Below are positions 1 through 47,664 of a DNA stretch of 47,664 nt, in pieces; the first letter of the stretch is position 1, and every line of letters starts with the position of its first letter. Origin of the DNA: Nitrospira sp. GTDB taxonomy: Bacteria > Nitrospirota > Nitrospiria > Nitrospirales > Nitrospiraceae. The DNA lies in the NCBI GenBank assembly GCA_023248215.1, contig JAHFEW010000027.1, positions 1 to 47,664 on the forward strand. The letters are read 5' to 3'. The translations under genes were made by a program, and so were the position numbers. Under the pieces are notes generated by a model that saw only the letters and a program-made list of their open reading frames with translations, did no database searches and was not told where the DNA came from.

Positions 1-1949
1 GCGGCATCGCGGTTGGGTATGCCACCAACATTCCCACGCACAACCTCGGTGAAGTCATTGAGGGACTGCTCCTGTTGCTGGATGATCCCGAGGTCACCAT
101 TGCCCAGCTGATGAAGAAAATTCCCGGGCCCGACTTCCCGACCGCCGGGTTTATTTACGGCACGGCCGGGATCAAGGACGCCTATGAGACGGGACGTGGG
201 CTCTTGACGGTCCGGGCCAAGGTCGCGATCGAGACGGACGAACGCACCGACCGGGAACGGCTCATCGTCACCGAAATTCCTTACCAGGTGAACAAGTCGA
301 AGTTGATCGAGAAGATTGCCGATTTGGCGCAGGAAGACCGCGTCACGGGCATCTCAGATATCCGCGACGAGTCCGACCGCGAGGGCGTTCGCGTGGTGAT
401 CGAGCTGAAACGGAACGAGATTCCCCTCGTCGTCTTGAACAACCTCTACAAACATAGTCAGTTGCAGACCACGTTCGGCGTGAACATGCTGGCGCTCGTC
501 AACAACCGTCCGGAGGTGCTGAACCTCAAGCGGATTCTCGCGGCCTTCGTCGAACATCGGCGCGAAGTCGTCGTGCGGCGCACGGCCTATGAATTACGCA
601 AGGCGGAAGAGCGCGCCCATATCTTGGAAGGCCTTAAGATCGCGCTGGACAATCTGGATGCCGTGATCGCCCTGATCCGGCGCTCTCAGTCGCCGGACAT
701 CGCACGTACCGGCTTGATGCAGCAGTTCCAGCTGTCGGAACTACAAGCCAGCGCCATTCTCGACATGCGGCTGCAGCGCCTCACCCAACTGGAGCGCAAC
801 AAGCTGGTGGAGGAGTATCGCGAGGTGCTGAAGCAGATTGAGTATTTGCGTTCGATCCTCGGCAGCGAGGCGCTGGTGCGCCAGATCATCCGTAATGAAC
901 TGATCGAGATCAAGGACAAGTATCAGGACGAGCGGCGCACGAAGATCGTGAAGGAAGAAGCCGAGCTGACGCTCGAAGACCTGATTGCCGAAGAAGAAGT
1001 GGTGGTCACGATCTCCCACACCGGCTACATCAAGCGGAATGCGGTCACCCTGTATCGAGCGCAGCGGCGAGGCGGCAAGGGCAAGATCGCGATGGGCATC
1101 AAAGAAGAGGATTTCGTCGAAACCCTCTTCACCGCATCCACCCACGACTCGCTGCTCTTCTGTACCGATGCAGGCAAGGTCTATTGGCTCAAGGTGCACG
1201 AAATTCCCGAAGCGAGCCGAGCGGCGAAGGGGAAGGCACTGGTGAATCTCCTGGCCCTCTCGAAGGACGAGAAGGTTACGGCATCCCTCCCGGTGAAAGA
1301 GTTCCGTGCGGATCGCTATATCATCATGGCGACCAAACTTGGCGTCATCAAGAAGACCGAACTGTCGGCCTATAGCAATCCTCGCCAGGGCGGTATCATC
1401 GCACTCTCGCTCGATCCCGGTGACAAGTTGATCGGCGTGGATCTCACCGACGGACAGCGGGAGATCCTGCTGGGCACGAAACAAGGCATCACGATCCGGT
1501 TCAAAGAGGAAGATGTGCGGGCCATGGGTCGCACGGCTCACGGTGTACGCGGGATTACGCTCGAAGCCGGCGACGAGGTCATCGGCATGGAGACCATCAC
1601 ACCGGATTCGACGACCGCGATCCTGACCGTGACCGAAGGCGGCTACGGAAAACGGACACCGGTGAACGAGTATCGCGTGCAGGGCCGCGGCGGGAAAGGC
1701 ATCATCAGCGTCAAGACGACGGAGCGGAACGGGCCGGCCGTCGGATTCCTCCAAGTCCGTGACGAAGACGAAATCATGTTGATGGCGGCCCAGGGCAAAG
1801 TGCTGCGCTGCAAGGTCGACGACATCCGTGAAATCGGACGCAACACTCAGGGCGTCCGCTTGCTTGATATGGATGGAGTTGAAGATCGCGTGGTCGCCGT
1901 GGCGCGACTGGTTGAACGTGAAGAAGGGGTGCCCGACGAGGGTGAATAG
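1..1949 (+). CDS. gyrA: DNA gyrase subunit A, 3' part (5' end outside window)
   Basis: GyrA breaks and rejoins DNA in the A2B2 gyrase that introduces negative supercoils. The open frame runs in from the left edge (first codon at 3), and the GIAVGYATNIPTHNLGEVIE region near the edge is typical of the GyrA/ParC breakage-reunion core just after the catalytic tyrosine, which is therefore off-window. A charged coiled-coil segment follows, then six-bladed beta-pinwheel repeats. The GyrA box QRRGGKG at 1062-1082 distinguishes gyrase from topoisomerase IV. It stops with TAG, followed 48 bases later by a small membrane protein gene. The long minus-strand frames under it are shadows. Confidence 0.97.
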   Translation, partial: GIAVGYATNIPTHNLGEVIEGLLLLLDDPEVTIAQLMKKIPGPDFPTAGFIYGTAGIKDAYETGRGLLTVRAKVAIETDERTDRERLIVTEIPYQVNKSKLIEKIADLAQEDRVTGISDIRDESDREGVRVVIELKRNEIPLVVLNNLYKHSQLQTTFGVNMLALVNNRPEVLNLKRILAAFVEHRREVVVRRTAYELRKAEERAHILEGLKIALDNLDAVIALIRRSQSPDIARTGLMQQFQLSELQASAILDMRLQRLTQLERNKLVEEYREVLKQIEYLRSILGSEALVRQIIRNELIEIKDKYQDERRTKIVKEEAELTLEDLIAEEEVVVTISHTGYIKRNAVTLYRAQRRGGKGKIAMGIKEEDFVETLFTASTHDSLLFCTDAGKVYWLKVHEIPEASRAAKGKALVNLLALSKDEKVTASLPVKEFRADRYIIMATKLGVIKKTELSAYSNPRQGGIIALSLDPGDKLIGVDLTDGQREILLGTKQGITIRFKEEDVRAMGRTAHGVRGITLEAGDEVIGMETITPDSTTAILTVTEGGYGKRTPVNEYRVQGRGGKGIISVKTTERNGPAVGFLQVRDEDEIMLMAAQGKVLRCKVDDIREIGRNTQGVRLLDMDGVEDRVVAVARLVEREEGVPDEGE

Positions 1950-1997
1950 GCACTCCGCTGGCAGCACGAATTTCAGTCGGCTCTCCTCATCATAGCC

Positions 1998-2612
1998 ATG
2001 AACCACTCGATTCCGCCGCCGGCCGGGGCAGCAGCCGGAACCCGCACCAAGCGTCCCCTGGATACGGTCGTGAAAATGGCGCTGGGCGTCCTGTTCGGCT
2101 CCTTTGCGCTGATCTGGGGCGGGATGTTTCTCAGCCGGCCGGACCGTTCGATTCCTCCCTACAGTATCGGGTCTCAGGAACGCACGTTGGTGGCTGTTCA
2201 CGTCCCACCCTGGACCAGCGATACGGAGATAGAGACGTTGATCGAGCGATTCAGAAAAATCGGCGGAGAAAGCCGGAATTTTGGCGCCATGAAAATCCAT
2301 CCGACCACACCTGATGACCCTCAAGGGCGGTACCAACACATCGCGATTTATATCTTCACTGAGGAGGGCTGGACGGAGCCTGAAGTCCTGCATAAGTATG
2401 TGACAGGCGAAGATGCGATCGTGCGAGAGGGATTCGAACGGTCGTTACGCGGTTTCTATCGACTTGATGGACAGGAGGAAGAGGGCCGTATGGGGCCGAT
2501 ACTCCGGGGGAAAGACAGCGCGGCGACCACGGCCTATTCGCGGCAGCTGTTCAAGGGGCCTGTCGTGGCCGATGTGAAGGAAACTCCGGCTGGCTCAAGG
2601 TCTGGACCATAA
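1998..2612 (+). CDS. Hypothetical single-pass membrane protein
   Basis: A 204-residue protein that I do not recognise. A basic, proline-rich N-terminus is followed by one hydrophobic helix at about residues 25-46. The remainder is a soluble domain with alternating strands and helices that probably lies outside the membrane, because the positive charges sit at the N-terminus. The start has no clear Shine-Dalgarno, so the gene may depend on transcription from gyrA, 48 bases upstream. Its last 62 bases overlap the convergent DUF721 gene tail to tail, which is unusual and makes the C-terminal 20 residues less certain. Confidence 0.7.
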   Translation: MNHSIPPPAGAAAGTRTKRPLDTVVKMALGVLFGSFALIWGGMFLSRPDRSIPPYSIGSQERTLVAVHVPPWTSDTEIETLIERFRKIGGESRNFGAMKIHPTTPDDPQGRYQHIAIYIFTEEGWTEPEVLHKYVTGEDAIVREGFERSLRGFYRLDGQEEEGRMGPILRGKDSAATTAYSRQLFKGPVVADVKETPAGSRSGP

Positions 2613-3054
2613 CGGCGGTCAGGTGGTCGCGAAGCGCCTGATCCTGTATACCTTGGGTGTGCAGCGTCGCTTCGTGGAGCAGCTGGGCAGTCGGTTGGGG
2701 CCGCGTCGTTTCCAGGTTGGCGACCTGCGGAGCGGCTGAGCGGTCCGCGGCAAACTCTCCGATGCGTAAGACGATCTCGGTGACCAGGGGCTCCCCCGCC
2801 ATTGCATTCACCTTCTGCAACAGGACCGGTTTGAGAAAGGTGAGTTGCTGGAGCCAGACCGAGTTGTGCACGAACACATAGAGTTTCTTGAAGCGAATTT
2901 GGTCGGGCCGCGTGTGTGTCGCGATCGGCTCGCCCACGATGTCGGGCCATTGCCGGCGCAGGCGCGCCTCGAAGAGTTTGCTCTCCAGACCCAACCTGTG
3001 GGCGAGGCCGGCCAAGATGGAGCCGAATGAATCGAGTCTGCTCTGTCCTCTCAT
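2551..3054 (-). CDS. DUF721 / DciA-like protein
   Basis: A 167-residue protein with the DUF721 signature in its first 100 residues (WPDIVGE, THTRPDQIRFKKLYVFV, WLQQLTFLKP). The family includes DciA, the helicase-loading factor of bacteria lacking DnaC/DnaI. Family members often lie near gyrase or replication genes, and gyrA lies next door here. I chose the ATG at 3054, since the 20 upstream in-frame residues do not resemble the family. A TATGAT element ends six bases before this ATG and no Shine-Dalgarno is visible, so the message could be leaderless. The C-terminal third is low-complexity and runs antisense into the 3' end of the membrane protein gene. DciA function is inferred. Confidence 0.8.
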   Translation of the reverse strand: MRGQSRLDSFGSILAGLAHRLGLESKLFEARLRRQWPDIVGEPIATHTRPDQIRFKKLYVFVHNSVWLQQLTFLKPVLLQKVNAMAGEPLVTEIVLRIGEFAADRSAAPQVANLETTRPQPTAQLLHEATLHTQGIQDQALRDHLTAVMVQTLSQPEFPSHRPRQAP

Positions 3055-3106
3055 GGCGATATCATAACAAAATGCGCCTGACGGGAACAGCTCACGTTGG
3101 TGTGAT

Positions 3107-3586
3107 ATGACCAAAACTCACGACAAAGAAGATCAATATAAAGTGGTCGCCACCAACCGCAAGGCCTACCACGACTATTTCATCGAGGAGAAGTTCGAGG
3201 CTGGTGTCATCTTGCGGGGGACCGAGGTGAAATCCCTGCGAGAAGGACGGGTCAATCTGCAAGACAGCTATGCGTCGCTCGATGGCGACGAAGTCTATCT
3301 GCAGCATTGCCACATCAGCCCCTACTCGCATGGCAATCTTTCGAACCATGATCCCCTGCGTAAGCGAAAGCTCCTGCTCCATCGCAAGGAAATCAATAAG
3401 CTGATGGGGAAAACCCAACTGAAGGGCCTGACCCTCGTCCCCTTGCGCATCTACTTCTCGAAGCGCGGCCACGCGAAGGTGGAGTTAGCCTTGGCGAAGG
3501 GGAAAAAGCAATACGATCGTCGCGAAACCATTAAGGCCCGTGAAGCCAGCCGCGAAGTTGAACGGGCGATCAAACAAAAGAAGTAA
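3107..3586 (+). CDS. smpB: SsrA-binding protein SmpB
   Basis: SmpB binds the tRNA-like end of tmRNA and brings it to stalled ribosomes for trans-translation. The 159-residue protein has the usual length and motifs: an oligonucleotide-binding barrel with EAGVILRGTEVKSLREGRVNLQDSY, then RKLLLH and the YFSKRGHAKVELALAKGKKQYDRR region, and a basic C-terminal tail ending in KQKK that enters the decoding site. It diverges from the DUF721 gene with about 50 bases between the two ATGs. Its RNA partner ssrA is in the same window at 35692-36042, not adjacent as in many genomes. Confidence 0.97.
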   Translation: MTKTHDKEDQYKVVATNRKAYHDYFIEEKFEAGVILRGTEVKSLREGRVNLQDSYASLDGDEVYLQHCHISPYSHGNLSNHDPLRKRKLLLHRKEINKLMGKTQLKGLTLVPLRIYFSKRGHAKVELALAKGKKQYDRRETIKAREASREVERAIKQKK

Positions 3587-3845
3587 ACCGCTTCGTTCCT
3601 CGCGCGCTGCCAGGGGCGGCGACAGGTGTCGTGGACTCCCGGTCTCGCTTTGCCCTCCTCCCGTGCCTCATGTAGCCTCCGTGAGATCTCGGCTTCACTG
3701 GTGGTTCCTCAGTATTTCCAATCCAGGTAACCGTCCCGGCAAGGTCTTTCGTGGGCTTGCGAACCAGTCTCATTTGTCTCGAGAATCCTAACCGGTTGAC
3801 CCCCAAGAGCATTTCCGCCTACCCGTCGATGAGTAATATTTACGC
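3587..3845. other. Intergenic stretch without a recognisable gene
   Basis: Between the smpB stop and the DoxX promoter there are short open frames on both strands, but none has a Shine-Dalgarno, a recognisable motif or a plausible length. I see no terminator hairpin with a T-run. Confidence 0.5.
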
Positions 3846-3876
3846 TTGACTTGGTTCTAACTAGAACTATTATACT
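3846..3876 (+). promoter_or_regulatory. Promoter with embedded palindromic operator upstream of doxX
   Basis: TTGACT at 3846-3851 is followed by TATTAT (3868-3873) or TATACT (3871-3876), giving spacers of 16 or 19 bases. Between them lies a perfect 6+6 inverted repeat, GTTCTA-AC-TAGAAC, at 3854-3867. A dyad between -35 and -10 is a typical place for a repressor. The surroundings are strikingly A+T-rich for this window. Downstream genes (DoxX, pirins, FrnE) are often controlled by redox-sensing HxlR or MarR regulators, but no regulator gene lies nearby, so its identity is unknown. Confidence 0.6.
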
Positions 3877-3959
3877 GGGGTCAGCTTGGCCACGTTCCGC
3901 AAGGCGATCTCAGTGGGCAGAGTCGAGCGGTAAATGATCGATAACAGGAGGCTACCAAA

Positions 3960-4409
3960 ATGAAAGCACTATTCAACACAGACGACGGTTGGTCCGGCTT
4001 GATTCTGCGGCTGACATTGGGACTGGTGATGCTTCCCCACGGTGCCCAGAAATTGTTGGGCTGGTTCGGCGGCTTTGGGTTTGACGGAACGATGGGGTTC
4101 TTCACCCAAAAAATGGGGCTGCCTTGGATCATCGCCTTCCTGGTTATCATGGGAGAGTTTTTCGGCAGCCTGGGGTTGCTCGCCGGCTTCCTGACGCGAT
4201 TCACTGCCGCAAGCTTCATCGTCATCATGCTCGGGGCGATCGTCACCACGCACTGGCCGGTCGGGTTCTTCATGAACTGGTTCGGGCAACAACAGGGGGA
4301 AGGCTATGAGTATCATCTATTGGTGATCGGCATCGGCCTCGCGCTGTTGATGACGGGTGCCGGGAGATGGTCGATAGATCGACTCATCACGGAGAAGGTC
4401 GAGAGATAA
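3960..4409 (+). CDS. DoxX family membrane protein
   Basis: A 149-residue integral membrane protein with four hydrophobic segments and the DoxX signature (LILRLTLGLVMLPHGAQKLLGWFGG near the N-terminus, then GEFFGSLGLLAGFLTR). DoxX/DoxD proteins are linked to respiratory or thiol redox homeostasis; the exact reaction here is unknown. A clear AGGAGG Shine-Dalgarno precedes the ATG. The gene sits directly behind the palindrome-bearing promoter and 42 bases before the first pirin, so they are probably co-transcribed and induced by the same signal. Confidence 0.9.
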   Translation: MKALFNTDDGWSGLILRLTLGLVMLPHGAQKLLGWFGGFGFDGTMGFFTQKMGLPWIIAFLVIMGEFFGSLGLLAGFLTRFTAASFIVIMLGAIVTTHWPVGFFMNWFGQQQGEGYEYHLLVIGIGLALLMTGAGRWSIDRLITEKVER

Positions 4410-4451
4410 GCGTAGGATGTGGCGCAAGACTCGCGAAAGGGGGGTGGAACC

Positions 4452-5198
4452 ATGAACGCGATCGGGACAAAGCCCACTGGAATCGATATCCGTCGAGCCC
4501 ATGAGCGCTTCCACACGGAGGCTGGCTGGCTCGACTCGTGGCACAGCTTCAGCTTTTCGAACCACTACGACCCGGCCAATACCCATCATGGGCTATTGCT
4601 GGTGAGCAACGACGATACGGTGAAGGCCGGTACCGGATTTCGCACGCACCCGCATCAGGATATGGAAATTGTCACGTGGGTGCTGGACGGCGAGTTGGAA
4701 CATAAAGATTCCGAAGGCAACCAGGGGATTCTCTATCCGGGGCTCGCACAGCGCATGAGTGCGGGTACTGGCATCTGGCATTCGGAAATGAACCCCAGGG
4801 CCGAGAAGGACGTCCATTTCGTCCAGATGTGGGTCGTTCCTGATACCCAGCGAATAATCCCCGGTTATGAACAGCTCGACATCAATGGGCATCTGGCTAA
4901 GGGAGGGCTCGTCCCGGTTGCCTCGGGGAAGGGACACGACGGCGCCATCTCGATTCGACAGAAAGAGGCGGTCCTCTGGGGCGGCCGACTCCTGCCGGGA
5001 GAAACCGTAACAGTGCCGGATAACGCACACGTTCACCTTTACGTGGCGAAAGGGTCAGTGCATTTGGAGGAAGCCGGGAGTCTGAATGCAGGCGATGCCG
5101 CTCGGCTCACGGCGGCAGGAGCACGGAAACTGACGGCGGACGGGACGACCGGAGCCGAAGTGCTCATTTGGGAAAGCGATGGAACGGTTCAATTCTAA
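4452..5198 (+). CDS. Pirin family protein (YhhW/quercetinase-like)
   Basis: A 248-residue bicupin of the pirin family. The four metal ligands of the N-terminal cupin are present as H66, H68 (THPHQD), H110 and E112 (IWHSEMN). FHTEAGWLDSWHSFSFSNHYDP near the N-terminus is typical of the YhhW branch, in which quercetin 2,3-dioxygenase activity has been shown. The natural substrate is unknown. I chose ATG 4452, preceded by a GGGGGGTGG Shine-Dalgarno, over an in-frame GTG at 4419. It follows DoxX closely and precedes a second, different pirin. Confidence 0.9.
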   Translation: MNAIGTKPTGIDIRRAHERFHTEAGWLDSWHSFSFSNHYDPANTHHGLLLVSNDDTVKAGTGFRTHPHQDMEIVTWVLDGELEHKDSEGNQGILYPGLAQRMSAGTGIWHSEMNPRAEKDVHFVQMWVVPDTQRIIPGYEQLDINGHLAKGGLVPVASGKGHDGAISIRQKEAVLWGGRLLPGETVTVPDNAHVHLYVAKGSVHLEEAGSLNAGDAARLTAAGARKLTADGTTGAEVLIWESDGTVQF

Positions 5199-5230
5199 GT
5201 GTTCACGGAGGACACGAGGTCAGGAGGTAG

Positions 5231-5287
5231 ATGGCAACGGATCTCGACAAGGTCAGGCTGTGGGGTGGCGGCACGTGTACGTTTTGA
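5231..5287 (+). other. 18-codon reading frame with strong Shine-Dalgarno
   Basis: In the 149-base gap between the two pirin genes an AGGAGG is followed by ATG and 18 codons (MATDLDKVRLWGGGTCTF) before TGA. It could be a leader peptide or the start of a decayed gene. Nothing else supports translation. Confidence 0.2.
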
Positions 5288-5347
5288 GGAAAAGCGACTG
5301 TAAGCTGCCTAGTCAGGACACCGATCTGCAACGGAAGGAGACCAACG

Positions 5348-6244
5348 ATGAACCACCATACAATGAGTGCGGTCGCAGCGACCAAGGACCTCGTCGGAGT
5401 CTATCAGGCGGGGTCTCAACATATGGTCGGCGACGGCTTTCCGGTCCGCAACATGATTCCGGGCGCCGGCGTCGATGAGCAACTGTCTCCGTTTTTGCTC
5501 CTGGACTATCTGGGGCCGGAGCAGTTTCCACCGACGAACCGACGGCTGGGCGTGGGCGAGCATCCACACCGGGGATTCGAGACGGTCACGATCATGTATC
5601 ACGGCAAGGTGGCGCATCGTGATTCGACAGGGAGCGGCGGCGTCATCGGCCCGGGTGATGTGCAGTGGATGACCGCCGCGTCCGGCATCGTGCATGAGGA
5701 ACTGCACGAGAAAGAATTTGCCGAACAGGGTGGCCTGTTGGAAGGCATCCAACTGTGGGTCAATCTGCCGAAGGCTTTCAAAATGTCGGCGCCGCGGTAT
5801 CAGACGCTGGTGAATGACGACATCCCTACGGTGGATCTTGGCGGAGGAGCCGGCCGGCTTCGCGTGATCGCCGGAGAGTTTCGGGGTATCAAGGGCCCGG
5901 CCAAGACGTTCAGTCCTGTCCACCTGTACGATCTGCGGTTGAAGGCGGGACACCACACTGAACTGTCGCTGCCCGAGGGATTCAATTCGGCGATATTCGT
6001 GCTGCACGGGCAGGTGGCGGTGAACGGATCGCAAGCCGTGAAGGAAGCCGAAATCGCCCTGTTCGGGCAGAGAGGCGAGCGGGTGTCGCTCGCTGCGACG
6101 AATGATGCCATCATCTTGGTGCTGAGCGGAGAACCGATCAGCGAACCAATCGCGCGCTACGGCCCGTTCGTCATGAACACGCGCGACGAAATCATCCAGG
6201 CCGTGGAGGACTATCAAGCGGGGAGGATGGGACACTTGTCATGA
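5348..6244 (+). CDS. Pirin family protein
   Basis: A 298-residue bicupin. Metal ligands are intact: H72 and H74 (GEHPHRGFE), H116 and E118 (IVHEELH). FLLLDYLGPEQFPP and GPGDVQWMTAASGI are characteristic pirin stretches, and the C-terminal pirin domain contains a second cupin. It belongs to a different pirin branch from the preceding gene, so the pair is not a recent duplication. GGAAGGAG precedes the ATG. The stop overlaps the next start as ATGA, indicating translational coupling to the FrnE-type gene. Confidence 0.9.
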   Translation: MNHHTMSAVAATKDLVGVYQAGSQHMVGDGFPVRNMIPGAGVDEQLSPFLLLDYLGPEQFPPTNRRLGVGEHPHRGFETVTIMYHGKVAHRDSTGSGGVIGPGDVQWMTAASGIVHEELHEKEFAEQGGLLEGIQLWVNLPKAFKMSAPRYQTLVNDDIPTVDLGGGAGRLRVIAGEFRGIKGPAKTFSPVHLYDLRLKAGHHTELSLPEGFNSAIFVLHGQVAVNGSQAVKEAEIALFGQRGERVSLAATNDAIILVLSGEPISEPIARYGPFVMNTRDEIIQAVEDYQAGRMGHLS

Positions 6245-6882
6245 CCGATCAGACACTCACGATCGAGGTGTATTCGGACGTGGTTTGCCCATGGTGTTAC
6301 ATCGGCAAACGGCGGCTGGAACAGGCGTTGGATACAGTGAAGGGGCGGGACTCGGCTCGCGTCATCTGGCGCCCATTTCAGCTCAATCCGACCATGCCCA
6401 AGGCCGGCATGGACCGCCGCGTCTATCTCGAATCGAAATTCGGCGGTCCAAGCGAGATGAAGGCGATTCAGGATCGTGTTGCCGCAGTCGGAGTGAGTGC
6501 CGGCATCGACTTCGCCTTCGGCCGCATTGAGCGGACACCCAACACGTTCGATGCGCACCGCTTGATCTGGTTTGCCCTGCAGCAGGATCGTCAGGACGAG
6601 GTCGTGGAAGAACTGTTTCACGGCTACTTTACGGAAGGCCTGAATGTGGGGCAAACCGAGACGCTGGTCTCTCTCGCGGTCCGGGCCGGGCTGGATGGTG
6701 AAACAGTCAGCCGGCTGTTACAGGCCGACGAAGGTGTCGATGCCGTGCGGCAGGAAGAGGCTCGCGGGCATCAGCTGGGGATCAGAGGAGTTCCCTACTT
6801 CGTACTGAATGGGACCAGCACGGTGTCGGGTGCGCAGCCGGTGGAGACCTTCGTCTCCGAGATCGAGCATGTCACCCGTTGA
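6241..6882 (+). CDS. DsbA family oxidoreductase, FrnE type
   Basis: A 213-residue cytoplasmic thioredoxin-fold protein with a CPWC active site at residues 16-19 and the cis-proline loop RGVPYFVLN. FrnE proteins are disulfide isomerases implicated in oxidative stress (known in Deinococcus) and in polyketide pathways. No signal peptide is present, unlike periplasmic DsbA. It starts inside the stop of the pirin gene (ATGA), so the two are translationally coupled; the VOC gene follows 12 bases later. Confidence 0.9.
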   Translation: MTDQTLTIEVYSDVVCPWCYIGKRRLEQALDTVKGRDSARVIWRPFQLNPTMPKAGMDRRVYLESKFGGPSEMKAIQDRVAAVGVSAGIDFAFGRIERTPNTFDAHRLIWFALQQDRQDEVVEELFHGYFTEGLNVGQTETLVSLAVRAGLDGETVSRLLQADEGVDAVRQEEARGHQLGIRGVPYFVLNGTSTVSGAQPVETFVSEIEHVTR

Positions 6883-6894
6883 GGAGGAACTGAG

Positions 6895-7326
6895 ATGGCC
6901 GTCCAGGTCTATGGATGCAACCATATCGTCATCGAAGTGACCGACGCCAAGAAGGCCGTGAAATTTTATGCGGATGTGTTCGGGTTGAAGATGTTGCGCG
7001 GTGGAGAAGGAGCAGCCTGGTGCAAACTCGGCGAGCATCAGTTTATGGCGATCTTCGAGGTCGAGCAGCTCCAACCGGACCGCGTGAAACACTTCGGCCT
7101 CATGGTCCGTGACAAAGAGCAGATCAAGGAAGTCCGACGCAAACTCACGCAGAAATATAAGCTGAAGTTGCACCCGGATTTTCGGTGCGATTTCCGCGAT
7201 CCCTGGGGGAACCGCATTCAGGTGGGTGACCTGAGCGACGAGTCGCTCGTGTGGCTCCTCCCCTATCAAGAAGTGCAGAAGGCCGGAATCACATTCGCCA
7301 AGACATCGCGTCGTCGCGACCGTTGA
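6895..7326 (+). CDS. VOC superfamily (glyoxalase-like) protein
   Basis: A 143-residue vicinal oxygen chelate protein with paired beta-alpha-beta-beta-beta modules. It starts with CNHIVIEVTDAKKAVKFYADVFGL and has HFGLMVRD mid-protein and FRDPWGNRIQVGDL at the C-terminus. Potential metal positions include the histidines of the first and third modules. VOC proteins include glyoxalases, extradiol dioxygenases and fosfomycin-modifying enzymes; the substrate here cannot be read from sequence. GAGGAGG lies just upstream. It is the last gene of the run starting at DoxX and converges on the methyltransferase gene. Confidence 0.85.
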   Translation: MAVQVYGCNHIVIEVTDAKKAVKFYADVFGLKMLRGGEGAAWCKLGEHQFMAIFEVEQLQPDRVKHFGLMVRDKEQIKEVRRKLTQKYKLKLHPDFRCDFRDPWGNRIQVGDLSDESLVWLLPYQEVQKAGITFAKTSRRRDR

Positions 7327-7330
7327 GGCC

Positions 7331-7969
7331 TTAGGGGCTCTGCGGTTTCGGCGATGGCGCGTGGCGGAACTCGTGTTCCAGGAGCCATTGCTTTCGCCAC
7401 AGACCGCCGCCGTAGCCGCACAACGATCCGTCTGCCGCGATGACACGATGGCAGGGAATGAGCAGCGCCAAAAAATTCATTCCATTGGCTCGCCCGACGG
7501 AGCGAGAGGCGGTCGGACGGCCAAGCGCCGCCGCCATCTGTGAGTAGGAGTTGGTTACACCGGGCGGAATGGTCAGAAGGTGCCGCCATACCTGCTGTTC
7601 CCATGGCGAGCCGGTGAAGATACAGGGCAGGTCAAAGGTGAGGCTAGAGCCGGAGAAGTAGCGGGAGAGTTGTTCATCGAGAACATCGAGATGGGCGTTT
7701 GTTCCCGGCACCATGACGACGTGCAACCGCTCGCCGAGCGATTGCAGTTTTCGTGGAAGCCCACGGCGATCGAGAAAGTCGAGGAGATAGAGGCCTTGCG
7801 CATTTGCCAACGCGAGCATCGTCCCGATGGGAGTCTCGACATAGCGCGTGAGGAGGCAGCCGTGCTCCCGGGCTGTCCCAGGGGAGATGTCGGATGACGA
7901 TGGCGGCTGCGCGATGAGCGAAGGATCTGGTCGTGGAAGCATACCGGACAATGGCAGTCGCGTGGTCAT
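7331..7969 (-). CDS. ogt: Methylated-DNA-[protein]-cysteine S-methyltransferase
   Basis: A suicide enzyme that removes alkyl groups from O6-alkylguanine. The 212-residue protein has the active-site motif IPCHRV with the acceptor cysteine at residue 173, preceded by the helix-turn-helix SYSQMAAALGRPTASRSVG and followed by GYGGGLWRKQWLLEHE. Its length and N-terminal domain fit Ogt or the C-terminal half of Ada, without the Ada regulatory domain. The first 40 residues are not conserved and no Shine-Dalgarno precedes the ATG, so the true start may lie slightly downstream. An AlkA-like glycosylase at 22845 gives a second alkylation-repair gene in the window. Confidence 0.93.
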   Translation of the reverse strand: MTTRLPLSGMLPRPDPSLIAQPPSSSDISPGTAREHGCLLTRYVETPIGTMLALANAQGLYLLDFLDRRGLPRKLQSLGERLHVVMVPGTNAHLDVLDEQLSRYFSGSSLTFDLPCIFTGSPWEQQVWRHLLTIPPGVTNSYSQMAAALGRPTASRSVGRANGMNFLALLIPCHRVIAADGSLCGYGGGLWRKQWLLEHEFRHAPSPKPQSP

Positions 7970-8089
7970 GTCGGAATTCTACAGGATCCACCGGTCGCGC
8001 GCCGCCGGTGCTCAGGCCGTGAATCCAAGGGATCCACAGAGGGGATTGATGACAGCAGCACGAACCACTCACACAAGAAAGGAGACGAG

Positions 8090-8461
8090 ATGAGCGCAAC
8101 TTTACCACAACGCCTGCAGGGGCTCTTGACCTCGATTCAGCAGGGGAAGATCATGGACGCGATGAATGAGTTCTACGATGCGGACACGGTGATGCAGGAC
8201 AACGCCAACCCCCCCACGAAAGGGCTTGCCGCCAACATCGAGCGCGAGAAGCAGTTTCTCAACGGCGTCAAGGAGTGGAAAGGGTTTCATGTGTCGGCGT
8301 CCGGCGTCGGTGACGATGTGACCTTTTATGAAAGCGTGATGGAATTCATTGCAACGAACGGCCAACCCGTTCGCCTGGAACAGGTTTCCGTGGCGAAGTG
8401 GAAGAATGGGAAGATCGTCAACGAACGGTTTTACTACGACACGGGGAAACGGGCGTCATAA
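8090..8461 (+). CDS. SnoaL-like / NTF2-fold protein
   Basis: A 123-residue protein with the cone-shaped NTF2-like fold pattern: an N-terminal helix pair (QRLQGLLTSIQQGKIMDAMNEFYDADTVMQDN), then curved strands ending with RLEQVSVAKWKNGKIVNERFYYD. SnoaL-like proteins are small enzymes or ligand-binding proteins of varied role. The ATG has an ideal AAAGGAG. It opens the plus-strand series of small redox genes that runs to about 25070. Confidence 0.8.
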   Translation: MSATLPQRLQGLLTSIQQGKIMDAMNEFYDADTVMQDNANPPTKGLAANIEREKQFLNGVKEWKGFHVSASGVGDDVTFYESVMEFIATNGQPVRLEQVSVAKWKNGKIVNERFYYDTGKRAS

Positions 8462-8554
8462 GCATCGCACGCGAGAGAGAGGGAGCTGTGATTGCTCAGG
8501 CGTTCCGGCTCCCACATGCGCTTCCGGCACAGGGTGAGAAGGTAAGGAGATCCC

Positions 8555-9004
8555 ATGAAGCCCGATCTGGATAAAGTCAACACTCTCGCGAAAGACTTCA
8601 GCAAAACCTACCCTCGCCACCCGCGCGAGATGCTCGGCGGCTATGTGATCGGCGCCCGCTGTGCGGACAAATGCCGGGCGTTCTTGCTCGGGATGAACGG
8701 AGAGTACAACTATTGGCCCTGTTCATTGGCGGGGCTGTGGTTCACGTTCACGGGCGTCACGCCGGAGCAGTTCAAGGAAGTCGTGGCCATCGGGGCGACC
8801 GACGAGGAACTCAGAGCCCACTCCAAGGTGCAGGACAAGCAGGCGATCATTCAGTGGAACAACCAGATGCGGGACATGCGTCTCTCCGAGATGACGCCGC
8901 AGGTGCAACCCTATATGGAAGACTCTATTCCACAGTATGGGCCCAAGCATCGTCCCGTCTATGCCTACTTCGACGTCTACGACCTCGAAGAGAAGCGGCT
9001 GTAA
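8555..9004 (+). CDS. DUF5069 family protein
   Basis: A 149-residue conserved protein. The N-terminal stretch with YPRHPREMLGGYVIGARCADKCRA matches the DUF5069 pattern (PRSPRE-type motif followed by a conserved D-K-CRA). Function is unknown. It has several aromatic residues and no signal peptide. A TAAGGAG Shine-Dalgarno precedes the ATG. It is followed 66 bases later by a DUF2630 gene and may form a two-gene unit with it. Confidence 0.75.
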   Translation: MKPDLDKVNTLAKDFSKTYPRHPREMLGGYVIGARCADKCRAFLLGMNGEYNYWPCSLAGLWFTFTGVTPEQFKEVVAIGATDEELRAHSKVQDKQAIIQWNNQMRDMRLSEMTPQVQPYMEDSIPQYGPKHRPVYAYFDVYDLEEKRL

Positions 9005-9070
9005 CGAGTGGCGCCCGTTCGATCTTGGATTTGGGCTGCGACGAGCAGGGCTCGATTGCGGAGGAACAAG

Positions 9071-9316
9071 ATGAATGAACAAGGAGAAGATCAGCCGGTG
9101 CTGGATTACATCCAACGCCTCGTCTCTGAGGAACATCGTCTCTATGCGCAAGGTTCCTTGAACAAATCCGATCGCGAGCGGATGACGAAGCTCCAAGTGG
9201 AACTGGACCAGTGTTGGGACCTGCTTCGCCAGCGTCGCGCCCTTCGTGAGACTGGGCAGAATCCAGACGAAGCCGCGGTCCGCCCGCCAGACGTGGTGGA
9301 GAAGTATGAACAGTAG
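9071..9316 (+). CDS. DUF2630 family protein, copy 1
   Basis: A small 81-residue, charged, helical protein. The motif VLDYIQRLVSEEHRLY followed by QVELDQCWDLLRQRRALR is the DUF2630 signature. Function is unknown; family members are often found with stress genes. I start at ATG 9071, preceded by GGAGGAAC, not at the in-frame GTG 21 codons upstream. A close paralogue is at 17270-17530. Confidence 0.8.
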   Translation: MNEQGEDQPVLDYIQRLVSEEHRLYAQGSLNKSDRERMTKLQVELDQCWDLLRQRRALRETGQNPDEAAVRPPDVVEKYEQ

Positions 9317-9446
9317 AGCGGGTCAGTGACGTCGGAGATGTCCCGCAAAAGTGAGGAAGGAGGCCGTCCAATTCCATTATGATGCGGGTACGAAACGAAG
9401 ACTCATGGGTAGATGAAAGAGAAGGAATCGGGCAAAGGAGTTGGTG

Positions 9447-10553
9447 GTGCCTGGAAGTAACTGGATCGATATCGGAAGTGTGGAAGAGCTCAAGCGGAAG
9501 CCGCTGCAGGAAGTGGTCTGCGGCCAGACGAAGCTCGCACTCAGCTATAAAGACGGCGCGTTTGCGGCGATTTCCGGCGTCTGTAATCACATCGGCGGGC
9601 TGTTGGGTGAGGGTCGCCTCGACGGCGACTATGTGGTCTGTCCCTGGCACTATTGGAAGTTCCATCACCGAACCGGTCAAGGCGAACCGGGGTACGAGAC
9701 GGATCAAGTGCCTTCCTATGCCCTGAAGATAGAGATCGATCGACTCTACGTCGATCTGACATCGGCCACGCAGCGGAAGAAGCAGCCGCAGAAATCTCAC
9801 CCCCTTGCGCGCCCGATCGTTCGCGCCGAAGGTCCCATCCGCGTGCTGGGTATCGCCACAACGGCAATGACAGCCGACCAGCCACGCTACAGCGCCTCTG
9901 ACGCGTTGCTCGAGGTGGCGGTGGCGCATGCGCGCGAACAGCTCCAGCTCGAGACGCACATCATCAAGTTGCGGGACCTTTCCTTCCGACCCTGTGAAGG
10001 GTTCTATTCGAAGGCGGCGGAGGCCTGCACCTGGCCCTGCTCGATCACACAGATGGATCCGACCGACCAGATGGACCGCGTGTATGAGGCCATCGTGCAT
10101 TGGGCGGATGTGATTCTGGTCTCCACCCCGATTCGTTGGGGCGGGGCCAGCAGCTTGTATTACAAAATGATCGAGCGGATGAACTGCATCCAGAATCAGG
10201 AGACGATCGCCAACAAACATCTCCTCAAGAACAAAGTAGCCGCCTTCATCATTATGGGCGGGCAAGACAATGTGCAGGGCGTCGCCGGACAACTGATGAC
10301 CTTTTTCGCCGAGGTCGGTTGTCAGTTTCCACAATTTCCCTTCATCGCCCATTCACGCGGATGGAGTGCGGAGGACATGGAGCGGAACAACAGCGAGGTG
10401 AAGAACAGCCAGGAATTGCGGGAGGGAGCGCAGGCGCTCGTCGCCCGCGCCGTGGACATGGCGCGGCTCATGGTTGAGGGGCAACTGCCGGCGCAACCGC
10501 TCGCCCGCGGCGGCCGCAAGGCGCATCAATTGGATAGTGAGCCGACGAGGTAG
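9447..10553 (+). CDS. Rieske [2Fe-2S] ferredoxin fused to a flavodoxin-like NAD(P)H:FMN reductase
   Basis: A 368-residue fusion. Residues 1-105 form a Rieske domain with both ligand pairs intact, C46-x-H48 (CNHIGG) and C65-x2-H68 (CPWHYWKF). A linker rich in K, Q and P is followed, from about residue 125, by a flavodoxin-like fold of the NADPH-dependent FMN reductase type (IRVLGIATT, VILVSTPIRWGGASSLYYKMIERM). The FMN domain could feed electrons directly to the Rieske cluster. I chose GTG 9447, six bases after AAAGGAG; TTG 9441 and GTG 9444 are also in frame. The electron acceptor is unknown. Confidence 0.85.
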   Translation: MPGSNWIDIGSVEELKRKPLQEVVCGQTKLALSYKDGAFAAISGVCNHIGGLLGEGRLDGDYVVCPWHYWKFHHRTGQGEPGYETDQVPSYALKIEIDRLYVDLTSATQRKKQPQKSHPLARPIVRAEGPIRVLGIATTAMTADQPRYSASDALLEVAVAHAREQLQLETHIIKLRDLSFRPCEGFYSKAAEACTWPCSITQMDPTDQMDRVYEAIVHWADVILVSTPIRWGGASSLYYKMIERMNCIQNQETIANKHLLKNKVAAFIIMGGQDNVQGVAGQLMTFFAEVGCQFPQFPFIAHSRGWSAEDMERNNSEVKNSQELREGAQALVARAVDMARLMVEGQLPAQPLARGGRKAHQLDSEPTR

Positions 10554-10604
10554 CAGCGAAAGCCCGGCTCCCATGGATAATCGATAGCAGAGAGGGTACG
10601 CGGT

Positions 10605-11312
10605 ATGCGACTGAATGGAAAAGTGGTCGTGATCGCCGGAGGGTCCGGAGCGCTCGGACAAACCGTCACGCCGGCCTGTGTGAAGGCCGGCGCGCAGGTC
10701 ATCACGGCGGATCGCAATCCGCAGGCGGGGCAGATCGTCGGAGTGAGCGCGATAAAAGCCGACGTGAGCGACGAAGCGGATGTTCAACGTCTCATGAACG
10801 AAGTGATCCGAGTGCACGGACACCTCGATGTGTTGATCAATTTGGTCGGCGGGTTTGCAATGGGGCGCCTGGTAGAAACGGATGTGGCTCTCTGGCAGCG
10901 AATGCTGACCATGAACGTGACGGCGGCGTTTCTGCTCTCGAAAGCCGTGCTGCCCCACATGGTGGAACGCGGGACTGGTCGCATTCTGCATGTGGCAGCC
11001 TGGGCGGCGGTCGAGCCGTTCCCAGGAGCCGCTGCCTATATTGTCGCCAAGTCGAGCCTGCTGGCGTTGATTAAAGTATTGGCGCTTGAGCTGAAAGGTT
11101 CGGGGGTGACGGTCAACGGAGTGCTGCCCAACACCATCGATACACCGGCCAACCGCGCAAGTATGCCCGAGGTCGATCCGTCCACCTGGACGAAGCCAGC
11201 GTCCATCGCGGAGACGCTGCTCTTTCTCGCCTCTGAAGAAGCGAGTCAGGTCAGCGGGGCCGCCATTCCAGTCGGTACCAATGGCGGCGCGAAGCCTGCG
11301 CGTAAGGCATAG
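10605..11312 (+). CDS. SDR-family protein with Ser-to-Ala change in the active site
   Basis: A 235-residue short-chain dehydrogenase/reductase fold. The dinucleotide-binding motif AGGSGALG is near residue 11, N104 of the tetrad is present, and the catalytic Tyr-x3-Lys is Y145/K149 (YIVAK). The serine expected 13 residues before the tyrosine is alanine (A132 in HVAAWAAVEPF). The protein may therefore be a weak reductase, a quinoid-dihydropteridine-reductase-like enzyme, or a binding protein. Spacing to the next gene is short, with AAGGAGG between them, so the two are probably co-transcribed. Confidence 0.85.
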   Translation: MRLNGKVVVIAGGSGALGQTVTPACVKAGAQVITADRNPQAGQIVGVSAIKADVSDEADVQRLMNEVIRVHGHLDVLINLVGGFAMGRLVETDVALWQRMLTMNVTAAFLLSKAVLPHMVERGTGRILHVAAWAAVEPFPGAAAYIVAKSSLLALIKVLALELKGSGVTVNGVLPNTIDTPANRASMPEVDPSTWTKPASIAETLLFLASEEASQVSGAAIPVGTNGGAKPARKA

Positions 11313-11328
11313 GCAAGGAGGCGAGATC

Positions 11329-11721
11329 ATGTCGGGTCAGGATCCTACACGCACGCACCTGGACAATCTTTCGCGGGCGCTGCTTCGTTTGCACAAGGCG
11401 TTGTTGGACGGCGAACGGGTGTCCTATGAACGGGTCCATGGACGCATACCGTCCAATGGCGCATTTTTCCAGCTGGTGCTGGGGGATGCGTGGTTTGCCT
11501 GGTTGCGTCCACTCTCTCAGCTGATGGCCAGGCTCGATGAGCTCTGTGAAGCAGAGGATGCCTCGTCCCGGACGGAGATTACGGCTCTCATTGCGTCGGT
11601 GCGGACGCTCCTCACGCCGTCGGAAGCAGGAGAGGGATTCGCCAGGCATTATTATGACGCGTTGCAGCGAGAGCCTAACGTGGTGCTGGCGCACGCGGCA
11701 GCCCGAGCGCTGATCCGGTAA
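11329..11721 (+). CDS. Conserved hypothetical protein, alpha-helical
   Basis: A 130-residue, largely helical cytoplasmic protein with no signal peptide. Recognisable features are LDNLSRALLRLHKALLDGER near the N-terminus and WFAWLRPLSQLMARLDEL in the middle. I do not know a function. The start at ATG 11329 is chosen because AAGGAGGCG lies just ahead; a longer in-frame extension would overlap the SDR gene. It sits 16 bases after the SDR stop and 26 bases before the VOC gene, so probably in one transcript. Confidence 0.75.
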   Translation: MSGQDPTRTHLDNLSRALLRLHKALLDGERVSYERVHGRIPSNGAFFQLVLGDAWFAWLRPLSQLMARLDELCEAEDASSRTEITALIASVRTLLTPSEAGEGFARHYYDALQREPNVVLAHAAARALIR

Positions 11722-11747
11722 CCGTCGTCCCAAAAGGAGTCAATCAG

Positions 11748-12194
11748 ATGAAAGCGCAGTACCTTGGCCATGTCGTGTTCTACGTGAAAGATCTCGATCG
11801 GTCGCTCGCATTTTATCGGGATCTGCTGGGATTTCACGAAGTGGGGAAGATTTTCAACGGTGCGGCGGCGGCGCTCACATCCGGTCGGACCCATCATGAG
11901 CTGCTGCTGATTCAAGTCGGCGATGCGCCGGGGCCTCCGCCCGGAAGGCGTCGCGGGCTCTATCATATCGGGATCAAGGTGGGCGACAGCCTCGATGAGC
12001 TGCGCGCGGCGAAGGCGGAGTTGGAATCCGCCAGAATCTCCATCGACGGCATGAGCGACCATACGGTGAGTCAGAGCCTCTACCTTCATGATCCTGACGG
12101 CAATGAGGTCGAGCTGTACGTGGACGCGGACGAAGCGTTGTGGAAAAACAATCCGTCGGCCGTCCTCTCGCCGATCAAGCCGTTGCGTCTCTAA
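11748..12194 (+). CDS. VOC superfamily protein (extradiol dioxygenase/glyoxalase-like)
   Basis: A 148-residue vicinal oxygen chelate protein. The metal-ligand positions typical of the family are present: a histidine in LGHVVFYVKDL, one in GLYHIGIKV, and a glutamate in DPDGNEVELYVD. It resembles CatE-type catechol-2,3-dioxygenase half-proteins, but substrate specificity cannot be inferred. AAAAGGAG precedes the ATG. The C-terminal WKNNPSAVLSPIKPLRL is also found, degenerate, in a pseudogene at 16596-16685, so the genome region once had two such genes. Confidence 0.87.
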   Translation: MKAQYLGHVVFYVKDLDRSLAFYRDLLGFHEVGKIFNGAAAALTSGRTHHELLLIQVGDAPGPPPGRRRGLYHIGIKVGDSLDELRAAKAELESARISIDGMSDHTVSQSLYLHDPDGNEVELYVDADEALWKNNPSAVLSPIKPLRL

Positions 12195-12534
12195 GATACT
12201 TCGACAGATTACTGTGGCGACTTACAGAACGCTTCGGTACGGGGTCAGATGCGGTTGGTGCCGCTGAGGTCGGGGATGAGCACCGTCCCCCTAATGTGAA
12301 GCCGCATTCCATTCTTCCTGTCTCAAGAGGGCTTCTGCAGCTCGATCGTGATTTGTACCTTCCTGCCTTGGTTCACAGCTTGGAACTGTCGCATTTCTCC
12401 CCAAACTTCTCGAGGCGTCCCTCTCCAAGAGAGCGAAATATAACGCTTTGTGTATGGCAAGGGTTTCGCCCAATTGCGCGTCATAAAGCGCAGGGCAAGG
12501 TCCGGCGATTATGGCTTCGAGCAAAAGGAGGAGC
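12195..12534. other. Intergenic stretch, no gene recognised
   Basis: About 340 bases without a convincing gene. Near 12265-12296 a G-rich then C-rich pair (GGGGA ... TCCCC) resembles the stem of small palindromic repeats that accompany REP-type elements, but it is short. The far end leads into the leader-peptide candidate at 12535. Confidence 0.4.
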
Positions 12535-12582
12535 ATGGGAACGGTCCAATCCAATGGCAACTGGAATCTGATACTCACATGA
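12535..12582 (+). other. Possible 15-codon leader peptide
   Basis: AAAGGAGGAGC precedes an ATG that opens 15 codons (MGTVQSNGNWNLILT) and ends in TGA overlapping an in-frame ATG (12579) of the next gene as ATGA. This arrangement suits translational coupling. It may equally be chance. Confidence 0.3.
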
Positions 12583-12596
12583 AAAGAAGGACACAG

Positions 12597-13055
12597 ATGC
12601 GCAAGATGATGGTTCTTGGTTCGATGGTCCTGAGCCTGTTGATGCTGGCGTCCTACGGGTTTGCCGACGAAGGAGGGGCGGCAGGGAAGAAAGCGACGCA
12701 CATGAAGGTCAGCGGTGTGAGGACGCCGGCCGGACAATACACCATCAGTGCGAAGACCGCCCCTGCCGATGCGGCGGTCGGTGATGAGGTATTGCTCTGG
12801 CTCAATGAAGAGAATATGGTCATCGACCATCACGGAAAAGAAAAACACAAGGCAGGAACGCACCGTCTGATTTTCGGCAAGTTGATCTATACCGGCACGA
12901 CGAAGAATCAGATCAAGCTCTCCACTCCGGAAGGAGAGAAAGTGTTCCCGCTAGAGCGGATGGAAGTGAAGACCAAGCCGATTGCGGAAGGTTCCAACAT
13001 TGTTGTCGAGCTGAACGAAGAAGGAACGGTGATCGACCTGCGGAAGGCGCAATAA
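12597..13055 (+). CDS. Exported protein of unknown function
   Basis: A 152-residue protein with a Sec signal peptide (MRKMMVLGSMVLSLLMLASYGFA, cleavage near residue 23). The mature part is strand-rich: GQYTISAKTAPADAAVGDEV, HRLIFGKLIYTG and VVELNEEGTVIDL. I do not recognise a family. ATG 12597 has AGAAGGA five bases ahead. ATG 12579, six codons upstream, is possible if the leader peptide at 12535 couples translation. The product is expected in the periplasm. Confidence 0.75.
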   Translation: MRKMMVLGSMVLSLLMLASYGFADEGGAAGKKATHMKVSGVRTPAGQYTISAKTAPADAAVGDEVLLWLNEENMVIDHHGKEKHKAGTHRLIFGKLIYTGTTKNQIKLSTPEGEKVFPLERMEVKTKPIAEGSNIVVELNEEGTVIDLRKAQ

Positions 13056-13178
13056 CCAAGTCAGGCCATTGAGTTCACAGGTGGCAGGGGCCATCAGTCA
13101 TTGCGCCGGATGGTCCCTATACATGTAAGCCGTAAGCGGTCGTCATGCGGCGATCAATCGCGAAAAGGAAGACAGGCA

Positions 13179-13415
13179 ATGGAAAAGTCAATCATTGCAG
13201 CCAAACAACCGGCGGTACTTTCGTTGGATCCGGGCACCTACTACTGGTGTCGCTGCGGACGCTCGAAGAACCAACCGTTCTGTGACGGGTCCCACAAAGG
13301 AACTAGTTTCACGCCCATGGAATTTACGACGACCGAGAAAAAGCAAGTGGCCCTCTGCCAGTGCAAGCAGACCAAGAATCCGCCCTTCTGCGACGGCACG
13401 CACAAGACGCTCTGA
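13179..13415 (+). CDS. Double CDGSH iron-sulfur protein
   Basis: A 78-residue protein with two CDGSH-type [2Fe-2S] sites. Site 1 has C24, C26, C35 and H39 ([16 protein letters not shown]); site 2 has C60, C62, C71 and H75 ([16 protein letters not shown]). Three-Cys-one-His clusters of this mitoNEET-related type are redox- and pH-labile and take part in electron or cluster transfer. ATG 13179 follows GGAAGACAGG. Downstream lies an aldehyde dehydrogenase remnant, so its original partner may have been lost. Confidence 0.93.
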
Positions 13416-13453
13416 TCTCGCTGGCAGGCTCGCGCACCGTCCACCTGTTTCGC

Positions 13454-13668
13454 ATGCGAGACGAGAATCGTGGATTGGCCTTCGCGCTCCGGATGGAAGC
13501 GGGCATGGCCACGTGAACGATCAACCCGTGAACGACCTCGCCAACAATCCCTTCGGCGGCGAGAAGAACAGCGGTCTCGGGCGTTTCGGTGGCGACTGGA
13601 TCATTGAAGAGTTTACGACCGCCCAGTGGGTGACAGTCCAGCATCAGCCGCGGCAGTACCCATTCTGA
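13454..13668 (+). pseudogene. C-terminal remnant of an aldehyde dehydrogenase
   Basis: Only the last ~65 codons of a benzaldehyde/vanillin-type aldehyde dehydrogenase remain: [13 protein letters not shown], then [26 protein letters not shown], and the terminal [13 protein letters not shown] one-base deletion near 13505-13510 separates the two halves: GGC ATG continues as GCC ACG TGA in one frame and as CAC GTG AAC in the next. The catalytic cysteine and cofactor domain are missing. It cannot make an active enzyme and marks a deletion between the CDGSH gene and the SoxC-like gene. Confidence 0.8.
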
Positions 13669-13736
13669 GTACCGCGCATGGTGAACTGCCTCGCGGAGTG
13701 CACGACTCAAGTCGTACATAGGCGGGAGGAGGCCTT

Positions 13737-15065
13737 ATGAGCGAAGGAGGGAGAATAGACCAGGCGGGCAGCGTCAGCGGGCGCCGAGAGGAAATGCGTC
13801 CGGAAGAATGGCAAGAGGTGAATCGACGCACGTTCTTAGCCGGCAGTGCCTCCCTGATGGCGTTGGGAGCAGCTGGGCTTGTGTTTGGTAACGCGAACGC
13901 GGATGAGGCTGATCAGGCGAGGGATCCGATGCGCGTGCCGGGAACGTTGCCACGACCCTATGGTGAACGCTCGCCGTTTGAGAAGCTGACACGTTTGGGA
14001 GGAGCCGGACCGGAAGCCCTCCATGGCTGGGGCGCCAATGCCCCGAATAACTTCAATTCGCTCACACCGCTTCAGGATCTGCACGGAATTATCACACCGG
14101 CCTCTCTGCACTTTGAGCGGCACCATAACGGAGTCCCTGCCATCGATCCAGCCCGCCATCGCTTACTGGTTCATGGGCTCGCCGAGCGGTCCTTGCTTTT
14201 CACCGTGGAAGAGCTGAAACGGCTCCCGGCTGTCGCGCGGCTCGCGTTCATCGAATGTTCGGGCAACACATGGGATGGTTGGCGAGAGGCGCAAGACGTC
14301 ACCGTTCAAGACACGCATGGGTTGACGAGCAACAGTGAATGGACAGGGGTCAAGCTTTCGACCCTGCTTAAGGCGGTCGGCGCTCGACGCGAGGCGACAT
14401 GGATGCTGGCCGAAGGGAGCGATGCTTCCGGCCTGAATCGAAGTGTCCCTCTTACCAATGACGTGCTGAACGACGCCATGATCTGCTACGGCCAAAATGG
14501 AGAAGCGTTACGTCCCGAGCAGGGGTATCCGCTGAGGCTCTTGCTCCCAGGTTTGGAAGGCAACATCAATGTGAAATGGCTCCGGCGGCTCAAGCTCGGG
14601 TCGGCGCCATTCATGACGCGTTGGGAGACGGCCAAGTATACGGACCTGATGCCGGATGGAAAGGCCTATCAATTTAGTTTGGTGATGGAGGCCAAGTCGG
14701 TGATTACCTCTCCTTCCGGCCAACAGCAGATTCAACCAGGCTTTCATGAAATCCGAGGGCTGGCGTGGAGCGGGCGAGGGCGAGTGACGAAGGTTGAGGT
14801 GAGCGTAGACGGAGGACACACGTGGCAAGGTGCGCAGCTTCAGGAGCCCGTGCTTCCGAAGTGTCACACCCGATTCCGGTTCCCGTGGCAATGGCATGGA
14901 CAAGAGGCCATCTTGCAAAGCCGATGTGTAGATGAGACAGGCTATATCCAGCCGACACGCCAGGAACTGGTGAAGGTGCGGGGAACGAATTCGCTCTACC
15001 ACTACAATGCCATTCAAAGCTGGAGGGTAGAACGCGATGGAAGGGTACGAAACATCTATGCATAG
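13737..15065 (+). CDS. soxC: SoxC-like / sulfite-oxidase-family molybdopterin enzyme
   Basis: A 442-residue periplasmic molybdoenzyme. It has a twin-arginine signal (NRRTFLAG, arginines 30-31) with a hydrophobic stretch to about residue 51. The molybdenum-ligating cysteine is C174 in FIECSGNTWDG. A C-terminal Ig-like dimerisation domain contains VEVSVDGGHTWQGAQL. Layout and the following c-type cytochrome match SoxC-SoxD (sulfane dehydrogenase) or sulfite:cytochrome c oxidoreductase pairs. GGGAGGAGG precedes the ATG. No soxXYZAB is in the window, so sulfite or another oxyanion is as likely as thiosulfate-bound sulfane. Its TAG stop shares its G with the start of a palindromic repeat. Confidence 0.85.
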   Translation: MSEGGRIDQAGSVSGRREEMRPEEWQEVNRRTFLAGSASLMALGAAGLVFGNANADEADQARDPMRVPGTLPRPYGERSPFEKLTRLGGAGPEALHGWGANAPNNFNSLTPLQDLHGIITPASLHFERHHNGVPAIDPARHRLLVHGLAERSLLFTVEELKRLPAVARLAFIECSGNTWDGWREAQDVTVQDTHGLTSNSEWTGVKLSTLLKAVGARREATWMLAEGSDASGLNRSVPLTNDVLNDAMICYGQNGEALRPEQGYPLRLLLPGLEGNINVKWLRRLKLGSAPFMTRWETAKYTDLMPDGKAYQFSLVMEAKSVITSPSGQQQIQPGFHEIRGLAWSGRGRVTKVEVSVDGGHTWQGAQLQEPVLPKCHTRFRFPWQWHGQEAILQSRCVDETGYIQPTRQELVKVRGTNSLYHYNAIQSWRVERDGRVRNIYA

Positions 15066-15190
15066 CAGGATGTTGAAAAAGTCCGCCAGCTTTGTTCTCG
15101 CATCGCTCAGAGGCTCAACGTACGAGACAAAGTACGCTTCCCCTCTTCGCTCGCTGCGGCCTCGCTGGACGGCCATTTTGAACATCCTGC
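15065..15190. repeat. Long imperfect palindrome, family 1, copy 1
   Basis: A 126-base element whose ends are near-perfect inverted repeats: it begins GCAGGATGTTGAAAAAG and ends with the complement-like TTTTGAACATCCTGC, with inner arms CGTAC/GTACG. As RNA it folds into one long hairpin. Related copies are at 22497-22735 and 35564-35683. It lies between soxC and its cytochrome partner, starting on the last base of the soxC stop and ending 11 bases before the cytochrome ATG. Confidence 0.85.
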
Positions 15191-15201
15191 GAGATCGCCC
15201 T

Positions 15202-15771
15202 ATGTCACTCCGTGCTGCCACATCTCTAAATATGCTCAGTCTTGGGATGGCGGCCATCGCCCTTGGTTGGGTCCTGCCCGGTTGGTCGGCTGAGGATATC
15301 GGCTCGTATGAGATCGGCCGACCGGCGACTGAAGCAGAGATCAAGGCTTGGAACATCGATGTTTCGCCGAGCGGGGAAGGATTGCCTCCAGGGCAAGGGG
15401 CGGTCAAGCAAGGCATGCAAGTGTATGCCGCTAAGTGTGCCGCGTGCCATGGCCCAACCGGCACGGAGGGTCCGAAAGACCGGCTGGTCGGCGGTCAGCA
15501 TACGCTCCAGACGCCCAAACCGGTGCGCACCATCGGCAGCTACTGGCCCTATGCGACGACCTTGTACGATTACATTAACCGGGCCATGCCGTTTAACGCG
15601 CCTCAATCTTTGACGCCGGACGAAGTCTATTCTGTGGTCGCCTGGCTCCTTCATCAGAACGGGATCATTTCCGAAGACACGGTGATTGATGCACGGATGC
15701 TCCCAGGAATACAGATGCCGAATCGCAACGGCTTTATCCTGGACCCACGACCGGACGTGCCTGGCAAGTAG
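15202..15771 (+). CDS. SoxD-like c-type cytochrome
   Basis: A 189-residue periplasmic mono-haem cytochrome c. A Sec signal peptide covers about residues 1-30 (cleavage near GWSA-ED), the haem site CAACH is at residues 79-83, and a methionine in NRAMPFNAP is the likely sixth ligand. The C-terminal YSVVAWLLHQNGII is typical of SoxD/SorB-like subunits. It would accept electrons from the molybdoenzyme upstream. The in-frame frame reaches back into the palindromic repeat, but the signal peptide fixes the ATG at 15202. No clear Shine-Dalgarno is present because the repeat occupies that place. Confidence 0.88.
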   Translation: MSLRAATSLNMLSLGMAAIALGWVLPGWSAEDIGSYEIGRPATEAEIKAWNIDVSPSGEGLPPGQGAVKQGMQVYAAKCAACHGPTGTEGPKDRLVGGQHTLQTPKPVRTIGSYWPYATTLYDYINRAMPFNAPQSLTPDEVYSVVAWLLHQNGIISEDTVIDARMLPGIQMPNRNGFILDPRPDVPGK

Positions 15772-15914
15772 CAGATGTTCTGTTCATCGCTAATGAGCCT
15801 GTCGGGCATCGGGGAAAACCGAAGTTGTGAAGAGTTTACATATGTAGACAAAGGGGGATGCAAGCTGGCTGAAGTCTTTAGGTTGGCGGGCTGGATGTCT
15901 TAAGGAGATCCACC

Positions 15915-16556
15915 ATGAAAATCGCACTCATTGGGGCAACCGGTTTTGTCGGCTCGGCGCTTTTGAAGGAAGCGTTGGATCGTGGCCATGAGGTCACGGC
16001 CATTGGTCGGCATCCGGAGAAAATACCGCCGCATGCGAAGCTTCGTTCTCAGAAGGGCGACGTGTACAACGCAGATGAGGTGGCCCGTTTGGTGGCTGGC
16101 CATGATGCCGTGATCAGCGCGTTCAATCCGGGATGGAGTAATCCGGACATCTACAACCAGCAGGTAAAAGGAACAGAGGCCATCATCAAGGGCGTGAAGC
16201 AGGCTGGCATCAAGCGATTGTTGTTCGTTGGCGGCGCCGGTAGCTTGGAAGTGAAGCCAGGAGTCCAGGCATTAGACCTGCCGGGATTTCCTGCTGAGTA
16301 TAAGCAAGGCGCGCTCGCAACCCGCGAGGCCCTGAACCAGCTGCGCAAAGAATCCGGTCTTGACTGGTCTTTTCTCTCTCCTTCAGCCGACCTCGCTCCT
16401 GGCCAGCGCACGGGCAAGTTCCGGCTGGGTACGGATCAGATGTTGAGCGATACAAATGGGCAGAGCCGCATCTCGGTCGAGGATTATGCGATGGCGATGG
16501 TCGATGAAGCGGAGAAGCCCAAGCATATCCGCCAGCGCTTTACGGTGGGCTATTGA
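15915..16556 (+). CDS. NAD(P)-dependent oxidoreductase (atypical SDR, NAD(P)H-binding)
   Basis: A 213-residue Rossmann-fold protein of the YwnB/NmrA-like atypical SDR group. The dinucleotide motif is MKIALIGATGFVGSALLKEA; HDAVISAFNPGW and KRLLFVGGAGSLEV follow, then FLSPSADLAPGQRTGKFRLG. Such proteins act as NAD(P)H-dependent reductases or redox sensors, and the exact substrate is unknown. TAAGGAG precedes the ATG. The region downstream holds a decayed VOC gene. Confidence 0.88.
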   Translation: MKIALIGATGFVGSALLKEALDRGHEVTAIGRHPEKIPPHAKLRSQKGDVYNADEVARLVAGHDAVISAFNPGWSNPDIYNQQVKGTEAIIKGVKQAGIKRLLFVGGAGSLEVKPGVQALDLPGFPAEYKQGALATREALNQLRKESGLDWSFLSPSADLAPGQRTGKFRLGTDQMLSDTNGQSRISVEDYAMAMVDEAEKPKHIRQRFTVGY

Positions 16557-16595
16557 TTGGTGCTCGATTGTCAGGTCCGCTAGGGTTTGTAAGTG

Positions 16596-16685
16596 CAGGA
16601 TCCTGATGGCAATTAAGCGGACGAGGCGATCTGGAAAAATAACCCCGACGCGGTCGGGTCGCCTATTAAGCCGCTGCAGTTGTAA
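16596..16685 (+). pseudogene. 3' remnant of a VOC protein gene
   Basis: About 30 codons align with the C-terminus of the VOC gene at 11748: QDPDGN, then after an internal loss of about seven codons that leaves TAA in frame, ADEAIWKNNPDAVGSPIKPLQL and stop. The match is at amino-acid level with diverged bases, so it is not a recent copy. The rest of the gene is gone. Confidence 0.75.
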
Positions 16686-16810
16686 GATGAACCTTGAACA
16701 GGAGATTGTAGAGCCCTTGATGGAACCAAGGCGCATATGTCACCTCCTGACCGGCAACAATGGGAACGACGAGGATCGGGCGTAGAATCTCTAGCCAAGG
16801 AGGACGAACC

Positions 16811-17182
16811 ATGGCGACCCAAGTGATGATTAATGATCCGGCCAAGGCGAAGGAATATTTCGAGGCGAAGATGGCCTTTACGACAGGGCCGGTTGAGCTG
16901 GAGCGGATGATGAAAAACAATGAAGTCAACATCGTCGATGTGCGGGCGGCCGAAGATTACGCCAAAGGGCACATCCCAGGCGCGATCAATTTGCCGAAGG
17001 ATCAGTGGGAATCCCTGAAAGGCCTGCGCAAGGATAAGACGAACGTGCTCTATTGTTATTCACATGTCTGTCATCTTGCCGCTACCGCCGCCGTGCAGTT
17101 CACCGGCAAAGGCTACCCCATCATGGAATTGGACGGCGGGTGGCGCTGGTGGAAGGATGATGAGTTCGAAATCGAGGAGTGA
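16811..17182 (+). CDS. Rhodanese-domain protein
   Basis: A 123-residue single-domain rhodanese. It contains the typical NIVDVRAAEDYAKGHIPGAINLP strand-helix and the active-site loop YCYSHVCHLA with a cysteine in the persulfide-carrying position, then GYPIMELDGGWRWW. Rhodaneses carry sulfane sulfur from thiosulfate or persulfides to cyanide, thiols or biosynthetic partners. CAAGGAGG precedes ATG 16811. It has no signal peptide, so it is cytoplasmic. A SoxC-like gene nearby suggests sulfur detoxification as a shared theme. Confidence 0.88.
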   Translation: MATQVMINDPAKAKEYFEAKMAFTTGPVELERMMKNNEVNIVDVRAAEDYAKGHIPGAINLPKDQWESLKGLRKDKTNVLYCYSHVCHLAATAAVQFTGKGYPIMELDGGWRWWKDDEFEIEE

Positions 17183-17269
17183 GGAGTTGTCGAAAACATT
17201 CGGCACAGCCTGTCTGTGAGGATGTCTTGATGGGCTTAACCAAGAATGACAGGCCGGAAGGGGCGTTCA

Positions 17270-17530
17270 ATGAACAGCAAACCCAAAGATACAGACCAAC
17301 CGGTGCTTTCCCATATACAGCGACTCGTTGAAGAAGAGCATCGATTGTATGAACAGGGTGAACAAAGAACGCTTGGAGATGCCGATCGTCAGAAGTTAGC
17401 GGTCGTTCAGGTTGAACTGGATCGGTGCTGGGACCTGTTGCGCCAGCGTCGAGCGCTTCGCGAGGTGGGGGTTGACCCCGACCTCGCACAAGTCAGGCCG
17501 GCGCAAGTCGTAGAAAACTACAAGCAGTAG
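17270..17530 (+). CDS. DUF2630 family protein, copy 2
   Basis: An 86-residue paralogue of the gene at 9071. Shared blocks are VLSHIQRLVEEEHRLYEQG and QVELDRCWDLLRQRRALRE, and both end in a VE-x-Y-x-Q tail. Function is unknown. ATG 17270 is chosen because the conserved block begins about ten residues later; GGAAGGGG lies just ahead. The stretch from its stop to the alcohol dehydrogenase (17531-17821) contains no gene I can support. Confidence 0.8.
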   Translation: MNSKPKDTDQPVLSHIQRLVEEEHRLYEQGEQRTLGDADRQKLAVVQVELDRCWDLLRQRRALREVGVDPDLAQVRPAQVVENYKQ

Positions 17531-17821
17531 GAATCGGCGTCAGCGGCGATCCTCCTGGTCAGAGAAAATCGAGGAATTCAGGCGGCACCTATGCAGTGCG
17601 CTGGCCGTCATGCCTAGCATGTGAACGACGCCGCCATGGCGTTCCGGCCAGACGGCATCGCCTATTTTCCATACTTCCGCGCCGTCGAGCCACGCTGTGC
17701 CTTTTGCATGAAGACGTGGAGAGAGCGGGCATCAGAAATGTGCACCGTTTCAGCGGGCTTGAGCCAAGCAGTGCTTGTCGATCCACGGATGAGGCTCTCA
17801 ACGATTCAGGAGGGATAGGCT

Positions 17822-18844
17822 ATGGCGCGTATGAAGGCAATTCAAGCCACAGGACCTGGAGCCGACTGGGAACTTGTCGAACGCGATGTTCCCCAACCGA
17901 CCGCTGGTCAGGTGCGGATCAAGGTCGAGGCCTGCGGGGTCTGCCATAGTGACATGTTCGTGAAGGAAGGGCATTGGCCCGGCATTCGCTATCCAAGAAT
18001 CCCCGGTCATGAAATCGCCGGGCGGATCGACGAGGTCGGTCCTGCCGTCACGGCCTGGGAAAAAGGCCAGCGTGTCGGTGTTGGTTGGCATGGTGGCCAT
18101 TGTGGCCAATGCGTATCCTGCCGCCAGGGTGATTTCATCCTCTGCAGGTCAGGGCAGGTCTGCGGGATCAGCTATGATGGCGGCTGGGCAGAGTATGTCG
18201 TGGTGCCGGCTGAAGCAGTGGCCTCGCTTCCGGATGAGTTGTCGTTCGAAGAGGCCGCCCCATTGCTCTGCGCGGGAATTACTACCTTCAACAGCCTGCG
18301 AAACAGCGGCGCGCGGGCGGGCGACCTTGTGGCCGTGCAGGGAATCGGTGGATTGGGACATCTTGGCATTCAGTACGCGTCCAAGTTGGGGCTGAACACC
18401 GTGGCGGTCGGGCGTGGCAAGGATAAAGAGCCGCTTGCCCGCAAACTCGGAGCGATGCATTACATCGATGCCGCGGCTGGGAATCCGGGAGAGGAACTGC
18501 AGCGATTGGGCGGCGCGCGCGTCATCCTTACGACGGCCCCGGATAGCAAAGCTATCGCGTCGATGGTAGACGGACTCGGTGTTAATGGGAAGTTGCTCAT
18601 CGTGGCTGCACCGGGCGAACCGGTCATGGTGAACGCGATCACCCTGATCGGGAAGCGTGCCTCCGTCCAAGGCTGGCCGTCCGGCACGTCGAAGGACTCG
18701 GAGGACACCTTGCGCTTTAGCGCGATGGCGGGCGTGCGGCCGATGATCGAACGGTTTCCGCTGGCTCGCGCGCAGGAGGCCTATCAGCAGATGATGAGCG
18801 GAAAGGCGCGGTTCCGCGCCGTATTAACCATGAACGTTTTATAG
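17822..18844 (+). CDS. Zinc-dependent alcohol dehydrogenase
   Basis: A 340-residue medium-chain dehydrogenase. Catalytic zinc ligands C41 and the H63-E64 pair (GHEIAG) are present, and the four structural-zinc cysteines are C94, C97, C100 and C108. The Rossmann motif GIGGLGHLGIQYA is intact. It resembles the AdhA/AdhP group of ethanol and short-chain alcohol/aldehyde dehydrogenases, using NAD(P). AGGAGGGA precedes the ATG. Its stop lies 12 bases before the OsmC start, so the two are probably co-transcribed. Confidence 0.92.
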   Translation: MARMKAIQATGPGADWELVERDVPQPTAGQVRIKVEACGVCHSDMFVKEGHWPGIRYPRIPGHEIAGRIDEVGPAVTAWEKGQRVGVGWHGGHCGQCVSCRQGDFILCRSGQVCGISYDGGWAEYVVVPAEAVASLPDELSFEEAAPLLCAGITTFNSLRNSGARAGDLVAVQGIGGLGHLGIQYASKLGLNTVAVGRGKDKEPLARKLGAMHYIDAAAGNPGEELQRLGGARVILTTAPDSKAIASMVDGLGVNGKLLIVAAPGEPVMVNAITLIGKRASVQGWPSGTSKDSEDTLRFSAMAGVRPMIERFPLARAQEAYQQMMSGKARFRAVLTMNVL

Positions 18845-18855
18845 TGGAGGGTAAG

Positions 18856-19281
18856 ATGAAACGGAACGCTTCGGCAGCATGGCAAGGAGATCTGAAAACC
18901 GGTAAAGGAACGGTGTCGACGGAGAGCGGGGTGCTGACCAATACGCAATATTCGTTCAGCACGCGGTTCGAGAATGGGAAGGGTACAAATCCGGAAGAAC
19001 TGATCGCGGCTGCCCATGCCGGTTGTTTTACCATGGCCCTCTCGGGGCAGTTGGGTGCAGCTAACCTGGTGGCTGAGCAACTAACCACAACCGCCACCGT
19101 CACGATGGAAAAGGTGGAGGCCGGCTGGACGGTGACCGGCATCCATTTGACTGTGAAGGGGAAGGTGCCCAAGGCCGATAGTGCCGCCTGGGACAAGGCG
19201 ACCGCGGCTGCAAAGGTCGGTTGCCCTATCTCGCGGCTCCTCAACACGACGATTACCATGGATGCGAAATTGGAGAGCTAG
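18856..19281 (+). CDS. osmC: OsmC-family peroxiredoxin-like protein
   Basis: A 141-residue OsmC/Ohr fold protein that reduces organic hydroperoxides through two conserved cysteines, C57 (AAHAGCFTMAL) and C123 (VGCPISRLL). The NPEELIAAAHAGCF block is typical of OsmC rather than Ohr. ATG 18856 with GGAGGGTAAG is chosen over an in-frame GTG four codons earlier. It follows the alcohol dehydrogenase by 11 bases and precedes the HAD gene by five, forming a likely three-gene operon. Confidence 0.92.
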   Translation: MKRNASAAWQGDLKTGKGTVSTESGVLTNTQYSFSTRFENGKGTNPEELIAAAHAGCFTMALSGQLGAANLVAEQLTTTATVTMEKVEAGWTVTGIHLTVKGKVPKADSAAWDKATAAAKVGCPISRLLNTTITMDAKLES

Positions 19282-19286
19282 AATCC

Positions 19287-19985
19287 GTGACATCTTCGCA
19301 CGATCCTGACTCGTTGGCCTTTCTCTTCGACCTGGATGGCACTCTCGTGGATAGTGTCTACCAGCATGTGCTGGCCTGGCGTGAGGCGACACAGGCCGCC
19401 GGCATGGAACTGCCGGTTTGGAGGATTCATCGGCAAATCGGTATGAGCGGCGGCCTCATGTTGCATGCGTTATGGCGGGAAACCGGACGGCCTGTTTCAA
19501 AAGACGAGGCGGAACATATTCAGCGGGTGCACGCCGAGGCATTTGCCAAACAGGCTCCTTCACTTCGGGTGCTGCCGGGGGCGCAAGAAATCCTGGATAC
19601 CTTGGCGGCGTCTCGCGTGCCCTACGCCATTGCCACCAGCGGGCGGCTGCAGAGCGCGCAACATACCTTGAAGCTGCTCAAATTTCCTCCCGGAACTCCG
19701 GTGGTGACGCGTGATCAGGTGCGGCGTGCGAAACCAGATCCTGACTTGTTTCTGGCTGCCGCCGAACAGCTCCACGTTCCGATCGCCAAGTGCATCGTCG
19801 TCGGGGACAGTGTCTGGGACCTGCTGGCGGCCCGTCGGGCCGCCGCGCTCGGCGTCGGTCTCTTGTCTGGCGGCTATGGCCGGGATGAGCTGGAACGAGC
19901 GGGCGCCTATCGCACCTATGACGATCCGGCGGATTTGTTGCGTCACCTGGATGAGTGCGGCGTACGGCTCGAACGGCCTGTTTGA
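19287..19985 (+). CDS. HAD-superfamily hydrolase
   Basis: A 232-residue phosphatase of the beta-phosphoglucomutase/phosphoglycolate phosphatase-like subfamily. Motif I is FDLDGTLVDS, motif II the T/S in YAIATSG, motif III the lysine of RRAKPDPDLF, and motif IV is VVGDSVWDLLAA. A helical cap follows motif I. The substrate is unknown. The start is GTG 19287, five bases after the OsmC stop and preceded by GGAGAG within that gene; no ATG fits. Confidence 0.88.
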   Translation: MTSSHDPDSLAFLFDLDGTLVDSVYQHVLAWREATQAAGMELPVWRIHRQIGMSGGLMLHALWRETGRPVSKDEAEHIQRVHAEAFAKQAPSLRVLPGAQEILDTLAASRVPYAIATSGRLQSAQHTLKLLKFPPGTPVVTRDQVRRAKPDPDLFLAAAEQLHVPIAKCIVVGDSVWDLLAARRAAALGVGLLSGGYGRDELERAGAYRTYDDPADLLRHLDECGVRLERPV

Positions 19986-20005
19986 AGTTGTCGAAGCGTA
20001 ATCTG

Positions 20006-20429
20006 ATGGCCGGGAAGACCGAAAAGAATAAGATGTTGGCGGGAGAGCTGTACCGTGCCGGAAATAGGGAGTTGCTCGCTGAGCGACGCCGTGCACAGGA
20101 GGTACTGGCCCGGTACGATCAATTATCACTGCACCTTTCTTGACTGTGCTCCCATCGCCATCGGAGACGATGTGCAGATCGGTCCTGCCGTGCAACTCTA
20201 CACGGCTCAGCATCCTATCGAGGCGAACATGCGTCGCTCCGGTCTGGAATCCGCGAGCCCGATCCGGATCGGCAGCGATGTGTGGATCGGCGGCGGGGCG
20301 CTGCTGTTGCCGGGCGTCACCATCGGAGATCGCAGCATCGTGGCAGCGGGAAGTGTGGTCGTCCATCACGTGCCCCCGGATAGCGTCGTCGTCGACAATC
20401 CGGCGCGCATTGTGCGAACGTTGGCGTGA
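20006..20429 (+). pseudogene. Maltose/galactoside O-acetyltransferase gene with internal deletion and frameshift
   Basis: The N-terminal Mac domain is recognisable from ATG 20006 (KMLAGELYRAGNRELLAERRRAQEVLARY). It then jumps, near 20115-20130, into the left-handed helix domain (TFLDCAPIAIGDDVQIGP, SDVWIGGGALLLPGVTIG, NPARIVR) in a different frame. About 40 residues expected between these parts are missing. One deletion explains both the loss and the frame change. A separately started C-terminal piece is possible but lacks a Shine-Dalgarno. Confidence 0.8.
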
Positions 20430-20455
20430 ATCACAGAACGTAGAAGGAGCCCCGC

Positions 20456-21061
20456 ATGGAGAAGCCGGCTGAGACTCAGTATCCCATCCATGACCTCTTG
20501 CGCCGGCGCTGGAGCCCGCGGGCCTATTCCGAGCGGCCGGTGGAACGAGAAAAGTTGCAGAGCCTCTTCGAAGCGGCTAGGTGGGCGCCTTCATCGAACA
20601 ACGAGCAGCCCTGGCGCTTTATCGTGGGGACGAAAGACGATCCATCCACGCGTGACCGTCTCTTTCACTGTCTCAAGGAAGGGAACAAGAAGTGGACGTT
20701 GCGAGCCCCGGTGCTGATGCTTTCGGTCGCGCGCCTGAATTTTGAAGACGAGGAGACGCCGAACCGGCATGCCTGGCATGACACGGGTATGGCGGTATTT
20801 AGTCTCGCGATTCAGGCCATGGCCCTCGGGTTGATTGTCCATCAGATGGCGGGGTTCGATGTGGAGAAGGCGCGTGCTGACCTCGGTATACCCCCAGGCT
20901 TTGAACCGGTGGCCATGATCGCTGTCGGATATCCCGGTGATCCGGCCGAGCTGCCCGACTATCTACGCGAGCGAGAACTGAAACCGCGTGAACGGAAGCC
21001 CGTGACAGAATTCGTCGCCGCCGGAATGTGGAATGCCCCGCCGGCTTGGCTCACCAGGTAA
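20456..21061 (+). CDS. Nitroreductase family protein
   Basis: A 201-residue FMN-dependent nitroreductase-fold enzyme. The N-terminal RRRWSPRAYSERPV and RWAPSSNNEQPWRFIVG motifs bind FMN phosphate and ring. AWHDTGMAVFSLAIQAMALGLIVHQMAGFD forms the dimer helix. Such enzymes reduce nitroaromatics, quinones or flavins with NAD(P)H; the physiological substrate is unknown. GAAGGAG precedes the ATG. About 300 bases without a gene follow. Confidence 0.9.
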   Translation: MEKPAETQYPIHDLLRRRWSPRAYSERPVEREKLQSLFEAARWAPSSNNEQPWRFIVGTKDDPSTRDRLFHCLKEGNKKWTLRAPVLMLSVARLNFEDEETPNRHAWHDTGMAVFSLAIQAMALGLIVHQMAGFDVEKARADLGIPPGFEPVAMIAVGYPGDPAELPDYLRERELKPRERKPVTEFVAAGMWNAPPAWLTR

Positions 21062-21364
21062 TCTTGCCCACCCGTCTTCGCGTGTTGTCCTCTGTGTTGT
21101 GCGGTACCCCAGTCTCGATCGCTCGCAAGGTCCCCATTCGAACGCCGTTCGGTCCTGTTGGGAGCTCCAGCCCAAGCTCTTCCGCGTTGTCTTGACTCGC
21201 CCTATGACACATTCCAGGAATCGGAAAGATAGCGGTTGGATCTCGGCTCGAACGAATTGGTACAGTAAGCCAATCGTACAGATGGCGCGAGACGAGCGGC
21301 CTGTAGAAAGTGATTTGCGGACTAGGACGATGGTAGAGCATCGCCGGAATCGAATGGAGGATGG
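21062..21364. other. Intergenic stretch, no gene recognised
   Basis: Open frames exist on both strands, but none has known motifs or a suitable Shine-Dalgarno until the GGAGG that serves the SDR gene at the right edge. I see no clear promoter or terminator. Confidence 0.4.
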
Positions 21365-22096
21365 ATGGGATTCCTGAGTGGCAAGGTCGCAATCGTCACC
21401 GGCTCTTCCAGCGGCATCGGCCGCGCCATTGCCGAACGATTGGCCCAAGAGGGCGCGACGGTGGTGGTGAATTACTATGTGAATGCTGAGAAAGCCCGGA
21501 CAGTCGCCGACGGAATTCAGGCCAAGGGCGGAACGGCCCTGGTGATACAGGCCGACATGAGCCTGGTAGCTGAGGCGCAACGGCTGGTACAGGGGACAGT
21601 GAAACAGTTCAACCGTCTGGATATCCTGGTCAACAACGCGGGTCGGTTCATACCCAAGCCGATGGTGGAGACGACGGAGGCGGAGTTCGATGCCATTATG
21701 GCGCTGAATGCGAAGGGCCCGTACTTCGCGATGCAGGCAGCCGCCCGGCTGCTCGAGGACGGCGGGCGCATCGTGAACATCTCCACGGCCCTCACCCATC
21801 TAAATTTCCCCGGTGCCACGGCCCACTTGGGGAGCAAGGCGGCGCTGGAACAATACGGCAAGGGTCTGGCCCAAGAACTGGCGCCGCGAGGAATTACCGT
21901 CAATACGGTGTTGCCGGGATTTACCGATACGGGGGTGTTGACGGAGTACTATCGCAATGTCGGAATCCAGATGTCACCCGTGAAGCGGCTCGGTCTCCCG
22001 ACAGATATTGCCGATGTGGTGGCCTTTCTCGTGAGCGAGCAGGCGCGTTGGCTGACGGGACAGACTATTCATGCCGGCGGCGGCATCGTAATGTAA
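21365..22096 (+). CDS. SDR-family protein with Tyr-to-His change in the active site
   Basis: A 243-residue classical short-chain dehydrogenase/reductase. It has TGSSSGIG near residue 12, LVNNAG near 88, N115 and the C-terminal GQTIHAGGG. The catalytic Y-x3-K is replaced by H154-x3-K158 (TAHLGSK), and the serine position 13 residues earlier is threonine (T141) next to S140. With histidine instead of tyrosine the normal proton relay is lost, so the reaction or direction may differ. GGAGG precedes the ATG. RidA follows by 17 bases, probably in one operon. Confidence 0.87.
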   Translation: MGFLSGKVAIVTGSSSGIGRAIAERLAQEGATVVVNYYVNAEKARTVADGIQAKGGTALVIQADMSLVAEAQRLVQGTVKQFNRLDILVNNAGRFIPKPMVETTEAEFDAIMALNAKGPYFAMQAAARLLEDGGRIVNISTALTHLNFPGATAHLGSKAALEQYGKGLAQELAPRGITVNTVLPGFTDTGVLTEYYRNVGIQMSPVKRLGLPTDIADVVAFLVSEQARWLTGQTIHAGGGIVM

Positions 22097-22113
22097 CGGT
22101 CACAGGAGGATGC

Positions 22114-22497
22114 ATGAGAAGACGCAATATTTCGACCGGGGGGCCATGGGAAGGCAAGATCGGCTATTCGCGGGCGGTGAGGGTCGGCCGGTCCGTGCAG
22201 GTCTCCGGGACGACCGCCATGACGCCGACGGGACTCGTCGGCAAGGGCGATCCCTACGCACAGACTATTCAAACGCTGAAGACGATTGAAGCGGCGCTCG
22301 CACAGGCCGGCGCGTCGATGGCGGATGTGGTCCGGACACGCATCTATATGGCGAACATCGAGCAATGGCAGGAAGTGGGCCGGGCGCATGGCGAAGTGTT
22401 CGGTTCGATCAGACCGGCGACGACCATGGTGGAGGTGAAGCGCTTGATCGATCCGGACATGCTGGTCGAGATCGAAGCCGATGCGATCACGGCCTAG
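22114..22497 (+). CDS. RidA/YjgF/YER057c/UK114 family protein
   Basis: A 127-residue member of the RidA superfamily, which hydrolyses reactive enamine/imine intermediates or related compounds. Motifs include the strand VQVSGTTAMTP, then QTLKTIEAALAQAGASMADVVRTRIYM with the conserved arginine, and PATTMVEVKRLIDPDMLVEIEADA. Subfamily is uncertain. CACAGGAGG precedes ATG 22114. The TAG stop shares its G with the first base of palindromic repeat copy 2. Confidence 0.9.
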   Translation: MRRRNISTGGPWEGKIGYSRAVRVGRSVQVSGTTAMTPTGLVGKGDPYAQTIQTLKTIEAALAQAGASMADVVRTRIYMANIEQWQEVGRAHGEVFGSIRPATTMVEVKRLIDPDMLVEIEADAITA

Positions 22498-22735
22498 CAG
22501 GATGCGGAAAAAGTCCGCCAGCGGCGTTCTCGCATCACTCAGAGGCTCACCGTACGGCTCACGGGAAAAGAGCCTGTCTGGGCAGGCTCGGGGCGGGTGG
22601 GTAAGATGATGTGGCTTCGCCTCCAAGACACTGCCGGCTCACCGTCTCGCCGGCGTCCACACACGTGGCGCTCATTATTCTTCGCGCCGTGGACCTCGCT
22701 GCGGCCTTGCTGGACGGTCTTTTTGCGCATCCTGC
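22497..22735. repeat. Long imperfect palindrome, family 1, copy 2 (expanded centre)
   Basis: Ends match copy 1 (GCAGGATGCGGAAAAAGTCC at the left, GCGCATCCTGC at the right; inner blocks CTCAGAGGCTCA and CTCGCTGCGGCC). The centre carries roughly 110 additional bases, making it 239 bases long. As in copy 1, its first base is the G of an upstream TAG stop codon. Confidence 0.8.
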
Positions 22736-22844
22736 GGGCTATTCTGACGCGAGACGGCCCGTGTGCGAAGCGCGACGTATGACGCAACAATCGAGTGTTT
22801 CCGCAGCCTGCTAGAGAGTCAGTGATCGGTACATGGAGGTTCGG

Positions 22845-23522
22845 ATGAGCAGGCATTCACCGGAAATTACGCATCTGTCCAAGATCGATCCGGTCATGAA
22901 GCGCGTGATCGCCGAGGTCGGGCCCTATGCGCTGGCACTTCGGGTCGGGCGCTCGCCGTTTGAATCGCTGGCGCGCGCCATTGCCTATCAGCAACTTCAT
23001 GGCAAGGCCGCGGAGAGTATTCTGAAACGGTTCATTGCGCTCTTTCCCCGTCGGCGGTTTCCCCGTCCGGCCGAGGTGCTGGCGACCACTTCGGAGATCA
23101 TTCGAAGCTCAGGTTTTTCTCATGCCAAGATTGCGGCACTCCGTGATCTCGCGGCCAAGGCGATCGACGGGACTGTGCCGACCTCGCGTGTCATTCGACT
23201 GCTCGACGACGAGGCCATTGTCGAACGTCTTACTGAGGTGCGTGGTATCGGACGATGGACGGTCGAGATGTTGTTGATCTTTCATCTCGGGCGTCCTGAT
23301 GTGTTGCCCGTCGATGACTTCGGCCTGCGCGATGGATTCCGCATTGCTTATGGTCTCGCCGAGATGCCGACACCCAAAGAGGTGTGGCGTTATGGAGAGC
23401 GCTGGAAGCCTTATCGCACCGCCGCCGCCTGGTATCTCTGGCGCGCATCTGAAGGCGCAAAGGTCATCCGGCCGGCGAGACCGATTGTGAAGAAGCCGGC
23501 GAAGCGAGCATCCAATGGCTGA
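22845..23522 (+). CDS. DNA-3-methyladenine glycosylase II-like (AlkA/HhH-GPD)
   Basis: A 225-residue base-excision repair glycosylase. The helix-hairpin-helix is LTEVRGIGRWTVEMLLIF, followed by the catalytic-aspartate loop DVLPVDDFGLRDG. AIAYQQLHGKAAESI is typical of AlkA-type enzymes that release alkylated purines. It lacks the N-terminal AlkA extension, as in the shorter bacterial/yeast Mag1 group. ATG 22845 with GGAGG six bases ahead is preferred to ATG 22833. It overlaps the ferredoxin-MBL gene by eight bases. Confidence 0.9.
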   Translation: MSRHSPEITHLSKIDPVMKRVIAEVGPYALALRVGRSPFESLARAIAYQQLHGKAAESILKRFIALFPRRRFPRPAEVLATTSEIIRSSGFSHAKIAALRDLAAKAIDGTVPTSRVIRLLDDEAIVERLTEVRGIGRWTVEMLLIFHLGRPDVLPVDDFGLRDGFRIAYGLAEMPTPKEVWRYGERWKPYRTAAAWYLWRASEGAKVIRPARPIVKKPAKRASNG

Positions 23523-24390
23523 CCCACACAAGCGACTTGACACGAATCGTCCGGGAAATTTCTACGTCGATACGACCTGCATCAATTGTGACACCTGTCG
23601 TCAACTGGCTCCGGCCAGTTTCGAGGAAGTCGGAGAGTATTCGGCGGTGGTCCAGCAACCGGCTGACGATACGGAGAGGCTGCAAGCCTATCGGGCATTA
23701 CTCGCCTGTCCGACCGGCTCGATCGGAACCGAACAGAGTGACAAACCTTTATTGAGGAAGGCCAAGGCGGATTTTCCTCTGCGGCTGGAGGACGGGGTCT
23801 ACTACTGTGGGTTTAACTCAGAGAAGTCATTCGGCGCCAATAGCTTTTACGTGCAGCATACTGGCGGCAATTGGTTGATCGACTCGCCGCGTTATCTCAA
23901 GCATCTGGTCGATGCCTTCGAGCGAATGGGCGGCGTGGCCCATATTTTCCTCACGCACGAAGATGATGTCGCAGATGCGGCCAAGTACGCGCAACGGTTC
24001 GGTGCAAAGCGGATCATTCATTGCAAGGATGCGCATGCCATGCCCGATGCGGAAGAGATCATCGAAGAACTGAATGCGCGTCTCTTTTCTCCTGAGTTCA
24101 CCATTATTCCGGTTCCCGGCCATACGGCGGGCAGCATGTGTTTTCTCTATCAAGACCGGTTCTTATTTACGGGCGATCATCTGTGGTGGGACCCCGAGAC
24201 GCAGACCCTGGAATCGCCGCGACAATTAGTGTCGGACAAAGAGGCCTTGCGTCAATCAATTGAAAAACTGGCGCTCTATCCCTTCGAATGGGTGTTGGCC
24301 GGTCATGGCGGTCGGATTCATCTGCCTCAACTGCAGATGCAGGCCGCGTTGCGTGACTTGGTCGAGCGACGGCAGCGAGGTGAGGCATGA
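23515..24390 (+). CDS. Ferredoxin domain fused to metallo-beta-lactamase-fold protein
   Basis: A 291-residue fusion. Residues 15-72 form a single-cluster ferredoxin (C22, C25, C28 and C65: CINCDTC ... CPTGSI). From about residue 85 a metallo-beta-lactamase fold follows. The first metal motif is THEDDVAD in place of the classical HxHxDH; GHTAGSM, FTGDHLWWD and LAGHGGRIH supply the remaining positions. This suggests a changed or mononuclear metal site. Related fusions occur in cyanobacteria and plants, with no settled function as far as I know. It is translationally coupled to the neighbours on both sides. Confidence 0.85.
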   Translation: MADPHKRLDTNRPGNFYVDTTCINCDTCRQLAPASFEEVGEYSAVVQQPADDTERLQAYRALLACPTGSIGTEQSDKPLLRKAKADFPLRLEDGVYYCGFNSEKSFGANSFYVQHTGGNWLIDSPRYLKHLVDAFERMGGVAHIFLTHEDDVADAAKYAQRFGAKRIIHCKDAHAMPDAEEIIEELNARLFSPEFTIIPVPGHTAGSMCFLYQDRFLFTGDHLWWDPETQTLESPRQLVSDKEALRQSIEKLALYPFEWVLAGHGGRIHLPQLQMQAALRDLVERRQRGEA

Positions 24391-25070
24391 CGGGCGTCAT
24401 CCTCGTGACATCCTGTGCCGGTCTGCTGCTCATGTGGAGTGTGGGGATAGCCGCTGCTGAATCGAGCCACATGACAAGGGACAAGGCGTTACTCGCGGCG
24501 GCAGAGCGAAACGATGTCGCGGCCGCACTGCAGCTGCTGAAAGAAGGAGCCGGCGTTCAGGCTCGCGATGCGCAGGGCCGCACGGCCTTGATGGCCGCGA
24601 CCTATGGGAATCATGTCGAGGTGGCGGCGCTGTTGATTCAAGCCGGCGCCGACGTCAATGCGCAGGATGCCATGCACAATAGCCCTTTGCTGTTGGCTGG
24701 GGCGAGCGGTTATCTGGAGATCCTCAGGTTGACGCTCCAAGCCAATCCCGATTTCACGCGATATAACCGCTACGGAGGCACGGCCTTGATTCCTGCCTGC
24801 GAACGGGGGCATGTGGAGGTGGTGAAAGAATTGCTGAAGACCACGATCGACGTGAACCACGTAAATCGGTTGGGATGGACGGCGCTGCTGGAAGCCATCA
24901 TTCTGAGCGATGGGGGCGCGAAGCATCAGGACATCGTCAGATTGCTGACTGCTGCAGGGGCAGACGTCCATCTTGCCGATGCCGATGGCATGACTCCCCT
25001 GCGACATGCGAGGCAGAAAGGTTACACAGCCATGGCCGACATCCTCCTGTCGGCGGGAGCCCGTGAATAG
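24387..25070 (+). CDS. Exported ankyrin-repeat protein
   Basis: A 227-residue protein with a Sec signal peptide (cleavage near residue 24, GIAAA-ES) followed by five to six ankyrin repeats of about 33 residues (DAQGRTALMAATYGNHVEVAALLIQAGADVN is the clearest, in two pieces here). Periplasmic ankyrin proteins in other bacteria are associated with catalase or peroxidase function. It starts in an ATGA overlap with the ferredoxin-MBL gene and converges on uraH. Confidence 0.9.
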   Translation: MTGVILVTSCAGLLLMWSVGIAAAESSHMTRDKALLAAAERNDVAAALQLLKEGAGVQARDAQGRTALMAATYGNHVEVAALLIQAGADVNAQDAMHNSPLLLAGASGYLEILRLTLQANPDFTRYNRYGGTALIPACERGHVEVVKELLKTTIDVNHVNRLGWTALLEAIILSDGGAKHQDIVRLLTAAGADVHLADADGMTPLRHARQKGYTAMADILLSAGARE

Positions 25071-25098
25071 CGCGGAGCGCCGAGCCACGATCCATCCG

Positions 25099-25452
25099 TC
25101 AACTGCCTCGATAGGTGCTGTAGCCGAAGGGACTCAAGAGCAGCGGAATATGGTACGGCTGTGCGACGTCGCGCAGGGTGAAGATCACGACCACTTCTGG
25201 GTAGAAGCTCGCCACATTCTCTGAACGAAAATAGGTCGACACCTCGAACGTAAGACGATAGACCCCAGCCTGAAGGCGCAGGGCTGTGGGGTACAAATCC
25301 TCGCTGCGACCATCCGCGTCAGTCTGGCTCCTGCCAACCATTCTCCAGCTTCCTGCTAATCCTTGCCCTTCCAACGTGACTGGAATGCCCGTTGCCGGTC
25401 GGCCTTGGGAAATATCAAGCACATGGGTGCTGATTCTGCTTGAGCCAGCCAT
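25099..25452 (-). CDS. uraH: 5-hydroxyisourate hydrolase (transthyretin-like)
   Basis: A 117-residue HIUase, which hydrolyses 5-hydroxyisourate in urate breakdown. The N-terminal ISTHVLDISQGRPATGI with the catalytic histidine and the C-terminal YRGS tetrad are intact; the PYHIPLLLSPFGYSTYRGS end is exact for the family. No urate oxidase or OHCU decarboxylase is in the window. It lies 26 bases behind oxyR on the same strand, so it is probably co-transcribed with that regulator. Confidence 0.93.
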   Translation of the reverse strand: MAGSSRISTHVLDISQGRPATGIPVTLEGQGLAGSWRMVGRSQTDADGRSEDLYPTALRLQAGVYRLTFEVSTYFRSENVASFYPEVVVIFTLRDVAQPYHIPLLLSPFGYSTYRGS

Positions 25453-25478
25453 AGGCTATTGCTTTGCAAAGAGAGATG

Positions 25479-26393
25479 TTAATGAGCCGGAGCGATCGCC
25501 ACCAGTCCGGGAATGTTCAGCGCGCCCACTGCTTCTTGAATCACCGCGATAACCGCCGGTCTCGCGAACCCCTTGCGCCATGCGAGCGCAATACGCCGTT
25601 CCGGCACCGGTTTCGTGAACTCCAGGACTGCGAGCCGTTTGTTCTGATGTTTGGCAGTGACCGCACTGGAGGGCATGACCGTGATGCCGAGTCCTGACGC
25701 CACCATCTGACGGATCGTCTCCAGCGAATTGCCCTGTAGGCTCTCCGTGTCCGAGCGGCTGAGTTCCGGACAGCTCTCCAGGACTTGCTGCCGGAAACAA
25801 TGCCCGGCATGGGGTAAGAGCACTCGTTCGCTCGTCAGCAGCGCGGCATCGATCTTGGTCTTTTTGGCCAACCGATGGTCGGATGGAACCACGGCCTTGA
25901 ACGGTTCGTCATACAGGGCTTGCGTGAGAATCCCCGGTTCCTCGAATGGCAGCGCGATCATGATCACGTCCAGCTTCCCGCTCTTGAGCATCGCCGTCAG
26001 GTTGACCGTCAAATTTTCCTCGATTTCAAGCGGCATGCCGGGGGCTCGTTTGTGAAGGAGCGGGATGAGGTCCGGCAGGAGGTACGGTCCCACTGTCGCG
26101 ATGACACCGAACCGCAATGCCCCCACGAGCTGGTTCTTCCCCTGCGCCGCCAACAGTTTGATCTGATCAGCCTCTTCCAGCACGCGTTGGGCCTGATGGA
26201 CGATCTGCTCGCCCAGAGGCGTGAGCGCGACGTGATTCTTCCGCCGCTCGAAAATCGCCACTCCTAATTCGTCCTCCAGTTTCTTGATCGCCAGACTGAG
26301 GGCCGGCTGGGTGACGAACACCCGATCCGCCGCACGCCCGAAGTGGTGCTCCTGCGCCACGGCGACAATGTACTGAAGTTCCGTCAGGGTCAA
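25479..26393 (-). CDS. oxyR: LysR-family hydrogen peroxide sensor OxyR
   Basis: A 304-residue LysR regulator. The N-terminal helix-turn-helix spans residues 1-60 (AADRVFVTQPALSLAIKKLEDELG). The peroxide-sensing cysteines sit at residues 199 and 208 (GHCFRQQVLESC), the same positions as in E. coli OxyR. The start is TTG 26393: the protein aligns from there, and GGAGG lies ten bases ahead; a nearby ATG is out of frame. It diverges from the di-haem cytochrome c peroxidase gene, its probable target, and is followed by uraH. Confidence 0.93.
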   Translation of the reverse strand: MTLTELQYIVAVAQEHHFGRAADRVFVTQPALSLAIKKLEDELGVAIFERRKNHVALTPLGEQIVHQAQRVLEEADQIKLLAAQGKNQLVGALRFGVIATVGPYLLPDLIPLLHKRAPGMPLEIEENLTVNLTAMLKSGKLDVIMIALPFEEPGILTQALYDEPFKAVVPSDHRLAKKTKIDAALLTSERVLLPHAGHCFRQQVLESCPELSRSDTESLQGNSLETIRQMVASGLGITVMPSSAVTAKHQNKRLAVLEFTKPVPERRIALAWRKGFARPAVIAVIQEAVGALNIPGLVAIAPAH

Positions 26394-26410
26394 GAGCGCT
26401 CATCCTCCAC

Positions 26411-26456
26411 GATAAGGTAGGCTAATCGTTTGGTTATAGACTATCAATTAGACTGA
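26411..26456. promoter_or_regulatory. A+T-rich divergent control region with candidate OxyR sites
   Basis: In this otherwise G+C-rich interval three related elements occur: TAGGCTA (26418), TAGACTA (26437) and TAGACTG (26449). The middle one forms a small palindrome, ATAGACTAT (26436-26444). OxyR recognises ATAG-type half sites, but the spacing here does not match the E. coli consensus, so this is only a candidate. Confidence 0.4.
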
Positions 26457-26586
26457 TGGAGCGGCAACCGGTATTTTGACGGTCATGGAAATCAAATGTG
26501 CTGGGCGAATGGGCGCACACAATCTACTGGAACAGGCGATCAACAATGGACGGGTTCGAGAGATGACACCGGAAAAGGAGGCGGTC

Positions 26587-27663
26587 ATGAGAGCCGGAAG
26601 AATGACCTGGATGAGAATCGGATCCGCGTGTCTTGTGGTGGGGGCTATCGCCATGCTGCAGGTGGCCGGTGTGATGGGAGGTCAGACGGCCCAGACCGGG
26701 AAGGAGGCGATCCTTGTGCAGGCAGTCCCGCTCGGATTGGAAGACCCAACCAGTTCCATTCCGGCGGACAATCCGCAGACCGCTCAGAAGATCGAGTTAG
26801 GCCGCTTGCTGTTCTTCGACAAGCGCCTGTCGAAGAACGACACCATTGCCTGCGCCAGTTGCCACTTGCCGGAGAAGGGGTTCACCGACGGGAAGGCCGT
26901 CTCGACGGGGATCAATCAGCTCAAAGGTGGACGCAGCGCACCAGCCTCGATCAACCGCCTGTACAGCAAAGGTCAATTTTGGGATGGGCGGGCCGAGACG
27001 CTCGAAGAACAATCCGTCGGGCCGTTTGTCAGCCCGGTCGAACATGGCTTTATGAACCATGACGAAATGGTCGCCAAGATGAAGAGGATTGCCGGTTACC
27101 GGAAGCTCTTCCAGGAGGTCTTCGTCCGGGACATCGTCATCGAAGACGTGGGCAAGGCCATCGCGAGCTTCCAGCGAACGATTTTGTCCGGCAACAGCCC
27201 GGCGGATCGGTTTGATTTCGGCGGTGACGAGCAGGCGCTGACCGCTTCCGCACAGCGGGGCCTTGAACTGTTCCGGGGTAAAGCACGCTGCACGCGATGC
27301 CACTCGGGGTTCAACTTCTCCGACGAGAAGTTCCACAATCTCGGCATCGGATGGGACACCAATACGGTCGATTTGGGCCGGTATATGGTGACGAAGAATC
27401 CGGAAGACGTCGGCGCGGTCAAGACGCCGACGTTGCGGGAAATTGCGCACACGGCGCCCTACATGCACGACGGGCGATTCAAGACGCTGGAGGAAGTGGT
27501 CAATTTCTACAATGAGGGCGGTATCAAGAACCCGCATCAGGATCACACCATCATTCCGCTGGAACTGACTGCGGAGGAGAAGAATGATCTTGTGGCCCTG
27601 CTCCGCTCACTGAACGGCGAAGGCTGGCAGCACGTCAAAGCGCCGACCGCGTTTCCGAAGTAA
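26587..27663 (+). CDS. Di-haem cytochrome c peroxidase
   Basis: A 358-residue periplasmic CcpA/MauG-family enzyme that reduces hydrogen peroxide with electrons from a small cytochrome. A signal or anchor helix covers residues 10-32; haem sites are CASCH (89-93) and CTRCH (235-239). The conserved TPTLREIAHTAPYMHDGRF and LGRLLFFDKRLSKN motifs are present. ATG 26587 has AAGGAGG ahead; the upstream 37 in-frame residues are not family-like. Its position divergent from oxyR predicts peroxide induction. Confidence 0.93.
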   Translation: MRAGRMTWMRIGSACLVVGAIAMLQVAGVMGGQTAQTGKEAILVQAVPLGLEDPTSSIPADNPQTAQKIELGRLLFFDKRLSKNDTIACASCHLPEKGFTDGKAVSTGINQLKGGRSAPASINRLYSKGQFWDGRAETLEEQSVGPFVSPVEHGFMNHDEMVAKMKRIAGYRKLFQEVFVRDIVIEDVGKAIASFQRTILSGNSPADRFDFGGDEQALTASAQRGLELFRGKARCTRCHSGFNFSDEKFHNLGIGWDTNTVDLGRYMVTKNPEDVGAVKTPTLREIAHTAPYMHDGRFKTLEEVVNFYNEGGIKNPHQDHTIIPLELTAEEKNDLVALLRSLNGEGWQHVKAPTAFPK

Positions 27664-27812
27664 CGGTCGGCATCCGACCGATGGGAGACCTGAAGTATCA
27701 CCCCAGCTCTTTTCGTCGTCGTTGTTCTGTGCCACCGCGTATTGCATAACATCTGTGGGTGACTTGCAAATCATCGCTGCATCCGGTTAACAGAGAGGAG
27801 GGAGGGAACTGG

Positions 27813-29441
27813 ATGCGCATAACTGCGGTCTACGACTGGATCGATCGCAATATTCTTGAACTCGCGCGCGAGTTCCGGCTTTCCTATCTGCCGCCGCTCA
27901 TGGTCTACATGGCCGCCGGAATCTCAGGCCTCACCGGCATCGTGGGCACCTTCTTCGTCAAAGACTATCTGGGCCTGTCCGCGGCCTTCCTCGCGGCGCT
28001 GGGGTTCTGGGCCGGCATTCCCTGGGCGCTCAAGATGCCGTTCGGTCATCTCGTCGATCTGCTGTGGCGCTGGAAAAGCCTGCTCGTGTATTTCGGCGCC
28101 GGGGTGATTGCCGTCAGTCTGCTGATCATGGTCGGCCTGATCGGCCATCGCGAGGCGATGACAGCCATGATGCCGGCCGAGGTCTGGTACGTCCTGAGTG
28201 TCTTGCTCGCGCCGATCGGCTATGTGATCCAGGACACGGTGGCTGATGCCATGACCGTCGAGGCAGTACCCAGGATAGACGAACAGGGCCTGCCCTTCGA
28301 TGCAGCCAGACTCAAGCTCATGCATACGACCATGCAGACGTTGGGGCGGGTGGCCATCATCAGCGGCGGTATTTTGGTCGCGATGATTAACCTCTATCTG
28401 TTCACCGGTGTGGAGAATCTGCCGAAAGCGAAGATCGCCGAGATTTACCAGCAGGTCTATCTGATGGCGCTCGTGATCCCTGCCGTCTCGGTCCTCGGCG
28501 TAATGGCCGCGTCAATCCTTCGAGTTCGCGAGAGGCGCCGGCTCCTGCGTCAGGGCATGACGGCCGCGCAAGTTGCAGCGCTGATGGACCGGCCGAACGA
28601 AACGACCAGGCCCAATTGGTGGATTCTGGGGGGCAGTCTGGCATTCGTGCTCTTTACCCTGACGGTTGGATTCGGAGACTTTCCCTACAACGAAGAAATC
28701 GTCTTTGCCGGCTCAATGGGGATCGTGTCGTTTCTCATTTTGCGGCTGACGCGCGAGCTGGCGCCCGATGCGAAACATGTCCTGCTGGGCACGGCGCTCG
28801 TCATCTTTGCCTTCCGTGCCATACCAGGTCCCGGCGATGGTGCCACCTGGTGGATGATCGACAAACTTGGGTTCGATCAGCAGTTTCTGTCGGTGCTGTC
28901 GCTCATCGGCAGCGCGCTGACCCTCGTCGGCATGTTTCTGTTTCGCCGGTTCATGGCTGAACGGTCCATCGCCTATGTGGTGGGCTTCCTCACGGTGGCA
29001 GCGTTTGTGTTGGGGCTTCCCATCGTCAGCATGTATTATGGGCTCCATCAGTGGACGGCGGCGCTGACCGGCGGAGTGATCGATGCGCGCTTTATCGCAC
29101 TGGTGAATACGGCGCTGGAGTCCCCGTTGGGCCAAATCTCCATGATCCCCATGCTGGCCTGGATCGCCAATTCCGCACCGGCGAATCTGAAGGCGACCTA
29201 TTTTGCCGTGATGGCCTCCTTTACTAACCTCGCACTGTCGCTGAGCCAACTCGGCACGAAGTATCTCAATCAGCTTTTCGTTGTCACACGGGAAGTTCGT
29301 GATCCGGGAACCAATGCGCTTCACACGCCAGAAGATTATAGCCAGCTTGGGATGCTGCTTCTCGTGCAGATTCTCCTTGGCCTTGTGCTCCCCTTCGCTG
29401 CTATCTTGTTTGCCAGGTTGACGCGCTTTCGGAGTGCCTGA
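27813..29441 (+). CDS. BT1/folate-biopterin-like major facilitator transporter
   Basis: A 542-residue polytopic membrane protein with about twelve hydrophobic helices. IPWALKMPFGHLVDLLWRWKS between early helices and VIQDTVADAMTVEAVP resemble the FBT (BT1) branch of the major facilitator superfamily. Substrate is unknown; folate, pterin or another anion are possible. ATG 27813 is preceded by GAGGAGGGAGGG. The DedA-rhodanese gene follows after 21 bases and is probably co-transcribed. Confidence 0.7.
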   Translation: MRITAVYDWIDRNILELAREFRLSYLPPLMVYMAAGISGLTGIVGTFFVKDYLGLSAAFLAALGFWAGIPWALKMPFGHLVDLLWRWKSLLVYFGAGVIAVSLLIMVGLIGHREAMTAMMPAEVWYVLSVLLAPIGYVIQDTVADAMTVEAVPRIDEQGLPFDAARLKLMHTTMQTLGRVAIISGGILVAMINLYLFTGVENLPKAKIAEIYQQVYLMALVIPAVSVLGVMAASILRVRERRRLLRQGMTAAQVAALMDRPNETTRPNWWILGGSLAFVLFTLTVGFGDFPYNEEIVFAGSMGIVSFLILRLTRELAPDAKHVLLGTALVIFAFRAIPGPGDGATWWMIDKLGFDQQFLSVLSLIGSALTLVGMFLFRRFMAERSIAYVVGFLTVAAFVLGLPIVSMYYGLHQWTAALTGGVIDARFIALVNTALESPLGQISMIPMLAWIANSAPANLKATYFAVMASFTNLALSLSQLGTKYLNQLFVVTREVRDPGTNALHTPEDYSQLGMLLLVQILLGLVLPFAAILFARLTRFRSA

Positions 29442-29462
29442 GGCCATGGGAAGAATTCCACA

Positions 29463-30410
29463 ATGAATGCCTTACAATTCCTCGCGGACCATGGTGCGAC
29501 GGTGCTCTTCTGGGTGATTTTCGTCGAGCAGATCGGCCTGCCTATTCCAGCCATACCCCTCCTCATCGCGGCTGGTGCGCTCGTCGGAGCCGGCAAGATG
29601 ACGGTCGCCACAGCGCTGCTCGTTCCGGTTGCGGCCTCGCTTCCGCCGGACCTCGCCTGGTACTACCTCGGTCGTATCAAGGGCGGGAAGGTGCTGGGGT
29701 TTCTTTGTCGTCTGTCCCTTGAGCCGGATTCGTGTGTCAGAGACACGGAGAATGTGTTCCATAGAAACGGACCGCGGGCCCTGCTACTCGCGAAATTCAT
29801 TCCCGGTTTCAGCACGGTGGCTCCGCCTCTCGCCGGTATTGTCGGCATGAGCGCCGCGACGTTTATTCTGTACGATGTGGGGGGCACCCTTATCTGGGCG
29901 GGCGTGAGCGCCGGAGTTGGGGCGCTGTTCAGCAATCAACTGGAGCATCTGGTCGGACTGTTCGATCAGGCCCGTGGGTTGGTGCTCACGATTCTGCTTA
30001 CCGCGGTGGGGGGATTCATCGGGTATAAGTACTATCATCGGCAGAAGTTCTTGCGGCACCTGCGGATGGCTAAGATTTCCGTGGAGGAACTCAAGCGACG
30101 TTTGGACGACGGAGATGCCATCAGCGTGGTCGATGTTCGGCATCCGCTCGCCCTGGAACTCGATCCGGAGACTATTCCAGGCGCCATCAACTTCACGATG
30201 GAGGAGATTGAGCATCGCCATCACGAAATCCCGCGGGACCGAGACATCGTGCTGTACTGCACCTGCCCGAACGAAGTGTCGAGTGCCCGGACGGCGTTCT
30301 TGTTGAAAAAGAAAGGCATCCATCGAGTGCGTCCGCTCGAAGGCGGGCTTGATGCTTGGCGCGAACGAAAGTTTCCGGTGGAGCGACGTTCTTCTAACCC
30401 TACCGTTTAG
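29463..30410 (+). CDS. DedA-family membrane protein fused to rhodanese domain
   Basis: A 315-residue two-part protein. Residues 1-190 are a DedA/SNARE-associated (VTT) domain with FWVIFVEQIGLPIPAIPLLIAAGAL, the conserved KFIPGFSTVAPPLAG loop and several membrane helices. From about residue 205 a rhodanese domain follows (VVDVRHP, then YCTCPNEVSSARTAFLL with the active cysteine, GGLDAWRERKFPVE). DedA proteins move undecaprenyl phosphate or phospholipids, or affect proton-motive force; the rhodanese may link this to sulfur or redox state. A truncated relative of the rhodanese part is at 33157-33423. Confidence 0.92.
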   Translation: MNALQFLADHGATVLFWVIFVEQIGLPIPAIPLLIAAGALVGAGKMTVATALLVPVAASLPPDLAWYYLGRIKGGKVLGFLCRLSLEPDSCVRDTENVFHRNGPRALLLAKFIPGFSTVAPPLAGIVGMSAATFILYDVGGTLIWAGVSAGVGALFSNQLEHLVGLFDQARGLVLTILLTAVGGFIGYKYYHRQKFLRHLRMAKISVEELKRRLDDGDAISVVDVRHPLALELDPETIPGAINFTMEEIEHRHHEIPRDRDIVLYCTCPNEVSSARTAFLLKKKGIHRVRPLEGGLDAWRERKFPVERRSSNPTV

Positions 30411-30465
30411 TCTGACAGGATGCGACCCGCTGTCTCCGGCCGGCCGCCGATCGGGCGAGGAAGAA

Positions 30466-31374
30466 CTAAAAGCCTAATTCTTTTTCCAGCTTGTCCTGGT
30501 CTTTCTTGAAACTCTTCTTGCGGGCCTCTTCCGCTTGCTGAGCCTGGGCCTCGTGTTGCGTGATGGTCGCGGACGCCTTCTCACTGTCACCGGCGATGTT
30601 GTAGTAGCCTGCGGCACGTGCACCTTCGCCCTTGCTCGCCGCGCGTTCCGCCAGCGTCCTGGCTTTGTCACGCACCTTCTTCTCTTTGTCGGGCTTCTCG
30701 GCGAAGCGATAGTAGGTCAGCGCCTTCTCAAGAAAACTTCGTCCGTCCTCCATCGCCGCGCTGTCACCGCGCTTCTCGGCCCGCTCGCGCACGCGCCCCT
30801 CCCCGGCCTTCGCCTGGCGCGCCCAATTCATGGCGAGGTCGAGCGATGGCATCGAGTCCTTGGTGGCCGATGCGAACTGCCTGTCTTCCGCCGCGAGGGC
30901 CTTCTCCACATTCTTCAGGGCGTGCGCCCGCATGGCTTGTTCCTGTGCGCTGTCTTGCTGGCGTGCGAAATACTCGATGGCGTTCGCGACCGTGTTGAGG
31001 TCATCCGGCTTGGCCTCCACCAACTTGCGCTGCATCCGGCCTGCATCCGCGATGCTGTGCGCGCGCTCGTACCAGTCGAATGCCTCTGGGAATCGGCTTT
31101 TCTTTTCCTCTTCGCCGGCAAGGGTCTTCGCCAGGCGCTTCTTGAGGGTGTCCCATGCAGGGTAGTTGGCGAGACATTCGCTGTTCACTTTCTCAGCCGC
31201 GCTGTACGCGTCGCGTGCGCGGCCTCCCCGTTCAAGCTCTTCCGCCTGTTTGAACTGCTCGTTCGCCCTGTTCTTGTCTGCCTTGTCGGGACAGAGATCA
31301 TCGGCCCAGGCGCCCGGCGCCAATGCGGAAAGAGCGAACAGCACCATGCAGCCTACTCTGCGCGCTTGTGCCAT
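30466..31374 (-). CDS. Exported helical (TPR-like) protein of unknown function
   Basis: A 302-residue protein with a Sec signal peptide (GAWA-DD cleavage near residue 24) and an almost wholly alpha-helical, highly charged mature part with TPR-like pairs (NEQFKQAEELERGGRARDAY, FPEAFDWYERAHSIADAGRM). The C-terminal 40 residues form a coiled coil. I do not recognise a family. AGGAG precedes the ATG. It lies 13 bases behind the DUF4412-type gene, so the two probably share an operon and act together in the periplasm. Confidence 0.8.
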   Translation of the reverse strand: MAQARRVGCMVLFALSALAPGAWADDLCPDKADKNRANEQFKQAEELERGGRARDAYSAAEKVNSECLANYPAWDTLKKRLAKTLAGEEEKKSRFPEAFDWYERAHSIADAGRMQRKLVEAKPDDLNTVANAIEYFARQQDSAQEQAMRAHALKNVEKALAAEDRQFASATKDSMPSLDLAMNWARQAKAGEGRVRERAEKRGDSAAMEDGRSFLEKALTYYRFAEKPDKEKKVRDKARTLAERAASKGEGARAAGYYNIAGDSEKASATITQHEAQAQQAEEARKKSFKKDQDKLEKELGF

Positions 31375-31387
31375 AGAGGTCTCCTGC

Positions 31388-32005
31388 TCACTTCATCATG
31401 TTCATGATCGAGCCCATATCCATGCCGGGCATGGTTTCGTATCCGGGAGGGATCTCGAACAGCGCCGGGTCCTGTTTGCCGATTTTGAGATTGGACAATT
31501 CAATCTTGAACCGCTCCTTGTTGCCCTGTTCGACCGACAGCGCGTCCAACTTGACCAAGATGCCTTCTTTGGTGGTCCACATAAAGCCGCCGAACTTGCT
31601 ACCGTCCGAATGTGTCATGATCATCTTGCTCTTGTTGACGCTGAGCCCATTGAGCGTTTCCGGGCCGACAACGGTCTGCTCGATGGTGTAGGCCGACAGG
31701 TCGTCTTTGTTTGACGGCTGGGCACCCTGCTTCATTTCCATGTACATCTTTTCTTCCGGCATGAGCGTCCACATCACCTTCTTGTCATGGCGCGTGATCG
31801 TGACCATGGCCATTCCCTCCTGTGTCATGTCGCGCCGTTCCTTCGTGGGCGTGGAATAGACGCGGCTCTTCATCGCGCCTTCCGCATGTTCAATGACGGA
31901 GTCGGCAGAGTATTCGACGGTCGGTCGATCTGCTGCCGCCGATGTTCCGGCAAGCGGCATCAGGGTGGCGAGGAAGAAGACGGACGTCAGTAGATGGTGT
32001 CTCAT
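31388..32005 (-). CDS. Exported DUF4412-type protein
   Basis: A 205-residue protein with a Sec signal peptide (AGTSAAA-DR near residue 24). The mature domain is strand-rich and methionine-rich (MWTLMPEEKMYMEMKQG, GFMWTTKEGILVKLDAL, and a PPGYETMPGMDMGSIMNMM tail). The pattern resembles DUF4412 and LolA/outer-membrane-lipoprotein-carrier-like folds. AAGGAGA precedes the chosen ATG 32005; 27 upstream in-frame codons are excluded. Relatives are at 44447 and 45361. The methionine-rich tail could bind Cu(I), but that is a guess. Confidence 0.8.
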   Translation of the reverse strand: MRHHLLTSVFFLATLMPLAGTSAAADRPTVEYSADSVIEHAEGAMKSRVYSTPTKERRDMTQEGMAMVTITRHDKKVMWTLMPEEKMYMEMKQGAQPSNKDDLSAYTIEQTVVGPETLNGLSVNKSKMIMTHSDGSKFGGFMWTTKEGILVKLDALSVEQGNKERFKIELSNLKIGKQDPALFEIPPGYETMPGMDMGSIMNMMK

Positions 32006-32457
32006 GATGGGTCTCTCCTTGGTCTGAAACAGTGGGATGATGTGCCGGTACGATTCGTCGGTCTGGCCCGTATCTCGCGGGGCCATGGTCTGTGTCTCGA
32101 TATGTATGGGCCATGCAGTTTCAGGCGCGTGGAGTGGAGCTGGTCTGCAGTCTGCTCAAGAAGTTACCCGACGGATAGGTATGCTGTTGTCCGGTGGAAG
32201 GAAACTCTAGCAAGGATCATCCGATCGGTCAAATAGGGACGGAACTCACGCAGGGTCCGCGTATCGCAGGGCAGGTTCTGGCGGCGGCTCCATAGCCTGG
32301 ACGGAGAGTATTCCGGTCTGGCGCCCTCTTGCTTCGTTCCGATCGAAGTGGGAAAACTTTCTGCAGCGCGCCTTCGGTGGCCGCTCAACCGCTGTCGATC
32401 CCTGTGGTGATGATTCGCAGTGCCGGGAGGAGCTTCCTCCGCGAAAGGAGTCCATGG
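32006..32457. other. Divergent intergenic region, no gene recognised
   Basis: About 450 bases between two outward-facing exported-protein genes. Overlapping open frames exist but have no motifs or Shine-Dalgarno, apart from the AAAGGAG serving the gene at 32458. It must hold promoters for both sides; none is clear by eye. Confidence 0.4.
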
Positions 32458-32730
32458 ATGAAACTGATCGTGATCGTCTCGATAGCCGCGATGGTACTCT
32501 TGTTCGAAGCAGGCGGTTCGACCGTAGGCGCGGTCTCTGGTGCTGTCATCGGTGCCGGTGATCGGCCAGAGATTATGTGCACCCGGGCATGGCTTGTGAA
32601 AAGCGCCTCCCGTGCGAAGGTCAGCATAGCGAAGTACAAGGTCGTGGGTGTGTTTCAGAGGGACAAGCAATTTATCGGGGGTTCCGCTATCGCCAATGTG
32701 ACGAAACAAGTCGAATTCGAATTCAGCTGA
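32458..32730 (+). CDS. Exported protein, upstream part of a gene split by in-frame TGA
   Basis: A 90-residue frame starting with a signal or anchor helix (MKLIVIVSIAAMVLLFEAGGS) and a glycine-rich TVGAVSGAVIGAG segment, then strand-forming sequence to VTKQVEFEFS. AAAGGAG precedes the ATG. The same frame continues past the TGA at 32728-32730 for another 121 codons of normal-looking coding sequence, so the intact gene was probably about 212 codons. Family is unknown. Either the stop is a nonsense mutation or it is read through. Confidence 0.6.
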   Translation: MKLIVIVSIAAMVLLFEAGGSTVGAVSGAVIGAGDRPEIMCTRAWLVKSASRAKVSIAKYKVVGVFQRDKQFIGGSAIANVTKQVEFEFS

Positions 32731-33096
32731 CCACTGGAAGAGGCGCCGCTGCCCAGAGTGCTTGCGAATATTCCAACCAAGGTTGAGAGCTATCGTGATG
32801 GCTCGGGTGTCTGTCCGGCTCCGATCCTCAAGGGAACCTATGAGCATTTCGAGTTGAAGAGCATCATGGTGATCGGACCGATGTTCGGTCTGGTGGGCGA
32901 ACGGAGAACGCCGGATATGGACGAATATGTCGGCGGTGGCGGCTGCCTGGGCACGCATCCGGTTCAGGGGCAGGTTCGCGAGGAACAGCTGCTCGTGACA
33001 TTACCCCCGGAATTCTTTACGGGCCAAGCGCCCAAGGGCCAGGCCTTAAAACAGCAAGACCAGGGATGGACCTGGACCTTCACGCCCGTTCCGTGA
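32731..33096 (+). pseudogene. Downstream part of the TGA-split exported protein gene
   Basis: An in-frame continuation of the preceding frame (PLEEAPLPRVLANIP onwards) through SIMVIGPMFGLVGERRTP, YVGGGGCLGTHPVQG and WTWTFTPVP to TGA at 33096. The only internal start is a GTG at 32758 with no Shine-Dalgarno. Two cysteines (in GVCPAP and GGCLG) might pair in the periplasm. I treat it as the separated C-terminal half. Confidence 0.55.
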
Positions 33097-33156
33097 GATC
33101 CGAGGGAAAGCTTGGGTTACTCATCGACATCGTTTCTCGTCTGGTAGCTACTTGTC

Positions 33157-33423
33157 CTGGAGCGCGATTCTGAGACCATTCTTGGTGCGATCGACTTCAC
33201 GATGGAAGAGATCCAGCACCGGCATCACGAAATTCCGCGCGACCGGGACATTGTCCTCTACTGTTCCTGCCCGAACGAAGTCTCCAGCGCCAGGACCGCC
33301 CGGCTCCTGAAAAAGAAGGGCATTCACCGCATACGCCCGCCGGAAGGCGGCCTCGATGCCTGGCGCGAACGGAAGTTTCCGGTGGAGCGACACCTTTCGA
33401 AATCTTCAGTCGAGCCCAACTAG
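33157..33423 (+). pseudogene. 5'-truncated DedA-rhodanese paralogue (rhodanese part only)
   Basis: About 88 codons align almost without gaps to the last part of the DedA-rhodanese fusion at 29463: ETILGAIDFTMEEI, HRHHEIPRDRDIVLYC, SCPNEVSSARTARLLKKKG and LDAWRERKFPVERH. DNA differences are mostly at third positions, so it comes from a paralogue that was long under selection. The membrane part and the start of the rhodanese domain are missing. An internal ATG (33202) exists but has no Shine-Dalgarno. Confidence 0.75.
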
Positions 33424-33519
33424 ATGGAATCCGGTTCCTACAGTGCTCCCCTCACTCCATGCGGCTTGAGGTCGCTGAAAGATTCACGACTCCTCAATAA
33501 CTTGAATGGGAGAAATAAA

Positions 33520-33552
33520 ATGGGCTCCGCAGGTTCAACCTGCGGAGCCCAT
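33520..33552 (-). terminator. Strong terminator for the dCTP deaminase operon
   Basis: A perfect 16-bp stem (33520-33535 with 33537-33552) and one-base loop, with arms beginning ATGGGCTCCGC. On the minus strand it is followed by TTTTATTT. It lies about 30 bases beyond the stop of the 60-residue gene. Confidence 0.85.
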
Positions 33553-33583
33553 AGTTTGAAGCCAAATCTGAGGAGAAAGTGAG

Positions 33584-33766
33584 CTAGCCTTTTCTAACCG
33601 ACCCACTAGAACAGCTTTGTCCTCCTGACCCCTGACTTGAATCAACGCTCTGGCGTATTGTCTCCTTGGTTTCGTTGGTTTTCATCCAAGAAGGCCACTT
33701 ATCAACTTCCTGACGAACCTGCTCTAACCCCTCCTTTAGCGACCCTGTTTTAGATGGTTTACTCAT
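33584..33766 (-). CDS. Small protein downstream of the anti-phage dCTP deaminase
   Basis: A 60-residue protein that is polar and has no signal peptide. Its core SLKEGLEQVRQEVDKWPSWM contains a WPSW motif of a kind I recall in small proteins beside defence genes. The C-terminal 15 residues are Ser/Gly-rich. AGGGGGG precedes ATG 33766. It starts 16 bases after the deaminase stop and ends before the terminator at 33520, so it is the second gene of a two-gene operon. Function is unknown; a regulator or inhibitor of the deaminase is a reasonable hypothesis. Confidence 0.65.
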   Translation of the reverse strand: MSKPSKTGSLKEGLEQVRQEVDKWPSWMKTNETKETIRQSVDSSQGSGGQSCSSGSVRKG

Positions 33767-33782
33767 AGCATGCCCCCCTGTG

Positions 33783-35342
33783 CTATTGAACAAGATGAAG
33801 CCCTTTCTGCTCTCTAATTCTCTCAAAAAGAGCAACGGCATCTTTTTCTTTATAAAGATAGGATAGTACGGGTTGTGCGTATCTGGGAAGAGCGTGAGAC
33901 TTATCCCACGGAATCAAGCTTCCGTCAATACCCTTTCGTTCGTTTGCGGTAAACAGGTCCATATAACGAGTCGGAGCAATGCCTACAAACTGCTCAAATC
34001 GGACTTTGCGTGGTATTTCCTCGTGAGGATCAACAATGATTGAGTCCTTGTGAAAGTCTAGTGCCAAACTTTTCGGATATGGCTCTATGTAAGCTACTCT
34101 CTTAATGCCAGAAGCGACGATGTGCCGAGCGCAATCATGGCAGGGAAACGTAGTTGTGTACATCGTGGAATTCTTAACAGCAACACCACGTGACGCCGCG
34201 TCGAGTAGTGCTGCCATTTCAGCGTGCACACATCTGCCAAACTCTATAAGGCTCATCAACCGTGAGCTCTTAACCAATGGTAAGGCTTCCTTTACGAGAT
34301 CACCCGTGTCCACTTTTGCCTTTGCGTCGACGAACCACCCGTGTTTTTGTAGGCTCTCGAGTATCTCCGCGAACTGAACCCTTTTCATTTCATCACTGGT
34401 GTCCTTGCCATCCTTGTAATCCCGATGATCGTCCGGGCCAGGCCAATAGAGCCCCCCACCAAAATTTGGCACGTCATTGGTTCCAAGCGCGATGATGTCT
34501 CCATTATCGGTGGAGATGGCAGCACCTACTTGCCTTCCAAGGGCAGCTGATCGAAGGGCAGCACCTCGTGCGAGAGACATTCCATATTCATCCCGGGATG
34601 GAGTATAAATCTCCTCAGTGTTGTTGAAAATAAGCTCTATGAAGCGGGAGACAGCATCCTTCACATTGTTCTTATCTGTGACGTTAATGAACACATCAGC
34701 GAGTGGGAACGTCTCTCGAAGATTCTGACCCAACTTCTTGTCAGGCTCGGCTTGATCCAAATCCAAAATCTCTGTGGCAACCGAGCCGAATTTGGTAGCC
34801 GCTTGACCCGTTGAATGATGAGACGAGGCGATTTTCTTTGTGAAATCTCTTAACCGGGTATCATGCGGAGAATATGCGGCGAGTAAGTAAAAATTGGGCC
34901 CATATACATCACGCAGCAACTTAACTTCCTGAGGGTGCTTCAAGGACCTTAATACATAGGCGCATCGGGAAATGGGCTCATCCGAGTCATTGTTTGCACT
35001 CGAAGGTTTGCGATGTTTCTCTCTAATCACAGCGATTAATAGTCTGGCCAGTGCATCGCCCAACTCAAATGCCTCTCGAAATTCATCACCAGCTCGAATG
35101 TGAAATTTGTATCGGTCTTCTAGTGGCTTCTCTGGGAGGGTTTTCCAGCGCTCGAACAGATGAATTTGTTCAATGACATGGATCGATTTGTATTGATAGC
35201 TTACTTGGGAGAGGCTCTCAGCAAGAGCTTTGCTGAGCACATCAAGGTCGGCCCCCACAGCACCAACTAGTCCGAAAAACAGTTCAGGGTCTTTAGGCCC
35301 CGAAACCACTTTTTGAGTCTTCTTTTGAAGAGGTGTATCCAT
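33783..35342 (-). CDS. Anti-phage dCTP deaminase (DcdV/AvcD-type)
   Basis: A 519-residue two-domain protein of the family shown in Vibrio and E. coli to deplete deoxycytidine nucleotides during phage infection. The N-terminal domain has a P-loop-kinase-like fold with a divergent loop (FFGLVGAVGADLD, about residues 22-34, without the usual GK[ST]). The C-terminal cytidine/dCMP-deaminase domain carries the zinc site HAE (373-375) and PCHDC (400-404). Codon use is more A+T-rich than in neighbours, suggesting transfer. No Shine-Dalgarno precedes the ATG. In Vibrio an RNA upstream of the gene restrains the enzyme; here a membrane microprotein frame overlaps its start. Confidence 0.9.
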   Translation of the reverse strand: MDTPLQKKTQKVVSGPKDPELFFGLVGAVGADLDVLSKALAESLSQVSYQYKSIHVIEQIHLFERWKTLPEKPLEDRYKFHIRAGDEFREAFELGDALARLLIAVIREKHRKPSSANNDSDEPISRCAYVLRSLKHPQEVKLLRDVYGPNFYLLAAYSPHDTRLRDFTKKIASSHHSTGQAATKFGSVATEILDLDQAEPDKKLGQNLRETFPLADVFINVTDKNNVKDAVSRFIELIFNNTEEIYTPSRDEYGMSLARGAALRSAALGRQVGAAISTDNGDIIALGTNDVPNFGGGLYWPGPDDHRDYKDGKDTSDEMKRVQFAEILESLQKHGWFVDAKAKVDTGDLVKEALPLVKSSRLMSLIEFGRCVHAEMAALLDAASRGVAVKNSTMYTTTFPCHDCARHIVASGIKRVAYIEPYPKSLALDFHKDSIIVDPHEEIPRKVRFEQFVGIAPTRYMDLFTANERKGIDGSLIPWDKSHALPRYAQPVLSYLYKEKDAVALFERIREQKGLHLVQ

Positions 35343-35397
35343 ATCGAGCGATAAAAAGGATGACAGCCGCGATGATTATGGCGAAATCCAATATCAT
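35293..35397 (-). other. 34-codon membrane microprotein frame overlapping the deaminase start
   Basis: From ATG 35397 a frame encodes MILDFAIIIAAVILFIAR (a hydrophobic helix) followed by a polar tail ending KSGFGA and TAA at 35293. It overlaps the first 50 bases of the deaminase gene in another frame. There is no obvious Shine-Dalgarno. The membrane-helix-plus-basic-anchor pattern is convincing as a peptide, but translation is unproven. Confidence 0.3.
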
Positions 35398-35563
35398 TTA
35401 CATCACGAATTTAACAGAATTGCACACTTAGGATGAGGGAGATGCCAGTATTTGTGTTGGTTACGCCATGTCTGGTATCCCCTTGACCTGTGCTGTATGA
35501 TGAGCACCTAGGAAAGAGCACAGAGCTGATGGCGTATGGCCGATAGCCAAGCCGAAGATCTTG

Positions 35564-35683
35564 AGGATGTTCAAAAAGGTCTTGTGGCAAGGCCGCAGCA
35601 AGCGAAGGGGCGAGTCGTACTGTTTCTGTACGTCGAGCCTCGGAGCGAAGCGAGAACGCAGCCAGAAGCCTTTTTCAACATCC
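35564..35683. repeat. Long imperfect palindrome, family 1, copy 3 (inverted orientation)
   Basis: A 120-base element beginning AGGATGTTCAAAAAGGTC and ending TTTTTCAACATCC. Read on the other strand it follows copy 1 block by block (CGTTCTCGC, GAGGCTCGACGTAC, CTGCGGCCTTG). It ends eight bases before the first base of ssrA, so it occupies the place where the tmRNA promoter would be expected. Confidence 0.82.
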
Positions 35684-35691
35684 GACTGAAA

Positions 35692-36042
35692 GGGGGCGAC
35701 CGGTTTCGACGGGGATACTGATGCCATCGTCGCATGTCGAGCTCTCGGGGTCTCGTAAATCCTCCGGGAAAATGCAACTGCCAATCAAGAACTGGCACTC
35801 GCAGCTTAATTTAAGCTGAGACGTCGTTCCATCTGAGGCCCGCGGGGGTGGAATGGCGCGATGCAGCGGGCTGGTCCAACGTCGGTGCTCAGCGGCGGTG
35901 GATGAGACAATACTGTGCTAGCGGCGATTCTAAGCCTGCCGATAGGCGTGGGTCGTTGCGAAACTCAAAGAATCGGCTACACATGTAGACGCGATGAGCC
36001 GACGATCTTCGGACAGGGGTTCAACTCCCCTCGCCTCCACCA
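35692..36042 (+). ncRNA. ssrA: Transfer-messenger RNA (tmRNA)
   Basis: A one-piece 351-base tmRNA. The 5' GGGGGCGACCGGTTTCGACG is the universal start; its first eight bases pair with TCGCCTCC before the 3' ACCA (36039-36042, CCA encoded). The T-arm is GGGGTTCAACTCCCC. The tag frame resumes at GCA 35774 and encodes ATANQELALAA, ending in TAA at 35807-35809. Together with SmpB it rescues stalled ribosomes and tags nascent chains for proteolysis. The promoter is not obvious, because repeat copy 3 lies directly upstream. Confidence 0.97.
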
Positions 36043-36494
36043 AACAGAGCTCGCTCGACCCGGAGCCATTTATGATGGTTCCGGGCGACGGGATAAACCC
36101 CTTTAAGTGGTTGCTTCCTCTTCGCGCGACCCCGCGCCTCAATTGTGCGCGGGGATAGTTCTCCGCCTCACGTGAAGACAATTGAGTTTGCTTGGCCCGG
36201 AGCCATGACCAATGGTTCCGGGCGACGAGATCCACACCTCCAGTTTCTTCTCTCCCTCCACATCGCCTATCATCAGCCGGCTGCATAATCGTCGTTGCCT
36301 TCCGGAGGCCGGCGAAACGTGCCTCTGATGGGTCTCTCTGCGTTTTTTCCTGTGTTCTCTCACTCAGCTCTGTCGCTCTCTCGGGTCACCGGTCGAATTT
36401 GAATGCGTGGCCCCGGCTTCTGCTAGAAGAGCGTTCGGTCGGTCCTGTAGGGCAACGGTTGGTGTAACGATGTTCCATGACAAGGAGGGAGATG
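36043..36494. other. Intergenic region downstream of tmRNA with three hairpins
   Basis: No gene is supportable here. Besides the paired hairpins described separately, CCCCGCGC ... GCGCGGGG at 36130-36154 makes an eight-bp stem. A minus-strand frame across this region and tmRNA is a shadow. AAGGAGGGAG at the right edge belongs to the next gene. Confidence 0.5.
36059..36222. repeat. Pair of identical-stem hairpins 137 bases apart
   Basis: CCCGGAGCCAT and ATGGTTCCGGG form an 11-bp stem twice, at 36059-36085 (loop TTATG) and 36196-36222 (loop GACCA). Each is followed by CGACG and an A+G-rich end. The stems are identical while the loops differ. The first may act as the ssrA terminator, though no T-run follows. 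Confidence 0.7.
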
Positions 36495-37058
36495 ATGGGC
36501 AACGAATTGCTCGACAATCTCGGTCCGTTGGCTGCGCTTGCCGGTGTGTGGGAGGGAGATAAAGGAGAGGACGTGGCTCCCTCGGATGACAGGGGCACGG
36601 AACGCAACGCTTATCGCGAGCGGTTGACGTTCGAGCCGTTCGGCCCGGTGAACAACCATGAGCAACGGCTGTATGGCCTCAGATATTCGACGGTGGCCTG
36701 GCGGCTGGGCGAGGACGCGCCGTTTCACGAAGACACCGGCTACTGGCTCTGGGATGCGGCAGCCAAGCAGGTGCTCCGCTGTTTCGTCGTCCCGCGGGGA
36801 ATCACCGTGCTGGCGGGCGGCACCGTGGAGCCTGACGCCACGTCGTTCGAGCTCTCGGCGGAGGCAGGGTCTGATACGTATGGCATTTGCTCGAACAAGT
36901 TTTTGGATAGAGAGTTCAAGACCGTCCGGTATGAACTCACGGTGACCATGCACGGCCCCGACAGCTTTAGTTACAAGGAAGATACGCAGCTGAAAATGAA
37001 GGGGCGACAGGACCTGTTCCATCACACCGATGCCAATAGGGTGAGACGAGTCAAGTAG
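36495..37058 (+). CDS. Nitrobindin-like haem-binding beta-barrel protein
   Basis: A 187-residue protein resembling the THAP4/nitrobindin FABP-like barrel (formerly DUF1794). LAALAGVWEGDKGED matches the GxWxGxG-type first strand, and NHEQRLYGLRYSTVAWR, HEDTGYWLWDAAAKQVLRCF and PRGITVLAGG follow in order. Nitrobindins bind ferric haem and can isomerise peroxynitrite. ATG 36495 is best spaced from AAGGAGGGAG; ATGs at 36477 and 36492 are in frame. Haem binding is inferred, not shown. Confidence 0.75.
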   Translation: MGNELLDNLGPLAALAGVWEGDKGEDVAPSDDRGTERNAYRERLTFEPFGPVNNHEQRLYGLRYSTVAWRLGEDAPFHEDTGYWLWDAAAKQVLRCFVVPRGITVLAGGTVEPDATSFELSAEAGSDTYGICSNKFLDREFKTVRYELTVTMHGPDSFSYKEDTQLKMKGRQDLFHHTDANRVRRVK

Positions 37059-37230
37059 CGGTGCATGGAGATGCACGCTAAAATACTGAGCCGACATTGG
37101 CAGGGAGCTTGTCGGACCTGGTATAATGAAATGGAAGGGCTCGAAGACGCCTGGTCACGATACTGCGGACCATCCCGCTGCCAGATCCTGAGGGTCATCG
37201 GTCACCGCAATTTCAGGAAGGAGGACATCT

Positions 37231-37641
37231 ATGGGACGAACATTGTTTGCGATGGCAGGGTTGCTGCTGGTGACTGGTTGTGCAGGATTGGCGGAGACGA
37301 CAAGGACGGCGGTGATCCATGAGGTCAAATGTGAAGAGAATTTGACCCCCGCTGATTTGACGGTGCGAGTCGGTGACGAGGTGCGTTGGGTGAACCACCG
37401 CACACTTCCGGTACGGATCGATATTCCCGGTTTGAATAAGGACATGTTGAGCTGTGAGCGCGACTTTTCCAACTTTATGGGAATGGTCGGGGAAACCACC
37501 GAACTGTCAGCGGGCAAGAGTGTGAGCCTTTGTTTCAGCAAAGGCATGGTCATTAGCTACAATGCGCGCATGAAATCAGCCGTACCAGGCGGCATGGTAA
37601 TCCAGCCTGGGACTATTCGAGTCATCGGTCCCACCCAGTAA
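37231..37641 (+). CDS. Cupredoxin-like lipoprotein
   Basis: A 136-residue lipoprotein: the signal peptide ends in the lipobox LVTGC with C17 as acylation site. The mature part has the plastocyanin/cupredoxin-like strand pattern (LTVRVGDEVRWVNHRTLPVRIDIPG, then ELSAGKSVSLCFSKGMVISYNA). The classical His-Cys-His-Met copper set is not complete by eye, so it may be a metal-free cupredoxin fold. GGAAGGAGG precedes the ATG. It probably sits in the periplasm, anchored in a membrane. Confidence 0.75.
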   Translation: MGRTLFAMAGLLLVTGCAGLAETTRTAVIHEVKCEENLTPADLTVRVGDEVRWVNHRTLPVRIDIPGLNKDMLSCERDFSNFMGMVGETTELSAGKSVSLCFSKGMVISYNARMKSAVPGGMVIQPGTIRVIGPTQ

Positions 37642-37913
37642 CGTCGAGAGTCGGAGCGCGCCTGTGTGGCGCATCGGCATCTCTCCGTCAATCCTGCTCG
37701 CCCCGGAGTCGGCCACCTGGCTCCGGGGGAGGTGGTCGAAGTCTCCAGACTTGTCGCTCCCGTTGCAGCGACTGCCTCTTCCACATCTATCTCGCCGCAT
37801 AGGGGCGTTCCTCTTCACCACCGCGGCAAAATCGTTCCCGCGAGGGTCAACGCGATACCCATCAGGCAGAAACTCGTCACCGTCTCGTCGTGGCTTCGAA
37901 GGTGCAAGAGTCG

Positions 37914-39710
37914 TTACAGCACCGTCGTCCACGACGGACTGACGGCGAACGCGGCATTGATGAGGCCGACGTGAGAGTAGGCTTGGGGAAAGTTTCCGAG
38001 TTGGGTGCGAGTCGCGGGCACGAAGTGCTCGGAGAAGAGACCCAGATGGTTCGCGCCCGTCAGAACCTGGGCCATGATCCGTTGGGCCTCTGCCAGCCGC
38101 CCGAGTCGCGCCAGCGCCTGGACGACCCAGAAAGAACAGATGACAAAGCTGGATTGCGGCCGGCCGAAATCGTCGGTCCGCAGATACCGGAAATAGAACC
38201 CGGTATCTTTCCCGCCGGTTTGCACGGACAATTCCTGCGCGATGTGCTTCATCGTCGATTCACAAACGTCCCGGTTTGGAAAGCCAAGGATCGACGCCTG
38301 CGCCAGCGAGGCATCGTAGGTGTCGTCCTGCGGGCCGTTACGAAAGGCCCCGTCTTTCGTGGCATTCAGGAGCGCCTGTGCTGCACGCGCGCGGGCCGCG
38401 CCGACGTCAAATGTCAACGAGGGCAAAAATCCCGCCTGCTGCATGCGGTGTGCCCGGTCGAGCCCGGCCCAACACATCAAATTGGAAAACGAATGTTCCT
38501 GCCACCCGTTGCGAATCTCCCAGAGCCCCGCGTCCGGTTGCGCGATGGTCCGTTCGCAGAGACGGGCTAGATTGGCGACGAGCTGCTCCTGGTCTTTGGT
38601 CCGCAGGTCGTAGAAGCGGTTGTCGCAAAAGATCGGCGTCAGCGCCAGAACCAGCTCGCCATACACATCGTTCTGAATATGTTCCGCGGCTTGATTATGG
38701 CTGCGCACCGGCGCGCTCCCGCAGAAACCAGCCCAATTTCGGTGTTCGGTTTCCGGCAGCGGGAGATCTTGGCTCAGCGTATAGACCGGCGCCAGGCGTT
38801 CCCGGGAATGCTCGTGGGTATAGGCGATGTTGAGCAGGAACTTGAGAAAGCCCTCCATTTCTTCGAAGTGCCCGAGATTGTGGAAGGCCGTGAGGGAAAA
38901 ATACGCATCGCGCAGCCAGCAGTAGCGGTAGTCCCAATTCCGTGTGCCGCCTGGCTCCTCCGGAAGGCTGGTGGTCAAGGCGGCAAGGATGGCGCCGGTG
39001 TCTTCGTAACAATGGAGTTTGAGCGCCAGGGCCGAGCGAATGACCTCTTCCTGATGCAGCACCGGAATCGAACAATGTTTCACCCACATGCGCCAGTAGC
39101 GAGCCGTTTGATCGAGGAATTCGTGACTGACTTTCGCGAGATCATCTTCGATTCCCAGCCCCCACGTGAGTGCGAAGTACGTCTTCTCGGTGAGCGCGAA
39201 GGGCCGTTCCTCGTACAGATAGGTCAGCGGCATGTTGGTCAGAAGCCGGAGATACTCCCCGCGGATGTCGTAGCGGACGTGGCTGTTGCCCCGCATCCCG
39301 CGGGCAGACTCCTTGTCCCATCCCGTGACCGGTCGGCAGCTGACGCGGATCGATGGGGTGCCCGCCAACGGTTCGACGATGCGGAAGAGGGCGGCGGGAC
39401 GATAGGTACGACCGTACTGTTCGAAGCGCGGGCAGAAGTCCGTGATCTTGAAGCTGTCTCCCTTTGACGTGGACACCTCGGTCACGAGGATATTTGTATT
39501 AGGGAGGTAGCGCTGCGTCGTCTTGACTTGAGCGGAGCTGGTAGGGCTTGATATGGAAAAGTGGCCTCCGTCCGGATCGAGGAGGCGGCCGAAGACGGGA
39601 TCGCTATCCGGTCTGGGCAGGCAGAGCCAGTCGACCGATCCGCTTTCATGGATATGGGCGGAGACGTGGCAATTGCCGATGAGTCCGTAGGGGTACATGC
39701 CCCAGACCAT
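37914..39710 (-). CDS. Glycoside hydrolase family 15 protein (trehalase or glucoamylase-like)
   Basis: A 598-residue GH15 enzyme. The N-terminal beta domain starts with YPYGLIGNCHVSAHIHESGSVDWLCLPRPDSDPVF; the (alpha/alpha)6 barrel has RNWDYRYCWLRDAYFSL, the conserved GH15 substrate-site motif, and WEIRNGWQEHSFSNLMCWAGLDRA with probable catalytic glutamate. GH15 includes glucoamylases, glucodextranases and trehalases. Its position divergent from otsA-otsB, with only 38 bases between, favours trehalose hydrolysis. No signal peptide is present. ATG 39710 is uncertain; ATG 39698 is an alternative. Confidence 0.88.
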   Translation of the reverse strand: MVWGMYPYGLIGNCHVSAHIHESGSVDWLCLPRPDSDPVFGRLLDPDGGHFSISSPTSSAQVKTTQRYLPNTNILVTEVSTSKGDSFKITDFCPRFEQYGRTYRPAALFRIVEPLAGTPSIRVSCRPVTGWDKESARGMRGNSHVRYDIRGEYLRLLTNMPLTYLYEERPFALTEKTYFALTWGLGIEDDLAKVSHEFLDQTARYWRMWVKHCSIPVLHQEEVIRSALALKLHCYEDTGAILAALTTSLPEEPGGTRNWDYRYCWLRDAYFSLTAFHNLGHFEEMEGFLKFLLNIAYTHEHSRERLAPVYTLSQDLPLPETEHRNWAGFCGSAPVRSHNQAAEHIQNDVYGELVLALTPIFCDNRFYDLRTKDQEQLVANLARLCERTIAQPDAGLWEIRNGWQEHSFSNLMCWAGLDRAHRMQQAGFLPSLTFDVGAARARAAQALLNATKDGAFRNGPQDDTYDASLAQASILGFPNRDVCESTMKHIAQELSVQTGGKDTGFYFRYLRTDDFGRPQSSFVICSFWVVQALARLGRLAEAQRIMAQVLTGANHLGLFSEHFVPATRTQLGNFPQAYSHVGLINAAFAVSPSWTTVL

Positions 39711-39748
39711 AAGAGATTTCCCGCGCAAAGTAAACTGCAGGAGAAACC

Positions 39749-41980
39749 ATGCGTCTGTCCCTCCGGTTCATCCTTCCTCTCTTACTGGTCTTGGGAGTCG
39801 TGGCCTATAGCGTGGTGCCGCTGGTCGATTCGCTCACGCTGAAGTGGTTCACCAGGGACCTCGAAAGCCGGTCAAAATTGCTGGCCAGCACGATGGAAGT
39901 GCCCCTATCGGACCTCGTCGCCACACGCTCGCGCACGAAAATCTTCGCCTATTTTCACAAGGTTATTCAGGACGAACGGCTCTATGCGCTGGGCTTTTGC
40001 GATATGCAGCAGCGCCTGCTCTATCAGACCCTGACCTATCCTGACCAATTGTCCTGCGAGAGTTTAGCCCATCTACCGCCTGGCTCGTCGGAGGTGGTTG
40101 ATTTTGCGCAAGGGCCCCTGCACGTCGTGGTGGCGACCATTCAATCGGGGGGCAAGATCCTGGGCCGGCTCATGCTGGTTCACGACATGAGTTTTGTGCA
40201 TCAGCGCAGTACTGACACGAAGTGGTACATTTTTTACCTCTTCGTCGGACTGGCCGCGGTGATTTCAGCGGTCACGGTGCTCGTCGCGCATCTCAGCTGG
40301 CGTGGCTGGGTGGCCGGCGTGCGGGCCATGCTGACGAACACGGGTCTGCCGACCGAGCCAGGCCGGACACATTCCCCTGAGTTGCACCCCGTCGCGCAGG
40401 ATCTACATGCGTTGGTGCGCGAGCTGGAAGCCGATCGCCGGATGCGCGATGAAAGTCAGATTACCTGGAGTCCGGCCAGCCTTAAGACGATTCTGCACGA
40501 GCATCTCTCCGGCGATGAAATTTTGATCGTCTCCAACCGGCAACCCTATATCCACAATCGCCGAGGGCAAAAAATTGAGGTGTCACTGCCGGCCAGCGGG
40601 CTGGTGTCCGCACTGGAACCGGTGATGCGGGCCTGCTCGGGGGTGTGGATCGCTCACGGCAATGGCTCGGCCGACCGCGAAGTCGTCGATAGCCGTGACC
40701 ATGTGCGCGTGCCGCCGGATCACCCCTCGTACGATATCCGCCGCATCTGGTTGTCGCCCGATGAAGAATCCGGGTTCTATTACGGATTTTCCAACGAGGG
40801 CCTCTGGCCCTTGTGCCACAATGCCCACGTCCGTCCGACGTTCCGGACTTCCGATTGGGAGCAATATGTGGCCATCAACGAACGATTCGCCCAAGCCGTA
40901 GTTGAAGAAGCCAAGACGGATGATCCGGTCGTCCTCGTCCAGGACTACCACTTTGCGCTGTTGCCCAAGATGGTGCGCGAGAAGCTGCCGAACGCGACGA
41001 TCATCATGTTCTGGCACATTCCCTGGCCGAACGCGGAAAGTTACGGTATTTGTCCCTGGCGGCAGGAAATTCTGGAAGGATTGCTCGGTAGCAGCATCGT
41101 CGGATTCCACACGCGCGAACACGGCAACCACTTTCTGTACTGCATCGATCGCATTTTGGAAGCGCGCATCGATCGGGATACCTCCACGGTCTCGTACGGC
41201 GGGCGGCTCACGGCGGTGAATCCCTACCCCATCTCGATTGAATGGCCGTCGCGCTGGTTGGAGAATCAACGGCCGGTGCCCGACTGTCGAGTGCATATCC
41301 GGGAGCGCCATGCGATGGGACCGGATCGGCTCGTAGGGATCGGCGTAGACCGGCTGGACTATACGAAAGGCATCATCGAGCGGTTCCTCGCGGTCGAACG
41401 ATTGTTCGAGCTGCAACCTGAATGGGTCGGAAAGTTCTCCTTCATTCAGATCGCGGCGCCGAGCCGGACGATCATCGATCAGTATCAGCATTTTCATGAT
41501 CAGGTCTATGCGCTGGCTGAACGCATCAACAAACGGTTCGGCCGTGAAGGCTACGAACCGATCGTGTTGAAAGTGAAGCATCATGAGCCGCCGGATGTGT
41601 ATGAGTACTATCGGGCGTCCGACCTGTGTTTCGTCACGAGTCTTCATGACGGCATGAATTTGGTGGCCAAGGAATTCATCGCGGCGCGCGATGACGAACA
41701 GGGGGTATTGATACTCAGCCAGTTCACCGGGGCCGCGCAGGAATTGCCCGAGGCCCTGGTCGTCAATCCCTACGATATCGATCAATGCGCAGCGGCGTTG
41801 CACATGGCGCTTTTGATGACGCCGAAAGAACAACGGGCCCGCATGCGAAGCATGCGCGGGTTGGTTCAGGAGTTCAACGTGTATCGTTGGGCCGGACGCA
41901 TGCTCATGGACGCGGCGCGTATGCGCCGCCGCATTCGCGTGATGAAGCAGGTGGGGAAAGCTTCGGGACGGGCTCGGTAG
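39749..41980 (+). CDS. otsA: Membrane-anchored trehalose-6-phosphate synthase with N-terminal sensor-like domain
   Basis: A 743-residue fusion. Residues 1-250 resemble a receptor input module: helix 1 at about 7-28, an extracytoplasmic domain (about 30-155), helix 2 at about 158-181, then a cytoplasmic linker. Residues 255-725 are a GT20 trehalose-phosphate synthase ([67 protein letters not shown]). It makes trehalose 6-phosphate from UDP- or another NDP-glucose and glucose 6-phosphate. GCAGGAGA precedes the ATG. otsB follows after eight bases. The input domain suggests direct control by an external signal. Confidence 0.92.
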
Positions 41981-41988
41981 TCGTCTCC

Positions 41989-42762
41989 ATGCAGGATGTG
42001 CTCAGAGCGCCAGGCAAGCGAGCCCTCGATCGGGTAGCGGGACAGGGAGCGGCGCTCTTTGCCTTCGATTTCGACGGGACGCTGGCCCGGATCGTTCAAG
42101 ATCGAGACGCGGCCGTCCTCACACACCCCATTCGGGAGGCGCTGCATGCTCTGGCCGTGAAGGCGCCGACCGCCGTCATCTCCGGGCGTTCCCTCGTCGA
42201 TCTCCAGCCGCGCGTCGCGGGCATTCCCACTCACCTGGTCGGAAATCACGGACTTGAAGGATTACACACGTCGGAGCGGGTCATGCACCAAGCGCGAGAC
42301 TGTTGCCGCGCCTGGCTCAAGACCGTGCTGAAAGAGGAGCTGAACCTGACGAGGGCTGGAGTGGTGGTGGAAGACAAAACCTATTCGCTGACATTCCACT
42401 ATCGACAGGCCTCCTCTTCGCAGGCCGCACGGGAAGCGATCTTTCACACGGCGGCGCTGTTATCCCCCGCACCGCGGCTCGTGCTGGGAAAATCGGTGGT
42501 GAATACCATTCCACCCGGCAGCCTGCACAAGGGGTCGGCCATGTTGGAGTTGATGCATCAGCTGCAGAGTTCAGTCGCCTTGTACGTCGGGGACGACGAT
42601 ACCGACGAAGATGTGTTTTCGTTGCCGGATGAACGCATCGTCACGGTGCGCATCGGGAAGAAGGCTGCGTCTGCCGCGCAATTCTATCTTGAACGGCAGT
42701 CACAGATGGGCCTGTTGCTGACGTATCTCGCCCAGATACGCAGCCGGGCGTCGGTGGCCTAA
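41989..42762 (+). CDS. otsB: Trehalose-6-phosphate phosphatase
   Basis: A 257-residue HAD-superfamily phosphatase that releases trehalose from trehalose 6-phosphate. Motif I is FAFDFDGTLARI, motif II the serine in AVISGRSL, then GNHGLEG of the cap region, and motif IV YVGDDDTDEDVF. GSLHKGSAMLELM contributes the motif III lysine. It begins eight bases after otsA. No strong Shine-Dalgarno is seen, so coupling to otsA is likely. The last four bases overlap the convergent macro-domain gene. Confidence 0.93.
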   Translation: MQDVLRAPGKRALDRVAGQGAALFAFDFDGTLARIVQDRDAAVLTHPIREALHALAVKAPTAVISGRSLVDLQPRVAGIPTHLVGNHGLEGLHTSERVMHQARDCCRAWLKTVLKEELNLTRAGVVVEDKTYSLTFHYRQASSSQAAREAIFHTAALLSPAPRLVLGKSVVNTIPPGSLHKGSAMLELMHQLQSSVALYVGDDDTDEDVFSLPDERIVTVRIGKKAASAAQFYLERQSQMGLLLTYLAQIRSRASVA

Positions 42763-43244
42763 CCCTCCTGTGCGGCCACCCCTTTTTTATACAGGCTGTA
42801 GACGTAGACGGGAATGGTCAGCTCTTTGAGGGCCTGCTGGAGCAACGGGGAGACCTTGTCCCATTCCAACCCGCCGACTCCGGTCGCTAAGCGAGGCAGG
42901 GCGACACTTTTCACCTGGTGTTCATGCAATTCATGTTTCAACGCCTGAAGGGCATGATTGACGTTGGGCAGCGAGGCCTTGCCGGGACGATCCTGATCAC
43001 TGGCCGGCGCATCCTGGGTGAAGAGGTTGATGATGACCGGCGAGTTCGGCCCCTTCCACGACCAAGCGCTGCCCGGTTTGGGATTGTAGGTTTGGCAATA
43101 GTGGCGAAAATCTTTGTACATCCCAGGCCACTGTTCACGGAGCGACAGCGCCAATCCCTGCTTGAAATTATCGTTCGGGGCCACGCCATGCGCGATCGCG
43201 CCTGCGGTGGATAACAGGATATCTCCGGTCACTTCCTTGAGCAT
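42759..43244 (-). CDS. Macro-domain protein (TARG1/ALC1-like ADP-ribose hydrolase)
   Basis: A 161-residue single macro domain. It starts MLKEVTGDILLSTAGAIAHGVAPNDNFKQGLAL, and ALPRLATGVGGLEWDKVSPLLQQAL forms the ADP-ribose phosphate loop. The divergent first loop and absence of a catalytic NAxN motif place it near the TARG1/DarG-like group that removes ADP-ribose from macromolecules. No DarT toxin is adjacent. GGGAGG precedes ATG 43244; the 21 upstream codons are excluded. Confidence 0.88.
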   Translation of the reverse strand: MLKEVTGDILLSTAGAIAHGVAPNDNFKQGLALSLREQWPGMYKDFRHYCQTYNPKPGSAWSWKGPNSPVIINLFTQDAPASDQDRPGKASLPNVNHALQALKHELHEHQVKSVALPRLATGVGGLEWDKVSPLLQQALKELTIPVYVYSLYKKGVAAQEG

Positions 43245-43279
43245 GACTGACGCCTCCCTGGTTAGTAATGGGTCACTTC

Positions 43280-43307
43280 TTATCACATAAGGCCCCGTCC
43301 CGTTCAA
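43280..43307 (-). promoter_or_regulatory. Promoter of the macro-domain gene
   Basis: On the minus strand TTGAAC (43302-43307) and TGATAA (43280-43285) are separated by 16 bases. They are correctly placed about 35 bases ahead of the ATG at 43244. Confidence 0.5.
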
Positions 43308-43549
43308 TTAATGGAGGGGCAAGAGGAAATTTCGTCCCTGATTACGAATGCGACCGCGTCAGTCGGCGATGGGTTCGATCGCCATGAGACTTGTCAGGGA
43401 TGCCCTGTAGCCTGTCACCCACAGGAGACGCGGTGTCATTTCTGTTTGGTCTCTGTGGGCCGATTGGCGTATCTTCTTGCAAGATCGGGTTATCTGCAAG
43501 GTCGGATTCTTCCGCTCATCCGGGACGGTCCGTTGTGGAGGAGGTGGAG

Positions 43550-44368
43550 ATGCATAACTATCGTATTAAGCCCGGCTGCCGTTTCACACTGAAACAGCTC
43601 GATCCTGATGACACCGGGCGGTACAAGAAAAACGAAGAGGGGAAATCAAAGACCAAAGCTGCCGCGGCCGCACTCATCGCGAAGCTTGACCAATTGCAGG
43701 AACGGCTCTATGCCAATGGGAGTCAGGCGCTGTTGATCATCCTCCAGGGAATGGACACCAGCGGAAAGGACGGCACGATCAAGAATGTCATGTCCGGTGT
43801 CAACCCTCAAGGGTGCCGGGTGGCGTCGTTCAAGGCTCCTAGTGAGAAAGAGCTCAACCACGATTTTCTCTGGCGCGTCCACCAAGAAGTCCCGCCGAAG
43901 GGCTATATCGGGATTTTTAACCGGTCGCACTACGAAGACGTGTTGATTACGCACGTGCATGGATGGGTGTCGGATAAAGTCATCACGCAGCGCCTCGACC
44001 AGATCAACGAGTTCGAAGAGATGCTGGCCGAGAACGGCACCACTATTCTCAAATTGTTCCTGCATATTTCCAAAGACGAACAGAAAGAACGGCTCACTGA
44101 ACGGATCCGCGATCCGGAGAAGCGCTGGAAATTCAGCGAAGGTGATCTCGAGGAGCGCAAACTGTGGGAGGCCTATATGAAGGCGTTTGAGGGGGTTCTT
44201 TCGGCGACCAGTACGCCCCATGCGCCCTGGTATGTGGTTCCGGCGAATCATAAATGGTACCGCAATCTCGTGGCGGCTGAGCTGGTGGTTCAGGCGCTCG
44301 CGGCGATGAACCTCTCTACTCCTCCGGCTCCCAAGGGAGTGAACTTTCATAAGCTGAAGATTGTCTAA
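43550..44368 (+). CDS. ppk2: Polyphosphate kinase 2
   Basis: A 272-residue single-domain PPK2 that transfers phosphate between polyphosphate and nucleotides. Walker A is GMDTSGKDGT (67-76), Walker B lies in GYIGIFNRSHYEDVL, and the lid region is ERIRDPEKRWKFSEGDLEER. Length and the N-terminal RFTLKQLDPDDTG fit class III or class I enzymes that phosphorylate nucleoside mono- or diphosphates. GGAGGAGG lies just before ATG 43550. The 305 bases upstream carry the divergent macro-gene promoter. Confidence 0.93.
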   Translation: MHNYRIKPGCRFTLKQLDPDDTGRYKKNEEGKSKTKAAAAALIAKLDQLQERLYANGSQALLIILQGMDTSGKDGTIKNVMSGVNPQGCRVASFKAPSEKELNHDFLWRVHQEVPPKGYIGIFNRSHYEDVLITHVHGWVSDKVITQRLDQINEFEEMLAENGTTILKLFLHISKDEQKERLTERIRDPEKRWKFSEGDLEERKLWEAYMKAFEGVLSATSTPHAPWYVVPANHKWYRNLVAAELVVQALAAMNLSTPPAPKGVNFHKLKIV

Positions 44369-44446
44369 GCCGAATCCGTTCAATAGTCATCAGCCGCACT
44401 GACGGAGTTGCTTCGCGGGTTGTTACTCTAACCAGGAGTGCACATC

Positions 44447-45328
44447 ATGCAGAAACTATGGCCTGTCGTTGTCGGTAGCCTCGCGCTGAGTCTCGATCCC
44501 CTCTCGGCTCAGGCCGGAGATTTTGAAGGCGTTCTCCATATGACCACCACACATGCGGCCACCGGCAGTGCGAGCGCGATGGACTGGTATCTCAAGGGCG
44601 ACAAGGCGCGCGTGGAAACGTCCCGCGGCGAAGGTCAAACAAGTGTGATGATTTTCGATGCCCAAGCCAGGACGATGCACATGGCGATGCCTGGGCAGAA
44701 GTCCTATTTGGAAATCAGCATGGGGGGAGAGCGCGGGGAGCATCTGAAGGAGGCGCTTGAAAAGCAGACCGTCGAGCGCACAGGAAAGACCGACAAGATC
44801 GCCGGGTATTCCTGTGAAGTCTGGCGAATCACCGACAAGGAGCTCAATCGACTGAAGAACGACATTTGTGTGGCGAAGGGCTTCGGAAAGGCCGCCACGT
44901 TCTGGGTCGATCCGAAGGAGATGCGACGGTCCTCACAGCCCAGTTGGGTGAAGCAACTCGTCGAAGAAGGCGGATTCGGGCTGCGGAGTATCCACTACGA
45001 TGAAGCGGGGAAAGAGTCCTCGCGTATGGAAGTGACGAGCATCGACAAGAAAAGGCTGGATGCCAACCTGTTCGCCTTTCCCGCCGACTGGGCGAAGCAA
45101 GACATGTCGACGATGCAAGAACGGATGAAGGCGATGCGCGAACAGAAGGGGCAGAGAGGCGAGGACATCTCCAAAATGGCGGAAGAGACGAAGAAGCGCA
45201 AGGCCGGCCCGGGCGGTGCGGGAGAGACGCCCGGCGAGAGTGCGGAGCAACCGGATGTAAAAGAAATGATGAAACAGTTCGGCGAGATGATGAAGAAGAA
45301 ACAGCAGCAACCGCAGGGCGGACAATAA
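44447..45328 (+). CDS. Exported DUF4412-type protein
   Basis: A 293-residue protein with a Sec signal peptide (SAQA-GD near residue 23). Mature residues 24-220 form a strand-rich domain (GDFEGVLHMTTTHAAT, MDWYLKGDKARVETSRGEG, VMIFDAQARTMHMAMPGQKSY), the DUF4412 pattern. From about residue 225 a charged helix rich in K, E, Q and M follows (MSTMQERMKAMREQKG ... MKQFGEMMKKKQQQ). CCAGGAG precedes ATG 44447. The next gene encodes a short relative. A role in lipoprotein carriage or metal binding is possible but unproven. Confidence 0.8.
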   Translation: MQKLWPVVVGSLALSLDPLSAQAGDFEGVLHMTTTHAATGSASAMDWYLKGDKARVETSRGEGQTSVMIFDAQARTMHMAMPGQKSYLEISMGGERGEHLKEALEKQTVERTGKTDKIAGYSCEVWRITDKELNRLKNDICVAKGFGKAATFWVDPKEMRRSSQPSWVKQLVEEGGFGLRSIHYDEAGKESSRMEVTSIDKKRLDANLFAFPADWAKQDMSTMQERMKAMREQKGQRGEDISKMAEETKKRKAGPGGAGETPGESAEQPDVKEMMKQFGEMMKKKQQQPQGGQ

Positions 45329-45360
45329 CCTCTGCGCGTCCATGTTGGAAGGAGAGGGGC

Positions 45361-45648
45361 GTGCATTCTGCCATGCTGGGCTTGGTGGGAAGTCTCCTGC
45401 TGACAGGTGTTGTGACGGTGGCGTTGGCGGGTGATTTCGAAGGCGTCATTCTTCTGAGAGAGACCAGTGATGGGACAACCACTCATCAGCAATGGTTTCT
45501 GAACGGCGACAAGCTGCGGTTTGAGGAAGCCGGTCCGGATGCGGAGAAGGGAGCCATGATCTTCGACGCCAAGAAGAAGGTGATGTTCAGCATCCAGCAC
45601 GACGAAAAGGTCTGCCTGTTGATGTCGGCCGACGAGGCCTCCAAGTGA
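45361..45648 (+). CDS. Short DUF4412-like exported protein
   Basis: A 95-residue protein that matches only the N-terminal third of the preceding gene product: a signal peptide (VALA-GD), then GDFEGVILLRETSDG, QQWFLNGDKLRFEEAG and AMIFDAKKKVMFSIQHDEK. It starts at GTG 45361 with GGAAGGAGAGG ahead. It may be a partial duplicate still expressed, or an independent small binding protein. It lies 32 bases downstream of its relative and is probably in the same operon. Confidence 0.7.
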   Translation: MHSAMLGLVGSLLLTGVVTVALAGDFEGVILLRETSDGTTTHQQWFLNGDKLRFEEAGPDAEKGAMIFDAKKKVMFSIQHDEKVCLLMSADEASK

Positions 45649-45712
45649 GGACGGAATGGTTTGCATTGCGGGGGCTGTCGCAACGCGGTGAGGTGCGCGG
45701 AGTTTCTCCCTG

Positions 45713-46165
45713 TTGACAGAGTTTTTCGAGGAGCGTAGATAGGATCTGCGGCCCAATTCCATCGTGGTCAGTGGGGGACCGGACAGACCGCGCGGCTGCC
45801 ATCTAGATCTCCCACGGAGTCCCCACAGAAGAGAGGAGGGTGGATGATGAACGATACGACTCCACCTGGCTCGTACGGCCCGCCGAGGTGAAGGCGGGCT
45901 TCTCGTCGGTCATGCTAGCCGGTTCTCCATCGGCTTTGCCACACGGTATCAAAGACGCGCTTGCCCATCATGGCGTCAAGCCAACTACTGGAGAGCCTCA
46001 TTGCCGACATGGGAACGTCGTGTTCATAGAGTAGACTGGTGTTTCCCGACCAGAAGCTTCTCCCCTTCAATGATTTCGGCGGGTCTCCTGCGGGCCGCGA
46101 CATCATGCGACAGCAATCGGCGTCCTAAGCGCCACGCACGGGCTCCCGTTCTCAGGGAGCCCGTG
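45713..46165 (+). ncRNA. Tandem RNA-gene candidate, unit A
   Basis: A 453-base unit. TTGACA (45713) is followed after 17 bases by a weak TAGATA. At +131 from TTGACA, GAGGAGGG precedes ATG ATG and a 16-codon frame (MMNDTTPPGSYGPPR, TGA). Then come a conserved block (GGCTTCTCGTCGGTC), GGGTCTCCTG, GGCGTCCTAAGCGCC and a strong terminal hairpin. Unit B repeats this order with nearly equal spacing. A conserved minus-strand peptide reading also exists and is less likely. Confidence 0.5.
46137..46165 (+). terminator. Terminal hairpin of unit A
   Basis: CACGGGCTCCC (46137-46147) pairs perfectly with GGGAGCCCGTG (46155-46165) around a seven-base loop. TTGT follows, so the T-run is weak. Confidence 0.7.
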
Positions 46166-46235
46166 TTGTATGGACTGTCTGAATAAGTTTTTCCACTCAG
46201 GAAATATGCAAATATGCCTAGGGCCAATTTTTCTA

Positions 46236-46689
46236 TTGACAGGATTTTCCAATGAGCGTAAGAGAAAAGCGTGACTCTATGACGCTGTGTTTACCGTGAC
46301 GAGGCGATGGACAGTGCGCGCCTGTTCGTGACACCTCGCCGCTCCTCAAACCGGGGAGGTTCACAGATGGAAGAACTTACGCCGCCGGACTAGAACGGCC
46401 CGCAGAGTTGAGGGTGGGCTTTTCGTCGGTCGCGTTTGCCGGTTCTTCGGTTGGCTTGTGCCTCATGGCACTGTCCGATTTATAGGATAACAGCCACTGG
46501 CAGTATCGAAGAACCGAGGTTAGACGCGAGGCACACCAGTATCCTGGGATATGACATCCCCTGACGAAAATCCTGACACCCGATCTTCTCGACCGGGTCT
46601 CCTGTTTATCACAATATAAATATTTGCCTCTTGGCGTCCCAAGCGCCATCCACGGGCGACCTCCCACCGTAGTGAAGGGTCGCCCGTGG
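46236..46689 (+). ncRNA. Tandem RNA-gene candidate, unit B
   Basis: A 454-base unit collinear with unit A. TTGACA (46236) is followed by TTTTCC and GAGCGTAAGA as in A. GGGGAGG precedes ATG at +131, exactly as in A, opening MEELTPPD with TAG. Then GGCTTTTCGTCGGTC, GGGTCTCCTG, GGCGTCCCAAGCGCC and a terminal hairpin follow. Overall similarity is low between these blocks, which suggests constraint on landmarks rather than a recent copy. Confidence 0.5.
46650..46689 (+). terminator. Terminal hairpin of unit B
   Basis: CCACGGGCGACC (46650-46661) pairs perfectly with GGTCGCCCGTGG (46678-46689) around a 16-base loop, followed by CATTTTGTG. Confidence 0.75.
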
Positions 46690-46964
46690 CATTTTGTGAA
46701 CCCTCATATTCCCCTGTTGTTCTATCCTTTAGCGCAGACCTTGCGGCCGGTGTGATCGGTGAGACGGCCATGCGAGACATCCTCATGAAGGCTGCCGATC
46801 GCTGCCAAATCGAGGTGCCCAATAGCGTCGCCCGTGTTGTAGCTCAGGGCAGAATAAGGGCTTCCTGAAGGTCCCCTCTCTGGTCGGTTCGTCACGAAGA
46901 GAGGCGTCGTGCGCGCGCCGATTCATTTGCCTGGCCAGCTGCGAAGGGGTAGAAGCCGGTGCGG

Positions 46965-47664
46965 TTAGATGCGATCCGGAAAGTCCGAGATAATTCCGTC
47001 GACGCCCAGATCGCGCATACGCCGAATGTCTGCCGGCTCATTGACGGTGTAGGTGAAGACCAGCCGTCCCAGGTTGTGGTAGGTCTGAAGCAGGGCGAGG
47101 GTGACGCTCGAAAAGTGAAGGCCTACATGAGAGGCTCGAACAGCCACAACATCGGCGACGGGGTCTCGCGGAAGGGTGCGCGGCAACAAGACCATGAGCT
47201 TGGCCAACGGATCGACCTGCCGAACGCGGTGCAGTTCATCTATCAGGAACGAGGCGTAAATGAGAGAATCGCGAAACCCGGTACGTTTCACGATCGCGCA
47301 AGCGTCGTTTCCAATCCCCTCCACTTTGAGCTCGAGAATCATCCCCATGTTGCCTGCGGCAATTTCGAGAGCCTCCTCCAGCGTGGGAATGCGCTGCCCA
47401 TTGCCCGCATCAAGCCGTTGTACTTGCTCAAGCGACATCCCAGCGACAGGCCCGGTTTTGTTGGTCGTGCGATCGATGGTGTCGTCGTGCAGCAGCACGA
47501 GATGGCCGTCGTTGGTTTCCCGCAGGTCGACTTCAATGAGATCCGCGTGGAAAAATCGGGCTTTCCAGATAGCGGCGAGGGTATTTTCAGGAGCGTGGCC
47601 GGCAGCTCCCCGATGACCGATGCGAAGGGTGGAAGCGATAGCGACCTCGTGTGAGTTGGTCTTG
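46965..47664 (-). CDS. Glycerophosphodiester phosphodiesterase (start outside window)
   Basis: A TIM-barrel GDPD enzyme that hydrolyses glycerophosphodiesters to glycerol 3-phosphate and an alcohol. The frame is open to the right edge: IGHRGAAGHAPENTLAA carries the catalytic HRG motif, DLIEVDLRETNDGHLVLLHD the metal-binding glutamates and catalytic histidine, and the C-terminal FTYTVNEPADIRRMRDLGVDGIISDFPD is complete. About 233 codons are visible; perhaps only a few N-terminal residues are missing. No signal peptide is visible, which fits the cytoplasmic UgpQ type. Confidence 0.93.
   Translation of the reverse strand, partial: KTNSHEVAIASTLRIGHRGAAGHAPENTLAAIWKARFFHADLIEVDLRETNDGHLVLLHDDTIDRTTNKTGPVAGMSLEQVQRLDAGNGQRIPTLEEALEIAAGNMGMILELKVEGIGNDACAIVKRTGFRDSLIYASFLIDELHRVRQVDPLAKLMVLLPRTLPRDPVADVVAVRASHVGLHFSSVTLALLQTYHNLGRLVFTYTVNEPADIRRMRDLGVDGIISDFPDRI

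Follow-up and report, generated by a model that had tools for sequence, protein, structure and literature searches.

An anti-phage dCTP deaminase gene of Nitrospira sp. is followed by a short gene for a conserved 60-residue protein in the window studied here, a stretch of 47,664 nucleotides (contig JAHFEW010000027.1). The reading that we favour, and that we hold to be about evenly poised, is that of a horizontally acquired two-gene dCTP-depletion module, in which the small downstream protein would be an inhibitor of the enzyme, doing the job of the AvcI RNA.

Organization of the locus

The deaminase ORF (33783..35342, minus strand) encodes 519 residues. Its stop codon is separated by 16 bp from the downstream ORF of the 60-residue protein (33584..33766, minus strand). 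Next comes an intrinsic terminator (33520..33552, minus strand) made of a perfect 15-bp stem followed by TTTATTT (dG -30.6, z -8.1). It is 91% conserved in L002, a Nitrospira MAG (palsa_1310) carrying the nearest relative of the deaminase, 94% identical. A sequence-only reading of this DNA had proposed a two-gene operon composed of the deaminase, a WPSW protein 16 bases further on and a strong terminator. All three elements are present, and the short gap and the shared terminator predict that the two genes are co-transcribed. With its small protein gene adjoining that of the enzyme and a conserved linkage, the layout is type II-like. Toxin-first gene order is the less usual one in type II toxin-antitoxin pairs. 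The upstream stretch yielded no sigma-70-type promoter; both of the reported sites fall within the deaminase gene, and chance would give as many.

Identity of the deaminase

By its profile matches, the large protein is an anti-phage dCTP deaminase of the DcdV/AvcD family, as had been proposed from its motifs. It reaches 436.1 bits against NF041025 ('anti-phage dCTP deaminase', curated cut-off 400) and 511 bits with the PADLOC dCTPase model, and Pfam dCMP_cyt_deam_1 matches residues 249-418. The HAE (H373-A374-E375) and PCxxC (P400-C401-H402-D403-C404) motifs are in place, with H373, A374, E375, P400, C401 and C404 invariant in an alignment of 66 sequences. A structure model built from 61 sequences (pLDDT 91, pTM 0.90) matches, in the PDB, dCMP deaminases as well as an adenylate-kinase-related P-loop protein; searching the PDB with the sequence gave distant deaminase-domain relatives only. 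The architecture is that of an N-terminal, divergent P-loop kinase-like domain and a C-terminal zinc dCMP/dCTP deaminase domain. The divergence of the P-loop, also noted earlier, is borne out by the loop itself, GLVGAVGADLD, which lacks GK[ST].

Some relatives of the gene are altered. In the L002 deaminase (~1230-1311), the ATG of the window is replaced by ATT, and an in-frame stop lies upstream; translation may begin at this ATT, or the copy may be poorly expressed or in decay. In L015/L018 (G253), in-frame stops split the deaminase into two ORFs, and the W-type partner downstream is still intact.

The 60-codon ORF as a gene

The counterpart of the small ORF is found at the same place in L002, likewise beside tmRNA. 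Between the window and L002, DNA identity is 95.1% for the small ORF and 90.6% for the deaminase, as compared with 71% for the stretch between the small ORF and the terminator and 65% for the 129-bp deaminase leader. The small ORFs of the two loci differ by eight changes in all, most of them synonymous, with dS 0.148, dN 0.021 and dN/dS of about 0.14. Stronger evidence comes from the Burkholderiales pair L003/L005 (dS 1.7, dN 0.18, dN/dS 0.11). Judged from these substitutions, the 60-codon ORF is a real gene under protein-coding selection. In the model of its product, residues 7-22 form a fairly confident, amphipathic, one-faced helix, followed by the W motif (WPSWMK) and a low-confidence tail. 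Tails are highly variable among members of this family, called W-type hereafter.

Pfam, NCBIfam and PADLOC hold no model for the window protein, and tblastn of the 60-residue sequence against plasmids and phages found nothing. So far as could be found, the W-type protein is undescribed.

Linkage of W-type proteins to deaminases

The small protein had been put forward as a possible new partner of the enzyme. Conservation beside related deaminases had been set beforehand as the test of this proposal, and the protein recurs there. Small ORFs with the same motif lie directly downstream of other DcdV-type deaminases: in two more Nitrospirota genomes (L009, L018), on a plasmid of Vibrio nigripulchritudo (L024), on a 'Bacteriophage sp.' contig from the gut (L029) and on several IMG/VR contigs (L033, L041, L045, L046, L053/L054). 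Divergent members occur in Burkholderiales (L003-L005) and in L030, L039 and L171. The family thus spans Nitrospirota, a Vibrio plasmid, Burkholderiales and phage or prophage contigs. The partner starts about -58 to +50 bp from the deaminase stop and often overlaps it. Fusions of deaminase and partner were searched for and none was found.

At the deaminase loci examined, WP.W[KMR] is present in 12 of the 216 small ORFs directly downstream, against 3 of 5862 elsewhere. A signature common to the members runs as follows: position -10 is hydrophobic, position -7 is mostly small or valine, position -3 is again hydrophobic, and W-[PST]-x-[WSQ]-[KRM] comes after it. Over 78 dereplicated loci, this refined signature retrieves 17 of 121 downstream ORFs, the window and L002 both included, and 0 of 5335 elsewhere; it was drawn from the same sequences, which inflates its P value, and the simpler WP.W[KMR] count is the fairer one. 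The hydrophobic residues at -10 and -3 and the W, common to all relatives, delineate a one-faced, heptad helix.

Individual relatives used one by one as tblastn queries told little, hence the need for family-level profiles. Run over 296 Nitrospirota genomes, the profile gave three strong matches, all immediately downstream of a deaminase, the rest being at chance level. The idea that WPxWK proteins would be general hitchhikers was rejected on this ground. In the class of G297, 369 genomes, only five of which have a deaminase, yielded no true match, the one weak hit being antisense to an efflux-like gene; here the profile missed the divergent W-type partners at two of the five deaminase loci, L171 and L173 (the L003 locus). 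In these 665 sampled genomes, no convincing W-type copy was found away from a deaminase, an absence that is only as firm as the sensitivity of the profile because the L171 and L173 partners were missed. An independent profile, phrog_38465 (PHROG, function unassigned, 55 positions), recognizes 7 of the 11 W-type members, with a best E value of 1e-14, and picks up the window protein weakly (E 0.012 over residues 13-29); in the records tested, its sole match is the small ORF beside the deaminase.

Partner types across the deaminase tree

A maximum-likelihood tree of the deaminases was built with 75 rows and partner labels were assigned by eye. W-type partners fall in one large clade. Small proteins of an LDF type ('QLxLDF' start) occupy two neighbouring groups. 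One well-supported clade has DUF488-like partners of about 175 residues, whose DUF488 match is below the Pfam cut-off. In the clade containing plasmid enzymes of E. coli and Klebsiella, nothing is found downstream, and five loci show an ORF of about 57-78 codons just upstream, at the AvcI position. These labels require 10 changes on the tree, as compared with 32.8 in shuffles; as labelled, partner type follows the deaminase tree. One group of 20 rows inside the larger W clade has no recognizable partner, either upstream or downstream.

Several details of the other partners deserve mention. Small ORFs follow the deaminases of other branches (L008, L061-L063, L071, L073, L075, L079, L087, L090 and L091); several of them share a 'QLxLDF'-like N-terminus and an 'EIVRSVEHI'-like C-terminus. 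A DUF488-like gene follows the deaminase in L010, L012, L013, L072, L081 and L082, and is possibly another unrecorded partner type. The upstream ORFs of the E. coli/Klebsiella-type clade (L026, L028, L060, L066, L093) end with [AS]-x-x-[IL]-x-W-stop or close to it. The AvcI-position region of this clade may also be a conserved peptide gene.

It may be imagined that regulators of DcdV/AvcD enzymes are interchangeable and clade-specific (W-type, LDF-type, DUF488-like, or upstream RNA or ORF), a W-type protein antitoxin replacing the AvcI RNA. We place this broader view somewhat below even probability.

The leader region and the 34-codon frame

In the type III toxin-antitoxin system AvcID of Vibrio, the RNA antitoxin AvcI is located upstream of avcD (PMC9455884, PMC12409362). 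By analogy, control of the window enzyme by an upstream RNA, the small ORF then having an unrelated role, may be envisaged; the sequence-only reading had likewise suggested that an RNA or a peptide from 35293-35563 could regulate the enzyme. The block-specific leader (35343..35471, minus strand) is the least conserved part of the block between the window and L002: these 129 bp show the 65% identity given above, against 95% and 91% for the two genes. The RNA of the 35343-35563 stretch folds no better than shuffled sequences (z 0.14), and no Rfam match was found within it. On these grounds the candidate RNA regulator was set aside and this mode of control is judged very improbable, though the stretch may yet give rise to an unstructured RNA.

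A hydrophobic frame of 34 codons (35293..35397, minus strand), said to encode a membrane microprotein, overlaps the start of the deaminase. The frame is indeed open and has a hydrophobic stretch, which would suit a small membrane regulator. It is not conserved, however. In L002, where the deaminase, the small ORF and the terminator are kept, it is destroyed and an unrelated 25-codon frame stands in its place, so that the expected conservation beside related deaminases fails and the proposed regulatory peptide falls with it. No Pfam match above the cut-off was obtained for the frame. The microprotein was rejected as a partner, its role as regulator being largely refuted and its probability close to nil; the frame is judged to be a chance one.

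Acquisition of the block

The operon adjoins the tmRNA gene (ssrA, 35692..36042, plus strand), its divergent neighbour, as had been pointed out. A 42-bp element upstream of tmRNA (35472..35513, plus strand), conserved in most sampled Nitrospira, marks the tmRNA-side edge of the acquired block. The suggestion that the block is A+T-rich and looks acquired holds. Its G+C content is 47-49%, against 54-62% across nearly all the remaining window. In most other Nitrospira sampled, tmRNA and the 42-bp element are present without the block beside them (the search reaching 1.5 kb upstream). Few members of the genus carry a deaminase gene: of those sampled, the genome of the window and G247 do, and the partner in G247 is DUF488-like.

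In L002, a 25-bp part of the 42-bp element recurs as a direct repeat (1067-1105 and 3098-3126, 23/25 identical) at both ends of the block, one copy belonging to the element upstream of tmRNA. Duplication of a target or attachment site would leave such flanking repeats. The window retains the tmRNA-side copy alone.

Other repeated sequences lie nearby. Just beyond the terminator, at 33202-33423, the window has a truncated second copy of the end of a rhodanese gene, the full-length DedA-rhodanese gene being at 29463-30410; this copy looks like a scar of rearrangement. A further repeat, some 119 bp long and with inverted ends (GGATGTTGAAAAAG...CTTTTTGAACATCC) is found in the window at 35565-35683, 15060-15187 and 22492-22555, and in L002 at 3152-3269. 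It adjoins tmRNA in several Nitrospira genomes.

Possible mechanism and alternatives

In the model that we favour, the active deaminase would convert dCTP and dCMP to dUTP and dUMP, thereby starving phage DNA replication. The small protein would most likely dock on the deaminase through its conserved amphipathic helix and W-P-x-W-K/M motif. It would act as a protein inhibitor, or antitoxin, keeping the enzyme silent until infection. Upon infection, the small and partly disordered protein would disappear sooner than the enzyme. In this way it would stand in for the AvcI RNA of Vibrio. We infer that the two proteins bind, that the enzyme is inhibited and then released on infection, and that the window copy protects against phage. 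A protein inhibitor is favoured because the enzyme needs a brake, none can be seen upstream, the small protein constantly accompanies it and a precedent exists in Sofic-AS1, where the enzyme is neutralized by a 47-residue protein encoded downstream (PMC12249575). Against it stand the toxin-first gene order, the 20-row group without a partner, and L002, which has lost the ATG of its deaminase yet kept the small ORF.

The main rival is that of an activator, sensor or adaptor. The small protein would bind the deaminase or a phage product and switch the enzyme on or deliver it to phage replication, both genes being needed. Operon order, clade-specific linkage and the conserved helix fit this scheme equally well, and the highly variable tails could suit the sensing of a trigger. 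However, the AvcD enzymes characterized to date are kept in check by an inhibitor whose loss sets them free: AvcD of Vibrio is kept inactive by the AvcI RNA, which is lost once phage infection stops host transcription (PMC10511110). Moreover, over-production of AvcD without AvcI leads to filamentation of the cells (PMC9455884), so that the need known to exist is for an inhibitor. An activator or sensor is rather unlikely in our estimate. Still less probable is a stabilizer or assembly factor, a small subunit of the deaminase devoid of switching function. A conserved hydrophobic face and a fixed linkage would be expected of such a subunit, and DcdV-like enzymes of other clades manage without a W-type protein. 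Yet these clades differ in the type of partner rather than simply lacking one, which suits regulators better. Inhibition by the W-type protein is the reading that we favour.

Significance and comparison with known systems

In the accessible literature, control of dCTP-depleting defence enzymes is described for RNA-controlled members only, Vibrio AvcID being an example. In the open-access literature searched, no account of a protein that partners these deaminases came to light; one may have been published elsewhere. If another branch does rely on a conserved protein partner, this would be a second mode of control of the enzyme and would offer a convenient case in which to test how phage infection is sensed. 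Annotation tools having the deaminase model alone would score these systems as single genes.

The closest known system is AvcID/DcdV (NF041025; PADLOC dCTPase), to which the window enzyme is related by family, catalytic motifs and the association of P-loop and deaminase domains. The window enzyme belongs, however, to a branch other than that of the E. coli and Klebsiella plasmid enzymes, and its system has a downstream small protein gene and no detectable upstream RNA. phrog_38465, which recognizes W-type members, is a profile without function and makes no mention of a linkage to deaminases. Finally, Sofic-AS1, an anti-phage toxin with a Fic domain (PMC12249575), likewise combines a large anti-phage enzyme with a tiny protein gene placed after it. 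The Sofic enzyme is unrelated to the deaminase, and inhibition has been shown for AS1 whereas it is proposed for the W-type protein. The likeness is that of the gene layout.

Follow-up and report, generated by a model that had tools for sequence, protein, structure and literature searches.

Small RNAs with a translated leader ORF, such as attenuator RNAs of the rnTrpL type and dual-function sRNAs, may act in trans, and the tripeptide PPD is a ribosome-stalling motif of the same kind as PPG. Stalling at PPG is relieved by EF-P, and the available part of the study coupling EF-P-dependent PPX pausing to transcription describes motifs inserted in reporters and mentions no natural stand-alone RNA of such a design (PMC5021804). 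In MgtL, the leader of mgtA, early acidic residues together with proline cause intrinsic ribosome destabilization: at low Mg2+ the ribosome drops off, by which the conformation of the mRNA is changed (PMC11282234, available part).

We analysed a stretch of 47,664 nt from Nitrospira sp. (the window; assembly GCA_023248215.1, contig JAHFEW010000027.1), whose 3' part contains two collinear units on the plus strand, unit 1 at 45713-46168 and unit 2 at 46236-46696 (Table 1). The units resemble RNAs of the rnTrpL type and dual-function sRNAs in being small RNAs with a leader ORF and possible action in trans, and they are unlike these in having no operon parent, a far longer conserved fold and a different peptide. 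With MgtL they share a very short ORF in which acidic and proline residues come early, and in MgtL the behaviour of the ribosome is read out through RNA conformation; however, the motif is diprolyl PP[G/D] in the units and EPDP in MgtL, and MgtL controls the downstream mgtA via Rho, whereas the units are two stand-alone RNAs without a downstream gene (PMC11282234, available part). PPG, a documented stall motif of the EF-P system (PMC5021804, available part), is found at codons 6-8 of one class of the ORF, type 1. tmRNA and RNase P RNA are likewise conserved RNAs of 350-430 nt, and tmRNA also has a short reading frame; however, both are present elsewhere in the genome and the units match neither RF00023 (the only tmRNA of the window lies at 35692-36042) nor RF00010 (the one match of the genome is on contig C115).

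Searches of the units against Rfam 15 at the gathering threshold returned nothing, and six loci from other genera gave no match. At a loose threshold, two minus-strand matches appeared (E 0.2 and 2.2), which were rejected as both lie below the gathering score. No description of the RNA or its leader peptide was recognised among the matches listed in the mainly open-access literature on Nitrospira or Nitrospirae and on the mechanism; Table 1 of a 2022 review gives three annotated sRNAs for Nitrospirae (PMC9029176, available part). The comparative data given below agree with the original prediction of an undescribed structured RNA gene family with a tiny ORF.

Table 1. Features of the two RNA units, in window coordinates
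Feature	Positions	Strand	Remarks
Unit 1 putative promoter: TTGACA 45713-45718, 17-nt spacer, TAGATA 45736-45741	45713-45741	+	expected start near 45748
Unit 1 end-to-end helix: GCGGCCC with partner GGGCCGC at 46092-46098	45748-45754	+	7 bp
Unit 1 5' domain hairpin: 45771-45778 with 45808-45815	45771-45815	+	8-bp helix
Unit 1 Shine-Dalgarno GGAGGG	45835-45840	+	within a hairpin that has the PP codons in its 3' arm
Unit 1 micro-ORF MNDTTPPGSYGPPR, stop TGA	45847-45891	+	apparent codon-level constraint, codons 2-8
Unit 1 strand A GGCCCGCCGAG, ORF nt 31-41	45877-45887	+	predicted to pair with distal strand C
Unit 1 strand C TCGGCGGGTC, distal partner of A	46076-46085	+	overlaps the GGGTCTCCTG block
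Unit 1 hairpin GGCGTCCTAAGCGCC	46119-46133	+	invariant in the genus save one C/T position
Unit 1 3' terminal hairpin: arms 46137-46147/46155-46165	46137-46168	+	11-bp arms, short T-containing tail
Unit 2 putative promoter: TTGACA 46236-46241, 17-nt spacer, TAAGAG	46236-46264	+	expected start near 46271
Unit 2 Shine-Dalgarno GGGGAGG	46353-46359	+	consensus fold pairs it with codons of the ORF
Unit 2 micro-ORF MEELTPPD, stop TAG	46367-46393	+	kept in same-genus copies
Unit 2 strand A GGCCCGCAGAG, from ORF nt 31	46397-46407	+	past the stop codon
Unit 2 strand C: CTC 46588-46590 and CGGGTC 46594-46599	46588-46599	+	paired cells
Unit 2 hairpin GGCGTCCCAAGCGCC	46633-46647	+	same-genus alignment
Unit 2 3' terminal hairpin: arms 46650-46661/46678-46689	46650-46696	+	12-bp arms, CATTTTG tail

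The two units align over 90 nt (blastn, E=1e-12), and most landmarks of the original prediction can be read directly in both: TTGACA with a T-run and GAGCGTA (at 45713 and 46236), a common 15-base element GGCGTCCYAAGCGCC (at 46119 and 46633), and perfect, fully paired terminal hairpins of 11 bp and 12 bp that differ in sequence. Two further landmarks stood in part. An ATG at +131 is present in both units, but the exact match is partly luck, because in the same-genus alignment the conserved start of unit 1 is the second ATG (45847, +134). The common block GGGTCTCCTG, whose first part supplies the 3' strand of a long-range helix, is present in both units, but relatives keep only about GGGUCU of it. 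Upstream of the pair are two DUF4412 genes and, further upstream, a PPK2 gene; the DUF4412 genes (PF14371; 44438-45328 and 45361-45648) are adjacent and lie directly before the RNA pair, the second being a short version. Neither unit has a regulated gene downstream in cis: what comes after unit 1 is unit 2, and the next large ORF beyond unit 2 (46965-47663) is convergent. TTGACA is invariant in the 23-genome alignments of both units and precedes 62 of 65 places in other genera (L111 not counted). As regards an independent transcript with its own promoter and 3' end, which a trans-acting sRNA would have, the units show conserved elements and boundaries, yet consensus scans reported no plus-strand promoter at either unit and no plus-strand terminator.

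The tandem pair recurs in 22 of 24 same-genus relatives, each unit having strong homologues in 22 of the 24 (72-85% identity for unit 1, 76-83% for unit 2) with matches that span essentially the whole unit; in three relatives (G004, G006 and G015) unit 1 was matched in separate pieces, and unit 2 of G010, which runs into a contig end, was left out of the alignments. In G023 the two units are matched at 127413-127852 and 127930-128390. No convincing blastn match to either unit was found in G012 and G016, nor to the units in 16 relatives from other families. In 22 of 23 genomes the TTGACA elements of the two units are spaced 468-526 nt apart. The spacing is 1370 nt in one genome (L016, on G007:C1), where an inserted gene, read as a transposase, separates the units. 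In the phylum, the pattern GGCGTCCYAAGCGCC was found in 64 of 295 genomes, of which 63 are from the same family and one (G262) is from another family of the same order; the reversed control pattern hit 5. Other genera have one or two exact places each, mostly dispersed. From these 68 places 65 were used (two were not fetched and L111 is too near a contig end), and both the ORF and the 3' hairpin were present in 63 of the 65 by script and in L132 on reading, although the invariance of the hairpin in other genera is partly built in because it was the search key. L143 was removed from the alignments and L132 moved to a distant set.

A covariance-model search of relatives, which the original prediction had proposed, extended the family further. 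Model R1 covers the 100-nt ORF region and, with only 5 base pairs, is mostly sequence-driven; it matches 189 of 235 genomes of the order Nitrospirales, in 27 of 37 genera. In a phylum-wide sample, 64 of 245 genomes were matched at E <= 1e-4, every one in Nitrospirales. One R1 match (L218, E=2.8e-4) was dropped for having no PP peptide. A codon-shaped pattern with a Shine-Dalgarno box was found at 55 places in 84,980 species genomes, 54 of them titled Nitrospira, Nitrospiraceae, Nitrospirales or Nitrospirae and one Nitrosospira NOB2, a title that we take to be a mislabel. The RNA family is well supported by these comparisons, and the units are best read as two paralogues within it, each a stand-alone RNA gene; the family was observed here in Nitrospirales only. 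In two same-genus genomes, R1 also matches a third copy of the RNA on the minus strand (L061 on G014:C40 and L062 on G019:C18), whose ORF looks frame-disturbed by eye. Closely spaced copies are present in another genus (G143:C28 near 96073-96314; G235:C29 at 683569 and 684715), and the tandem arrangement may thus not be confined to the genus of the window.

The tiny ORFs with PP, which had been predicted for both units, keep this motif across copies. All 23 same-genus copies of unit 1 have the ORF stop at codon 15, and MEELTPPD is found in all 22 same-genus copies of unit 2, with the stop at codon 9 in 16 and at codon 15 in 6. The ORF in other genera has as a rule 23 codons and comes as type 1 (e.g., MDDTTPPGPSGPPIHGWVSRRSC) or type 2 (e.g., MEDLSPPDHNGPPSHGRASRQ[S/L]R); the ORFs of the two units, both shortened by stops, are similar to type 1 (unit 1) and to type 2 (unit 2). 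Two further families in Nitrospirales encode MEDLSPPKQ, MTDLSPPKK, MQDDTPPDQ, MEDLTPPDH and the like within a very different surrounding sequence. The consensus over the first eight or so codons is M-x-[D/E]-x-[T/S]-P-P-[G/D]. PP occupies codons 6-7 in 128 of 128 copies (108 of the family, 20 distant) and codon 3 is acidic in 127 of 128, in a set for which the ORF finder accepted only frames with PP among the first nine residues following a Shine-Dalgarno box and the distant copies were cut out by an expression with GA fixed at codon 3 and CC.CC at codons 6-7. The finder failed on 2 of 110 sequences, L132 (a real ORF with an unrecognised box) and L143 (no ORF); the 20 distant copies are 19 R1 loci and L132, and 4 of them are cis-type. 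The third bases of the PP codons vary synonymously (codon 6: CCA 108, CCG 16, CCC 3, CCT 1; codon 7: CCT 68, CCG 55, CCA 5; 128 copies).

Constraint at the protein level was tested by permuting alignment columns, keeping nucleotide divergence, and scoring amino-acid identity over the 128 copies, from which those found by the codon-shaped pattern were excluded. The observed identity of codons 2-8 was reached in 2 of 5000 trials. Of the same number of trials, 1979 reached it for the block of codons 9-14 and 1298 for that of codons 15-23, and the two shifted frames gave 4637 and 2447. Within groups, where the copies found by the codon-shaped pattern were included, the signal was weaker than over all 128 copies: 40 of 2000 trials for same-genus unit 1, 32 for other-genus type 1, 87 for type 2, and 607 for same-genus unit 2, a group with only two distinct sequences. 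As in MgtL, a short ORF thus appears to be under protein-level selection, at codons 2-8; that this selection covers about the first eight codons only is well supported by the alignments and favours a translated leader. An end of the signal near codon 8 is what would be expected of a nascent-chain signal, not of a functional 23-aa product. It is rather unlikely, in our view, that the family is a dual-function small RNA combining a short functional peptide (some 23 aa long in other genera) with base-pairing to mRNAs. Most other-genus copies used do have an ORF of 23 codons (with codon 24 as the stop in 30 of 35 type-1, 21 of 21 type-2 and 4 of 7 g12 copies), and many end in SRRSC, RQSR or similar; but no codon-level constraint was detected past codon 8, and the ORF is shortened to 8 or 14 codons in the genus of the window and to 9 codons in four distant copies, the sequence just past the stop remaining recognisable in the former.

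Both units are predicted to fold stably (z = -3.1 for unit 1 and -4.9 for unit 2, with none of 100 shuffles as stable). The GCGGCCC/GGGCCGC helix of unit 1 is near-invariant, with 99.4% of cells paired over 23 genomes, and is formed in its own minimum-energy fold; the 5' domain hairpin has 6 varying pairs over 58 type-1 copies. Compensatory changes across relatives bear out the covariation-like character that had been noted for the terminal stems, and they are found in the terminal hairpin of unit 1. Terminal stem and 5' domain hairpin score highest for co-variation in a helix scan of type 1; from rank 3 down follow, with similar scores, a local hairpin of the ORF tail, inner helices and mutually incompatible helices. 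In type 2 the terminal stem alone stands out. A home-made tree-based covariation test found no significant pair among 92665 (type 1) and 87153 (type 2); as it missed even the terminal stem, we treat it as underpowered, and it gives no support. The conserved hairpin of both units reads GGCGUCCYAAGCGCC as RNA, and a C-rich stretch of the unit-2 terminal hairpin, CUCCCACC, is invariant in 22 aligned same-genus copies and may be a candidate for pairing with Shine-Dalgarno sequences. At one further locus, L143 (G219:C22), an AmoC gene (3245-4111; PF04896, E 8.4e-105) is followed by the GGCGTCCTAAGCGCC hairpin (at 8654) and a terminal hairpin with the rest of the RNA absent, which gives the impression that an ammonia monooxygenase transcript has borrowed the 3' module.

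A long-range helix probably connects the ORF region with the 3' part of the RNA. Of the 108 family copies, 107 have its 5' strand, strand A, beginning at ORF nt 31, and the remaining one, L139, has none; among the 20 distant copies strand A begins at nt 31 or 32 in 13, the other 7 having a different sequence there. This position holds even behind stop codons, namely TAG at codon 9 in unit 2 and TAA at codon 10 in L216, L224 and L229. The best partner, strand C, starts some 41 nt ahead of the 3' hairpin (5th-95th percentile 33-53, within a 110-nt search stretch). For 37 distinct A strands, the predicted duplex has -16.3 kcal/mol with own and -14.3 kcal/mol with swapped partners, and in 0 of 20000 permutations was the own value reached, as also among 11 divergent copies alone, although part of the signal in these partner-swap tests could stem from common base composition. 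Nucleotide 41 is paired in 0.70 of own versus 0.35 of swapped pairs (maximum 0.49 in 200); over 120 copies its pairs are G-C 44, U-A 24, C-G 8, U-G 5 and A-U 3, with 36 unpaired. In L132 (AACCAGCTGCC with CGGCAGTTGGG) and L223 the sequence is changed and the pairing kept, and the own minimum-energy folds of both units form the helix. Other counts were less favourable. A hexamer-anchored pairing test was negative (0.81 versus 0.80 shuffled) over 120 of the 128 copies, 4 distant copies without a recognised 3' hairpin and the 4 cis-type copies being omitted. Within the genus, A and C are paired, yet there are no double changes; the paired cells of strand C in unit 2 amount to 99%, against 20-54% when slid, again with no double changes. 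The A-C helix is thus likely, though not proven by a standard covariation test. Strand A could also pair with the stretch directly downstream (strand B).

The reading we favour, with a probability of roughly 0.5, is that a ribosome pausing at PP[G/D] of the translated micro-ORF leader gates the folding of a trans-acting stand-alone RNA. Early acidic residues and the diprolyl motif would cause the ribosome to pause or drop off at codons 6-8, depending on the state of translation (EF-P activity, Mg2+ or similar); an EF-P gene is present in the same genome. A ribosome with codon 7 in its P site would cover the RNA roughly to nt 34-35, so that it would reach into strand A, mask it and block the A-C helix. 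The fixed distance from PP to strand A, even across a stop codon, would follow from this reach. The A-C state would in turn decide the active form of the central domain of about 200 nt and of the 3' hairpins, and the output would be the RNA itself as a trans-acting regulator. Geometry and complementarity, as seen in the position of strand A, the A-C swap tests and the pairing of nt 41, are consistent with the proposed gating, and leader control of the RNA, as originally proposed, is plausible in that it fits this geometry. Rather doubtful, by comparison, is a constitutive fold (a housekeeping RNA or RNP scaffold) whose micro-ORF merely protects the RNA or loads ribosomes and switches nothing. 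The stable folds of both units, the high conservation of unit 2 and the near-invariance of the 3' hairpin in the genus are consistent with it, but it leaves unexplained the protein-level selection on PP and D/E, the strict spacing to strand A and the cis copies before Usp genes.

These cis copies came to light through a third R1 match in the same genome (C133:58407-58506, E 2.5e-8), which codes for MEDLGPPDHDGPPL and has a Usp gene (PF00582, E 9e-13) downstream of it. Among the 55 pattern places, 37 have a recognised 3' hairpin, 8 precede a Usp gene, 2 precede a protein without a Pfam match, and 8 were assigned to neither class. A Usp gene stood behind 9 of 9 leaders checked by Pfam (L250 being tested as L226, on the same contig), so that the separate Usp copies, as MgtL, have a downstream gene in cis. 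In 7 of the 9 Usp leaders, which are distinct and diverge widely after codon 9, strand A is absent; the other two, L213 from the genome of the window and L226, keep it at nt 31. Gating through the A-C helix can therefore not be the sole use of the peptide. At the Usp loci the same leader would work in cis. Two leaders of the form MEDLTPPDHHG[P/L]PSHRRAPRQS (L260 and L276) precede a protein with a hydrophobic start (MKPRILQLLVFVL...) and no Pfam match.

The Usp copies raise the question of whether the units themselves might be cis leaders or attenuators, a downstream gene being read when the 3' hairpin fails to terminate. The same peptide start leads Usp genes, strand A could pair locally or distally, no consensus terminator was found, and an ORF read as pterin dehydratase recurs downstream on the same strand at two type-1-like loci (L104 and L110). 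We nevertheless regard this as improbable, as the large ORF that comes next after unit 2 is convergent, downstream neighbours vary over the 14 loci inspected, and both units retain their own TTGACA. A conserved minus-strand protein or decayed gene can practically be dismissed: a 96-aa minus-strand ORF overlaps unit 2, but its frame is open in only 8 of 22 relatives, with an out-of-frame length change in 14 of 22, and conservation tracks TTGACA, the stems and the micro-ORF, in agreement with the original claim that no protein of normal length fits.

Returning to ribosome-gated folding of a trans-acting RNA, we suggest, more tentatively, a stand-alone RNA sensor of translation, in which a ribosome paused on the diprolyl motif (codons 6-8) would mask a fixed strand, the activity of the trans-acting RNA would report the EF-P, Mg2+ or stress state across Nitrospirales, and Usp genes would have recruited the leader module in cis. 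Nitrospira rank among the major nitrite oxidisers, and some of them oxidise ammonia fully. Judged from comparative sequence analysis, the family is a real RNA family of Nitrospirales for which no description was found among the literature matches listed and whose leader ORF appears to be under protein-level selection, and the gating mechanism is plausible. The RNA is conserved in most Nitrospirales genomes sampled, the first eight residues of its peptide being kept while the remainder drifts, and a model of the family could be added to annotation pipelines. The possible control of a stand-alone RNA by a nascent chain can here be put directly to the test.
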